From Acytostelium subglobosum LB1 (lineage: Eukaryota; Evosea; Eumycetozoa; Acytosteliales; Acytosteliaceae), in NCBI RefSeq assembly GCF_000787575.1, contig NW_012236532.1, forward strand, positions 1,282,070 to 1,343,261: a DNA stretch of 61,192 bases. The letters run 5' to 3'. Positions 1 through 61,192 of this stretch are shown here, one piece after another (positions within the stretch are counted from its first letter, which is position 1; each line of letters begins with the position of its first letter). Position numbers and translations under genes: made by a program. The notes beneath the pieces are model-generated. The model was not told the DNA's origin and did not search any database. It was given only the letters and a program-made list of their open reading frames with translations.

Positions 1-2
1 CA

Positions 3-1739
3 CCCTCCATTGGCAGTCTGCTGCGAGCCAACACTGCGCTGACGAGAATGATGACGACGTACACTCGTCGTGGCCCCGGCCAGCAATACCTGAAGCACTC
101 GCTGACCAAGCCCTTGGAGGAGATCACCAACGACAAGGACCTCTCGCTAGAGATCAACCCGTCCACCGTCTACGAGAACTACATCAACGAGTTTGAGACC
201 AAGACCGGCAAGCCCTCGCCGCTGAAGCGCAAGGCGCCACCCGAGGAGTGTGCAGAGAATGACAACGTGAAGGAGATCATCAGGCCACGCACAGAGCAGC
301 TCATCACCTTTGGTGACAAGTTCATCGACTCGATCATCGCCTCGATCGACCTCGTGCCATACGGCATCCGTTGGATATGCAAACAGATTCGCGAGCTGGT
401 CAAGGTCAAGTTCCCCACGGCCACACGTGCCCAGACATGCGGTCTGATTGGAGGTTTCTTCCTGCTTCGCTACATCAACCCTGCGGTGGTCAGTCCTCAA
501 GCGTTCATGCTGGTCGACGCCAAGCTGTCCAACAACACCAAGAAGAACCTTACATACCCCGCCAAGATGATGCAGAACCTGGCCAACAACGTGATGTTTG
601 GCGGTGTGAAGGAGTTCTTTATGGAGCCGCTCAATGTGTTCCTCGAGAAGAACAAGGATCGTCTGAACGACTTCCTGGAGCAGCTGACAAAGGTGGACAA
701 CCTCGACGATCACCTCAGTCTCGACAAGTACATCCAGCTGGGCAGGGTTGGCGACAACATCACGATCAACATCACCCTGAACGAAATGTACTTTGTGCAC
801 AGTCTGCTCGAGCAGCACATGAACGTCCTGGCGCCAGAGGCCAGCGACCCATTGCGTCTGATCATCAATGATCTGGGACCAGCGCCAGCCCAGCTGCCCA
901 GAAGCGAGAACGCCAACGTCGAGCTGAAGCTCTCCAATAGATTCGAGCTGAACGAGTCGCTCAGCATCAAGCCCGAGCAAATGTACAATGAAACCAAGTA
1001 TCTCCTCTTCACAGTGCTTCGATCGCTGGCCAACGGCAAGGAGGCCGGCCTCAATGACATGGGCGCCACGCTGGCCGAGGTGGCCAAGCACGCCGCCGTC
1101 AACAAGAACCAGGAGATCGTCGACCACATCAAGAAGATCCTCTTCAACTTTAAGCAGCTCACCAGCTTTGGATATCTCAAGGAGGAGGACAACTACTCAC
1201 AGCTGCGAAAGGACATCGTCGCCGAGATGCTCAACTACGAGTCCTACATTGCCAAGACCAACAGTGAGCTGGACAAGCTGCGCCACGTTCTCGACGCGAT
1301 CAAGGAGCACAACCTCTTTTTGCAGGGCCAGCTCGAGTCCTACGAGAAGTACCTGGTGAACGTCAGAGAGAACTGTGGCACGGACAAGAAGGGCAAGTCC
1401 TCGTCCAAGGAGAAGAAGGAGAAGACCAAGACCGAGAAGGTCAAGAAGAAGGGTCCGTTCAAGTTTAGCTATTCGCAGCTGGAGAAGGACGGAATCATCC
1501 TCGAGTCCGAGGTGCCAGAGGACCGTCGCTCCAATATCTTCTTCTCGTTCACGTCCGAGTCGCCGGGCATCTACGACGTCACGCTCATCTATCGTACGAC
1601 GTCGGTCTCTGAGATCAAGCTCCATCTGGACGAGCTTCTCGAGATGCAGGCCAACCACCAGCTGGAATACGAAACCGATTTCTTCAAGCTAAACATCAAC
1701 CTCCTCCTGTATTTATTAAACAAGTCGTTCCTCAACTAA
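3..1739 (+). CDS. IQGAP-related RasGAP, C-terminal part (5' truncated by window edge)
   Basis: The reading frame is open from base 3, ahead of the first ATG at 48, so the gene enters from the left of the window. The visible ~578 residues hold most of a RasGAP domain of the IQGAP subtype (the conserved segment GGFFLLRYINPAVVSPQAF near residue 165) followed by a helical linker with a Lys-rich stretch (KEKKEKTKTEKVKKK) and the RasGAP C-terminal (RGC) domain, ending in LLLYLLNKSFLN. No calponin-homology or IQ motifs are visible. By length and order it matches the dictyostelid DGAP1/GAPA/IqgC group, which bind Rac/Ras and cortexillin and act in cytokinesis and the cell cortex; that role is family knowledge. 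I cannot tell which paralogue it is. The gene is intronless here and much richer in G/C-ending codons than most neighbours, which may reflect high expression. Confidence 0.9.
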   Translation, partial: PSIGSLLRANTALTRMMTTYTRRGPGQQYLKHSLTKPLEEITNDKDLSLEINPSTVYENYINEFETKTGKPSPLKRKAPPEECAENDNVKEIIRPRTEQLITFGDKFIDSIIASIDLVPYGIRWICKQIRELVKVKFPTATRAQTCGLIGGFFLLRYINPAVVSPQAFMLVDAKLSNNTKKNLTYPAKMMQNLANNVMFGGVKEFFMEPLNVFLEKNKDRLNDFLEQLTKVDNLDDHLSLDKYIQLGRVGDNITINITLNEMYFVHSLLEQHMNVLAPEASDPLRLIINDLGPAPAQLPRSENANVELKLSNRFELNESLSIKPEQMYNETKYLLFTVLRSLANGKEAGLNDMGATLAEVAKHAAVNKNQEIVDHIKKILFNFKQLTSFGYLKEEDNYSQLRKDIVAEMLNYESYIAKTNSELDKLRHVLDAIKEHNLFLQGQLESYEKYLVNVRENCGTDKKGKSSSKEKKEKTKTEKVKKKGPFKFSYSQLEKDGIILESEVPEDRRSNIFFSFTSESPGIYDVTLIYRTTSVSEIKLHLDELLEMQANHQLEYETDFFKLNINLLLYLLNKSFLN

Positions 1740-2392
1740 AGGACCGGACTTATAGTCAGCCAGTCAGTCAGCCAGCCAGCAAGCCATGCCAGCCAGCCAT
1801 GCCAAGCAGAGCCATCCCCCTCATCACCAATCAAACAATAACATCATCTTCTGCCATCAATACTTAACAATCTCTGCAGCTGGATGGCCATCCCTTCCTT
1901 CCTTCCTTCCTCGACTACTACCTCTACCTCTCACACACTCCATTACCGCCGCCGCTGCCGCGGCCTCCAATGTATCCTTTCTCCATCCAAACACAAACAC
2001 AATCTCCCTCCTCCCCCTCTCCCAACCCAACTTGTTGTATACTGGGCGTCCAACCTATTTAAGTGTCCCAATCAAACGGGACCGCATTCTAATAAAGTAT
2101 CATAACTAGAATCAATAGACAACCTTTGGTTGTTGTTGTTGTTGTCGTCGTTCACTCATTATTGTTGTTGGGTTCATTGACTGGACATCCATTCATTGGC
2201 ACTCTCAACCCAACTTGTGAGTTTGAATTGAAATAGGCGCCTTTTTTCAAATTGAAGTTGTTACAACTTCAACAGTTCATCGTCAATGGGGTTGGGATCA
2301 ACAACACATGATCTATCAGCCATCACATTACAAACAAATAATAAGGCAAACAACAAGCATACATTCATAGTACTACTATACCTATAACAATC
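1740..2392. other. Intergenic region, RasGAP to NuSAP-like gene
   Basis: No gene is supported here. The left part is C/T-rich and repetitive (CCAGTCAGT/CCAGCCAGC steps just after the stop, CTTCCTTCC runs near 1895-1910). An AATAAAG polyadenylation-like signal lies near 2091. The right part is AT-rich with GTTGTT triplets and is the likely promoter of the next gene. Small open frames at 1786-2109 are low-complexity and lack family features. Confidence 0.5.
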
Positions 2393-4096
2393 ATGGAAGT
2401 TGAGGAAACTATACGATCGACCAATGATACTCTGGTCACCAAAAGGAAAGAGTCAATCGTCAAGACTCGCAAGAGGATGTCAATACTCAAACTAAAGTAT
2501 GTCATTGTGATACAATCAATCAATCAATCAATTACTCACCATCACAACAATAACAGGGAGTTGTCAGAGGCAAAGAAACAACAAAGGAATCCACAGATCA
2601 AATCAGCAACAAAGTATGATATTGAACAACGTCCAACACCAAAGATCAATCCACATGTGCGTGCCACAATGGGTCATCATCAACAACAACAGACAAAGGT
2701 GTCCAAACCAGACTTTGACAAGATACATAATGAGGAGTTCAAGAAGCTTCAGTCTATCACTGACTATGAGGCAAAGAAAAGGGACGACGATACAAAGCGC
2801 AGGAATATGTGGGCCAAGTTGGGCTTTGCCATGCCATTGCCATTCGAGTCATCGACCACAGAGGCCACCGTTCCAAATGGCGCCAGTTGTGATGAGGCAT
2901 TTTGTGACGAGCAGAATGATGACATGGACATTGATACCGACAAGCTGATATCACAGATGAAGCTGAGCGATACCCCTCCCGAGGGTTGTTCCATCCTATC
3001 TGAGACCATGGCCAAGTCGTCCACTCCAACCAGGACCAGATCCAACACGACCACTGGCACACCAACCAGTACCAAGGGCACAAGGACACCGACCAAGAGT
3101 CCAGCAGCAGCAACAAGTACATCAACATCAACAACGACATCAGTCACACCCACAAAGCAACTGCTCTCTCGCTCCACCAGCAGTGGCACACTAAAGTCCA
3201 ACACACCCAGTAAGCTCAAACCACCCATAAGTGTGACCAAGACACCATTGCTGTCCACCAGTCAGAATAGCAATCCAGTCAAGGCTACCAACAACGGCAA
3301 TACACATTCATCAGCCAGTGATCTGGCAATCTCCACATCCATGCCCACCACATCCACATCTTCATCATCATCATTATCATCAACAATGACATCCAAGGCA
3401 ACACAAGCCAACAACCACCACAACAACAATGTAAATACACCAATATTCACAGCGACAACCTCGGCCATGTTGCTGGCCCATGCCAAGGAGCAGACCAAGT
3501 CAACAAAGAAGACCATACCCAGTCCATTCGGCTTCTCCTCTTCGTCCAGAAGCAAGACATCCAGTGCCGCCAGCTCCATCTCTGCAATGGCTGCATCCAC
3601 GACTACAGTAACACCCGCAGCAGCACAGACCACATCACAAGCAACATCAGCAACAACAACAACAACCTCAGCGACAACAACAACGACAAAGACCAAGAAG
3701 CCATCATCATTGAAGAAGACATTTAGTTCATCTAGCTTCTCATCTTCACTCACATCAACATTGTTCCGTCCACTGATGAACCTTGCTGGCAGAGGAAAGA
3801 AGGAGACCACCACCACCACAGCCGAGCCCCCAGTGACCATGAGTGATAGCAACAGCATTCTCCGAAGCAATGACAATCACACCAACAATGCCACCACCAC
3901 CACCACCACCACCAACAACAAAGTATCATCCACTGTATCGGCCAAGGCTAGCACTGCTGCTGCTGTTGTGAGTAGCCAGAATCTCCCGCCAACACCAAAG
4001 TCCGAGAGCAAGAAGACCATCACCTCCACTTCGGTCTCGTCATCCGCCACCAAGACAAAGTCCAGTAGTGCTCTAAAGAGACCAGTCTGGAAATAA
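2393..4096 (+). CDS. Ser/Thr-rich protein with a NuSAP-like motif
   Basis: Two exons: 2393..2496 and 2557..4096. The 60-bp intron has GTATGT and CAG ends and a length divisible by three, so the frame stays open through it; retained, it would insert a run of Ile/Gln/Ser and His/Asn. The spliced product is about 547 residues. A conserved-looking block near residues 75-115 (KPDFDKIHNEEFKKLQSI, then a Tyr and a basic stretch) resembles the KP-F-x-K-x-H-x3-F-K-x2-x-S-I-x2-Y pattern of NuSAP-type spindle proteins. The rest is low-complexity Thr/Ser/Lys-rich with scattered TPTK/TPTR steps, typical of disordered microtubule- or chromatin-binding tails. NuSAP proteins bundle spindle microtubules; that function is inferred from one motif only. 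An AATAATAAAG signal follows the stop. Confidence 0.75.
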   Translation: MEVEETIRSTNDTLVTKRKESIVKTRKRMSILKLKYVIVIQSINQSITHHHNNNRELSEAKKQQRNPQIKSATKYDIEQRPTPKINPHVRATMGHHQQQQTKVSKPDFDKIHNEEFKKLQSITDYEAKKRDDDTKRRNMWAKLGFAMPLPFESSTTEATVPNGASCDEAFCDEQNDDMDIDTDKLISQMKLSDTPPEGCSILSETMAKSSTPTRTRSNTTTGTPTSTKGTRTPTKSPAAATSTSTSTTTSVTPTKQLLSRSTSSGTLKSNTPSKLKPPISVTKTPLLSTSQNSNPVKATNNGNTHSSASDLAISTSMPTTSTSSSSSLSSTMTSKATQANNHHNNNVNTPIFTATTSAMLLAHAKEQTKSTKKTIPSPFGFSSSSRSKTSSAASSISAMAASTTTVTPAAAQTTSQATSATTTTTSATTTTTKTKKPSSLKKTFSSSSFSSSLTSTLFRPLMNLAGRGKKETTTTTAEPPVTMSDSNSILRSNDNHTNNATTTTTTTNNKVSSTVSAKASTAAAVVSSQNLPPTPKSESKKTITSTSVSSSATKTKSSSALKRPVWK

Positions 4097-4684
4097 TAAT
4101 AATAAAGTAATTACACCTGATAAAGTCCCGCTGCTCTGCATTTCGTTGGTGTGATGTTCTTGTCGTGTGTGTATGTGTCGGCTTGTTAACTGACAAATAG
4201 GCTTTATTTCGGCGATAGATAGGAGGGTGGATGTTGTTCATTTAAATGAATAGTGAAGTCTGAATGAATGAATTAATCAATAAATGGATGTCAACCAATG
4301 ACATGTGTGTATGAATATGATTTATCAAATGAATCTTCATCTAGACCAGGCCCACAATCCAATCCGATAAAGTAGCCCAAAAAATCAAGGTTTGATTTTA
4401 TGAATGCATCTGGGATCTCGATCTGAATGCCAGCTGGATAGTAGTTCTGGAGCTATCCAGCTCGGTCCTTTGGGAAAGATGGATATGAAAGTGGGGGTTT
4501 AAGTTTGCCTTTCTTGCAACACCCACACCTGACTGCATGACTAATGACAATAAACAACTTCATCCTTCCCCTGCCTCCTCTCTCTCAATCTCTCTTTTAG
4601 ATTTTGATAAAGATTTAAGTGATACAGATAGAGAGTGTATAACAGATAAACAGATAAACAGAGATATATATTTAGATAAGGATA
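4097..4684. other. Intergenic region with two hairpins
   Basis: No protein gene is supported. Two short perfect stem-loops lie close together: an 8-bp stem with a 3-nt loop around 4381-4400 (AAAATCAA / TTGATTTT) and a 10-bp stem with an 11-nt loop at 4432-4462 (AGCTGGATAG / CTATCCAGCT). A G-rich tract (GTGGGGGTTT) follows at 4491-4500. The last ~100 bases are AT-rich, with repeated ACAGATA steps, and form the likely leader of the next gene. Confidence 0.45.
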
Positions 4685-7600
4685 ATGGACTTACCACCAC
4701 CACAATATCCTCCACCTTTGAAACTACCACCATTGCCATCAAAGCCCAATGGTCAACCTCCACCACCACCCAGCTCGGCAAAGCCTACCTCTGCTGGTCC
4801 GATGATTTCTGCACCACCACCATTGCTACATACATTACCTGCATTACCCAAGCCTGCACCACCAGGCACATCATCACTTGGCCAAAAGCCACTAGCACCA
4901 CCGCCACAACAACAACAACCTTTGTCACCAAACTATTCGAAACCACCTGCCAAACAACCACCTCCATTGCCACCATCGTTGGCCACTGGAACAGCCACAA
5001 CCAAGTCATTGGGATCTATCCCACTTCCAGCATTACCATCCATCAATAACCTACCACCACCTCCACCTCAGATGACACTTCCACCATTGCCATCCCAAAT
5101 GACACTTCCACCTCCACCCCCACCATTGTCCGCACCAATATCCACACCAGTATCATTACCTCCTCCTCCGCCAATGGGATCACAACAACTTCCACCGCAA
5201 CAACTACCACCACCACCTCTACAACAACAACAACAGACACCTACCAAGACACCGCCACCATTGATGCCCAGACCAGTGTCACTCAACTTCAAGACACCTC
5301 CACCACTTCTGCCTACTCAATCGCCAATATCACCACATTCATCCGGCGCTATTGCCAGTAACCCAATGCGTGCCAGTTCAGAGTCGGCCTACACATCCCC
5401 AGCGACATCCAATCGAAACTCAATGGATGTAGGTGCACCCATAATGGAGTTTCCCGAGATGATCACACAGAATAGGGTTGCAGAGGAGAACTACAACTAC
5501 CTCAATGACATATATCACAAGATTCAGAAGCGTTCACAATCGAGCACAGGTATGTTCCAATCCAAGACAGTGCCCAAGAATTCACTCACTCACTAACAAC
5601 TGACCTGTCTGTACCACAACGTAGCCACGTCAAGAGAGGGCAATAGTTTGGCAGAGGCATTTAAGAACTATGGCACAATGCTCATTGCCCAATCGGATAA
5701 TGAGCTGGGACAGTGCATGTTCAAGATTGGTGATCTTCATCGTGATATCGAACTGTTTAGACAACGATGTGACATCCAGTCTATCTCGGGACTGCGCACA
5801 GCCGTCGAGCAGTACGTCACCAGGGACATCAAGGTGGTGAGGAGTTCAAAGAAGAACTATGACAAGGTGCGATCAATGTATGACAATCTCGAGACCAAGT
5901 GTCTGTCCAACACGGCCAAGGGCAAGGGTGTGAACTTGGTGCGTCAGGCCGAGTTGCAGCAGGAGCGTGACTACCTCCGTGGTCGAGTCAGCATCGTTGG
6001 TAACGAGACCCAAGCCACTGTGCGTCTGGCCACCGACTCCAACTCTGTGGAGATGATGGAGCAGGTAGTGGAGTATGTAGAGGGTCTGCAGAGCATGGCA
6101 AAAGCGCTGCACGAACAACTCGATTCAATGCAGCCATCCTTTGCTCAATACAAGAAGGAGGCTCAAAGACGTCGATCTGAGTTGGACCGCGCCATCGAAC
6201 ATCAGAAGCAGGTGACAATCAGCACAGCTAACAGTCCTGCCATTGTTGCCGCTTCTCTAGGTACGGCAGCGCCGGGTAAAGAGAGAGTGACCTCTACCGA
6301 ACTCGAGAGGGATGTGATTGGCGAGGATCCAAAGCGTACCCAGGTGCGTAGATTCGTCATTGCCGAGCGCAACTATGTTGCTGGACTCAACACCCTTGTG
6401 CAGGTCTACCTCAACTCACTGAGGACAGACGATCGTCTGTTTAGCAAGATATTCAAAGAGGATGAAGTGGCCATATTCTCCAACGTTGAGGCACTGCTTA
6501 CACACCAGAACAAGTTCTTGGAGGACTTGGATAGTTGTCTTAAGCAGTATGGCGAGCCCTCGGCACCAACATTGGCATCTGTATTCTTCAAGGCATCACC
6601 CAAGCTAATGCAACTGTACTCTGTGTATATTGGCAACTTCTCCAAGGCTCTACATACTATCAATCGTGTAAAGCAGTCCAAGAACTTCCAACAATTCCTC
6701 AAGACCTGTGAGGAGAAGTCGGATGGTGCCGACCTTGACTCGCTCATCCCCACGCCACTCTCGCGTGTCACAAGCTACCTGATCATACTTCAAGATCTCA
6801 AGGATAACTCTGCCAATCAGGATGAGTTGGACATGATCATGGAGGCACAAGAGAAGATGAAGACCTTGGGCGATCTAGTTGGACAGAGTCACAACCTCAT
6901 TCAAATGATGAAGCTCCAACAGTCTTTGATAGGTTTCGATGCGTTGCTCGTTCAGGAAGGTCGATATCTTATCAAGGAGGGTGGTGCATCAGTGTCTCAA
7001 GGTGCCAATGCTCCAAGCTCCAACATGCACATGTTGTTGATGAGTGACCTGATCATTCTGTGCAAGAAACAGAATGCACTCTTCCCATCAATGTTGTCAT
7101 ATGATAGTGGAAGCAACAACAGCAGTGCCGGTAACAGCAGTTCATCGCATGGCTTCAAGTACAAGTACATCTCAAAGATTGATCTACAGAACAATATGGA
7201 GGTGAAGGAGTCCAAGGAAGACAGGTCTCTCGTGGTCACTTGTGGCGCAGCCAACCTCCCAACAGTGTTCAATCTCACCTTTGATAACAAGTCACTTAGA
7301 GACGACTGGATGTCTGCCATCACCAAGGCCAGCTACAAGATCAACCAGAATAAGCTGTTTGGCATCCCTCTGGAGCAACTCTATCTTCGACCATCTGAGC
7401 AGGGACGTCCCATCCCTTCATTCGTTCAGCGTATCATCGATTACCTAAGCGAATATGGATGCACTGAGGAAGGAGTCTTTAGGCTTTCGGCCAACCAGCG
7501 CATCCTGGACTCTTCCAAATCTGAAATCGAGGCTGGCGTGGAGCTGGACTACTCAGAGTTGGACGTGCACACTGTGGCCTGCCTATTGAAGCTCTGGGTG

Positions 7601-8479
7601 CGTAACCTTCCAGAGCCTCTTCTCACATACAAACAGTTTGATAGCTTTGTTGATATTGCCAACGTATCACCAATGTCACAAAAGTACCTGGCAATCAAGT
7701 CGGAGATGGAGAAGCTTCCGCAGTTCAATAGGTTCTGCACATTCTATCTGATGCGAATGCTTACCAAGGTGGCCGAGCAATCATCAATCAACAAGATGAC
7801 ACCAAACAACATCAGTATCGTCTTTGCCACACTTCTCCTTCGTAAGAAGGGAGCTTCACCTCTGGATTGCACTGCCTTCAACACGATATTCGGACTGGTT
7901 GAAGCCTTTATGACTGGATTCCAAGTGATATTCAGCAGCGTCGAACAGGAGATGCAGCAGTATCAGAGCGACGCCGCCAATAACAGTGGCTATAGACGTT
8001 CCGCCAAACTTCATGCCATATCCTCTCCAGATACATCACCCACCATCTCTCGTCGTACCGCCCCTGTAGTCTCTGAGGACAGCGATAGTGATGGAGAAGA
8101 GAGCTACCCATTTGGCACTGGACTCGATGGCAACAAACAGGGCGTGTCCATTACAATCCAGTTGGGAGAGATTGTCAAGCAAGGCTATCTTACCAAGAAG
8201 GGAGCAATGAGACGAAACTGGACCAAACGATGGTTCGTTCTGAAGCAGAACTACCTCTTCTACTTCAAGACATCACGTGACAAGAAGCCCAAGGGTATCA
8301 TCCATTTGGTCAACATCGCAGTGCAAAAGTCCTACTACAAGCCCTTCTGTATGGCAATTCGTGAGTCCACCGAGAACAGGGAGTTCCTCATTTGTGGCAG
8401 CAGTCAATCAGAGATTGATGAATGGATCAGCAGTGTAACCAAGTGTTCATCATCAACAAAGCAGCAATTGATTGAATAA
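4685..8479 (+). CDS. Proline-rich BAR-RhoGEF-PH-RhoGAP-PH protein
   Basis: Two exons, 4685..5549 and 5625..8479, joined across a 75-bp intron (GTATGT..GTAG); the product is about 1239 residues. Order of parts: a proline-rich head (residues 1-230, many PPPPP runs suited to SH3/profilin binding); a helical BAR-like segment (about 295-490); a DH/RhoGEF domain (about 525-725); a PH-like segment; a RhoGAP domain (about 870-1070) with the arginine-finger context GCTEEGVFRLSA; a disordered acidic stretch; and a C-terminal PH domain (about 1130-1230, starting VKQGYLTKKGAMRRNWTKRWF). Proteins carrying both a GEF and a GAP for Rho GTPases are expected to load one Rac and switch off another at membranes. 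The family is typical of dictyostelid Gxc/Gac regulators, but I do not assign a specific orthologue. Confidence 0.92.
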
Positions 8480-8547
8480 AGAATAGCAACGTCGTCGGAG
8501 TAGGCGCCTGGGCGTAGTAGCGCCTTTATTGTGCTGCTATGTCCATC

Positions 8548-9216
8548 CTACTGATTGTACAATATAGTAGCCAAACTATTTCCTTGATTGAAAAAGACCA
8601 TATAGCACGTGCCAGAGTTCAGTGATTGTTGTGTGGCGCATGAGGTACAGTCACTGTTGCATTTACCATAGTAGGTGATCGTACTGCCAACTACCTTGTA
8701 AATGTAATTGACTCCCACAAAGTTGGCCATGCACTGGTTCGTCTTTGGTAACAGGCCACTGTAGAATAGACTGCATCCAGTTGATGTCTTTACCATTCTG
8801 TACATGTGGACAAAACAATCATGGTTAGAAAATGTTGATTGATCGGGATATTAATGTACATACGCGTTCATCATCTTGGGATATGTGTATGAGGTTATGT
8901 TATCGTTGGTATCCAGTCTGACACCATTGCTACAGGTGTTGAATGAGAGGAAATATGGAGATGGACAATTGTACGGACAATCACAGGCAGATATAGTGCA
9001 TCCGTTGGTATTGCAATCCATTCTGGTTCCAGCCATTAGAATGTCTGTGACACTGGACGATAGATATGTATAGGCCACCATGAGTTCTGTACCGGTGCAA
9101 TCATTATTGCTATAACGTCGGAGCATGACAGTGGAGGCATCGGATGATCCAATAAAAAGGAATGGCAGAAGAATGCAGAGTATTGCCAGTTTGTTGTTGG
9201 TGGTAATGGATGACAT
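8548..9216 (-). CDS. Small secreted Cys-rich protein
   Basis: Two exons on the minus strand, 9216..8864 and 8797..8548, with a 66-bp intron (GTATGT..CAG, phase 2); the product is about 200 residues. The N-terminus has a clear signal peptide (hydrophobic LAILCILLPFLFIG core). The mature part has about 15 cysteines in clusters (CNTNGC, CDCPYNC, CNSDC), Asn/Thr/Ser-rich loops and no membrane anchor, so an extracellular disulfide-bonded protein is likely. I do not recognise a named family; many short dictyostelid-only proteins look like this. It converges with the BAR-RhoGEF gene, leaving 68 bp between the two stop codons. Confidence 0.8.
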
Positions 9217-9672
9217 GTTAATGATGATCCAATGAATAAAAGGAAGATAATGGGTAATATTAGGTAATATTGAAATAATATAAGGTATTGGAAGGAGATA
9301 TTGATAAGTAATCTAACTATTCTACTACTTGATTTAAAGGGTATGCAAAACAACACCCTTTTATACCAACCAGACATGTATGACTTGAGTGACAATACAT
9401 TGTATCTGATCGTTAAATGTATGCTGCCAAGGGGCGTGCTCCCAATCGACCGATGGTCCATTGGTAGTTGGAAATAAACCTATGGTTTTGTGTAGGGGAG
9501 GGAGGCAATGGGCGGATGGGGATGTTCGAATATTAACAAAGCGTAGCAGTAGTGGATGAGGGATCCGGTGCATGGATGGATTCAGAAGCGGGGGACGCAC
9601 CCTCCCTCGCCCGCTTTGGCAATACCTGTCCAAATGGGCGGCCATACTGCGTAAATGATAGCCATCATCTCC
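9217..9672. other. Intergenic region between two minus-strand genes
   Basis: This 456-bp stretch lies between the secreted-protein start and the RING-protein stop. The part next to 9216 is AT-rich (repeats of GGTAATATT) and is the likely promoter of the secreted-protein gene. The 9490-9620 part is G-rich on the plus strand. Open frames in it (9036..9461, 9361..9645 minus) show no family features and I leave them out. Confidence 0.45.
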
Positions 9673-12600
9673 TCAGCTGTCTATGATTTTAATCTTGGCT
9701 GTGATCAGCTTTCGACACATGGGACACTTGTTAAGCACTTCGGCACAGGTGTGACAAGTGACCATGTGGGCGCAGGGAGTGAAGCATATGTTCCGGCAGC
9801 TCTCCATGCAAATCACACAGCTCTTGAGTTGTATCTATGGGCGTACATCATATGGTCAGTTGTTGTTGGTTGCTGTTGTTGTTGGATGTTGTTGATGTTG
9901 TTATTGTTGCTGTTATTGCTACTAGTGTCGCACTTCAGTGTTTAAATTGAGTGAGATGATGGGTATGATGTGGACATAGGGTGCCTGATCGATCAAATGG
10001 CAATAGAACTCAACTCCATTTGAGTGAATGAGTGTGTTTGTTTGGTGAGTGTGTGTGTTTGTTTCGTGTATGATTGATTGCTTGTGTGTGTTATTAATGA
10101 TGGTGGTGGCAGCATTAAGGGCAGATGAATGAAGGGGTGTGTTGCGATGACACCCACAACGTGTATCGCATATGCAATCTGCCTCTAGATATGTCTGGAG
10201 ATGTTTCGACCACCTTTTGCTCTTATTGTTGTTGATGAATTTGTACATATATGTACATAAAGTACAAGTAATATGTCATTGGCAGGGTGGAGTGTATTTT
10301 AAGACGGTTACAGCTGCAGATCAAATGTGATGATGTTGACAGCAGCAGCAGCTGTAGCAGGATGTGATTTGAATGGATGGTGGAATTTGGAAATGGAAAT
10401 GGAAATAAACAAATACATACCAGTTGTTCGTTTATGGTGTACAGTGATTTGCCAACCAACTGACTGAGGTTCACCAACTGGTTCATGTCCATTGCCGAAA
10501 GAGCAGTTTGGTCGCCTAAAAGTCGGCGGTTTTCCAGCTGTAGTTCTGATAACTGCTTCCGCAATGTACCGGTCTCACTCTGCTCTCGCTCTCGGAGCTC
10601 ACACTCCTCCTTGACGGTCTGACGAAGAGTTTCCACCTCCTTTTCGAGCTCCATATTGGTCTGAGATATCTTGGCCATTGAATTCTTAAACGACTCGCTC
10701 TGCTTGGTGTACTGTGCCAGTTGTGATCGTTGGGTGTCCAACTCTTTTCTTTGAATATCGTTCAGATTACTCGCCTTCTTGTGCTTCTCGCTCAACTGCT
10801 CGTTTTGCTTCTTCATCTCCTCTTTCTCCTTGGCAATGATCTCCAAAGACTTTGACAGTGTGTCCATCTCCTTCTTGGTCAGCTCCATTGCCCGCTGACT
10901 CTGCTCCAGCTCCTTCTTTGTCAGATCCATTTGCTTTGTGATCTGGCGACTCTCACTAAGTGTCATCTCCAACTCATTGACCTTGTCTTCGAACTGCTTC
11001 TGCATCCTTGCCAGTTGTGATTGCCATTCCATTAGCTTATGGTTGAGTGCTGAGTCATCAGTGTCGTGATCGCCACCAGCACCACCAGTCAACCAATTTT
11101 GAGTGGCGTCGGTCAAATGCTGCATCATTGCTTCATCAAAGTCGTCATTCTCTGAGGTACCATCATCACTGTCATTGTCGCTCCTTCTGTGAATCTTCAT
11201 TAATGTCTCTTGGTCCAGTTGTGCTATTGGAAAGAGTAGCTTGCTGAGTGGTGTGCCTCTAAATAGCTCTTCATTGATATCGCAACCACCACCGCCACCT
11301 CCTCCACTAGACCTTTTCTTCTTTGATGCTCTGGAACCAGATTGTTGAGGTACCAAGGACGATAATAGTGGCGAAGCGTCGGCTGCCTTTGGAGGTGGTG
11401 AGGGTGTTGCTTTCAAAGGTGATGGTGATGATGATGATGATGTCTGTGATGGTTTCCCAGATGGTGATGATGCTGGTGCTTTGGGAGGTGGAGAGGGAGT
11501 TGCTTTCAAAGTTGATGATGATGATGTCTGTGATTGTTTCACAGATGGTGAATGTTGTTCGTTTGACAATGGATTGAGTAACTCCTTGATATCAGAGTTA
11601 AAGTATGGCTTATCCTTCTCGTTTGATAATCTAATAGAATATTATTGATAAAAAGTGTTAGACTTTGATTCTCTAGGAGACATCGACTTCACTTACATAT
11701 GATCAAGGTCAACAGTGAACTTGTTATCCTCTTCGTTAAATACATTCCTCATCTCTGACTCTAGTACATAGACCAACATGTCTATGTGTGGCAGGGTAGT
11801 TAGTTATCTTATTGCCTAGCAATGCCACGAACCACATAATACTTTACATGCATATGAGTAGTTTCTTGAGATTCTACCATTCAAAGTGACCATGTCTACA
11901 CCATAGGGGAATCGATCTGTACCTGGACCTATTCCCATCTTGCTGACATACTTGAAGGATACCTCCTCAACACAGTCACCCTTGACTTTGATCCAGTGCG
12001 GTTGATCGAGAGGCCGCAGGAATGTATAGTAGGTGCCTTGATAGTCGTCTTCGGGATGCTCGTGCATCCATACACTGTATAGTACATAATGATTCTCGCT
12101 GGATCGTTGGTCAATGTCCTCGTCCGGTTGAAGTACCTGGTCATAATAGAAGTCCTCGGGGAAGTCTATTTCGGCACGCCGCAGATTCTCATATGGGATG
12201 AATCCAGGTGATGCTGTTGTTGACTCTTCTGTCGTCTTGTTATTCTCATCAATGAACAATCGAGGTAGACTGACAAAGAGTACTGATGGGAAGAGGTCGA
12301 TTAATCTAAGCTGGCTATTACTATTCCGCAGTAAAGTAACCATATCTCCACTGATTACTTTGTTGTCCAAGTTGATCGCTGGTGGGTGGCGATGGAGGGA
12401 CGTGTCGACACAAGGTTAATCACACTGCATCTTGCTGGTTGATCAATATCCACTAACTTACTATATACACTCTCTGTTTCATCATTATTACCAAAGCATA
12501 GGTAATACTTTAGTTTGGTCTGTTGTTGTGGCAAGCTACAAGAGATTGCCTGTGCCAGTGTCTTTTGTAGGATGGTGTCAAACTCATACTCCTTGTGCGT

Positions 12601-13585
12601 CTCTGTCAGTGGAGGTGAGGGTGTCATGTAGAAGTAGCTAAAGAAGTTGATGGCCTGAGCGAAGCGATTGTCAACGACGGGACGATCCTTGGACAGCTGG
12701 TAGATGATCCTTTGAAGCTCCATGGCCCAAACGTTGGTGGTGGTGCGAGGCAACTCGAGCATAGCACGCCGCAGAATGGGCATAAAGTAGAAAGAGAGCA
12801 TCAATGAAACGTAGATATTATGCTCAATCTGCAACAGACTACTAGCTTTGCAAATGACCGACTCGAGATAGCTACGTTTGCCAAACATTGAATCATTGTC
12901 CACGACGGCGTCCATATTGATGGTGATCACAAATGAATCACTGAGTGCAGACATGTCATTGTAATCGCCTAGTCGTATGAAGTTCTGGAAGCCAGTATAT
13001 GCGCATTGGCTTGTGATCTCGAATGATGTGTCTATGTTGTATTGGAGGGAGAGTTAGAGACTGGACTGTATGTGCAGCGTCACAAAGGAGGATGTAGACC
13101 TTACACTTTGTTGCATACTGTGAAAAGGCAGAGGATCGACTGGCATTGGACTTTGAGTTGTTGGGTCTAATGTCTATTGAGAAGTCGATGCGAGCCGATA
13201 GTGGCTTTGTCTCGACGGCGACAAGGAAGATGGAGATGTGTTTGTCGTGATAGGCATGAAGAACGTCGGGATCCTGTGGCAATGGTGACCTCAGCACAAT
13301 GGACCATGGTTGACCGTGTAGATAGAATGCTGAACTGCACTTGACACCGGTGCTCTTGTTGAACTCGAACTTGTCTATGTATGAGTGTGTCTCACGTCTC
13401 TTGTGGAGATGCGGGAACAACGTTAAGTTGCTAAGCAGGTTGACACTCTCATTGTGTTGTTGTTGTTGTAGACTAGTCGTAGTAGTTGTACTTGAAGAGG
13501 ACAGAGGTGATTCATTATTTAGTTCATTGAACTGCAGTTGTTGATGCTGTTGTTGCTTCTTCTTCTTTCCTTTCTTTCCTGCCAT
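9673..13585 (-). CDS. MATH - inactive USP - coiled coil - RING fusion protein
   Basis: Six exons: 13585..13105, 13031..12462, 12378..11848, 11781..11697, 11630..10421, 9834..9673; all phases agree and give about 1012 residues. Domains in order: basic/Gln-rich head; MATH/TRAF domain (about 66-205); a USP7-like catalytic-domain fold (about 216-545), recognisable by AMELQRIIYQLSKDRP and by AYMLVYVLES at its end; a Ser/Pro-rich linker; a long coiled coil (about 754-940); and a C-terminal RING (965-999) spaced C-x2-C-x11-C-x-H-x3-C-x2-C-x6-C-x2-C, the IAP/MDM2-like pattern. The USP part looks dead: Ile233 sits where the nucleophilic Cys belongs and Thr466 where the catalytic His belongs (QGTYYTF against GGHY in USP7). 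Inferred role: an E3 ligase using MATH and pseudo-USP for substrate or ubiquitin binding. The last intron (586 bp) is unusually long and might hide an exon. Confidence 0.88.
9835..10420 (-). other. Unusually long (586 bp) last intron of the RING fusion gene
   Basis: Bounded by a GTATGT donor at 10420 and a CATAG acceptor ending at 9835. Other introns in this window are mostly 58-135 bp. An open frame inside (minus, about 10248-9922) contains a Cys-containing segment (TYLEADCICDTRCGC) but I found no splice pair that would include it in phase with confidence. It could hold a skipped exon, a regulatory element, or nothing. Confidence 0.4.
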
Positions 13586-13763
13586 CTCATCTGCTATAAC
13601 ATGTATATATTACGTGTTTGTATATTTGTAGAAGATTGAAAGACATGAGATCGAATGAATGAACAGTAAGATCTAAGTTTACAACAATAACACACACGAA
13701 AAGACTAACCACCGTTCATTCATTCAAAGATAGATAGATGGTACAGATAACTAATCAATAGCA
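13586..13763. promoter_or_regulatory. Shared divergent promoter region
   Basis: The 178 bp between the divergent starts of the RING fusion (-) and Twinkle (+) genes must hold both promoters. It is AT-rich with a GAATGAATGAACAG / CGTTCATTCATTC complementary pair (around 13652-13669 and 13702-13720). No specific factor site is assigned. Confidence 0.4.
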
Positions 13764-16226
13764 ATGTTAAGATACTCATATCGCAGACTGTACACTGCAG
13801 TGTATCACCAACAACATCCAATACTCAATAATGCACGATTACACACCACAACTTCGACGACCACAACTACAACACCACCCAAGAGGTCACCAACTCTAAA
13901 GGTTATCTCAAAACCATCATCACCATCACCATCATCATCCTCCACGACTACTCAGCAGTCCAACAACAACAATGTAAAGCCAACAGACAGTCCAACAATA
14001 TCATGGCCACCAAAGATTGACAAGCCAAGTAGTAGTGTGTCTAGGTCATCTCCAAAGACAACAACAACAACAACTGGCAACAACAACAACAATGACAAGA
14101 CATTCGTATCTTCATATTACAAGGTCAATGAAGAGAATGTACTTAGCTATCTCGACAGGAAGAAGTTACTCTATAGAATCAGTGGACATGAGGTAGGTCG
14201 ATCAACACAACACGGCCAACAGCAACAACATGATGATAACCCTTTAGCACATCAATATATAGATCGTTGTCAAAGAGTGTCCAATGTGTCCAGACACAAA
14301 GGGTAAGCTGGACAACCTGTGGAAGCTATATATATCAAGAGAGACCAGCACATTCTTTTGTCATCGATGTTCAAACAAGGGATCATGGTTCGATTTCAAG
14401 GCCAACCTCGGTGATCTATCCCTCAAGCAGATATCATCAACCACTGGTGATGAAGTGGACGCACATGATGTTACCACTACCATTGCTGATATTAAAAGGA
14501 TGGCTACATATGCTGCAGAGTTGGACAAACATCCTGATGTCATGTAAGTGTTGTAGTTTGGATCGTCACATACTATAACTGACAATCAATCAATCAATCA
14601 CAGCACCAAGTTAACTGGAAAGGGTACAGGCGAGAGAGGATTGACATTGGAAGTTTGCAAGAAGTATCAGGTTGGTGTCACTAATCAATCATTCTTTGTG
14701 GAGGATGGTTGGCAAGATCAAAAGTGTATCACATTTCCATGGACAAGCTTGGACAAGAAGGGCAATGTAATCACACATCGATGCAAGTTGAGAGCGGTCA
14801 ACATGAAGGCTCTCCAGAGAATAGAACCAAAGGGTGGAAAGTGGGGATTCTTTGGATGGCACACAATACCCGCCGATGCCAAAGAGATTGTACTGACAGA
14901 GGGTGAATACGATGCCATGGCCGTACATCAAGCCACAGGCATGCCAACAATATCACTCCCGAATGGTGCCAACTCTCTACCCATTGCACTGTTGCCATTG
15001 TTGGAGCGCTTTGAGAAGATATATCTTTGGATGGACGACGATGTCATTGGACAGGAAGGCGCACAAAAGTTCGCCGAGAAGCTTGGCATCCAGAGAACGT
15101 TCATCATCAAAACAAAGCAGGGTCAGGATGATGGTCCTAAAGATGCAAACGATGCACTGCTACAAGGAAAGAACCTCTCTGCGATACTGTCCACCGCCGC
15201 CAATGTTCCACATGATCAGATATGCGACTTCTCATTGGTGAGAACATCGATATACAATGAGCTGACCAATCCAGCATCGGTCAATGGTGTAAAGAGCAAG
15301 TGGTTCCCAACCTTTAACAAGTTGCTCAAAGGTCATCGTAAGGGTGAGCTCACCATCTTCTCGGGACCAACTGGTATTGGAAAGGTAAGGATCAAACTAC
15401 CTAAACAACAACGACCTATCTCTAACATAGTTCATGATACAAACTAGACAACACTACTCTCTCAACTGTCTTTGGATTTCTCCACTCAAGGTACACGCAC
15501 TCTATGGGGTAGCTTCGAGATCAAGGTTGCAAGACTGGCCAAGAAGATGATGGGGCAATACACTGGTGTCAATCTGGAGGACAAAGTAGAGGAGTACAAT
15601 AGGATGGCCGATGAATTCGAGACACTGCCAATGTACTTCCTACGTTTCTATGGTTCGACACACATTGACAAGGTACTCGATGCCATGGAGTACGCCGTAT
15701 ATGTACATGATGTGGAGCACATTGTACTGGATAACCTCCAGTTCATGCTCAGTGGTCAGAGCAAGGGAGTGGAGAGATTCGAGAACATGGATGAGTCGAT
15801 CGAGAAACTCAGACACTTTGCCACACAAAAGAATGTACACATCACTGTTGTCATCCATCCAAGGAAGCAGGACATTGGCATACCCTTAAATATCAATGAT
15901 ATATTTGGTACTGCCAAAGCAACTCAAGTAAGTATTATACATGACAGCTGGACACTCAAACAATTTGTGATAACTGACTCTCTCATTCTCACTCTTACTC
16001 ATTGCAGGAAGCGGACAATGTAATCATAATGCAGAATGGAAAGAACTTTAGATATATTGACATCAAGAAGAATAGGTTCTCTGGTCATTGTGGAATCATA
16101 CCACTTTCCTTTGATCCAGACACATGTAGATTCAGCGAGTTGGATACAACTGTTGTTCCAAAAGTCAATACTACCACGCAACAACAACAAGACGCACCGG
16201 TGAGCACAGAACATAGTGTTCAATGA
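13764..16226 (+). CDS. twnk: Mitochondrial primase-helicase (Twinkle)
   Basis: Five exons: 13764..14192, 14263..14543, 14604..15384, 15448..15927, 16008..16226; about 729 residues. The Arg/Tyr-rich N-terminus lacking acidic residues (MLRYSYRRLYTAVYHQQ) fits a mitochondrial presequence, followed by a Ser/Thr-rich linker. Next comes a primase zinc-binding region (C149-x2-C152 .. C176-x2-C179), a TOPRIM segment (VLTEGEYDAMAVHQ and WMDDDVIGQEG), then a RecA-like hexameric helicase with Walker A GPTGIGKTT (about 491-499, split exactly by an intron) and Walker B-like HIVLDNLQFM. Twinkle unwinds mitochondrial DNA ahead of the polymerase. Intact zinc cysteines and TOPRIM acids suggest primase activity is retained, as in phage T7 gp4 and plant Twinkle, unlike animal forms. 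It converges with the phosphatase gene, stops 22 bp apart. Confidence 0.95.
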
Positions 16227-16248
16227 TCATTCATTATTATTATATAAA

Positions 16249-17694
16249 CTAGTTTATTGAGTATGAAAGTGATCTCCTTCCCTTGCGAAGTTGCTCCAGT
16301 GAAGTGGTGCCCTCGGCAATAGCAAGGTAGCAGAACCTGTATTGTTCCTTATTCTGCACCATGCCTGGCCTCTGACTTCTGAAATTGGCGATAATCTTTG
16401 GAATGTTTAGTGTGACAACGTTGCTGTCTGCACCTCCGCCACTAATCGAGTTGGTGACCACTGAATGAATAACACAAAATGTACCAGATCTTCCGATTCC
16501 AGCACTGTAGTAAGTAGTAGGTAGTATGTTAGTTTATGCTGGACCCACTTTCCATTTACTGAATACTAACCTGCAATGTACAATAATAGGGCCTGTCTTT
16601 GGTTCCTTCTCGACAGCCGCTATCAGGTTTAGAAACTCCTTGATTGAAACTGGTGTACCATGGTCAGGCCATGCGATATATTGATAGTGGATGATTCTAC
16701 GTTTCTCTTTAGTCTGTGAGGGAGAGTGTTGATGTTGACAAATGGGTTAATTAACATGTCCTCTCTGTTGTTGTTGTTGTTGGCATTAAGAATAACATTA
16801 CCTTTAAATTCTCTAAGGTAAAGTATCGTTGGATGAACTCGTGTAAAACTATGCTTGTGTCGAATTGGACTCTAATGTTTCCATAGTCCTTGGAGCCGGC
16901 GTCTATCCAGTATCTGTCGCATTTCTTTATGTTGCTCTCCTCCTCCTTGGTCAGCATCACAATGATGTTACTCTTTACCTCCCAGACCATCTTCCAGAAA
17001 TCGTTAAATGTGTTCTCCAAGGGTCCCTGTGTACAAATATACTTTTTCTCTTTGTTCTTACTGAGTGGGTCGTTAATGTAACTGGCATTGATATAGTCTG
17101 ATCCCTCTGATTCATCATCAGAGTCTACAGAAAGTCTAACTCTATGTGGTTCAACTATTATCGTTTGTTTGTTGTTAGATGTGAACAATTTGTTTACTTC
17201 CTGGCAGTGTAAACATACCTGGCAAGACGTTAATATATCTATTCTTCATCTTATTCTCTTCTTTCAAAGCAGTTCTAAAGTCTCCATGTAATAGATCCTT
17301 CTCTGTCCTCTTCTCTAGAAACTATATACATAATTAATTAGTATGGTGTCGCCATAATAAATAATAATAATAATCTTACATAGAACTCTTTCTCCACTCC
17401 ATGATTATAGACAAACTTATTGATATGGTCTCTAATATTGGTAGTCTTGATCTCAAAGGTATTGATGTCATCCAATTCAAAATTGTTTAAAGTCTCAGAG
17501 GCACAATTATTGTTCCCCTCAGGCTCGTCTATCCTCTTTAGCTTATAGGATGAGGTTGATGATGTTGTTGTTGTTGTCGTCGTCGACGATGAGTTTGGGC
17601 CTACATGTTGGTTGAACCGATGATGGTGATTTAGTAAGATATGCTGCTGTCCAAACGGATTGACAGTGTTATCTGTTGAACGCGACGATGACAT
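16249..17694 (-). CDS. Protein tyrosine phosphatase (classical PTP)
   Basis: Five exons: 17694..17380, 17321..17219, 17154..16802, 16713..16571, 16504..16249; about 389 residues. Landmarks in order: DYINASYI, the KKYICTQGPL segment, the WPDHGTP loop, and the active-site loop HCSAGIGRSGT, whose Cys codon sits just before an intron; the C-terminal Q-loop region (RPGMVQNKEQYRF) follows. All catalytic residues (Cys, Arg, WPD Asp) are present, so it should be an active cytosolic phosphotyrosine phosphatase. The head is Ser/Asn/His-rich. I chose the ATG at 17694 because its upstream context is A-rich; an in-frame ATG at 17784 would add 30 residues. Dictyostelid PtpA-type enzymes act on STATs and actin in development; the exact orthologue is not determined. 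Confidence 0.9.
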
Positions 17695-18387
17695 GTTAGT
17701 TTCTCCTTTGAAGGAATGAATGTCCACTACAAAATATGTATGTTGCATACAGGAAGAAATATTGGAAGAAGAAGTGATGTACATCCGTCCGCCGCTGTTA
17801 CTGCTGTTGTTGCTATCCTTAAACTAAATGTAATATCACCGGTGTCTTGAAAATAATGAATCGATGTGAATTGAATTGAAGTGATATTGAATAATTGAAT
17901 AATTGTTTGATTGATTATTATTGATTGGTTACAAAGATGGAACTATTGTTATATCGCTAATAATAATATTATGTTCTCTCTTCCTAATTTCCCAAATGTG
18001 TTTGTTGCAACAAACGGACTGTGTAGTCTTGTGTGTTTGAACGTGAGATAGAGATAGTGTGTGCGTGTTAAAAAAAAAAAGTGAGTGACTCCCAGGCCTG
18101 TTGATTGACTGGTAGGGGTATGAATTAATTAATTATAATTATATTATTTTTGAAAATTGGGAGTTGTTGCTGTTGTTGTGTTTGATGATCAAGGGAACAA
18201 TGATCTCGGGGATGGACAGTAGTAAGTTCGAATATCAAATAAATAAATAAATAATTCAAATTAAATAATCGATATTTCAAAAAACACACGTCAACTCTAA
18301 AATGGAAGGTGGTTTGAGAGCGATGATGACGAACAACCCAATGAGGATGCAAGGGTGCGACTCTTCCTGAAGCGCATAGACTAACAC
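17695..18387. other. Upstream region of the PTP gene
   Basis: AT-rich non-coding stretch. It holds the likely leader of the phosphatase gene, repeated TTGAATTGAA / GAATAATTGAATAATTG steps near 17868-17905, an A10 run near 18069-18080, and TAAATAAATAAATAA near 18238-18253. No family-like open frame is visible. Confidence 0.4.
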
Positions 18388-18608
18388 CTAGGTTAACGAG
18401 AAATGTTCGGAGAAGTTCTCTGCAATTGGTTGGTTCTTTGGATCTTCGATACATGTAATTCGGCAATATTCTCCAGAGATGAATATATTCATCGCACTGT
18501 AGAAGTTACGAGAAGCTATAATAGATGTATGAATGAATCCAAAACTTACTCATCATTATTGGCTTGGTTATTAAAGACCTCTAGATTGTATTCTCTCCTA
18601 ATCGCCAG
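18388..18608 (-). CDS. C-terminal exons of an unrecognised small gene (tentative)
   Basis: Two exons look spliced: 18608..18550 and 18496..18388, joined by GTAAGT and TACAG in phase, giving a 55-residue C-terminus (LAIRREYNLEVFNNQ ... ISGEYCRITCIEDPKNQPI) before a TAG. The sequence has a real-protein composition but no domain I recognise. Upstream, an ATG at about 18828 starts a short frame with a strong hydrophobic segment (LFVVVIVLSISLYIISIICY), which would suit a type II membrane protein, but I could not join it convincingly to these exons. Confidence 0.35.
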
Positions 18609-19159
18609 CTGCAACAACAGATGAACACAATTGTGTATCAATGTTTCTATTATTGTATTGATTATGAAGTCACTGCTGCTGAATGAAATTGAAGATGATC
18701 TTAAGCTTCCATGATTTGTTATAACAAATAATACTAATGATGTAAAGGGAGATAGAGAGAACAATAACAACAACAAACAACATTTTGTTTCGTATCACAC
18801 ACCATTGGTGAATGGTCATGATACTGGTACAATTGTCACCACCAAAAGAATGTGATAAGTCAACAACGTTCAACAAGTCTCGAGATGTGCTCCTCCTCCT
18901 TCACTTTGTACGATGATGCACAACAAAGCTAATCAGTTGAAAGACAACAAGTCCAGTTTGTACCAACGCTCGTCTATTTATTTTTAATTAATTAATTTTG
19001 ATCTTTCAATGGAAATTATGTCAGGATGGGACCCGAAAGGCCAGGTTCCCATGACGTAAGATGTGTCTTTATTATTGTTTGTCATTCTATATATCATTAA
19101 GTTATTATTATCTTTATATCTATCAATCTCTATATTACTTCATAACTAGATTGTTTTGA
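18609..19159. promoter_or_regulatory. Region upstream of the PS synthase gene
   Basis: Contains the possible 5' part of the tentative minus-strand gene (to about 18830) and, from about 18880, an AT-rich stretch (ATTTATTTTTAATTAATTAATTTTG near 18977) that must include the PS synthase promoter. Nothing else is identified. Confidence 0.35.
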
Positions 19160-20814
19160 ATGATGAAGAGTCCAAAGAAACAACAGCAGACAGAGTCAGT
19201 CGACTCTCGTTCACCTGCCATTGACCCAACAGATGTTCACACAGACACTGACGAGACACACAGTGGCAACGTACATCATCGAGTACCCAAACACATGAGG
19301 CAGCCAAAGTACATGCTCACACCGAGTGGACAGACAAGACTCAACAGCGAGGAGTATGACAGTATGAGCTTTGTCAAAAAGCCTCACAGCATCCTCACAA
19401 TGGTCATCGCTGGTTTAGTCGTTGTATACTTTGCATTTACAAAGGATCAATCTTCAGACACAAGTATAAAGACGTATGTACCAACCACCTTACTACGATA
19501 TAACATTGATAATGCACTAATGAATGAATGGCAGTGGACTTCTTGGAGCATGTGGAGCATTCCTTTTGTTCTCAATGCTTCAAATGAGAGATGGTGTGTT
19601 TGTTCGTCCACATCCAGCCTTTTGGCGTGTAGTCATGGGTATGGGTGTGATCTATCTATGTTCGTTGGTCTTCCTTTTGTTCCAGGTAGGTACTCAATCA
19701 CGGTGACAATCACTCACCTACATACTAACAAATACAACACATCACCATGCTAAATCACACTAGTCTGCAGATGATGCAAGGAAATTGATGAAGCATATCG
19801 ATCCAAAGTTGGGTGTCCCTCTTCCAGAGAGATCTTACGGCGATAACTGTGACCTTTATACACCAAATGACCCAAAGTCAAGCTTTAGGAACCTAATGGA
19901 TACAATCAATGACGAGTTCATTTGGGCACACTTCTTTGGCTGGTGGGGAAAGACTGTCCTTATGCGTGATACTGTTCTCTGCTGGACCTTGTCAATCTCC
20001 TTTGAGATCCTCGAGTTGACCTTTGCCCATTGGCTACCAAACTTCCATGAGTGTTGGTGGGATCATGTAAGTAGTACGAGATATGTTCGACCGATGATTC
20101 ATGTCTAACTTAGGTCATTTGACCTACCTTACCTCTTAGATTATTTTGGACATCTTGGTATGCAATGCACTTGGAATTGTTTGTGGAGTGTTGACGATCA
20201 AGTACTTAAAGATGAAGGAGTACAAGTGGGCAGGTAACGAGGAGAAGAAGATCAAGAAGAAGCGCAACATTCTTGCCCGCGCCCTCAAGCAGTTCACTCC
20301 AGTTCACTATGAGGACTACAACTGGCAGATCGCATCCGATTGGAAGAGATTCCTTCACTACATATTCGTAGTAGTCTTGGTAAGTTCCATTACAATCAAA
20401 GCACAACAATACACACCAATCCTTACAATCAACATATACACACTTATATAGGTATCATTGATTGAACTCAATGCATTCTTCTTAAAGACACTGTTGTGGA
20501 TTCCTCCACCTCACATTATCAACGTTCAGAGACTGGTGTTGTTGTTGTTCATCGGAACACCTGCCCTTCGTGAATACTACCAATTTGTTTCTGACAAGCA
20601 AACCAAGAAGTTGGGACCAATGGCATGGATCGTCATTGCAATTATCGCCGTCGAGCTGCTCATCTGTGTTAAGTATGGCGGAGCTATGTTCTGGGAGATC
20701 CCATTCCCTCCAATGGTCAAGTACCCATGGTACTTATTTTTGTCAGTCTCTGTCATTGGATCAGTCTACTACTATGGATTCTACAATAGAGCGGCCAAGA
20801 AAAAGCTCCATTGA
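19160..20814 (+). CDS. ptdss: Phosphatidylserine synthase (base-exchange type)
   Basis: Five exons: 19160..19473, 19535..19685, 19764..20066, 20140..20379, 20452..20814; about 456 residues. A hydrophilic head leads into the first membrane span (ILTMVIAGLVVVYFAF). The family core is clear: RDGVFVRPHPAFWR, LPERSYGDNC, FAHWLPNFHECWWDH, and several more membrane spans, ending in a basic tail AAKKKLH that could serve as an ER retrieval signal. The enzyme swaps serine for the head group of PC or PE in the ER/mitochondria-associated membrane to make phosphatidylserine. The sequence does not tell whether it prefers PC (PSS1) or PE (PSS2). All introns are in phase and 61-78 bp. Confidence 0.95.
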
Positions 20815-20903
20815 GCGAGCATCACCATGGTCCAATATTAAATTAAAAGTACATCATCACAATATTATCATGTAGCGCTAAAGCTATGCGTGCACATCAT
20901 TGT

Positions 20904-23749
20904 TTATTTATTGCCAAGTGGTACGTACGACTGAGAGGTCAACTTTGNAAAGTCACTCCTTACTCTCTTGGTATCCCTCTCGCCGTTTAGGCCAGGTAGG
21001 TCTGTAGGTGAATCAAANGGTGGAGTCGTCCCAGTCGCGTTTCTTTTCCATGGACACTGGCTTGGGTGATGAGAGGCCAGTTTCGGCCTGGTCAGGCGTT
21101 CCGTTGCACTTGACATGTACGATCTTGTCCATCCTCTCGTTTATTTCGACCGCCAGGTACATCCACTCTTCATTGGTCTCATCCCAGAACTTGTCGAACT
21201 TCTCACGACAGATGGGGCACTCGGGCTGGTCATCATCGGCCACCATGTTGGGTAGGGGCTTTTGGTCATCCTCCTTCTTGTGTCTGTTATTAAGGAATGG
21301 TAATGCTATTTGATAGTAGTTGTTGTCAAAGACAAACAATGTTGTATTAATATTTATATCTATTTACTTTAACGCATACCGTGTTGATTGGGATTGAACA
21401 TTGTTGTGATGAATGTGATTGGAGGGAGTGGGGATGGAAAGAAAGAAAGACAACGTAGTAAATACCAGGCTGGTAAATTCGCTCACTGGATTATATAAAT
21501 ATAAATTATTCATTCCAGCAAGTAGAAACATAACCAAGACTGGACAACCTTCAAATAATTATAAAGAGAGTGTGTGTACCAATCATAAAGATAGGTTGTC
21601 GAACTTTCTTTGTTGTTTGTTGTTCCTCTATCATCCGTAGCAAGTAGCCACAGTGATAATGCTGGAAGTACCAGCACCAAGAAGGTGGAGATATATTGTT
21701 GTTTGATGTCGTTTGTTGTTGTTGTGATTGTAGTTTGTTGTTGTTGTTGTTGAAGTTGATGAGCGAAATGAAATAATAATACATACCTGGTTGTTCATGA
21801 TATACCTCAGTCTCACCAGCGGTGTACTGCATCCATTCATCCTCTTCAATGTACCATGCCCTCGACATTGCTTGCTTCTTCTCCTTCTTCTTCTTCTCTT
21901 TCTTGTTCATTCTCCAATGCCAATCCATGTGCTTCCTCATGGGTTCATTGTCCTTGAATCTCAAAGCACATGTCTTACATTGAAGTGGAAGTGCGCCGTA
22001 AAGTATCTGGAATGGATCATAGTCCCTGTTGATTTGGAGATACAATACCCCATGATTAGTTGATGTCCATCCCTCTGCAGTAGTATGCAACATGTTTACA
22101 AACCTTCGGTAGTCCTCGCCACTGCCAAAGCCATCCTCAGCCATCACTCGCGGACTGGCTGGTTTATTGGCAGTGAGTTTGGCAAACTGTTGCTTTAGGT
22201 AGTCATTTCTCATTGGATTGTAGGGTTGGAATATGGCAGTCTTTAGCTCCTGCGACAACATCCTGAATTCGTGATTGTCTGGCTCCTTGCTGACCAAAAG
22301 GTCAATCTGCTCGGTCATGGAATAGAGCTGCTTCTGATCCTGTGCAGCTTGTTGGTAGTCGGGACCGGTGTTCCATCCGTTGAGTCCACTGCTGTTGTAG
22401 CTGGCGTTGAACGACGATAGATGACCAAACGTTTGGTTATTCGTAGGCATGACGTTGTTGAAGTTGTTGGCCATCATGTTGTTGTTGTTGATTGGGAAAT
22501 TCTGATGGTTATTCAACATCATGTTGGGGTTCATGGTGTTGGGTGCCATGCCATTGACCATGCCCACCATTGGTCCAGATGCCATATTATTATACATTGG
22601 ATTCATATTGTTGTAGATGGCGTTGTTGTTCATGGCGTTGTTCATTGGAGTCATATTGTTGATTGGCATCCTGTTGATGTTGCTGGGACCATTGATGTTG
22701 CCAGCGGTACTGTTGTTGTTATTGTTGAATTGACCATTGAAGTAATTAGGAGCACTTCCTTTATTGACCCTCGGGTCCTGACTCTGTGATAAGATATATC
22801 TAATGGTTAGTAACTAATATGAGGTAGCTAGAGCAGATGTTTATAAAGTGTCACTTTACATTTTGGTGAATGGGATTATGCATTTGTTGTTGTTGAGGTT
22901 GTTGCAAAGGTGACTGGTTGAATGGCTGCATTGGTCGCTGTTGTTGGTTGAACTGCTGCATTGGCTGTTGTGGTTGTGGCTGTGGCTGTGGCTGTCTCTG
23001 TGGCTGTTGCATTGGCTGTTGTGGTGGTTGTTGTGGACGCTGCATAGGTTGCTGTGGCTTGGTCTGTGGAGGCGGTTGAGACTGTCGATGATGGACGTTC
23101 TGTTTGTTGGGTTGCTTGGGTGGCAACAGCTTGATGAGCTCCCCAATGCGAGCCATCTCCTCATTGCCCAATCGTTGTTGGATCTGCTCCAGTAGGGCAG
23201 GTTCAAAGTGGACGGACCATGTGTTATAGAGCTTGAGTAGTGATATCCTGACGGTATCGTCGACAGCCTCAAAACTACTACAATAGGTATTGACAAGGTC
23301 CCTGGCGAATATCGTTTTATATGCTCTGCCCACATTCTTTATTATCGAGTCCATCAGGTAAAGAGTTGCAAGTCTTTGAGTGTGAGAAGTACTCTGTTGT
23401 ATAAATGTAGGAGTTGTTATGAATGGTTCAACATTATACATATATATGTTGTTGATATCGATTATTGATTAGTAAGTGAGCTGAAGATTGGTTGTGTGTA
23501 CAAATTGACAATCAAGACAACACTTACCTTACTAATCCTGTCCTCAACCAAAGCAGCAATCTCTGCAGAGGCTTTGATATTGTCGCGGGCAAAGTGCATC
23601 AACTTGTTGATAACTATTGCATCATTGAACGTCAGGTCCTTTAGTCTGTAGCCAAACTCAATGGCAATGTCAGTGTTTGGTCTCTCATCTTCAGTGGCGT
23701 GTTGAGTTGAAGATGGACTCAACTGTTTTGGATCATTGCTATGACTCAT
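20904..23749 (-). CDS. pcf11: Pcf11, mRNA cleavage/termination factor (apparent frame break)
   Basis: Exons (minus): 23749..23528, 23393..22860, 22784..21787, probably a small exon ending at 21381, and about 21280..20904. Residues 20-150 form a CID that binds the phosphorylated RNA polymerase II C-terminal tail (KDLTFNDAIVINKL, LYLMDSIIKNVGRAY, LYNTWSVHF). A Pro/Gln-rich then Asn/Met-rich linker follows. The C-terminus has the two Pcf11 zinc fingers flanking the Clp1-binding segment: CKTCALRFKDNEPMRKHMDWHW and ECPICREKFDKFWDE...C. The frame of exon 3 does not match exon 2 unless a weak donor (GTGACA at 22855) is used; one fewer A in the run at 22740-22742 would restore a natural Asn/Pro-rich sequence with the better GTAAAG donor. 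Two N characters lie in the last exon. A purine (GAA) repeat sits directly before the ATG. Confidence 0.9.
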
Positions 23750-23957
23750 TCTTCTTCTTCTTCTTCTTCTTCTTCTTGTTCTTCTTCCTTCTAATCCTGA
23801 ATGCCTATATGTTACTCTATTACTAATATTATTTGATGATGACGTAAACTAGTTTGTTTGAATGTGTATCATTATGAATACTCTCAAGTAGCTTGTTGAT
23901 GGTGTGATTCTAAACAAAATTATTGAAATTAATGAAAATTCGGTAGTTCGATTAAAT

Positions 23958-26406
23958 TTATTCATCCAACTCTTCCAGTTTCCTCTTGACACCAATGATT
24001 GGTTGTGAAGTTGAAGGGTCACCAGTGTTGGTGTTATCCACCACTGATATTTGTTGTTCTTGTTCTTGTTGTAGTTGCTTCTGTTTTTGTTGTTGATGGA
24101 ACGCCTGTTTAGAGTTCTCACCCATGGCGACCTGTGGCTGAAGTGCAGATGACTGTTTCAATAGTTCTCTATAGGCCATTGTCGCATAGGATGAAGATGG
24201 AAGATTGAAAGAGATGCGTAGTGCTCTAAATTGACCGTCTGATTGATTGATTGATTGATTGATTGAATGAATGAATATTTGTCAGTTATTTGTTTTGGAC
24301 GGATGGATTGAAACATACTTGGTATATCCTTTGGTTCTGGTTTTCCTTCAAACTTGTCCAGATCCTTGCGAGCAAGTGGAGCGGTGAAATCATTGTATCG
24401 GAACACCTTGTATTCAATGTCGGTGGCGAATGATATCAGCTTACGATATGAACCTTTAAGGTTGTACACTCTGGTCTTGCTCGTGAACATAGACTCTGTG
24501 ATGCCATCCTCTGCGATGGCCTCTTTGTATCGCTCGCCAATCTTGTGCTTTGGATACTGTACTTCATTGCCAGGCATTGGTAGCACCACTTGATCAATGC
24601 TGTACTTGTTGTTGGCAACGTCATCCTCTGTCACATGCTGTATCAAGAACTCTGCTTTCTCATCGCCAACCTCATCGCCCTCTGCAGTGCTGTCGTCTGG
24701 GATGTCATTGTTTGTCTCCTCACTCTCATCCTGGTTGACTGGCTTCTTGAGTTCGCCAACAGACACCAAGTCTCCAACCACTGGCTTATCAAAGCCAAAC
24801 ATCTTGATACGCTCAGATGCCATCCTGTTCCAAATGAGACTCTGATAACTGTGTGGATAGAGCATGCGTAGGGTTCTTGGAAGATTGTTGAATGCGTTCT
24901 GGTATCCCTTCTTGTCCTTCTGGAGTCCCTTCAGGACGGCATGCTCGGCCATCATGAACCTAGGAAGGGCTCGAATAAGTGGTGCGATATCACCAGTGTC
25001 CTTGTAGGCCTGTCGTGCCTGTTGCAAATCAGGTCGCTCACCCTCGCGTGGGCACAATATCAGATTGACCACTTGTTGCCATTCTCCACGGATAATGGCC
25101 TTGCCCACTTCGTTTGTGCTGATGGAGCCAGTTCCAAAGCGCTGTAGTCCATAGTAGTTGATGAATCCAGTCTTTTTGAACTGTGCCACAGAGTCGGCCA
25201 CCAGTTCATCATCAGCAGAGATGTCGCGAATGACCACCGTGAACCTGTTTCCAGTGAGGTCACCAAGTTGGAGTTGTTGATCGACGTACTTGAAATCACC
25301 GCCACACTTGACACCGTAGAGACGGTTGTTGAGACCTGCAATCCTCTCTGCTGTTTGTTTGAATACAGTAACACTCTGGGTTGTGATTCCACGCTTGTCC
25401 TTTGTACCTGCCATTGAGAATATCTTTGTTCCAGATCTATAGTTGTTGTTGATGTTTAGTGTTATACTTTATAAAAGGAGATGTTGACGCCAACAACACT
25501 TACTTGAGCATCTTTGAGACGATATTCAAGGCATCCATTGATTCCTTGTTCTCTTTGTATAGAACAAACTGTAGATACTTTGGTCTATCGGCTGGCCAAC
25601 TCCTAGAGTTATTGTTGGCTCGTTTGTCGACGGAACTAATAGTGTTTGTTGTGTTAGAATGGTGGACAAGTGGTGATTACAGTCCAGTTCATATACACTT
25701 ACCAGGAAGCCAACACCTTTACACACGACTTCTCAGTCTCTGAGACGAGCTTGAACTGCTCTTTGATCACTTTATGTACGGCAGTCCTGTGCTCTTTGTC
25801 TTGATCCTCTTTGAACAGGAATGTAGACTTGGGATTGGCCTTTGCTGTGACCTCCAAGAACTCGGTGAATGCCTTGCATTGCTCCTCACCGACAAGGGCT
25901 AAAAGTGATTGCTCTGGAGTTAAATCAGCTTGTGGAGGTGGTGGTTGTGCAACTGGTTCAGGAACAACAGGTGTTTCCTCCTAATTTGATCATCAATGTT
26001 AATATTGTAAGCAATGTGGACTGCATAGTAGTGCATGGTGTCGCAGTGACCGACTTACCTTTGGTGTGGTGGAGGTTTGTTCCTCCACTGCTGGAGCAGA
26101 CAATGAGTTCAAAGTGATGACACGTCCACTTAAATCTATTTCATTTACAATAAAGTCATCATATCTTTGTTTAAGTATACCTGTCCAAGGACGTGATGTT
26201 CCCAAGAAGCATTGAATACCAACTGACTCCTCGGTTCTGTTCTTGTGAGGTGGAATCTCGCTCTTTGTCTGATAATTGGTAGTGTTGTTGTTGTTGTCAT
26301 TGTTGGCTTTTGTTGTCGTTGATGTAGTTGTAGTTGTTGCCATTGGAGTGTCTGTAACAGGCACAACAACAGGTGTCTCCATCAATTTTGTATCTATCTC
26401 TGACAT
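23958..26406 (-). CDS. pus7: tRNA/mRNA pseudouridine synthase Pus7 (TruD family)
   Basis: Five exons: 26406..26059, 25980..25703, 25635..25504, 25436..24319, 24238..23958; about 718 residues. A Thr/Asn-rich head precedes the conserved start (SVGIQCFLGTSRPWTGILKQ, RYDDFIVNEID). The catalytic aspartate lies in FSMAGTKDKRG. Other TruD landmarks are GNRFTVVIRD, GFINYYGLQRFGT, and near the end GSYRKLISFATDIEYKVFRYND and LRISFNLPSSSYATMAYREL. Pus7 converts U to pseudouridine at U13 of tRNAs, U35 of tRNA-Tyr and in some mRNAs. An acidic, Asn-rich insertion (NQDESEETNNDIPDD) is probably a lineage-specific loop. The C-terminal tail after the family end is Gln-rich and disordered. One intron consists largely of GATT repeats. 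Confidence 0.95.
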
Positions 26407-26501
26407 TTTGTGTGTTGAACAGTCGAACGAATGAGTTCAAAAGTAGTCGTTTTTGATCTTATTACATATTATTTGTAGTGCTAATAAATTAATGTTTATT
26501 A

Positions 26502-28280
26502 TCACCTCATTTGAGGTGAGCTTGAGAGTGAACTATGTCCACTGCTTCCTCCTCCACAGTTGCCACCGTTGCCATTGCCTATCACCACTGGTACTCCGGT
26601 GAGGGGTGATATGTTTTGTTGAGGTGGTGTGCTCTGGTTGAGGTATGGAACCTGTTGAGTCTGGAGACTTAGAGCGGGTGGGGAGGGAATGGACATTATC
26701 GAGTTGATGTTCTGACGATAGTGGGCTGATTTGGCTGCCTCTGCCACTGCAGTCATAACAGAGGATGGATTCTGGACGTTCATTAGGCCGGGAGGAAACA
26801 GTCCTGGAGGAAGTTGAAGTTGAACATTGGTGTTGTAGTCTGCACCATTGGTAGGACTACCCATTGCCCCCTTGGACATGTTTGAGAATGATACGGCATT
26901 GGTGATAAAGGTCTTCAAATACATAACCTGCTCTCGGATGAGCTTGTTCTCTGAGGACAATAACTCGTTCTTATCCCTATGATCATTGTTGGAGGATGAT
27001 AGATCGGATACTTTCTTTTCCAAGTCTTGAATATAGGCCTTTTGTCTTTGTCGGAATAGTTGAGCTGCCTCTCTATTCTTTACAAGTCTGAAGGAAAGGA
27101 AAGGAAATTGATGTTAATTATACAATCAACCTCTGGTTTCAACTTGATTAACATACCTTCTTTGTCTCTTCATATGTCTCTCTTCTTCAACATTTACACT
27201 TCCATCTGGAGTTGGAACAAGAGTAGTACCGTTCTCACTCTTGACTGGTGTAGATGTGATGAACTTTCTCTTCTTCATCTTGCTTTCCTCTTCCTTTTTC
27301 TTTGACTTTGAGGAGCTGATTATAGTATTAGTATATTCAATGTTATTGGATCATTATTTGATTGTTATGACTTACTGTTTGGAAGAATGGCCGTTGTTAT
27401 TATTATTATTATTGTTCATAGTCATTTGATGGGGCATGTCTACTACTGATTCAGGAACAAAACTAAACAATTGGAGACATGTTAGTGATTGGTCAAAGGG
27501 GTATTGGTTGATAAAGAATGGAGGAGTAGGATAGTTACTAATGTTGTTGTTTAAGAGGTTCATTGAGGTAATCCATCTTTCTGACATTCAAATAGTTGGG
27601 TTGTGAATTGGATGAGTCTGGCACTATCCCATTGGTACAACTATAGTTATCCTCTTGCTTTACTGCAGGATTGTAGTCTAATTATTATTATTATTAGTTA
27701 GATATTGTTGATTCAATTATATGATTTAAGAATACATACTGTTTGAGCACATGTTTTGCATCATTATGTTGTTTCCTTGATTACAAAGGTACTCTTGGTT
27801 GTTTGTATGGTCCTTCTCTGTAAGGAATAATGTGAAGAGTTGATCCTCTCCACCTACCATGTTCTGATGTGTAGGTATGTTTCCAATATAGTCTGGTTCA
27901 CTACTCATCATGCTGTCTGGTAGTTCATACTTTTGGACGTTTGGAATTTGTTGTTGTTGTTGATGTTGAAGCATTTGATGTTGAATTTGAAGTTGTTGTT
28001 GTTGCTGTTGTTGTTGTTGTTGTTGTATTTGTTGAGGATAGATCATAATATTCTTCTTATTATTTTGATTGTTGTATTGATTGTTGTTAATGTTGTTGTT
28101 GAACATCGTTCCAGATGGACATAGGTTTGAGTATTGAATCGTGTTGTTGATTTGGTTTCCGTTTGGACACGATCCATACTTGTTGTTGGGACTGTCTGGT
28201 ACCAATCCATTGGTGAAATCCAGACCAATTTCTTGAGCCGGAAACAAGCTGTACATATTATCGCCTTCAATTAGACTCAT
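26502..28280 (-). CDS. bZIP transcription factor
   Basis: Five exons: 28280..27740, 27677..27539, 27462..27376, 27315..27157, 27087..26502; about 503 residues. The N-terminal half is disordered with a long Gln tract and Asn-rich stretches. The basic region and zipper start at RHMKRQRRLVKNREAAQLFRQ and run into leucine heptads over about 45 residues; N-x7-R of the basic motif is intact, so DNA binding is expected. The region after the zipper is Pro/Asn/Gly-rich. The RExAAxxFR form is of the CREB/ATF-like dictyostelid bzp type, but I do not assign an orthologue. The first in-frame ATG is at 28280; nine bases before it lies a TTATTAG acceptor, so a spliced 5' leader exon is likely. Confidence 0.88.
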
Positions 28281-29104
28281 ATTCACTTCCTAATAATTAA
28301 TAAATAAATAAATAAATAAATAAATAATAAATAATTTAAATGTTAGTATAGTTTTTCTTTATAATTCAAGATGTTATAACAAGATATAAAGTGATTGTTG
28401 ATTAATCAAAGGACAAAGTGCGATCCAAAGTGTTAAAGGACAACAACAACAACGACAGGACAGTTTGGATAAAAGAAAGGTAGGACAACAACAACGACAG
28501 TGCTTTACAAAGCACTGGGACAAATGGGTACAGAGTCAGGCACCTCTTAGAGGTGGATGGTGGTGTACTTACAATTGTAGCGGGTAATTGTTTGGTTATG
28601 TCTGTGACACAAAATCCAGGCAGATTGGAGTTTGTAGACAGTCAATCTGTTATTGATTGATTGAATGTTACGCAAAGTGATGGTTGGTGCTATGTCTAGA
28701 TGCTGCTGGGTGTCTATTGGTGATGACTTGGCGTAGGTTGGTGAGATTGATAAATTGTTGGAAGTTGTAGGAGATTGATAGTTTCCTTCTTGAGATAAGA
28801 TTCTAGATGTCAAAGTGTCAATTGAATTCGTGTTGTTACACGTACATGTACGATATGTCACACACACACATATACTCACACCCCTTCTTAATCAAGATAT
28901 TCCCTCTAAAGTGTGTATGTTTATGTGTGTGTCGAATTATAAATACACACGCCAGGACGACAAGATCATATGACCCAACACGAACATTACGATCGTTTAG
29001 AGGTAGTTATATATAACACACACCCCACACTTATAAAACAGATATATACTTATACCTAGATCTAGGTATAAGTATATCACACACCAATCCTGGCGTGTGT
29101 GGTG

Positions 29105-29138
<34 letters not shown>

Positions 29139-29348
29139 GGTTGGCAACACCACATAAAGATAAGGGAGTACACCACCACCTTATTGGAGTACAACACTGT
29201 GTCAATCAACATTCATAGGTAGTAATCCATATGTATACGATATGAGAAGAAGGTATTGTTCTAATAAATTATTATTATTATTATTATTATTTATGGTGAT
29301 ACAAGCATGTCATTGGACATTAAGTGTGTATGGATGGTATGTAGGTCA
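28281..29348. promoter_or_regulatory. Upstream region of the bZIP gene, with a possible leader exon and inverted repeats
   Basis: From right to left on the bZIP strand: an open but ATG-less stretch (about 28879-28573) ends in a good donor (AATT|GTAAGT at 28573/28572); splicing to the acceptor at 28290 would remove 283 bp and make a non-coding leader. A TAAATAAA repeat lies at 28299-28335. Further upstream are a perfect 34-bp palindrome (29044-29077), a pair of 13-bp inverted repeats (28945-28957 and 29088-29100), an (AG)15 run (29107-29136) and an ATT repeat near 29267-29291. Confidence 0.5.
28945..29100. repeat. Inverted-repeat element with nested palindrome
   Basis: The arms ACACACGCCAGGA (28945-28957) and its exact reverse complement (29088-29100) bracket 156 bp. 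Inside, near the right arm, a perfect 34-bp palindrome centred on 29060/29061 (core CCTAGATCTAGG) could form a cruciform or bind a dimeric factor. No target-site duplication is evident next to the arms. It could be a small MITE-like element or a regulatory site. Confidence 0.5.
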
Positions 29349-30601
29349 TCATACCAGAATCAAATTCTTGTTGGTAACAACCGCCTCTCCTCTGGAGAAT
29401 CCAAGGACACTGATGATCTTACCAGAGTGAGTGCCAACGAGCAATGACAGCTCTTTACTGCTGTAGTTTGAAATACCACGGGATATCTCTTGGCGATTTA
29501 AGTCCATAATCGATACCAGTGAGTCACAGTCAAACTCTCCAATCACTTGTACTACACCAACCGGAAGCAATGACTTGGCACGCTGACTGATCGCCTGAAC
29601 AGCGCCGTCATCAATGACCAGTGTTCCTTTCGGTTCGACAAAGTACTTCTTCTGAAGCATTAGAGTCTCTGATGCAACAATGTCACTGCTGCTGCTTGAG
29701 GTGGCAGTGAGGGGTGAGTCGGCCGTCATGCCGTTTGTCTTTCCCTCATGGTGGTAGGGGATGTTGTGGATGCGCATCATCTCCAACACCCTTGTCTCGA
29801 GTTCAAACACGTGTTCGTCACTGACCTCCATCTTTCTAAGACTAGCAGCCAGTTTGAGAAGATAGTCGAGGTTCCTGCCACTTGGACCTACTGATCGGAA
29901 TATTTGATTGGCTATGTTGTCCATCGTGTCATCGCCCAAGTACTCTTCGTTCAATGTAGTTGCTACATAGAGAATCGCTTTTCTAATGATATGTTTGAAG
30001 CAGTTGCGAATGTAAGACATTGAATTCCTCCAACTGATGATAGTAATGATGCTAGATTGCAAAGGGTCTACCTCGGATACATACCCATGCGATCCTTCCT
30101 TGCCATTAATAAATATGTCAGTCTCTATTCGTTGATAGCCACCTTTCTCGCGATAGTCCAAATTCTTCAGTATCACCTCTGCCTCTTCGTCAGGAATACA
30201 GTAAACAGTTCCCCAAGTGATCCAATCATCCTTTTCATAGTCGTCAGGTTGTTTGATAAGTGTTACTACTCGACCTGGTGCATCCTATAATGTTGTTGTT
30301 TTTGTTGTTGATGATGTTAGTACTGACTGATGCATTGATTAAAACAAGATAATTATCTACATACGGGAGTACCTCTGTGATCAGTACTACCTTGATAGAA
30401 CATTCTTTTATAGCCTTTGATATAGGCATTGAACTTTCTGATGAAGGGGAAACCCTGTATTATTGATATAATGATGGATGTTATATAGAAGTAATGTTAG
30501 TCTACTTTGAATGAATGATATTGATTAATCAACAGTGATCATACAGGTCTCCATAATATGCTTCCATAGCCAAACAAGTAAACTAGAAAGTCCTCACACA
30601 T
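29349..30601 (-). CDS. ChaC-type gamma-glutamylcyclotransferase fused to a glutamate-5-kinase PUA domain
   Basis: Four exons: 30601..30545, 30454..30365, 30284..30085, 29982..29349; about 326 residues. The third intron (30084..29983, 102 bp) is a multiple of three and stays open, but splicing it (GTATGT..ATTAG) restores the ChaC core exactly. Residues 1-190 are ChaC: glycine loop FGYGSILWRPGF, YQGSTDHRGTP, APGRVVTLI, the catalytic-glutamate segment LDYREKGGY, then AILYVAT, VGPSGRNLDYL and DEHVFELE. ChaC enzymes split glutathione to 5-oxoproline and Cys-Gly in the cytosol. After a Ser-rich linker, residues 233-326 match the C-terminal PUA domain of bacterial-type glutamate 5-kinase (GTLVIDDGAVQAI, KSLLPVGV, EISRGISNYSSKEL, HSGKI..VLG). 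No kinase domain is present. Both parts lie in one uninterrupted exon across the junction. Confidence 0.9.
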
Positions 30602-30837
30602 ATTTGTATTGTATTTGTATTAGTATAATAAATAATAACGATCGATTGTTGTTGTTGTTGATAAGATCAAACAAGTTGGGAATAAGATGACACCCAGTTC
30701 CCATTTTTATCTTGACAATTGGATAAATGAACAAATCAATCGAAGATTCAAAGAACATGTTTGACTTCTGGAATGGAATACTATTAGTATGATCAAATAA
30801 ATATTTATTTCTAGATACATGTACATATCTACCTTGA
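30602..30837. promoter_or_regulatory. Spacer between the SMYD-like and ChaC-PUA genes
   Basis: This 236-bp AT-rich gap separates the SET/MYND stop from the ChaC start, both on the minus strand, and should contain the ChaC promoter and the SET/MYND terminator. A GTTGTTGTTGTTG run lies near 30647-30660. No other feature is seen. Confidence 0.4.
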
Positions 30838-32064
30838 TTAATCGCATGATACCAACCCTGGTTCGTCTTCCTTCCACCTACAAAAGTTACATTGTCTTGA
30901 ACTACTAATGTTTTCTAAATGAAGTAGATAACCAGAACATCTGGTACGTGGATTACGACATGTGTAGGCTGCCACTGCATTCTCTATTGCTGGAGTGGTG
31001 TGCAGACATCGTTGGCATCCACAAACAAAGTAGTAGCAATCACTCAGTAGAGTCCTTCTGTCACACTGTCGCAGTGTGACATTGATGTAGCAAATGGTCA
31101 CCTCTTCGTTTGGTTCTATATCGCGAAGGGCCACAATCTCTATCGATCGTCCTTTTTGTAATCTTGCTGCATTTGGATAGCAACTATGATTGAAGAATGA
31201 AGCTGTACAATACATTGACAATCCAAAACATTCTTCGTAGTTCTTCCAAATGCTAAGATCGATTGATATTGTAAACTATCGTAGTTAGTAGCTAATCTTT
31301 GAGAGACAGAGTGTGATATCCACACAATAGTGAACATACCCAAAACAATTCCTGGTGGACTTTGCTATCAGCTCCATGACATCAGTTTCCTTTAGATCGT
31401 ACATGGCCAATGAGAAGGCCTTCTTGATGACAGAGCTCATTTTACGTAGAGTCTTCTTGTCCTCCTTTTTACCGCTAACCTGTTGATGCTCGCCAACTAA
31501 CAATGACATGTCATCTTTGATGAGTGGAAACTCTGGGTCTGTGCCTTGGTAGGGCATGTATGGTGTCTGAGCAATATAGTTGATGACCATGCGCATCTCT
31601 GACACATGATGAAAAGAGAACCCTGATGGGATGACCAAGTACTTGAGCACCAGACACTCGAGTACAGTGTGATAGTGTGATGCTGGAGATGTTGGATCCA
31701 CCTGATTGTTGCCACGCTTTGAATAATGACCGGCATCGTAGCAGCTCTGTGAACAGTAGTACACCTGCTGACATGTCTTGCATCCAATGTAGAGTTTGGC
31801 ATTGTTGTTTGCCATCTGTTGTCGAAGATCACTGTGAGCGAAACAATGTGAACACATCTGCTTGATAAGATAGGGCAGCCATCCAAAGCAATGTGGTGAT
31901 TCAGCTGTGAGTATTCTCGTTCCAGGCACTATCTTCCTCGTAGCAATGATATATCGTCCTCTGTCCTCACTCTTGATCACAGACAGACAGTGTTGTCCAT
32001 CAGCATCGACATTATCTGCTTTGTTGACTAAAACGTCAATTCTCTCGTCTTGTATAGTTGACAT
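30838..32064 (-). CDS. SMYD-like SET/MYND-domain protein
   Basis: Two exons, 32064..31340 and 31252..30838, with an 87-bp intron in phase 2; about 379 residues. The split-SET N-terminus (DRGRYIIATRKIVPGTRIL) is followed by a MYND zinc finger (CSHCF...CKTCQQVYYCSQSCYDAGH), an insertion, the SET core with FFNHSCYPNA and EEVTICYI, and a post-SET zinc site (CGCQRC plus a later CNFC). This is the SMYD order; such proteins methylate lysines of histones and other proteins. The S-adenosylmethionine-binding NHSCxPN motif is intact, so activity is likely. Start chosen at 32064, the first ATG in frame. It lies 80 bp downstream of Qtrt2 on the same strand. Confidence 0.88.
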
Positions 32065-32144
32065 TATTGTTATTACAAATAGGAGTACTAGTCGTGTCGA
32101 CAACAAAATGACAATGTTTTATTGGTTGTTCAACGACACATTGA

Positions 32145-33488
32145 TCATTCGTTGTCTCTCTCCTTTGATCTTTGTGCCAGGAATAGAGTCTTGTACTCCT
32201 TAAATTGACCTTGCTTGATGACTGACCTAATCTCTGCAAAGAATGCAAGGTAATGAGAAATGTTATGTCTGGTTTTAAGGATTTACAATGTTGTTGAGTG
32301 TTAGACGATGATGATTATTTTGAGAGCAATAGATATATGATAGTTACATTGTCAACAGAACCTGGGAGAGCATCTCGTGTGTGTTCAATAGATGGTGAAT
32401 GTAGGCCTTGGTATGATTGATACAAGTGAAACATTGACATCCAGCAACAATTGGTGTTGTGTCAACGACATGTTTGGCATCCCAAAGATTGATCTTGTTG
32501 AGTGATGTCGCTTGCTGCTGCTGCTTAATTCGGTCATACTTGTATTCAAAAGTAAGAGCGTGTCCCCATTCAGTGATGGAGAATGGATAGGAGGTGTTGA
32601 TGATGTCAATTCCTTGTTCGATCAGATACACCACCTCCTCTGGACTGCCCAGCCCAGTGATAAGTCTTGGTTTTGATGCTGGCAGCAATGCCAACAGCTT
32701 TGGAATCTGATCCTCTCTCTCCTTCAGTGATTCGTTGGTGCCAAAGTTGCTGAGAATGAATCCTCCTACGTCCTTTGTGGCCGTAACCTTATTGACCTCC
32801 ATTGCGGAATTCTCTGCCTTGCTGCCCACCACAGCAGCAATCACTGTTGAGTTGTCGAATGACGTATCCTTGAGCACTGTATCCACGGAGGATGAACAGA
32901 GAGCAAGTTGCTTCTTGAGCTTCTTGGTCGACGAGTCCCAAGGTATATCAAAGCACAATGACGACACCATATCTGGCTTGATAATCTTGAGAGAGTTGTA
33001 GTACTCGGCGTTACCCATCTTCTTGTTACCTTTGCGTGCAAGAATACTGAAGCCTTGTTCGTTGAATGTAGTCTCTTGATAGGAGGCAGAGTCTCTTAGT
33101 GATACAAACACCATGTGCTCATTGACACTGAGGAACTGATGTACACCCTTCTGGTACTTGTCTAGTACGTCAATGAACTGTACACTATGTTTGTATAAGA
33201 TATTCGCTCATGGTTAGTAAGTGGCAACATCTTGTAATGACGGTCGTTTATATCTTACAGATCAGAGTATAACATTTGAAGGGTATGAACCCTTTGGTGA
33301 GGCAAAGAGTTTAGCAAGTCCTTGGTGATGTTATCGACACTGCCTTGCTTTGTGTAGAACATGAATGTAGGTGTGTCTATTGATCTTGACACTGGTGCTA
33401 TAGTTGGATCATGCTGTTGTTGCTCACTCTTTAGAGTTGACAACCTTGCATCACCATCGGTAGCCACAACACTAAATGTTAGAGTCAT
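32145..33488 (-). CDS. qtrt2: Queuine tRNA-ribosyltransferase accessory subunit 2
   Basis: Three exons: 33488..33259, 33184..32348, 32268..32145; about 396 residues. The fold is the TGT-like TIM barrel (PTFMFYTKQG at the start, LITGLGSPEEVVYLIEQGID in the middle), with the zinc site CQCFTC and a downstream His in NHTKAYIHHLLNTHEML and the typical end IHNISHYLAFFAEIR. The catalytic aspartates of the QTRT1 subunit are not obvious, as expected for QTRT2, which pairs with QTRT1 to exchange guanine 34 for queuine in tRNAs with GUN anticodons, at the mitochondrial surface in animals. Dictyostelids obtain queuine from bacterial food, which fits. Introns are 74 and 79 bp. Confidence 0.93.
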
Positions 33489-33638
33489 CTGTCTATCTAT
33501 CTATTGATACAGAAATAAGTCAAATGATTTGATGATGAACTTGAAGACACAGGACCATGTATTATTTATTATGATTATTAATGTTGTTTATGTTGATTGA
33601 TTGATTGTTTGTTGATTGATTGCATACAGTCCACCACA

Positions 33639-36600
33639 TTAGTTGGATGTATCCATGGCATCTTGGTTGGTGGTGTCCTCCTCAACGATGGCGTTGAACT
33701 GTGTGTTGAGCGCTGCATTTGGACGGATGGTGGAACGGATCAGGTCCTCAAACTTGATGATCGACTCTGACGATGGAATGCGATGAATGGCTGCAATCAC
33801 ACGAAGAGCAGAACGGATGCACTCTTCATTGCGCTCCACAAGCTGCTTGACAGCTGCGTCGGTCACCTTGGCCAGGAGGGTGGCGCGCAGTGGCTCGATC
33901 AGGAGGTTCAGGCCCTCGAGCAGACCCTGTCCATTGACTGCGGCCAAACGGATGACCAGCAAGTGGCACAACAACTTGATGTCGTGCTGGGTGTCCTTCA
34001 GTCCACCAGCCAGCGACTCAACAAATGGCAACACTTCAAATGATGAAGTGGTCTCAAGTAGTGTGTACATGCACTCGAATGCAGTCTTTCTGATCTCAAT
34101 GCCGTCATCAACCTTGTGCTTGAATGGACCCAAGTTGACCTCACGGATCAGCTCTGGCTTGAGCTTGGAGTCAGAGTACAGTATTGGCAGGTACTTGGGC
34201 AAGTCTGCCAAGATGAGATTTGGTCTGTTGTGAGCAATGTAGTTCAGTGTCAACAGAGCAGAACGTTTGACAACCTATAAAGATGATGAAAATCAAAGTT
34301 AGCAAACAGATAGGGTAGGAAGACAGACAACAGTCCAAATGACTTACCAGATCGGAATCACTCAACAGGGTCAAGAACTTTCCAATGGAAGGTGAGAGGT
34401 GAGTGTCTACGACCTCCTTGTTCTCCAAAATGGCAAACTTGATAGAGGTGACAGCTGTTGATCTCTCCAACAAAGAAGCAGATGTGATAAGTTTCTATTG
34501 TTGGGGTGGGATATCATAGTTAGTAAAGTATACCATCGGTGTATACACCAGTGATTGATTGTCAATCTTACCTCGAGTCTTGGGATGATTTCGGTTGGCG
34601 ACACAATGGAAAGCTTTCCGAGACACTCGGCCACAATGTTACGAGTTCCCTCCTCATCGAGAAGCGATGGTTGGTTTGGAGAGGAGTAGTCGAATAGAAT
34701 CTTAAGCACAGCTGGTAGGTATGGACGGATGCTCTCAATGCCGTTGGCAGACTGTGGCAGCCTGGCGATGCACTCGCGGAGTGAGTGGAGGAGCAGGTAT
34801 TGCTTCTTTGGATTGCTCTCGATGCTGCTCAAAATGAATGGCAGGAAAGTGGCCAGTGATGACACTGCAATGTTTCCGAGGCAAAGAGCGGCCACCTGCT
34901 TAACCTCCTCGTTTGTGGCATCAAACGTGTGGAGGATTGTGTTCTGGATATTCTTGAACGAGGAGACATCGATACGTCTACCAATCTCACCGATACAAGT
35001 AAGGGAAAGCAGAACAAGCTACAAGTGGATATGAGTATTGGTGGTTAGCAGTTGATGTTATTGTTTGAGGATAGATGGATGTACTTACAGGCTCTTCAGT
35101 GGAGGAGAGGTTCTTAATCAATCCCTCAATTGTTGCGTTTCTGCTGGTGGCATCAGTGGAGATGGTAATGATGGCAATGCACTGAGAGACTGGTGCAAAC
35201 GACTGTCTGGTCACTGGCTGCTTGATCTGTCCGGCAGTGTCAAAGAGCAGGTTGAGGAGGTCCTTGTAGGTGACTTGTGGCTCGTTCAACTTGACCACAC
35301 TGGCAAACAAGGACAACAGAGACTCCAACGCTACACCTTGGAGAACAGAGCTCTTCAACAGAGTCAAGGTTGGTGGGAGTATCTTCTGACGAAGGTAGGT
35401 CACAGAGGTTGGGTGCGACTTGAGAAGGTTTTGGTAGAGTACAAAGGACAGGTGTGTAAGCTGCAAGTCTGCCTCACTATTAACATTTGGGATGAAGGAG
35501 TCAGATAGTCAGTGGCTTGTCTACACACAAACCTCATAAGAGTTGTTGGTGTGTGTGGTCAATACATACTTAATGTTGCTTGCCAACTCTGTAAGGATTG
35601 TTGGCACTTGGGCATCCTTGATAACCTGAGGGATATGGAGAACAGTGTCGTTGAGCACTGTAATGGTAGTTTGTTTCAATTGACGGTTGTTCTATGTTGA
35701 TTGATCAAGTGTAAAGTGTTAGTTGCAATGGTGATTATACTCTGGTTGTTGTTGATGTTAACATACCTTTCTCAGGAATGATGACAATAGGTCGATGGCC
35801 TTGCTGGTAAGAGGAGTGACGTCAACCTTGTATGGTGATGTGGTAATCTTTGACAAAGTCCTCAAAGTGATCACTCGAGTGATCTCGTTATCCAAACGAT
35901 CCAGAAGGATGGCGTAGCATGGCTGGAGCTGTGCCTGGAGGACATCACCAAATGTGGCAATGATCGATCCCATACAGGAGATTGCGTTCTCCTTGACCTC
36001 CTGGTCGACATCCTGTGCCTTCAACTGAACGAGGGTGGCCTCATACAATGAGAGAGCATATTGCTGTGTGTCTGGAGTTGGTGCGGCACCGGGAGTACGG
36101 AGTGTAACGACAAACTCTTGACAGACCTTGAGCGACTCGGATGTGATTCTGTAATAGGACTCCTTGATGCACTGGTTGATAAGAGTGCTCAACACCTTGG
36201 CGTGTGGATGGAAGGCCTCGTGTGGGTGGTTGTTGAGAAGGACTCGCAGGAAGGACAGGGCCTCGATCTTGAGATTGGAGTTTGTGTTCTTGTCGTTGAG
36301 GCTGTTGGTGATTCCTGGAACGAGTGCCTGAACATGTTGAGCCAGACAGCCTGGAACGATGATGATCAGCTCCTTCAAGAGACAGAAAGCGCCAACACGG
36401 ATTCTGATGGACTTGTCCACCAAAGACTTCTTCAAGGAGGATACAATCTTTGGTGTTTGTGACTTCAACACCTGGGCATACTTGTTGGCATCAGTGGATC
36501 TCTTTTGAGTTTGCTTCAACAACAACACAAAAGTATTGAAGATATCCAACTGTTATTGAAGTAGTAGTAGTAGTAATAGTCGTTGTGTGAGCATTAAATC

Positions 36601-38074
36601 TCTCTTCTTCTTCTTTCTTTCTGTTTATACATACTCTAACATTCTCCTCTCTCTCATTGAATCTGCTGTAGAGGACTGGTGCCACTTGCTCGTACATTTG
36701 AAGAAGGAGCTCTGGGCGATAGGTAATGATTGCACACAATACCTTTGAGGCTGATCTACGAATCTTCCAGCTAATGTCATCGTCGTCACTGATGTCAGCG
36801 TCCTCACTACAATATGTAAAAAGGGGATGGTAAGAGTTGTTAGTTGATTGTTGAAGCCACTACGGGACTCTTTTGATTGTTGTTACACATACTCCTCTTC
36901 TTCCTCCTCCTCTTGATCGTCGGTCTCCATCTCCTCTGATTCATCCTCTTCGTCATCTCCATCGTCCGAGTAGTTTGGATCGAATTTGATGTACTTGAGC
37001 GAGAGGGTGATGATGTCGTTGAGGAAGGGCGTGACGTCCTTTTGGCACCTCTCAATGATTGATTCGAAACAGAGCAAACAGTTCTCCTTGAGCTCGTCCA
37101 TGTTCTCAAACTTGTTGCTGTCGGCATACTTGATGATGTAGGGCATGATCTTTGGCAGGTACTTTCCCAATCGGAAACCAGAGCAGCGACCAATGGAACC
37201 GATCAGTTGGATGAGTGTGGAGATATGGTCAGCCTTCTTGGCCTCCTCGATCTGCTTGATGATATTATCGGCGAGGTTGTAGAACAGATCGTCCGAGGCG
37301 GGGATGGCAAAGCTAGAGAGACAGTTAATGGCTCTCTTTCTAATGGCCGGACGTGATGCGTTCAAACTTGGTAGGACAGCATCTCTGACCTGGTCCAAGT
37401 GTGGAACCAAGGGACCATATCTTGCAAGGAAGTCATTAAGAATATCCAAACAGTACATCTTTGTCTCTGTCTTGTCACCTGCTTTGCTCTAATAATAAAT
37501 ATGAACAGGATCATCTGTTAATCTTTTGTCCTCTTCTCACCTGAATTATTAATAGTATCTACTTACATTCTGAATACCCTCCAAGAGCTTTGGAACGATT
37601 CTCTTGGTGACCATAGCAGGTGAGGTAGAGTTTGGTGGCATGTTGGCAACAATGGTCTTTAGACCAATTGAGCTGATCTCCTGAAGCTCCTCCTTTGTGG
37701 TCTCCAATAGGTTCTTGGTCAAATGGTCAGCCATATCTGAGGCAACTGTATCACGAACAAACTTGACCAGCAATCCCAAACTGTGATGATATTAAAGTGT
37801 TGACAAGTTAGTAATCTTGTGTGAAGCAACCCATCAATAACATAACTCATCATTGAGTAAAGACGTACCACTTGACAACATTCTCTTGTACATTGTTTGC
37901 CTTGTCATCAGTAAGGTCAAGCAACTTCTGAACGATCTTTGGCTCCATGAGTGGGTCCATCTTGAAGGTGTCCTTCTCCATCTCATTAGCAAGGTCATGT
38001 GTGGCCATGAAACGAATATCCTTATCGCCAGAGCCCATCTTCTCCAGGACCTGAGTTAAGAAGAAGCTTGTCAT
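33639..38074 (-). CDS. cand1: Cullin-associated NEDD8-dissociated protein 1 (Cand1/TIP120)
   Basis: Ten exons: 38074..37869, 37780..37567, 37488..36887, 36806..36635, 36549..35767, 35691..35570, 35476..35089, 35018..34572, 34494..34348, 34274..33639; all phases agree and give about 1238 residues, close to human CAND1 (1230). It is an all-helical HEAT-repeat protein. Conserved marks are DKDIRFMATHDLANE near the start, the acidic strip ending EEEEEEYVEDADISDDDDISWKIRR, and the C-terminal SALLTLNYIAHNRP and PFKHKVDDGIEIRK segments. Cand1 wraps unneddylated cullin-Rbx1 and exchanges F-box/Skp1 substrate receptors. With ten exons it is the most intron-rich gene in the window; introns are 70-93 bp. 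Confidence 0.97.
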
Positions 38075-38538
38075 TGTTGTTGTATATGTTATTTAAATTG
38101 ATCAAATATATATATAAATATATGTATGCTTGTTGATGGGCTGTAAGATAATAGATAATGGTGGTTGTTTGGTGTCCCCTCACTTGATTGTTGATCATCA
38201 TCAAAATGAAATTAAATTTGATTTCTAATCAGCTTCAGTGTTCTTTCATGAAAGACCTAAGAAAAAATGGATCTTGTAGAGGAGGACCAAAGTACATTCA
38301 ACAACAATTAATTGGATTCAAATATGTGATGGCAGGGTAATCCAATCCTTAACTTTGTTGTATCGTTATTTATTAGTACTTAGTGTTGTTGCAAATCAGA
38401 CAATGAACCAACAGATTCCAACGAAAAAGGCATTGTCCAAACACACAACCAAACATTGTTAACAAATTATTAATAATTTTGTTTGGGATGACAGACAAAC
38501 ATACAGATATATATAGATAGAAAAGAAGAAAAGAGAGA
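38075..38538. promoter_or_regulatory. Divergent promoter region, Cand1 / Prp18
   Basis: A 464-bp AT-rich gap between divergent genes. It contains TATATATATAAATATATG near 38107-38124 and ATATATATAGATAGAAAAG just before the Prp18 ATG. No RNA gene or conserved frame is seen. Confidence 0.45.
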
Positions 38539-39863
38539 ATGAGCAGTCTGGCAGCACTGAAAGCATTGACTGAGAAGAAAAGAAAGGAAACAGAGTTGGC
38601 AAAGGAAAGCAAAGCGGGTGGTGATGCTGGTGGCGGTGCTCCAACAAAGAAATACAAGACTAGAGGTGAAATAGAGAAAGAGGCTCAGAAGAAGAAGGAG
38701 GAGGAAAAGTTGGCAAAGGTATGTTGTTCTTGTTAATAAACAAACAAGAATAATATTGGTTGGTTGTTGTTGATCACTTATTAACTTATCACCATCATAT
38801 ATCATTAGCAAAGGGAGTTGGATGAAAAGAAAAGCAAACAAGATGAGGAACAGAGGAGACAAAATGGACAGTCATCGGGCAATGGCGAACAAAGCACTGT
38901 CACCAGTTTGTCAAACAAAAGTATCAATTCGAACTCTTCAGAGTCAAGTGAACCTGTATGTGTACATCACACTCGAGAGATCCTGACAGACTGACTGACT
39001 GACAAATATGTGTTGTTATCATTCTAGGAACCATTCTTGCCAAAGAATCAAGTCATACTAAGACTGAGACTGAGAGGACACCCAATAACATTCTTTGGTG
39101 AGACTGATTATATACGAGCGGAACGACTGCGATTGCTGGAGGAGAATGAACCAATAGAGTATGGTACTCAGGGCGAAAATGAGTTTGCTAGATACATGAA
39201 GCAGATCGATAATGATCTTAAAAGTGGCGACAAATCTGAGGATGCAAAGAATAAGAAGAAGAAAAGCGAAGTGCCCGAGGAATCAGAGGAGCAGCTAAAG
39301 ATCGAGGCCACCAAGTCAAAGTTTGGTACAATCTACTACTTCCTCTGGAAGCTGCTCAAGGAGTGGGAGGAATCAATTGAAATGCAGCCAGATGAGGAAA
39401 GGATGAGTCGACAGGGCAAGGAGAAGTTTGCCACTTTTCTCCAGTGCTCTGCTCACATCAAGCCACTGTTTGATCATCTAAAGGCAAAGACGTTGCCCGC
39501 TGATATCTTGGAGCACATCCACAAGATAGTACAGTTTTGTAAAGAGAGGGAGTACATCAGAGCTCACGATCAGTACCTCCAGATGGCCATCGGAAATGCC
39601 CCTTGGCCAATGGGTGTAACAATGGTTGGTATCCATGAGCGTTCATCAAGAGAGAAGATTTCCTCCAATCAAGTAGCTCGTAAGTTATCTCCATCATCAA
39701 ACACTATACCATCGTTTAAATACTCACCAACAACAAACGTTGATATCCTCATCTAGATGTACTTAATGATGAAACACAAAGGAAATATATACAAGCCGTC
39801 AAGAGACTGACTACATTCTGTCAGATTAAATACCCAACCAATCCTTCCAAATGCGTTGGCTAA
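38539..39863 (+). CDS. prpf18: Pre-mRNA splicing factor Prp18
   Basis: Four exons: 38539..38718, 38809..38955, 39028..39679, 39757..39863; about 361 residues. The N-terminal third is charged and helical (Lys/Glu-rich). A short PRP4-like/PFAM motif region follows, with [22 protein letters not shown] and [13 protein letters not shown]. The C-terminal Prp18 helical domain contains [42 protein letters not shown], including the strongly conserved loop, and ends [18 protein letters not shown]. Prp18 acts with Slu7 in the second splicing step, helping 3' splice-site docking. The gene itself uses four short exons. It converges with the aldo-keto reductase gene, stops 55 bp apart. Confidence 0.95.
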
Positions 39864-39918
39864 GGTTATATTACAACAACAATAGTAGTTTGGATGGCAA
39901 TTCGTACATCCTTTGTGG

Positions 39919-40914
39919 TCAATTATTCTCCGTTCGACCTGAAATCCATTGTCTGTTCTTTACACCTTCGAACATGTTGAGCACGTTGACTGTTAGATCA
40001 TTGTCGATTGGGTCCTTCATCAACTTGATGTTGTAGTCCACCTGGTCATTGTGAGGCATTCCGACCAGATGAGTATGTATGTCTTGGTTCTCTCTCAGGG
40101 CATACTGGAGCGCCACTTTACTGATGTCCGATCCTCTCTCTTTGCAAAGACGTGCAGCCTCTTGTGCCTTCTTCTTGATCTCAGGGTCTGCTGGGTGCCA
40201 TTCAGGTGGTCCTCTCTCGGTAAGCATTCCCATGTTGAGCAGGGATGCATTGATGATACCAATGTTCTGTTGTTTTAGTTGCGGTACGATGGACTCGAGA
40301 GATGTGTCATTCAGACAGAAGTGGCAGTAGGAGAGTATGACATCAATAGATGGACAAGCATTTACAACAGTCATCAGGGCCTTTAGTGGATATCCAGTCA
40401 CTCCAATGTGTCGAACCAGACCATCCTGTTTGAGTTTCATCAGTGCAGGTATGGATTCATTGATGACCTGGTTGAGGTCACCGAATTCAATATCATGACA
40501 CATAGCCACGTCCAGGTACTCCACGTTAAGACGTTTCATGCTCTCTTTAACAGAGGAGATTACTCTGTTGTAGGAGAAATCAAAGTCCTTGACGTCATAT
40601 CTTCCCACCTTGGTTGCCAAGATGAACTTATCTCTTGGTATATCTTTGATTGCTTTGCCCATCACTGTCTCTGACAATGTCTTTCCATAGTATGGTGAGG
40701 TATCAAAGAAATTGATACCCATCTCTACGGCATCTGTTTAAAGGGTCAGTCGGTCAGTCAGTCAAGTAATTTGGTCACTAGAGTATTACATACGATGAAC
40801 TGAATCAATGTGTCTCTTCTCATCGTTGTCACCATAGCAACCACCCAGAGGTGAACCGCCATAACTCAATAATGAGACATCAAGTCCCGTCTTTCCTAAT
40901 CTTCTGTATTCCAT
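39919..40914 (-). CDS. Aldo-keto reductase (L-galactose dehydrogenase-like)
   Basis: Two exons, 40914..40794 and 40733..39919, intron 60 bp; about 311 residues. The first exon gives the N-terminal beta hairpin and barrel start (MEYRRLGKTGLDVSLLSYGG). The catalytic tetrad is visible: Asp and Tyr in INFFDTSPYYG, Lys in FILATKVGRYD, His in VAMCHDIEF. The C-terminal cofactor region (VALQYALRENQDIHTHLVGMP) is like plant L-galactose dehydrogenases, which make L-galactono-lactone in ascorbate synthesis using NAD. The substrate in this organism is unknown; other AKR subfamilies remain possible. Confidence 0.9.
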
Positions 40915-41398
40915 TTCTATAAATCTATCTAGTTGTTTAAATGTGATTGTGAATGAACATTCAATAATAAATTAATTAAATTTGAAGGGTTGGGTACCAC
41001 CCCTACGATCACTGGGTGATTTTGATTGGGTTGCACAATCTTCCGAACTTCAAACTTAGTTATCTTTTTAACCAGGATCGTTGTCTTTTTCGTGGTTATA
41101 GAAACTTCTCAATTGATAAGTTATTGTCATAGTTTTTTAGATCTATATAGATGACCTCGTTTCGGGATTTGATTCAAAGATCCGGACCTGATGTGGATCC
41201 AAAAATAGAGTTTTTTTATTCGTTTATATTCTTTGGTAAGACAAGATTGTTTGAGTATCGCGACCTGACAATCTACAATTTATTTAATTATTATCAATAG
41301 CGTTCGGAAAGTTGTAGTACTAGGAAAGTAGTAGTAGATCGAACGATCATTTTCTCAAACGTTAATATAATATAATATATTTATCTAAATATAATAAT
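40915..41398. promoter_or_regulatory. Divergent promoter region, aldo-keto reductase / membrane protein
   Basis: A 484-bp gap between divergent starts. It is AT-rich at both ends (AATATAATATAATATATTTAT near 41366-41386). The centre (41000-41230) is more mixed, with a run of seven T at 41212-41218. Nothing coding is supported. Confidence 0.4.
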
Positions 41399-43316
41399 AT
41401 GGATAATGTCGTTGAAAATGGAACTGTTCTATCCGATGTAAGCATTAATAATAGAAATAATTATTTCTATTTAAATTGTATAATATTCCTAACTTTTTTC
41501 CTAAAGGTCAAGTCTGATGTCAGTAGTAGCAATAATAAAGAAAGAGACAGGACAATGTCAATCTCTTTAACTCATACCACCAAGGAAACAATCAATACAC
41601 GTCATAGGAGTCACAGCTTCAAAGGCAATGTAGATAGTTTGGACGTTGATCTCACTGAGAATCCAAGGCCTATAACACCCAGAGTTCATTTGCCATCTCC
41701 AAGGAATTCAACAGCTTCAACAACAAAGGCATCACCTCGTCCACATTTAGTTGACCTCACCAAAGATGAAGATAATGAAGATGAGGACGATGATGACATT
41801 ACTGATCCTGAAAGGACCAGGGATACAGTGGAGAATGAAGGTGGAGCAGTAGAGATGAGGGACCTGAATGTGGACCAACAAAAGAAGAACTTGGAAATAA
41901 TGGAGGCAAATGACACGAACAAAAGACGACTTGGTTTATCACTGGGAAGCCATTTGTTCGAGCTCATCAAGGACTATGGCAAGATGTCCCTGGTGGTATT
42001 GGTGACAATGATATTGGGCATTGTCATTATCTTTTCATTCTCCAATGAGACCTGGATCAGGCGTAATCAAGGCACAATCAACTATTTCGACAAGACCGAC
42101 GTCACAATCCTCACCTCTGTCTTCTTTGTGACAGGTCTGGCGGCATTCACTGGAATTCAGTTCCTTTCAGTCTATGGTCTAAAGAGAATGATAGAGACAA
42201 AGTTCTACCTATTCTTGCTGGCCGATATCCTCCTCTTTATTGCTGTGCCCTGGGGCATGTGGGCAGGAGATCAAGACTACTGGTACTGGATGGGTGATGT
42301 CCTTTTACTACTGGTAGGCTTCGTTAGCCTTTCGTTTGTTATGGGATACCTTGGTAAGCCTTATCAAACAACCAAGGAACGTCTAAAGAATGGACTGGCA
42401 TTCCTTGGAATCGAAGTTCTAGTGGCTGTATCTGCACTACTCTATGGAATGTTCTGATTGATTGTATGAACAAATATAATTGATCTAACCTTAACCTATT
42501 TGATCGATCAACAACAACATATATTTAGTATATAGCAACTTCTCAAACATTGCAAAAGTTGCATGGCGTCTAATAGTCCACTCAATCTACTTTGAGGTAG
42601 GTATGATGATCCCAGTACGTCTATTGGTAACCAAGCAGATGGAGAAGAAAGGAGTGTCCATCATGCACAGTTTGGCAGTGGTACACGCTCAGGCTCACAT
42701 ATCTACACTTGGTCGTATGATGATATCCACCATCAACGATACCACTCTAACAGTGATCTCGGTGTTGCTTCTAAACATTGGCAAGATGGTGTTCAGATCC
42801 ACAGTTCAAGTTAGAGACAAGTATGCATCCAAGGTACTGGAGAAGGTTGCCGGCACTGAACACATAGAGTCCAAGAAGTTTGTTCGCGCTGTTGGTTTGT
42901 TCACCGAGATGATCATGGAGAATGCATCGATACCCACGTCAGCCTTCACATTGTGGGTGTTCCGTAACTATCAAGGACTGTTCTATATGCCCTTCCCAGA
43001 CAAGAGCTTTGGCATCGTTGACATTGTAATCAATGTGGCCATTCAGTTGGGCATTGCCATACCATTTGACATTGTTACTCTGTTGATCAACGAACGATAC
43101 TTTGGCATGCCACTGGAAAGAGCATGGAAGAAGATGAGAGAGAAGTGGCTGCCATTCTTTGGTTTCCTTGTCTATGGAATCATAACGATGGGCATGCTTG
43201 GTGTGATTTGGATGGCTTGTAGACTGCCTCGATTTGTCATGTGTCAGAGCAAGGATGTATGTTCCTGTATGTTTGTATCTAACTGCGAGGAGTTTATAAA
43301 AAGTAATCTATTATAA
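41399..43316 (+). CDS. Multi-pass membrane protein, tandem paralogue A (one-base frame break)
   Basis: Exons 41399..41437, 41507..42463, 42529..43316. The product would be about 594 residues with one extra base near 42457: as written, exon 2 reaches TGA right after GMF, and the donor phase then fails; inserting one base (for example a T in GTTCTGATT) removes the stop and fixes the phase, and the total becomes divisible by three. The N-terminal third is acidic and disordered; about ten hydrophobic segments follow (LVVLVTMILGIVIIFSF, FLFLLADILLFIAVPWGMW...). No named domain is recognised; it is close to the next gene throughout the membrane part. Unlike its paralogue it has no intron at the FE|IF position; the codons GTAGGT stand there instead. 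Could be functional with an assembly error, or newly decayed. Confidence 0.8.
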
Positions 43317-44019
43317 ATAAATTGACAAAGAAAGAATCATGATCACTCGTTCTAAATAATATATTATGCGAGCGAAGTGGAAATTGGTCACGGTCAAATG
43401 GGCAGACCCATCATCAGATCAAAAAAAATATCTCTTCGCGTGGTTTACAACTAAACTATGGCCAATCTGTATGGATGGGCACCTCTAACCACAATCAGTG
43501 GGACTTGTGGACGCCCAATAAACACAAAATGGTCGGGATTGATCTGATCATAACGAAAGTGGTCGACACGCATGAAAAACAAATCACAATACATTTTGGG
43601 CTGACCATTGCACCACCACTCCTGTGTCACGGCACAGAGGCCACACAAAACTATTACTTGGAGGTCTGTGACGAGTTACTGATTCCTAGTCGTTCTGGTG
43701 TGACCTGTGTCAATGACATCCTCCGAGAACTTGTTCTCTGTGTCAATCACAATGTATTGTACTCTCTCTATGTTTGGAGTATCTATTTTGGATAGTTGTC
43801 CCTCTCTGTCCACCAGCTAGAAATAGACTTTGGACTTGTCCGACCACGATTAATTCTCCACTATCAACTTGGACACGCCGAACTATTAAAGGTCCAAGGA
43901 ATAGAATCTATCCATTAAAGTTAGTTAGCAAAATCCCAATCAAATAAGAATACATCAACTACACACTAGCAGTAATAATTATAATAATAGTAGTACTACA
44001 GCATTTCAGTCAAGAAGTT
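43317..44019 (-). pseudogene. Decayed minus-strand coding remnant between the membrane-protein paralogues
   Basis: Within this 703-bp gap, the minus strand from about 43920 to 43450 reads like a broken protein: one frame gives LGPLIVRRVQVDSGELIVVG, a neighbouring frame continues with REGQLSKIDTPNIERVQYIV and IDTENKFSEDVIDTGHTRTT up to an in-frame TAA, and the same frame resumes with VTDLQVIVLCGLCAVTQEWW and ends in PLIVVRGAHPYRLAIV. One frameshift and one stop interrupt it. The composition is protein-like but I do not recognise the family. A 106-codon plus-strand frame (43475..43795) overlaps it and is probably its shadow. The remainder, near 43921-44019, is AT-rich promoter sequence. Confidence 0.45.
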
Positions 44020-46040
44020 ATGGATACAAACACAGATATCAGTGGCAGTGTAGGTGCAGTTGGCATTGTCATAACCCACTCAGAGGTACGTACTCAATCT
44101 TTAAGATTCAATTGAATCAATCAGTCACAGTTAGTCAGTCAGTTGGTATCTAACCTTTTACTTTTCAATTAGCCAAACGACATATATACAGTGTTGAACA
44201 ACAATAGCAATAGCAATAATAATAATACATCACATGAAAATGAAGCCTCTCTGCGTTTACGACCTGCTGCCGACAATCACAACAACAACAACAACAACAC
44301 CGCCTTATCGAATGTCACCCCACCACCATCACCCGATGTCTCACAAAATAACCTTCCTGTTTCAGAGAGTCTGGCATCGATTGAGTTAGAAAAGAGTTCT
44401 CTTGACTCTAGAACTCCAGATGAATCAGATGACGACGACTCTGATGATGACAGCGACAATGACAACGTTCCAGATGGGGCAAACATGCCAGGTGATGAGG
44501 AGGATGGCACCGCAATGAAACAGATCTCAGCTGGTGACATGACCACTGTCATGGGTCCCAAGGGCAAGAAGATCAGGAGGAGATTGACAATCAGTCTATG
44601 GCAACATTCCAAGGAGAGCTCCATCGAGTACGTAAAGGTGTCATTCATTGTGTTGATCAGCACATTCATTGGAGCGTTTGTCCTGTGGATGTTCTCCCTG
44701 CCCCACTACGTCATCAGGAACAACGGCACCACCAATTACTTCAACCAGCAGGCCATCGCCATCCTCAACTCTACATTCTTCATAAGCGGTCTCGCCCTGT
44801 TCACTGCAATTCAGTTCATCTCTGTCTACGGCATCAAGAGAGCTATCGAGACCAAGTTCTACTTTTGGGTGGTACTGTGCATTGCCGCTGACCTCATCGT
44901 ACCATGGGGTATGTTAACTGGTGAGGTCCGCTACTGGTACTGGTTGGGTGATGTTCTATTGCTCATTGCCACATACTGTGGTCTCAGCTTTGTTATGGGC
45001 TACGTTGGCCGAAGTTTCAAGACCTTCCGTCAGAAACTTAACAATGGACTTGCCTTCCTCGGTACCGAGGTGTTGGTGTCTGCCACTGCACTTCTCTACG
45101 GAATGTTCTTCATCCAAGGTATGTACTGTATATTCTAGTCATATCAACAAAAGATTCATCTCTAACATCTTTCAATCATATCAGTTTACACCAATTTCTC
45201 AGATATGATGAAGGTCACTTGGCGTCTGCTCGTCCATCCAGTCTACTTTGAGGTAAGTGCAAATGATCAGTTCACAATCTTTATCATTTAATCTAACATC
45301 CTCTATATATCTCTTAGATATTCATGATGATTCCAGTCAGACTGTTGGTCACCAAACAGATGGAGAAGAAGGGTCAATCAGTGATGCACAGTTTGGCCGT
45401 CGTCCATGCTCAGGCGCACATCTCCACACTTGGACGTTTGATGATTTCCACGATCGGAGACATCAACTTCACCATTGGATCTGTGTTCCTCCTAAACTTT
45501 GGAAAGCTAGTGGTGCGTTCCTCAGTTCAGGTCCGAGACAAGTATGCCTCCAAGCTTCTTGAGAAGCTTTTGGGCTCAGAGCATGTCGAGTCCAAGAAGT
45601 TTGTTCGTGCTGCCGGACTGTTCACCGAGATGATCATGGAGAATGCTTCAATTCCAACGTCTGCTTTCATGATGTGGTTGTTTGTAAACTCCAGAGCGTT
45701 GTTCTTCTTGCCCTATCCATCTGGCGAATCATTCACTATGGAGGCCGCACTCATCAATGTTGCCATCCAGATTCTTATCGCCATCCCTTTCGATATCGTC
45801 ACACTGGTGATCAACGAGCGTTACTTTGGTTTGCCCTTGGAGCGTGCCTGGAGGAAGATGCAAGGCAAGTGGTTGCCATTCTTTGGCTTCCTCATCTATG
45901 GTTTGGTTACCATGGGTCTTGTTGGTGTCCTATACATGGCAGCCAGAGTGCCACGATTCATTACCTGCGGAAGTCAAGATGTATGCTCATGCATGTTCAT
46001 ATCCAACTGCGACAAATGGGTTGCTGAGAACCTATCTTAA
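44020..46040 (+). CDS. Multi-pass membrane protein, tandem paralogue B
   Basis: Four exons: 44020..44085, 44173..45118, 45185..45252, 45318..46040; all phases agree, about 600 residues. The first ~180 residues are Asn/Ser/Asp-rich and disordered. About ten membrane segments follow, with conserved polar turns shared with paralogue A: GTxNYF, FYGIKRAIETKF-like, VPWGM, YWYWLGDVLLL, NNGLAFLGTEVLVSATALLYGMF, then IPVRLLVTKQMEKKG, FTEMIMENASIPTSAF, PFDIVTLVINERYFG, GKWLPFFGFLIYG. The C-terminus has a Cys cluster (CGSQDVCSCMFISNC). I do not recognise a named family; a dictyostelid-restricted transporter or scaffold is possible. Head-to-tail arrangement with paralogue A indicates tandem duplication. 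Confidence 0.88.
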
Positions 46041-46209
46041 GTGAGATGGCTATCTTCAACTACCTCCCCCTACCTCCCCCTCCTTCTCCTCCTCCTCCTC
46101 TTCCTCCTACATTTTTTTACCAACAGTGTCCAAATACACTGTACCCTCCAACAGTCCTAATAAACCTATTTAAACAGCAGATGATCGTGATGTCAAAGAC
46201 ACTACTAAT

Positions 46210-48023
46210 TTATTTATTGATTCGTTGTAAGTAGTCTACCAAACTATTTCTCTCTTGTGCAATCTTGTGTAGCTTATCCAGCAGTTGTGCCTCCATGTCT
46301 TTGAGTTGGTTGAGTCGATTATTTGTCGTTTCCATATCGGTCAATGTCAGCTTGCTTACATCAGAGTAAAGAGGCGTATAAACAAACTGGAGCCGTGATA
46401 TTGTTGTTACATTGGGATTGGTTTTGGCATTATCCTTGGTTTGTTGTTGTTGTTGTTGTTTCTTCTTCTTGTCCACTGCTGCTGCTGATGTCGTTGTTGT
46501 TGTAGTTGTGGATGTTGTTGGTGCTTTTTGTTGATTCGTTGTTCTCTTGCGTCCTATATTTACACTGATAATACTACTACTACTACTACTACTACTGCTA
46601 CTACTATCATCATCCAAGACCACATTTATCTGGTTCTTTGGTGTGACTTGTTCGTCATCATCTTCATCATCCTCGTTGATAATTACATCTCTGTCCTCAC
46701 CACTCGCCTCCACTTTGCTCCTCTTTCGTTTGTCTTGTGGTGATGTATCGATATTATATACAGGTGAGGTTGACCTAGAGTCAATTCTTGGTTCTTCCAG
46801 TGTAGTGCCATCATTCTCTTTGTTTTTTGCTCCTCTTCGCTTGGTTGTTGTTGGTGTGGAAGTGGATTTCTTTGTGACTGGTGCCTGCCCCAGAGGAGGT
46901 GATTCGATTGGTGTTGTCGACTCAATGTCCACATCATTGTTGTCCACTGCAAGACTGCCATTGGCTCGCACTCCTCGTCTACTCCTACTGTTGACACTGC
47001 CACTTGCAGGGCCGTCAATCTTCTGGATGGTCTCACCACCCTTGGCGTTCAACACATGTGATTCAATCGCGCCACGAAACAGTTGTTTGGAGAATAAAGT
47101 TATTGTCCTCGTGGTTTCAAAGTCCTTTTCGTATTGTGTGTAGTCTATTCAATAGATGATGATCAATTAGAATAACTGGTTGAAGGTAACTTGTACTTCA
47201 CGAATACATACTCTCCTCTTTTGTCTTTTTGGTGGATCGTTGTTGGGTACTGGCAGCGGCAAGAGCAGCAGCCGGTGTAATCTGTTTCCTCTTTTGTCCA
47301 CCAGGGCCATCCAATAGCAATGAGTTCTTTAGCATGTTGCCCAATGTCACATTGGATGGATCGATCGACTCCATGATCATCTCATTGAACGAAGCTGAAG
47401 CTGATGGTTTGTCATCACGTTTGAAGAATGTCCTGTTGGTGGTAGCCAGTCAGCGCCAGACAGTCGGTTAGATTAGATGTAGCAATATATGATCACCACT
47501 GCCTGACACTGTTACTCACTTTTCAAAGTCAATGAGGTACTTGAGATAGACTTGTTTGACTGAGCCAGAGATGTTGAACTGTGCACCAAAGTCATTCCAG
47601 TCACTTGTCGATATTTCATTGTATCCACCCATGTCAACGACACTATTGTACAGGGCAAACAATCTGATTAGTTTGCCTTTTTGCTGAGGTCTCTTTGTAG
47701 TGTTCATGAAGGATCTAGATTGGGAAAGTCAACAATATATGTTAGTCTCTAACATGCTATGTATTGTACATGTATGTATGTGTAACATACCCATTTGCAA
47801 TGTAGAAATCATTGAGTTGTTTGAAGAACAATCTTTCTTCCTCATCACTGGCTGAGTCTGTTGTTGTAGGAGTTGTTGGCGTTATGCCAGTAACGGTATC
47901 AATGATTGGTGTAGATATATCTCCTGTTGTTGCAGTCGCAGTTGTTGCTGTTGTGTCATCAACATCTGTCCGCTCATTGTCTATTTGCATCATGTCAGTT
48001 GTTTTGTTTGTTTTGTCATCCAT
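46210..48023 (-). CDS. ARID/BRIGHT-domain DNA-binding protein
   Basis: Four exons: 48023..47791, 47714..47520, 47432..47212, 47144..46210; about 527 residues. The ARID domain spans about residues 65-145 (LFFKQLNDFYIANG, KGKLIRLFALYNSVVDMGGY, WNDFGAQFNI, VYLKYLIDFEKTFF). A helical middle segment (QYEKDFETTRTITLFSKQLFRG) is followed by a long disordered, Ser/Thr/Lys-rich region with a Ser tract and a Gln tract, and a C-terminal leucine-rich coiled coil (MEAQLLDKLHKIAQERNSLV). ARID proteins bind AT-rich DNA, often within chromatin remodellers; no other remodeller domain is visible here. Divergent from the AAA gene with 208 bp between starts. Confidence 0.9.
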
Positions 48024-48231
48024 GTATTATTATTATGTATATCTCTGTACAACTATAATGCAATAAGAAGGGTGTTCAACAAAAACGGTTAACCAGTGTT
48101 ATCAAAAAATGGAGGGAGTTTGAATCGAACGACTCAGGACCTCTCATTCAAATTAACACCTTTTGTCAAAATAAGGGGGATTGGTTCGGTGTGAAACAAG
48201 TACACCCACACATATCATTATCATCCTAACA
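48024..48231. promoter_or_regulatory. Divergent promoter region, ARID protein / AAA ATPase
   Basis: A 208-bp gap shared by two divergent genes. Near 48110-48165 a stretch on the minus strand has a tRNA-like TTCGATTC box but no matching stems (see rejected items). No other feature is seen. Confidence 0.4.
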
Positions 48232-50089
48232 ATGTCCACTAAACATGTAGATGATAATGACAGAGGATTGCTCAATGATGACACCAGACAACATGTCGGA
48301 GGACTAGACAGACAATGCATTGCCATCATAGAGGCTTTGTCATACTATGTTGCCACTTCATTTAAAGGCAACCAACAACAACAACAACAGTCTAGCTGTA
48401 TTGAGGACTTGTTGTGTCCACTTGGAACACCTCGTCCCGTCCATCTTTTGCTTTCTGGAAGGTCAGGACTTGGCAAGTCGTTATTGATACAAACCATACT
48501 TGGTCAATTCAAAGCTCGACAGATATTAGACTTTGTAATTGTCAACTCATCACATTGTTATAAAGAGAGTATGTAGATTTGTTGTTGTCAATGATGATGA
48601 TGATGACACATCCAGGATTCCTCTAACACTCAAACCCTAGATGACGGTGACACTGAGCGATACCTATCATCGATTATACTAGGAAGACGTCGCTCTCACT
48701 TTGATAAACCATTCGTTCTTGTATTCGAAGAGGTGGACTCAATCTCTGTTAGACGACAATCTTCAGGCCTTTATGGACGTATGTAAACAACTGCTGATTC
48801 TACTGCTGCTACTGCTGCTGTAGATGATATGATGATCTGACACTTAATGGTTGTATGCATTAGAGATTGAACAAAGAGTATCCTCTCATTTGTTGGACCT
48901 TCTTAGACAAAACAGTCACGCTGAGCATCCAATCTTTATCGTTGGTGTCACCAGTAGAATAGATACACTGGACGACGACTTCTTCCAATGTGGGCACTTT
49001 GATTCTGTGATCAACCTACCCATCCCTTTGCCCATCGATCGACAACACATTTTGGCAGTGATGATCAAGCGATACGCCAACTACTCTACGAACATGGATC
49101 ATTATGATCAACTCATTGTTGACCTGGCCAGTTGCACACATGGCTATGTTGGCGCTGACCTGCAGAATCTATGCAATGAGGCAGCCACTCTGGCTATAAC
49201 AGGCTCAGACTCTTGTCAATTGTCCACATCCATTGTTACAATTGATCACTTTAGACGAACGTTTGCTTCAATCAAACCATCGATTCTCAAAGAGTTCAAG
49301 TTCACCTTTGAGCGCATTGGATTCCAGGACATTGGTGGATTGGATGATATCGTGGCCAAGATAAGGACAACCGTACTACTTCCTATTATGAATCCAGAAC
49401 CACTGATACGCATTGGAGCAGCGCCACCGTCTGGTATACTGCTCTTTGGTCCACCTGGAAATGGAAAGTCACTGATAGCACGTGCTATCGCATCTAGCTC
49501 ACCAAACGTCAACTTTATATCCATTCAATCGACGGATATCATCAGTCCAGTGGTTGGTGAAAGTGAGAAGAATCTCACTCGACTGTTCCGTGTTGTTCGA
49601 GAGAGTGCACCATGCGTACTCTTCCTTGACCAGGTTGAGGTATTGGCCAAGAAGCGTGGCTACGATACAAGTTCAGAACAATCTGCCGATAGATTGTTGT
49701 CTTGTCTACTGATTGAAATGGATGGATTTGCTGGATCATCGACCAATGGTGGTGGTGCCAGCTCGATTATATTGGCAGCAACAACAAGACTTGACATGCT
49801 GGACCCAACAATCCTACGTCCAGGTCGGTTTGACTACCATCTAGAGGTTCCACTGCCGAATGACACTGGTCGTATTGATATCCTTGGCAAGTTAACCAAA
49901 CAGATGCCATTGTCCTCCGATGTTGACCTGGTTCAATTGTCGAGCTTGACCAGTGGACTGTGTGGTGCAGATCTCAACAACCTATGCAAAGAGGCAGCAC
50001 TCATAGCCCTAAGACACAACATCAATAGCAAAGACATAACAATGAGTAATTTCTTGGAGGCTTTGCGCGCCACCCGACAACAGGGTTGA
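48232..50089 (+). CDS. Tandem AAA ATPase, AFG2/SPATA5L1-like
   Basis: Three exons: 48232..48568, 48641..48778, 48864..50089; about 566 residues. Two AAA modules: D1 with Walker A GRSGLGKS (about 76-83) and Walker B-like VLVFEE (138-143); D2 with Walker A GPPGNGKS (354-361), Walker B-like VLFLDQ (410-415), sensor-1 region ILAATTRLD and the RPGRFD finger. There is no long N-terminal Cdc48 N-domain, so it is shorter than Cdc48/p97 and fits the AFG2B/SPATA5L1 branch, which works in 60S ribosome maturation (release of RLP24-type factors). Notably D2 Walker B ends in Gln415 instead of Glu, and D1 has Glu-Glu instead of Asp-Glu. The E-to-Q change normally traps ATP, so D2 may bind but not hydrolyse it. 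Confidence 0.85.
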
Positions 50090-50282
50090 ATTAAAGTGTG
50101 TGAGGGAAGTTCAATGTTTTTAATATTTAATTTTAATTAATTTCTAATTTTTCAGACTTTAGAGTTCAAGTGAAAACGCAATCATATTCAATTCCTCTCT
50201 GATTCTTTATTAATAACCTATCTCTTCTCTCTCTCTCTATTATTATTATTATCCTCTTGACACTACAGTTTAAACTTCACAA

Positions 50283-53200
50283 ATGAAGAGTTAGTATCTT
50301 TATAATATAGCATCGGTACTGGAAGTTCAGTGGTTTGACTCACGTGACTAACTTTGAATGTCATTGCTACAGATAACTACAGTGACGATGAGAGCGACAG
50401 AGTTGAAGAGGACACTCATGACCATGCATCACCAGAAACAACAACAACAACTACTACTACAACAACAACAGCGGATGATGTAGTGGAGCAGAGGCAATCA
50501 AAGAAACGTTCAAATGACGATATCAACAACAACTACAATGAGGAGAATGGCGAGGCAGAAGACATCGTTGAGAAGGATGCTGATTTCGTAGACTCTAGTG
50601 AAGAGGACGAAGATGGTGAGGATGAATACCAATATGATGACTTTGTCGTGGGTAACTCTGGCGACGAGGGTGATGATGACATCCAGGATGACGATGACAA
50701 GAGCGATGAAGAGGAGGACCCTGAGGAGGCCGCCAAGCGTAGAGAAGCAAGACGTATCCGTAGAGAAGAGAAGAGACGTCTTCATGCCATGAAGAAGAGC
50801 AAGAAGAACAGACTTCACAGACTGAAGAAACTAAAGTCTAATGGTGATGGTAAGTGTTGGTGATTTCTGGATGTGATATCATATCTTTCTCTCTTTCTAA
50901 CTCAATACCTTTTTAAAAACACAGACATAGAGGAGAAATCACCAAGTCACGAGGGACATATTGACGATGACATTGAACAGGATCGAGCTATGATCTTTGA
51001 CGAGTCAGAGGATGATTTTGTCGTCGACGCCAATGATCGTCCCATCCGACGAAAGTCTGGACGTGGTACACCTTCCAAGAGCTATGGAGGAATCTTTGGT
51101 GATGACGATGAGGAGATGCTCGTCGATGACAAACCCAAGGATACTCTCTCGCTTATTAGGGAGCAGTACGAGCCCTCTTTGTTGGAGGAGAAGCACTTCA
51201 CCGACGCCGATGAGGAGATCAGAAAGAAGAACGTACCCGAGAGGATGCAGCTTAGGAAGTGTACCCAGTTCCTTAGCGACAGACAGACCTATGAGGAGGC
51301 AGAATGGATCTACGACATGTCATTTGATATCAAGGAGAGCAAGGACTCAATGATGATCGAGACTATTGCAACCATTCTCAAGTTCTTCCAACGCGAGATG
51401 CTAGAGGTACCTTTTGTCTATGCCTACAGGAAGGACGTCTTTGAGCCCCAGTTCAGACTTCAGGATCTGTGGACAATATACGACTTGGACGAGAAGTGGG
51501 CACATCTGATAGCATCAAAGAAATCATTGGAGCAGTTCATCACGGCCAATCCAAACCTCGAACAATATCAACAGACGCTGCGCGAATGCAAGTTGGAGGA
51601 GGGAATAACCGATCTCTATGACCTCTTCCAGATGATCAATGGTCCCGACTTCAAAGCACAACAACAACGTTCAGATGACCAACCAAAGCCAAAGCGTGCA
51701 ATCAAGAGGGATCTCTACACGATCTATACCAAGGACGGACTGGGCAAGTTTCTTCCGCACTACGGTATCACTCCACAAGAGTTTGGCATCAACCTGATGG
51801 ACAACTACATGACGAGAATCCCAACCGATCACTCTGAAGACCCGTCTACCACTGCGCTCAAGTACATCTGTATTGAGGCTGACGATATGGGAGAAGTGCT
51901 CCGTGCCACTCGTTATCTTATGGCACATGACATTGGATTCGACCCAAACGTACGACAGTCCATCAGAGGCATCTATAGAAGGTACGCCTTTATCACCACG
52001 ACGCCAACCAGTGTCGGCCAGAAGGAGATCGATGCATTCCATCCATACATCACTGTCAAGTCCATCCACGAGAAGCCCTGTCACATGTTTGATGACACCC
52101 AGTTCCTCCTTATTCTCAAGGCAGAGCGCGAGGGATTCATCAAGGCCAAGGTTGGTGTGCCCGAGCATGTTCACAACAACGTTATCCTGCCAGAGATGGA
52201 GGGTCTCTTCCTAAGCGATGGCACCAGCGCCATTGCACAGCAGTGGAACGCAGAAAGAAAGATGGTCCTCAGAGAGTCGTTGACAGGGTTCTTGTATCCC
52301 GTGTTTGAAAAGGAGCTCAGAAACAAGCTACTCACAGAGGCAAGCAACCGCGTGGCCTTTGAATGCGCAAGAAGGCTTGAGGAGAAGCTACGTGTTGCCC
52401 CCTGGCAACCCAACCAAGACGAAGATGAGGACGACGACTATGACTATGGAAAGAAACGACTGTTCCACGTCATGTCCTTCTGCAACGGCAGCGAGAAGAT
52501 ACCTACAATGTGCGCCGTGCTCGACTCTGAGTCTGAGATTGTGACACACTCAAAGATGGACTTCCTCTGTGATCGGGTTGGCGAAACCACCATCAAGGAC
52601 AAGAAACAGGACGATGTCTCAAGGCTGACTGACCTGATGAGCGAATACCAACCAAGATTGATTCTGGTGTCAGCAACCGAGATGGTATCCAAACGTCTTC
52701 TGGACGAGATTCGCGAACTAGTTGGCCGTCTATCAAACGATGGTACACTCAAACGTATGCCAGCCATCCAATTTGCCAATCCAGAGATCGGTCTATCCGA
52801 ACAGAACTCTGCAAGATATGCCGATGAGTTCAAAGAGTACCCACCAGTGTTGAAGCATGCCATTGCTATCGCCAGATGTGCTCTGGACCCCATGACAGAG
52901 TACTCCAATCTTTGCACAGACAGCAATGAGATCCTGTATCTGAAGCTGCATCCCCTTCAAGATATGATTGGCAAAGACTATCTCCTGAAGCTCCTTCACC
53001 GATGCTTTGTCAATGTGGTCAACGCCGTTGGTGTGGATATCAACAGGATGATCCGACACAAGTTCACCTCGTCTCCACTGCAGTTCGTCTCTGGCCTTGG
53101 TTCAAGGAAAGCTCAAGCTCTACTGAATGCATCGATGGCGGTCATCAAGAGAGGAAAGACAATGTCTTCTCGACAGGCGATTGAAAAGATCTTTAGCAAC

Positions 53201-55111
53201 CAGGACATTGTATATAGGAATTGTATAGGCTTCATCCAGATCAGAGAGAAGTATTTCGGTGACGAAGACATGAACCCTCTGGATGATACCAGAGTGCATC
53301 CGGAGGACTATCTTAGTGCTTACAAGATTGCTGCCGATGCACTGGACAAGACCGTCGACCAGGACTTCTTCCGAGAAGATACTCTCATCTTTGGTTATGT
53401 CCGTGACGTCATGAGGAAGCCCAAGAAGCTCGAGTCTATCGATCTGGATGCCTTTGCCGACCTTCTCGAGAGTCGTCAGAACACTCAAAAGAAGAAGTTG
53501 CTCTATGCCATCAAGAGTGAACTGACCTCCCCGTTTGCCGACATTCGCACGCCATACCTTCCACCATCACAAGCTCAGATCTTCTCTTGGCTGACCGGTG
53601 AGACTGACCAGACACTTCGAGTGGGAACTATGGTATCCGTTACCACGTTTAGGAACGACGTCATTATGGGTGTCAGAGTACGTTTGGACAATGGTCTTGA
53701 GGGCACTATTCCCCCAGAGTATATTAGCGAAAGCAATGATGTCAAGTCGATGCCACGTGGAGTCACGCTCAACTGTCGGGTCGTTTCAGTGGAGAAGGAT
53801 AGGTTCCATGTCACACTCAGCAACAAACAGTCTGACATGCAGAACTCCAAGTGGGAGGACATAATCTTCAACGAGCTGAAACACGGCGGACAGAACCCAT
53901 ACCTCGTACTGGACGATTCACACAGCCGCCAGCAACAATCATTGGTGGCAGAGAAGAAGCGTCAGTCTGTGCCCGCTCGTGCAAAGAAGGTGAAGAGAGT
54001 GGTCGTCCATCCATTGTGGCACTCGTTCACTTGTGCCGAAGCTGAGAGCCATCTCAAGGACAAGCCCGTTGGTGAGGCAATCCTTCGTCCAAGCAGTCGT
54101 GGTTTTGATCACATAACTGTTACATTCAAGTTCTGGGACAACATCATTATACATCACGATATCAAGGAGAAGGACAAGCCAAATCCAGTCAGCTTGGGCA
54201 AATCATTCTACATTGGTGATACCAGATACGACAGTTTGGATGAGATCCTGAGCAGACACGTTGAGTATCTTATCAACAACCTCAACAATGTGCAGAGTCA
54301 CAAGTACTGGAGGAGCGGTACCCAGCAACAGATCGATGATCAGATCAAGAGGGACAAGCAGAGATATCCCAAGTCAATACCCTATGCATTCGGTATCAAC
54401 CAAACGCATCCTGGCTACTTGATCCTCTACCACGTACCAAATACCAATCCCCGACACGAGCACATCTTGATCAAGGACGATGGATATGAAATGAGGAAGA
54501 AGACATTTGCCACAATTGACGAGTTAATCAAGTACTTCAAGCAAAACTACTCCCAGATACTCTCACAGAGTGCCAGACCCTCGGGCTCCACAACGACAAC
54601 ATCCTCCTCAAATCAATCCAGTAGAATGCTGCCATCCAACAAGCCAGATTTGCAACAACAACATCAGCAACATCAACAATATCAGCCACAGCAGCAGTAC
54701 CATTCACAACAACAACAACAACATACGAGACCTCAGTACTCCACCAACTATCAACCACAGCATCAACCTCCTCCAATGGTGCACTCTAATCAACCTTATA
54801 TCCAACAGCAGCAGCAAATACCAGCACGTTCTCAATACCCACAACAACAACACTACCAGCAACCAATGCAGCAGCAGCAACAGCCACAGTCCTATAATCA
54901 ACAACAAACTTGGAGAGGACCTCAGCAGGCCCAACCACAGGGAATGTATCAACCTCCACCACAGAGTCAATACATGAATCCTTACAGTCAGCCCTTTGAT
55001 CAGTACAACCCACAACAAGGTTATCCTCCTCCTACTCAACACCAACCACCCATTGGCGTTCCCTTTGGCCAACAACAACCGCATCACCACCAACAACAAG
55101 AGTGGGAATAA
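50283..55111 (+). CDS. supt6h: Transcription elongation factor Spt6
   Basis: Three exons: 50283..50289 (only ATG AAG A), 50373..50849 and 50925..55111; about 1556 residues. The 7-base first exon with an 83-bp intron (GTTAGT..ACAG) gives MKNNYSDDESD, typical of Spt6. The N-terminus is very acidic. The core follows the Spt6 order: helical Tex-like region, YqgF-like domain (MCAVLDSESEI), HhH segment (QFVSGLGSRKAQALL), S1 domain (about 53630-53830) and tandem SH2 (SFTCAEAESHLKDKPVGEAILRPSSRG with the phosphate-binding Arg). The ~170-residue C-terminal tail is Gln/Pro-rich and disordered. Spt6 is a histone chaperone travelling with RNA polymerase II and binding its phosphorylated linker. The plus-strand gene lies 193 bp after the AAA gene. 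Confidence 0.96.
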
Positions 55112-55236
55112 TAAACACTCAAGTATTCAATCAATCAATGTGTTTGTTTGTGTGTGTATTTTGTATGTGTGTGTGTTTATTGGTCTATAAGAGATGAGAA
55201 ATGTCATCTGGTACGATAATAATAATCAATCACATA

Positions 55237-55267
<31 letters not shown>

Positions 55268-55277
55268 TATTTTCCAA

Positions 55278-56720
55278 ATGGGCAATAGATTAAGCCAACT
55301 TGCTAGAGATAGGATATATTTGTGCAAAAGATCAAATGATAGAAGTGATCTAAACCTCTCATCATGTGGATTAAACCGAGTACCTCGTCGGATACAAAGG
55401 TTTAGAAGAACTTTGACCAAGTTGAACGTAGGAAAGAACTTCCTTAGTGAGTTCAACAAATATATCGAAAGGTTCTACGTTTTGGAGACTCTGATTGCCG
55501 ATTCAAATGAACTTAAGATCATATGGCCAGGTCTTTCCCAACTTCAATATCTCAAACATCTGGATGTATCAAATAATCTACTCACAATGGCACCTTCCTA
55601 CTTAAACTCTCTGATACATCTCAATATTTCCTACAACTCTATCCAATCATTTCCAAATGGCATCCAACTTCCTGTCCTAGAGGAACTCCTCTATTCGCAC
55701 AATCGAGTCTCCCTCTTCCCTACACCAATCTTGGAACTATCACATCTTCATATGTTGGATATGAGTGGAAACCAATTGGCATATATACCTGATGAGATTA
55801 GTCAACTAGCCGGAACTTTACGGCATTTGGATATCTCAGATAATCAATTCACTTCATTCCCCCCATCTGTTGCCACCCTGATTGGACTTCGTTCTTTGCG
55901 ACTAGCAGGCAATAATCTTGGAACTCTATCTCCATCTTTTACTAGCCTCGTTGCCCTGGAAATTTTGGACCTTCACCAATGTTCATTGATTTCCTTTGAT
56001 TTCGACCTGGGCAACTTAGAGAACCTGACCGAGTTGTCTCTTTCAGAGAACAGACTGTTGGAACTCAGTATAACTACTTCCAACAGCCTAGGACTTTTAA
56101 AGAAGATGAAGAACCTAGATCTCAGCTCGAACCAGCTTACAACTATCCCCAAACAAGTTGGATGGCTCACCAATCTCCGTCGACTTAACTTGAGTCAAAA
56201 CCAGTTGACCAGAGTCCCTGGTGAACTGTCTCTCCTCAATCCCTCAATCGATATTATCCTGGTACCAAACCCTCTAGAGTACCCTTTCTGTGAGTGGATC
56301 AAGGATGGAATGCCCCTCTTCCTCCAGAGCATTAGACCAATGATGAAGTGTTATGGCCCGAACTGCTATGTTAGTGGTCTGGAGAAATCATTGAGCGCCA
56401 ACGCACCCAATCAATTCTTTATTCATTCAATTGATTATGCAGGAGTTCCCAGAGTCAGTGGAGGTGATATCTTTGATGTAAAGATGATTCTGGACGGTTC
56501 AGAGTCACCGGATCTAAGTGGAGCAAACACCAACTCTTCAAGAGCCTCCACCTCCTTCTACAAGGACATTGTCTGCATTGTTAAAGACAACTTTAAGGCT
56601 CAAAAGACAGCCACCTACTCAGTCTTTTTTAATTCCCCCCAGACTGGTTCCTATGCGATACATATATCATCTGATGGATGCCCTATTACAGGATCTCCAT
56701 TTTCTCTCGAATTAGTTTAA
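55278..56720 (+). CDS. Leucine-rich repeat protein with a C-terminal filamin repeat
   Basis: Single exon. I choose the ATG at 55278 (MGNRLSQLAR), because MGNxxS is a strong N-myristoylation signal and the 28 upstream codons from 55194 are an Asn repeat (AATAATAAT) likely to be leader. About 480 residues. After a short basic segment come about 12 LRRs of the LxxLxLxxNxLxxxP type (about residues 30-340), a capping region (YPFCEWIKDGMPLF), and an Ig-like filamin repeat (about 385-480) ending in the diagnostic GSYAIHISSDGCPITGSPFSLEL. LRR-filamin combinations suit membrane-attached scaffolds that link signalling to actin; this role is inferred. Confidence 0.85.
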   Translation: MGNRLSQLARDRIYLCKRSNDRSDLNLSSCGLNRVPRRIQRFRRTLTKLNVGKNFLSEFNKYIERFYVLETLIADSNELKIIWPGLSQLQYLKHLDVSNNLLTMAPSYLNSLIHLNISYNSIQSFPNGIQLPVLEELLYSHNRVSLFPTPILELSHLHMLDMSGNQLAYIPDEISQLAGTLRHLDISDNQFTSFPPSVATLIGLRSLRLAGNNLGTLSPSFTSLVALEILDLHQCSLISFDFDLGNLENLTELSLSENRLLELSITTSNSLGLLKKMKNLDLSSNQLTTIPKQVGWLTNLRRLNLSQNQLTRVPGELSLLNPSIDIILVPNPLEYPFCEWIKDGMPLFLQSIRPMMKCYGPNCYVSGLEKSLSANAPNQFFIHSIDYAGVPRVSGGDIFDVKMILDGSESPDLSGANTNSSRASTSFYKDIVCIVKDNFKAQKTATYSVFFNSPQTGSYAIHISSDGCPITGSPFSLELV

Positions 56721-56832
56721 TACAAACGCTCGAGTCTCTCAATAAACTTGAACTCTTGTGTGAGCACCTGGCTCGTTGTCCTCGCAGACTCTCTTGGCAA
56801 TCAACTCGACTCTCGTTCCCAGCACGAATGAT

Positions 56833-57407
56833 ATGTTTTTTGACATGTCTATAGATAACAGTAGTCGAATAAATAGGAATAATCTCGGTGGTCCCTACTT
56901 GAACTTCATTGCACCAAACACAGCCGGCCTGGAATGGGGCCTCATCATCCAAGATATCAATAACTGCATGGTGTGGGCATACTGCCCCCATTGACCTCGA
57001 TTCCCCTAGTCCCAGGAAGCTATATTGACTTCACCTCCAAGTCCAACAACAAATTGGTACTCGACGGCTTCATCACAAACAGTCGACAATACCTGTTCCT
57101 AAGGAACAATGCTCTGGTCTTTTACTTGGCTAATCCTAATCCGGGAGGATGGGTCCCAGTCTCCTCCTACTCAATGTCGATTCCAACACAAGTTGACGCC
57201 CTGGGCAAGGACGCCAGCGGTAATGTCTGCCTACTTAAAGCTGGTGCCTGCTATGCAAGGTTGAAACCTGTTCTAACGGACATTGCCTACATGGTTATGA
57301 GTCCTCCCAACGCCATACACAATGGTGTATTTGTGAGGAACAAACTAGGTGATCAAAGCATTAAACATCTTAGACCAAACACAGTGGATATTGCCACCAT
57401 CCGATGA
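56833..57407 (+). CDS. Small beta-rich protein, unrecognised, broken by a one-base shift
   Basis: The frame from ATG 56833 (MFFDMSIDNSSRINRNNLGG) runs to a TGA just after MVWAYCPH; a second frame continues at once with PPLTSIPLVPGSYIDFTSKS and ends at 57407. One additional C in the C5 run near 56984-56989 would join the two into about 191 residues. The sequence is rich in beta-prone, Asn-containing turns (SNNKLVLDGF, QYLFLRNNALVFYL), perhaps two repeats, suggestive of a lectin- or trefoil-like fold, but I recognise no family. A possible acceptor (CTCGCAG) at 56782-56788 means coding could start further upstream in an unseen exon. Confidence 0.55.
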
Positions 57408-57587
57408 ATAAATCATGCCATGGCACATTGGCAACCTTTTCTATGGTCAACGAGGGCATCGCAGTGGACACGAACGCATAGATAGAGGCTGGCAGATGGC
57501 AACTGGCAGCTAACAGTGAAGGCTGACTGGCAATTCCACCTGATGATTTATTGATCCTGAAGGTCTAAGGTATGGTTCGCGACGTTT

Positions 57588-59426
57588 TTATGCTGGGTTG
57601 GCCAGACGCGAGTACAATGCTCTGAGTTCGCCCTTGTGAGAGCACAATAGCATCAAGGTCACCTTATCGATTCTTCTTATTTGGTAGTTGGCGTCTGTGC
57701 CGAGCATCAAGTGGATCGTGGTGGCTAGTGTTGCATTTTTGAGCAGCCTTGTTACCATCTTGGAGACCAGCCTGTCGCACTCATTGGCGTCAGGCGAAGG
57801 GAATTGGCCGCGTCTCCTAAAAGTGAGTGCGACGCCAAGGACCTTCAATGGCATGCTGATCGGAGCGAATTCTTCCGGAGAGCGCAAAGAATGGAGGTGC
57901 ACCTCTTCGATTGATGGATATCTTGTCAGCAGTCCGTCCACAGACACATAGAAAGTTGACTCCAATCTTAGGCACCTGATGAATGGGGGAAGCAGAATCT
58001 CTGAGTGGGGTCGCAGGGATCGCGGGTCGAACGTCAGGTCAGTGAGTGACAGCAAGCTGTCACGTGCAAGAGTGTGCCAGGGCAGGTTGCCAGACTTTAG
58101 CCTCATAAGTGTTTGGGGCAAGGGATCGAGGGGAACCGTGAGGTGCTCAATGGGAGTGCTGTCGAGGCTGAGACTGGTGAGAGATTGGGGAAGAAGGTTG
58201 AGCCTGATGTCTCTTATGGATGTTTGACGCAGCTCCAGGCAGGTGATTGATTGGGGCAGAGAACCAGGTAGCAATCGATCCTGTTTTCCTTTGTTGATTG
58301 ACAGTTTGGTGAGCGATGGCGGCAATGATCCTGCAGGAATGGACTCAATGCAGCGGAGGAATGTCAGGTCCTTGATGGAGGCCGGCAGAGCACCGGCTGG
58401 CGAATGGCCCAGTCGAAGATCAAGGTCTTGAGTGAAGTGGGAAACGCGTTAGGCCGAAAGTCGGTGAAGACGGTCGAATTATCTTCACCATCACCGTCTG
58501 CTCCAGCAGCATCCGCCACTCCATAGTATTTGTCAATGAGAGATAGGTGTGTGATCGAGTTGGGCAGCAACCCTGGCTCGATATCTTGATTGGTCATGTA
58601 AAGCTCCAGTCGAGTGAGTGAGCCTGGGAGATGGAGCGAGCCAAGCGGTTTGCCACTGTGTAGGACGAGTGTGCTAAGTGTCGACGGCCAGGAGCCAGCC
58701 ACCACGCTAGATGCACCAGTGGTCAGTCTGGTGAGGGAGCTGGGAAGTATGCCCGGCCGCACAGGGAGCGCAGTGCTGCCCAGCGAGAGATCCGTGATTG
58801 AGTGAGGAAGCACACCAGGCCGCAGTATTCTGTGCAGGTTGAAAGTCTCCTCGAATGAAAGTCGCGTGATTGTCGGTGGGATGTCGCCTGGCTGCAGGGG
58901 GTGCCTTTGGCTTCGATGTGAATGTGAGCTGTGTCGGGGAAAGGCCATCGGGCACATGACCAGGCGTGCTCCAGCGCAGCTCTGACAGACGCCAGCGTCT
59001 GCCAAGGAGGTCATAGTAGCGTCTGCACGTGAGACTGAGGACTGCCACGTCAATGTCATCCGTAAGAAACGGTGGCAGAAGCTTGACGATAACAAAATCG
59101 CTCAGGCCCATTAGCCCCTCTGGTGTTGCGTGGGGCGGCAATGCAGGACTTAAGGGTTGCACTACGTCATCCGACGGGATGATGCCATCGTCGTCGTCGT
59201 CTTCAGGCTCGAGGTCGAAGATATCACTCTTGACAGATACAGGGCTGACGTTGGGGTCGCCAAGTGCCTCGATGGCTCGGCCCTCCAGCCATCCCTTTCG
59301 ACTGATCATGGCGTAGTTTGGCGTGGTCGGTGTGCCAATCTTGTTGATCGCCACGGCGCCTAGATTGGCGAACGTCTTGCACACGCGGTCTGAGGGCGGG
59401 GAGGTGCATCCGATGAGCCTAATCAT
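57588..59426 (-). CDS. F-box / FNIP-like LRR protein with two apparent frameshifts
   Basis: Three overlapping minus-strand frames together make one protein of about 610 residues: 59426 to about 58900, about 58900 to 58422, and 58422 to 57588. The N-terminal part has an acidic linker and an F-box-like helix set (LMGLSDFVIVKLLPPF, VAVLSLTCRRYYDLLG); the rest consists of FNIP-like repeats (PGVLPHSITDLSLGS, PGILPSSLTRL, PGLLPNSITHLSL, PGSLPQSITCLEL). The shifts fall at a G5 run (58897-58901) and at AAGG (58421-58424); one base at each restores the repeats. F-box/FNIP proteins are a large dictyostelid family, probable Skp1-cullin substrate adaptors. This region is visibly GC-richer than the rest. 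Assembly error or a young pseudogene are both possible. Confidence 0.7.
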
Positions 59427-60240
59427 GGATGGAGGGATGCCAACAGCGAGACATATCCAGAGACTTTACCAGTGCTGTGTCGATGACTTTGTGGAGTACG
59501 TCCACACATCGACTTTTCCAGAAATGCATGTGTTCCTCTTTGAGATCTTCTTCGTTTCTATTCATATCCAGCCGTTCTGTATAGATACAGTGTTAGTCTG
59601 TCAGTCAGACAGTTAGCGCGATGAGATGAGTGTATGTGTGATCACGTCTTACCAACGACAAAGATATCAGTTCGATAGAGGGTTGGCGGGTGACGAGACT
59701 TTGTGGAGATGTCAAGTGTCGCCTTGATGTTCCATCCGTACACCTATGACTTGTCTTGCCACAGGCTATCGATGAAGGATGCGACCTATCGTCATGTGTT
59801 GTCCAAGATCGATAATAAAATTGATAATCCAGCTCGTCCAGGTAAGTGAATTTATATGATGAACTTGTTATGATAGTCGCCGGGTCTCCACATTTGGGTG
59901 CTTGGGCATCGTCCACGAGGAAGGTGTCCAGAATGGCAGTGGCGTATAATAGTTTGCCCATCTCCAGAAGAACTTGAGCAGGTGTTTGTCCTCTCCTTGT
60001 CATNTAATTATGTATGATCTCGTCACGCAACTTCAGTCGGGTCGCCAGAAGCGCAACAACAGTAAGGTGGCAATTGTGTGATGGAGTCTAGACTAGCTTG
60101 AGCAATATTATCAACAAACACCTTCATGGCCAGCGAAACATTGCCTCCAACCGACATCAAACTGAATGAATGAATGAATGACGCCTCCATCCTCATAATA
60201 TAATAATTANAATACACCAACTGGTGTCATGTAGCATGGT
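59427..60240. other. Degraded coding-like region, unresolved
   Basis: Several short protein-like stretches occur on both strands but none forms a complete gene. Minus: about 60050-59800 reads LLATRLKLRDEIIHN, then TRRGQTPAQVLLEMGKLLYA and FLVDDAQAPKCGDPATI, interrupted by an N at 60003 and frame changes. Plus: from 59428 MDGGMPTARHIQRLYQCCVD, and at 59766-59839 SMKDATYRHVLSKIDNK before a CAG|GTAAGT donor. These may be remains of one or two genes of a dictyostelid multigene family. Confidence 0.35.
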
Positions 60241-60428
60241 CGCAAGAGTCTGTTAACTTAGTATATAATGTATATATGTGTGTATGTAAGTTGAATGTAT
60301 ATGTATTTATTATAAGTATGATTGAAATGATAATGGTTTCGAATCAGCACTGTGCAAGGTATTTGTAGGTGTGACAATACGATGGGAGAGCATTTATTTA
60401 TGGTTTGGCCTTTAGGGATGATCCAGAT

Positions 60429-61192
60429 TGATGTAGATTACTCCAGTAGCAGCAATGAATGTAGTATGCATCGTTTTATCTTGATGAGCCGAGTCTGGTG
60501 ATGTATAATAGGTGAACTTTGTTTGTTGTTGGCAGGTTCTGGTGTATTCAGCAGGAGCTGAATATCTTTGGTCCAAGCACTAGTAGATTGGTTTAAAGGC
60601 AATGAATGTGTTATGCATCGATTCATCTTGGTGAGTTGAGTATGTTGGTGTATAATAGGTGAATTTTGGACGATGTTGGTCAGCAGTAGGTGTGCGACGT
60701 TGCATTAGAGCAAGTTGATNTTGATGATCCACGTTGATGTAGATTACGATGACGGTAATGAATGTGGTATATATCGCTTCATCTTGATGAGTCGAGNCTG
60801 TTGGAGTATCATAGGAGTTGTTGGATGATGTTGGTCCTTGGTTGGTGTGCGATGATCCAAGTGAGCTGTAATTGGNCGTTGTTTCATTGCTGTCCGAGAC
60901 TATAATTCCTATGAATCACTTCAACAGTGANGTATAATATATAGATCGCTTCATCTTGATGTGTTGAGTATTACTATACTATTATCTTGATTGGTATTAG
61001 TTATTGTTAAAAGTAGAGGTGCGACGATCGGTNCAAGGTTTTGGTTACCTGTGTAGTTGGATGTCGATTCTACAAGTTGATGTAGCTAACTCCAACGACA
61101 ATGAATATAATATGTATCGCTTCTTCTTGATGGGTCGAGTCTGATGATGTGTCATAGGTGTTTGTTGGACGATGTTGNTGATCAGTGAGTGC
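60429..61192. repeat. Degenerate ~150-170 bp tandem repeat array, running off the right edge
   Basis: At least five diverged copies follow one another. Each carries a form of TTGATGTAGATTAC..., then AATGAATGTGGTATGCATCG, TTCATCTTGATGAGTCGAGT and GGTGTATAATAGGTGAA. The ATCG(C)TTCATCTTGATG core falls near 60470, 60618, 60775, 60945 and 61116, so spacing is about 148, 157, 170 and 171 bp. Six of the ten single N characters of the window are here, as expected for collapsed or poorly resolved repeats. No gene is identified in it. Confidence 0.75.

What the first reader, a model, noticed from the sequence alone, without database searches (positions are those of the whole stretch)
29349..30601. ChaC gamma-glutamylcyclotransferase fused to the PUA domain of glutamate 5-kinase
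Residues 1-190 are a complete ChaC with its glycine loop (FGYGSILWRPGF) and catalytic-Glu segment (LDYREKGGY). Residues 233-326 align along their length with the C-terminal PUA domain of ProB (GTLVIDDGAVQAI, KSLLPVGV, SRGISNYSS, HSGKI). The junction lies inside one exon. ChaC makes 5-oxoproline from glutathione, and glutamate 5-kinase starts proline synthesis from glutamate: the fusion links glutathione turnover to a proline-pathway module without a kinase. The PUA domain might sense a metabolite, bind RNA or dock to glutamate 5-kinase. I know of no such described fusion.
Basis: partly seen in the sequence, partly recalled or inferred. Interest (0 to 1): 0.82.

Follow-up and report, generated by a model that had tools for sequence, protein, structure and literature searches.

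The report
Glutathione-cutting enzyme with borrowed PUA tail
Social amoebae and some unnamed relatives carry a glutathione-degrading enzyme, ChaC, joined to a tail that elsewhere belongs to the bacterial proline-making enzyme glutamate 5-kinase; the joint gene is real and conserved, probably arose once, and what the tail does is still unknown.

Summary

Docking is not supported: no glutamate 5-kinase or ProA was found in this genome. The proline link survives only as ancestry. My reading is an active ChaC2-like enzyme whose PUA works in cis as a regulatory or assembly module, or binds RNA; the sequence cannot decide.

New feature: all 57 fusions with a readable start carry Met-Cys (mostly Met-Cys-Glu) just before the ChaC fold; 2 of 106 listed ChaC-only proteins begin so. 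It may be an acetylation or N-degron signal. I found no paper describing the fusion, but public protein names already show both halves.

The parts
30545..30601 (-). exon 1: Met-Cys-Glu-Asp N-terminus, first strand and glycine loop FGYGSILWRP
   Evidence: splice donor GTATGATC; Met-Cys in 57 of 57 fused proteins with a readable start
30455..30544 (-). intron 1, 90 bp, GT-AG
30365..30454 (-). exon 2 (ChaC)
30285..30364 (-). intron 2, 80 bp, GT-AG
30085..30284 (-). exon 3 (ChaC, with catalytic Glu95 in LDYREKGGY)
   Evidence: Glu95 aligns with the Glu83 mutated in human ChaC2 entry 6ky1
29983..30084 (-). intron 3, 102 bp, GT-AG, in frame and without a stop codon
   Evidence: spliced out in P0001
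29349..29982 (-). exon 4: end of ChaC, low-confidence Ser/Thr-rich linker (about residues 190-214), linker helix (215-230) and G5K-type PUA (about 230-326), stop at 29349

Best explanation
The gene encodes an active glutathione-specific gamma-glutamylcyclotransferase of the ChaC2 kind, splitting glutathione to 5-oxoproline and Cys-Gly. In an ancestor of the dictyostelids and of some unnamed relatives it gained, most likely once, the C-terminal linker helix and PUA domain of a bacterial-type glutamate 5-kinase. The PUA is kept by selection and most likely works in cis as a regulatory or assembly module: as in G5K, where it is not needed for catalysis but sets kinetics and higher oligomer formation, it would control ChaC activity by ligand-dependent self-association. 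Shown here: gene structure, domain identity, conserved catalytic residues, wide conservation of the fusion, and no G5K or ProA found in this genome. Inferred: one origin (the simplest reading of two trees), enzyme activity, selection on the PUA's function, and the in-cis regulatory role. The identity part I hold at about 0.97; the number below is for the mechanism.
Against: No functional datum exists for any fused protein. E. coli ProB shows weak but specific RNA binding (PMC10380284, passages), so RNA binding is about as well founded by analogy. Conservation of a fold does not show which function it keeps. The tool gives no inter-domain error, so contact of the PUA with the ChaC active site could not be assessed. 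The ChaC and PUA trees place the P0128-P0136 group differently (with P0054, with the dictyostelids), on forks without a star in either tree.
Confidence: 0.42

Rival explanations
1. The PUA is an RNA-binding part: the enzyme binds mRNA or tRNA, either to localise glutathione breakdown or as a moonlighting regulator.
Against: Position 248, Lys or Arg in 66 of 86 ProB PUAs, is Ser in 98% of fused ones, so there is no plain gain of positive charge. The window's PUA is acidic (pI 5.7; median 6.6 over fused, 5.7 over ProB). ProB RNA binding was weak and not mapped to the PUA. In the four fused proteins scanned the other PUA models score far below ProB.
Confidence: 0.3
2. The PUA docks on glutamate 5-kinase and ties glutathione turnover to proline synthesis.
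For: The PUA is of the G5K type.
Against: No G5K or P5CS kinase and no ProA found in this genome; ornithine aminotransferase (443 bits) and P5C reductase (106 bits) offer another proline route. In G5K the PUA belongs to the same chain as the kinase, so a docking role has no precedent that I know of.
Confidence: 0.03
3. The Met-Cys N-terminus, not the PUA, is the main control: after Met removal the Cys is oxidised by a thiol dioxygenase and the enzyme is degraded by the Cys/Arg N-degron route, so glutathione breakdown follows oxygen or nitric oxide.
For: 57 of 57 fused proteins with a readable start have Met-Cys just before the first strand. The genome has a PCO/ADO domain (120 bits), ATE1 with both domains, and at least 14 UBR-box places.
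Against: Positions 3 and 4 are mostly Glu or Gln and Asp or Gly. Human ADO disfavours acidic residues there and NatA favours them (PMC11199558, abstract and passages). This points to N-acetylation rather than oxidation if amoeba enzymes share these preferences. Whether the N-terminus is exposed was not tested.
Confidence: 0.1
4. The PUA is a passive passenger kept only for folding or stability.
For: The unfused ChaC domain is complete and PUA-less ChaCs are common. One row nested among the fused ones, P0141, lacks the PUA.
Against: PUA kept in diverged lineages with ProB's fixed positions retained plus lineage-specific ones.
Confidence: 0.12

Closest known systems
ChaC2 / glutathione-specific gamma-glutamylcyclotransferase (PF04752; human entries 6k95, 6ky0, 6ky1; yeast entry 5hwi)
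   Different: C-terminal linker and PUA; Met-Cys-[Glu/Gln] N-terminus; ten family-specific ChaC positions, among them Arg25, Phe27, Thr48, Val76 and Asp155
Glutamate 5-kinase ProB (TIGR01027; 2j5t, 2j5v, 4q1t, 8zpj)
   Same: PUA domain over its whole length to the C-terminus, rmsd 1.0 to 2j5v; in P0041 the match begins at profile position 251, before the PUA, so the linker helix seems to have come along
   Different: No amino-acid kinase domain
Other PUA proteins (archaeal APE0525; RNA-acting Cbf5/dyskerin, TruB, ArcTGT, Nip7, NSUN6)
   Different: Much weaker sequence match than ProB; the genome's two other PUA places are, by my reading of the frames, Cbf5 and an MCT-1-like gene

Membership tests
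ChaC gamma-glutamylcyclotransferase | ChaC profile over its length | tested here: met
   187.4 bits, profile 2-174 of 176
ChaC gamma-glutamylcyclotransferase | Glycine loop and catalytic Glu | tested here: met
   FGYGSI and Glu95, aligned with ChaC2 Glu83
ChaC gamma-glutamylcyclotransferase | Cleaves glutathione to 5-oxoproline and Cys-Gly | not testable with these tools
   needs an assay
Glutamate 5-kinase (ProB) | Amino-acid kinase domain | tested here: not met
   no PF00696 match at E 0.01; TIGR01027 matches only positions 267-362
Glutamate 5-kinase (ProB) | C-terminal PUA of the ProB type | tested here: met
RNA-binding PUA protein | Binds RNA through the PUA | not testable with these tools
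   only the fold is shared
Cys/Arg N-degron substrate | Met-Cys start with the needed enzymes in the genome | tested here: met
   57 of 57 readable starts; PCO/ADO, ATE1, UBR boxes
Cys/Arg N-degron substrate | Basic or aromatic residue after Cys, as human ADO prefers | tested here: not met
   position 3 is Glu 47, Gln 7, Leu 2, Gly 1 of 57; preference from PMC11199558
Cys/Arg N-degron substrate | Oxygen-dependent turnover | not testable with these tools
   needs an experiment

The most novel reading that the evidence does not exclude
The fusion is a doubly controlled glutathione-degrading enzyme: the G5K-type PUA senses a small molecule of the glutamate family (5-oxoproline, proline or glutamate) or RNA and switches ChaC assembly or activity, while the conserved Met-Cys start sets its lifetime through N-terminal Cys oxidation or acetylation.
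Probability: 0.12. Interest if true: 0.8.

Novelty: new variant of a known kind. Interest (0 to 1): 0.5.

Why it matters
Cytosolic glutathione breakdown by ChaC is usually thought to be controlled by how much enzyme is made (recalled). A conserved fusion, the only ChaC found in its genome, offers a natural case of ChaC with a built-in extra domain, in a group that includes genetically tractable species (recalled). It also puts the G5K PUA, whose job in bacteria is unsettled (PMC10380284, passages), in a context free of the kinase, so its own function could be tested apart.

Tried and rejected
Assembly or gene-model artefact: rejected, as the fusion recurs in six named dictyostelids and two transcriptome entries.

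Chance PUA match: rejected.

Recent event in Acytostelium alone: rejected.

Docking to G5K: disfavoured. Caveat: these are exon-by-exon six-frame searches of an assembly of 56 contigs, so a missing piece of genome could hide a gene; 12 of 14 control genomes scored over the cut-off for ProB and likewise for ProA.

The N-degron reading looked strong until the ADO and NatA sequence preferences were read; it was lowered.

Donor of the PUA: not resolved. My ProB sample is narrow: 80 loci, the best kept of 247 found with one gammaproteobacterial ProB, plus 6. The PUA tree has 105 columns and the tool warned of long branches (P0126, P0136, P0052, P0054). The ChaC tree is a quick search with a simple model. 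The two trees disagree on where the P0128-P0136 group sits.

A first extraction of ProB PUAs caught only 10 proteins because of a poor filter; one search replaced it with 86. A first N-terminus pattern was too strict and put 17 Met-Cys proteins under 'no MC'; the second pattern in the same call counts 57. Of these 57, 54 begin with Met-Cys as predicted and 3 (P0042, P0043, P0129) carry it inside a longer predicted start. Ten of the 67 fused proteins have fewer than five residues before FGYGS, or lack it, and were left out as unreadable; nine of them are plainly cut or begin inside the domain, but P0035 begins MYIFGYGS and, if that is a true start, is an exception. Of the two ChaC-only proteins that begin Met-Cys, P0117 is out of register; P0090 (MCFPKLTMWVFGYGS) is in register and would pass the pattern, though an inner Met matches the usual start of its relatives.

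P0003 and P0051, whose gene models lack part of the protein, were left out of alignment A2; P0009 and P0047, with odd or cut C-termini, were left out of the PUA comparison. The ChaC tree used 26 fused rows, chosen by hand, of 60, and all 106 unfused rows; the PUA tree used 25 fused of 63 and 24 ProB of 86, also chosen by hand. The filament paper PMC8963878 gave no PUA passage. PMC11061531 and PMC11773813 were searched for passages and gave nothing decisive. Further paper searches served background only.

Full report
What is there. The window lies in the genome of Acytostelium subglobosum LB1 (public protein P0001 on a contig of the same length as G000:C56). On the minus strand, four exons (30601-30545, 30454-30365, 30284-30085, 29982-29349) joined by three GT-AG introns of 90, 80 and 102 bp give a 326-aa protein whose first 325 residues are those of P0001. 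Intron 3 is a multiple of three and has no stop, so an open-frame view reads through it (my first 360-aa model); P0001 splices it out.

Spread. One search found 456 proteins at E 0.001 or better among 3084 candidates and listed 120; the first 58 carry both domains. A search with a 22-row alignment (6498 proteins at 1e-10 or better among the 7997 candidates scored, 120 listed) added nine more, P0128-P0136. Named holders are A. subglobosum, Cavenderia fasciculata, Polysphondylium violaceum, Dictyostelium citrinum, D. purpureum and Tieghemostelium lacteum. Two are transcriptome proteins of unnamed species (P0033, P0041). Most others come from short environmental contigs without an organism name, which I take to be transcripts but cannot show. 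Planoprotostelium fungivorum has, in the protein listed, ChaC without PUA. The listed rows hold no named bacterium with the fusion; rows beyond the 120 listed per search were not seen.

Origin. In a quick tree of 132 ChaC domains (26 fused, 106 not) the fused ones group at SH-aLRT 95 together with one unfused transcriptome protein, P0141, which lies inside: one gain and one loss, or a cut transcript. In a PUA tree, 25 fused PUAs form one side of a branch against 24 ProB PUAs (96/94). So the PUA most likely came once, from a ProB; the donor is not resolved. The trees disagree on the place of the P0128-P0136 group, on forks without a star, and the PUA tree has long branches. Seventeen PUA positions are kept at 80% or more in both 63 fused and 86 ProB PUAs; fused PUAs also have their own near-fixed positions, among them Ser248, Gln249, Arg250 and His301.

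Is there a proline link? In this genome PF04752 finds only this gene, so the fusion is the only ChaC seen. PF01472 finds three places: this gene and two that I read as Cbf5 and an MCT-1-like gene. ProB finds only this PUA and a 36-bit match at another kinase gene; ProA finds only weak matches, 27 and 25 bits against a cut-off of 317. The five amino-acid-kinase places read to me as aspartate kinase beside homoserine dehydrogenase, acetylglutamate kinase, an isopentenyl-phosphate-kinase-like gene and two acetylglutamate-synthase-like genes (these labels are my reading, not from a profile). Ornithine aminotransferase and P5C reductase are present, as are a hydantoinase_B gene, which I take for a 5-oxoprolinase (702 bits), and a gamma-glutamyltransferase match in four pieces. 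The PUA therefore has no G5K partner here, as far as the assembly shows, and the link to proline is one of ancestry.

What the PUA may do. In E. coli G5K the PUA is needed for proline-driven higher oligomers but not for feedback inhibition (PMC6099280, passages). It influences activity and allostery without being required, and RNA binding by ProB is specific but weak and not mapped to the PUA (PMC10380284, passages). By analogy I favour control in cis, by assembly or by a ligand, over RNA binding; the margin is small. One G5K crystal entry (2j5v) contains pyroglutamic acid, that is 5-oxoproline, which is ChaC's product (title); where it binds I did not check.

A second conserved feature. All 57 fused proteins with a readable start carry Met-Cys a few residues before the first strand, 54 as their first residues and 3 inside a longer predicted start; position 3 is Glu in 47 and Gln in 7 of 57, and position 4 is Asp or Gly in 56 of 57. 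Ten fused proteins were not readable; one of them, P0035, begins MYIFGYGS and would be an exception if that is its true start. Of 106 ChaC-only proteins listed, 2 begin Met-Cys, one of them (P0090) in the same register. P0141, which lacks the PUA, also lacks Met-Cys. The genome has a PCO/ADO thiol dioxygenase, ATE1 and UBR-box places, so a Cys N-degron is possible. But human ADO disfavours acidic residues after Cys and NatA prefers them (PMC11199558, abstract and passages), so N-acetylation is the better guess.

Is it known? Paper searches for ChaC with PUA domain (3 papers), Dictyostelium with gamma-glutamylcyclotransferase (1, an Aspergillus paper), ChaC fusion terms (99, 20 listed) and ChaC with Dictyostelium (39, 20 listed, many about chorea-acanthocytosis) gave no description of the fusion, judged only by titles and the starts of abstracts in the listings. 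The library holds only open-licence papers, so this is weak evidence of absence. NCBI names the Cavenderia and Tieghemostelium proteins 'PUA domain-containing protein' while UniRef entries for them are named as gamma-glutamylcyclotransferases, and the search tool's own precomputed Pfam column lists both domains. I file it as a new variant of a known kind: a ChaC with a borrowed G5K PUA.

Noticed in passing
window 29349 and downstream: The public protein P0001 seems mis-spliced at its 3' end: 15 extra residues replace the final Val and stop, against the other rows of the alignment.
   Followed up: yes
window 29983-30084: Intron 3 is in frame without a stop, so its retention would put 34 residues into the ChaC domain; whether it is ever retained is unknown.
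   Followed up: no
window 30545-30601 and proteins: Conserved Met-Cys-[Glu/Gln]-[Asp/Gly] start in the fused family.
   Followed up: partly
genome G000: No glutamate 5-kinase/P5CS and no ProA found in A. subglobosum, while ornithine aminotransferase and P5C reductase are present.
   Followed up: partly
L110:871-2574: The P5C reductase frame runs on into a Gln-, Asn-, Asp- and Arg-rich low-complexity tail of about 240 residues.
   Followed up: no
window 30838-31275, minus strand: The neighbour on the 5' side of the gene holds a SET-domain exon (45 bits).
   Followed up: no
protein P0170: A Myxococcales protein joins GNAT acetyltransferase domains to ChaC: another ChaC fusion.
   Followed up: no
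residues about 186-196 of the fused proteins, alignment A1: Right after ChaC many environmental fusions share a PLPHHTHPSL-like stretch and several dictyostelids have His-His there: a His cluster of unknown role.
   Followed up: no
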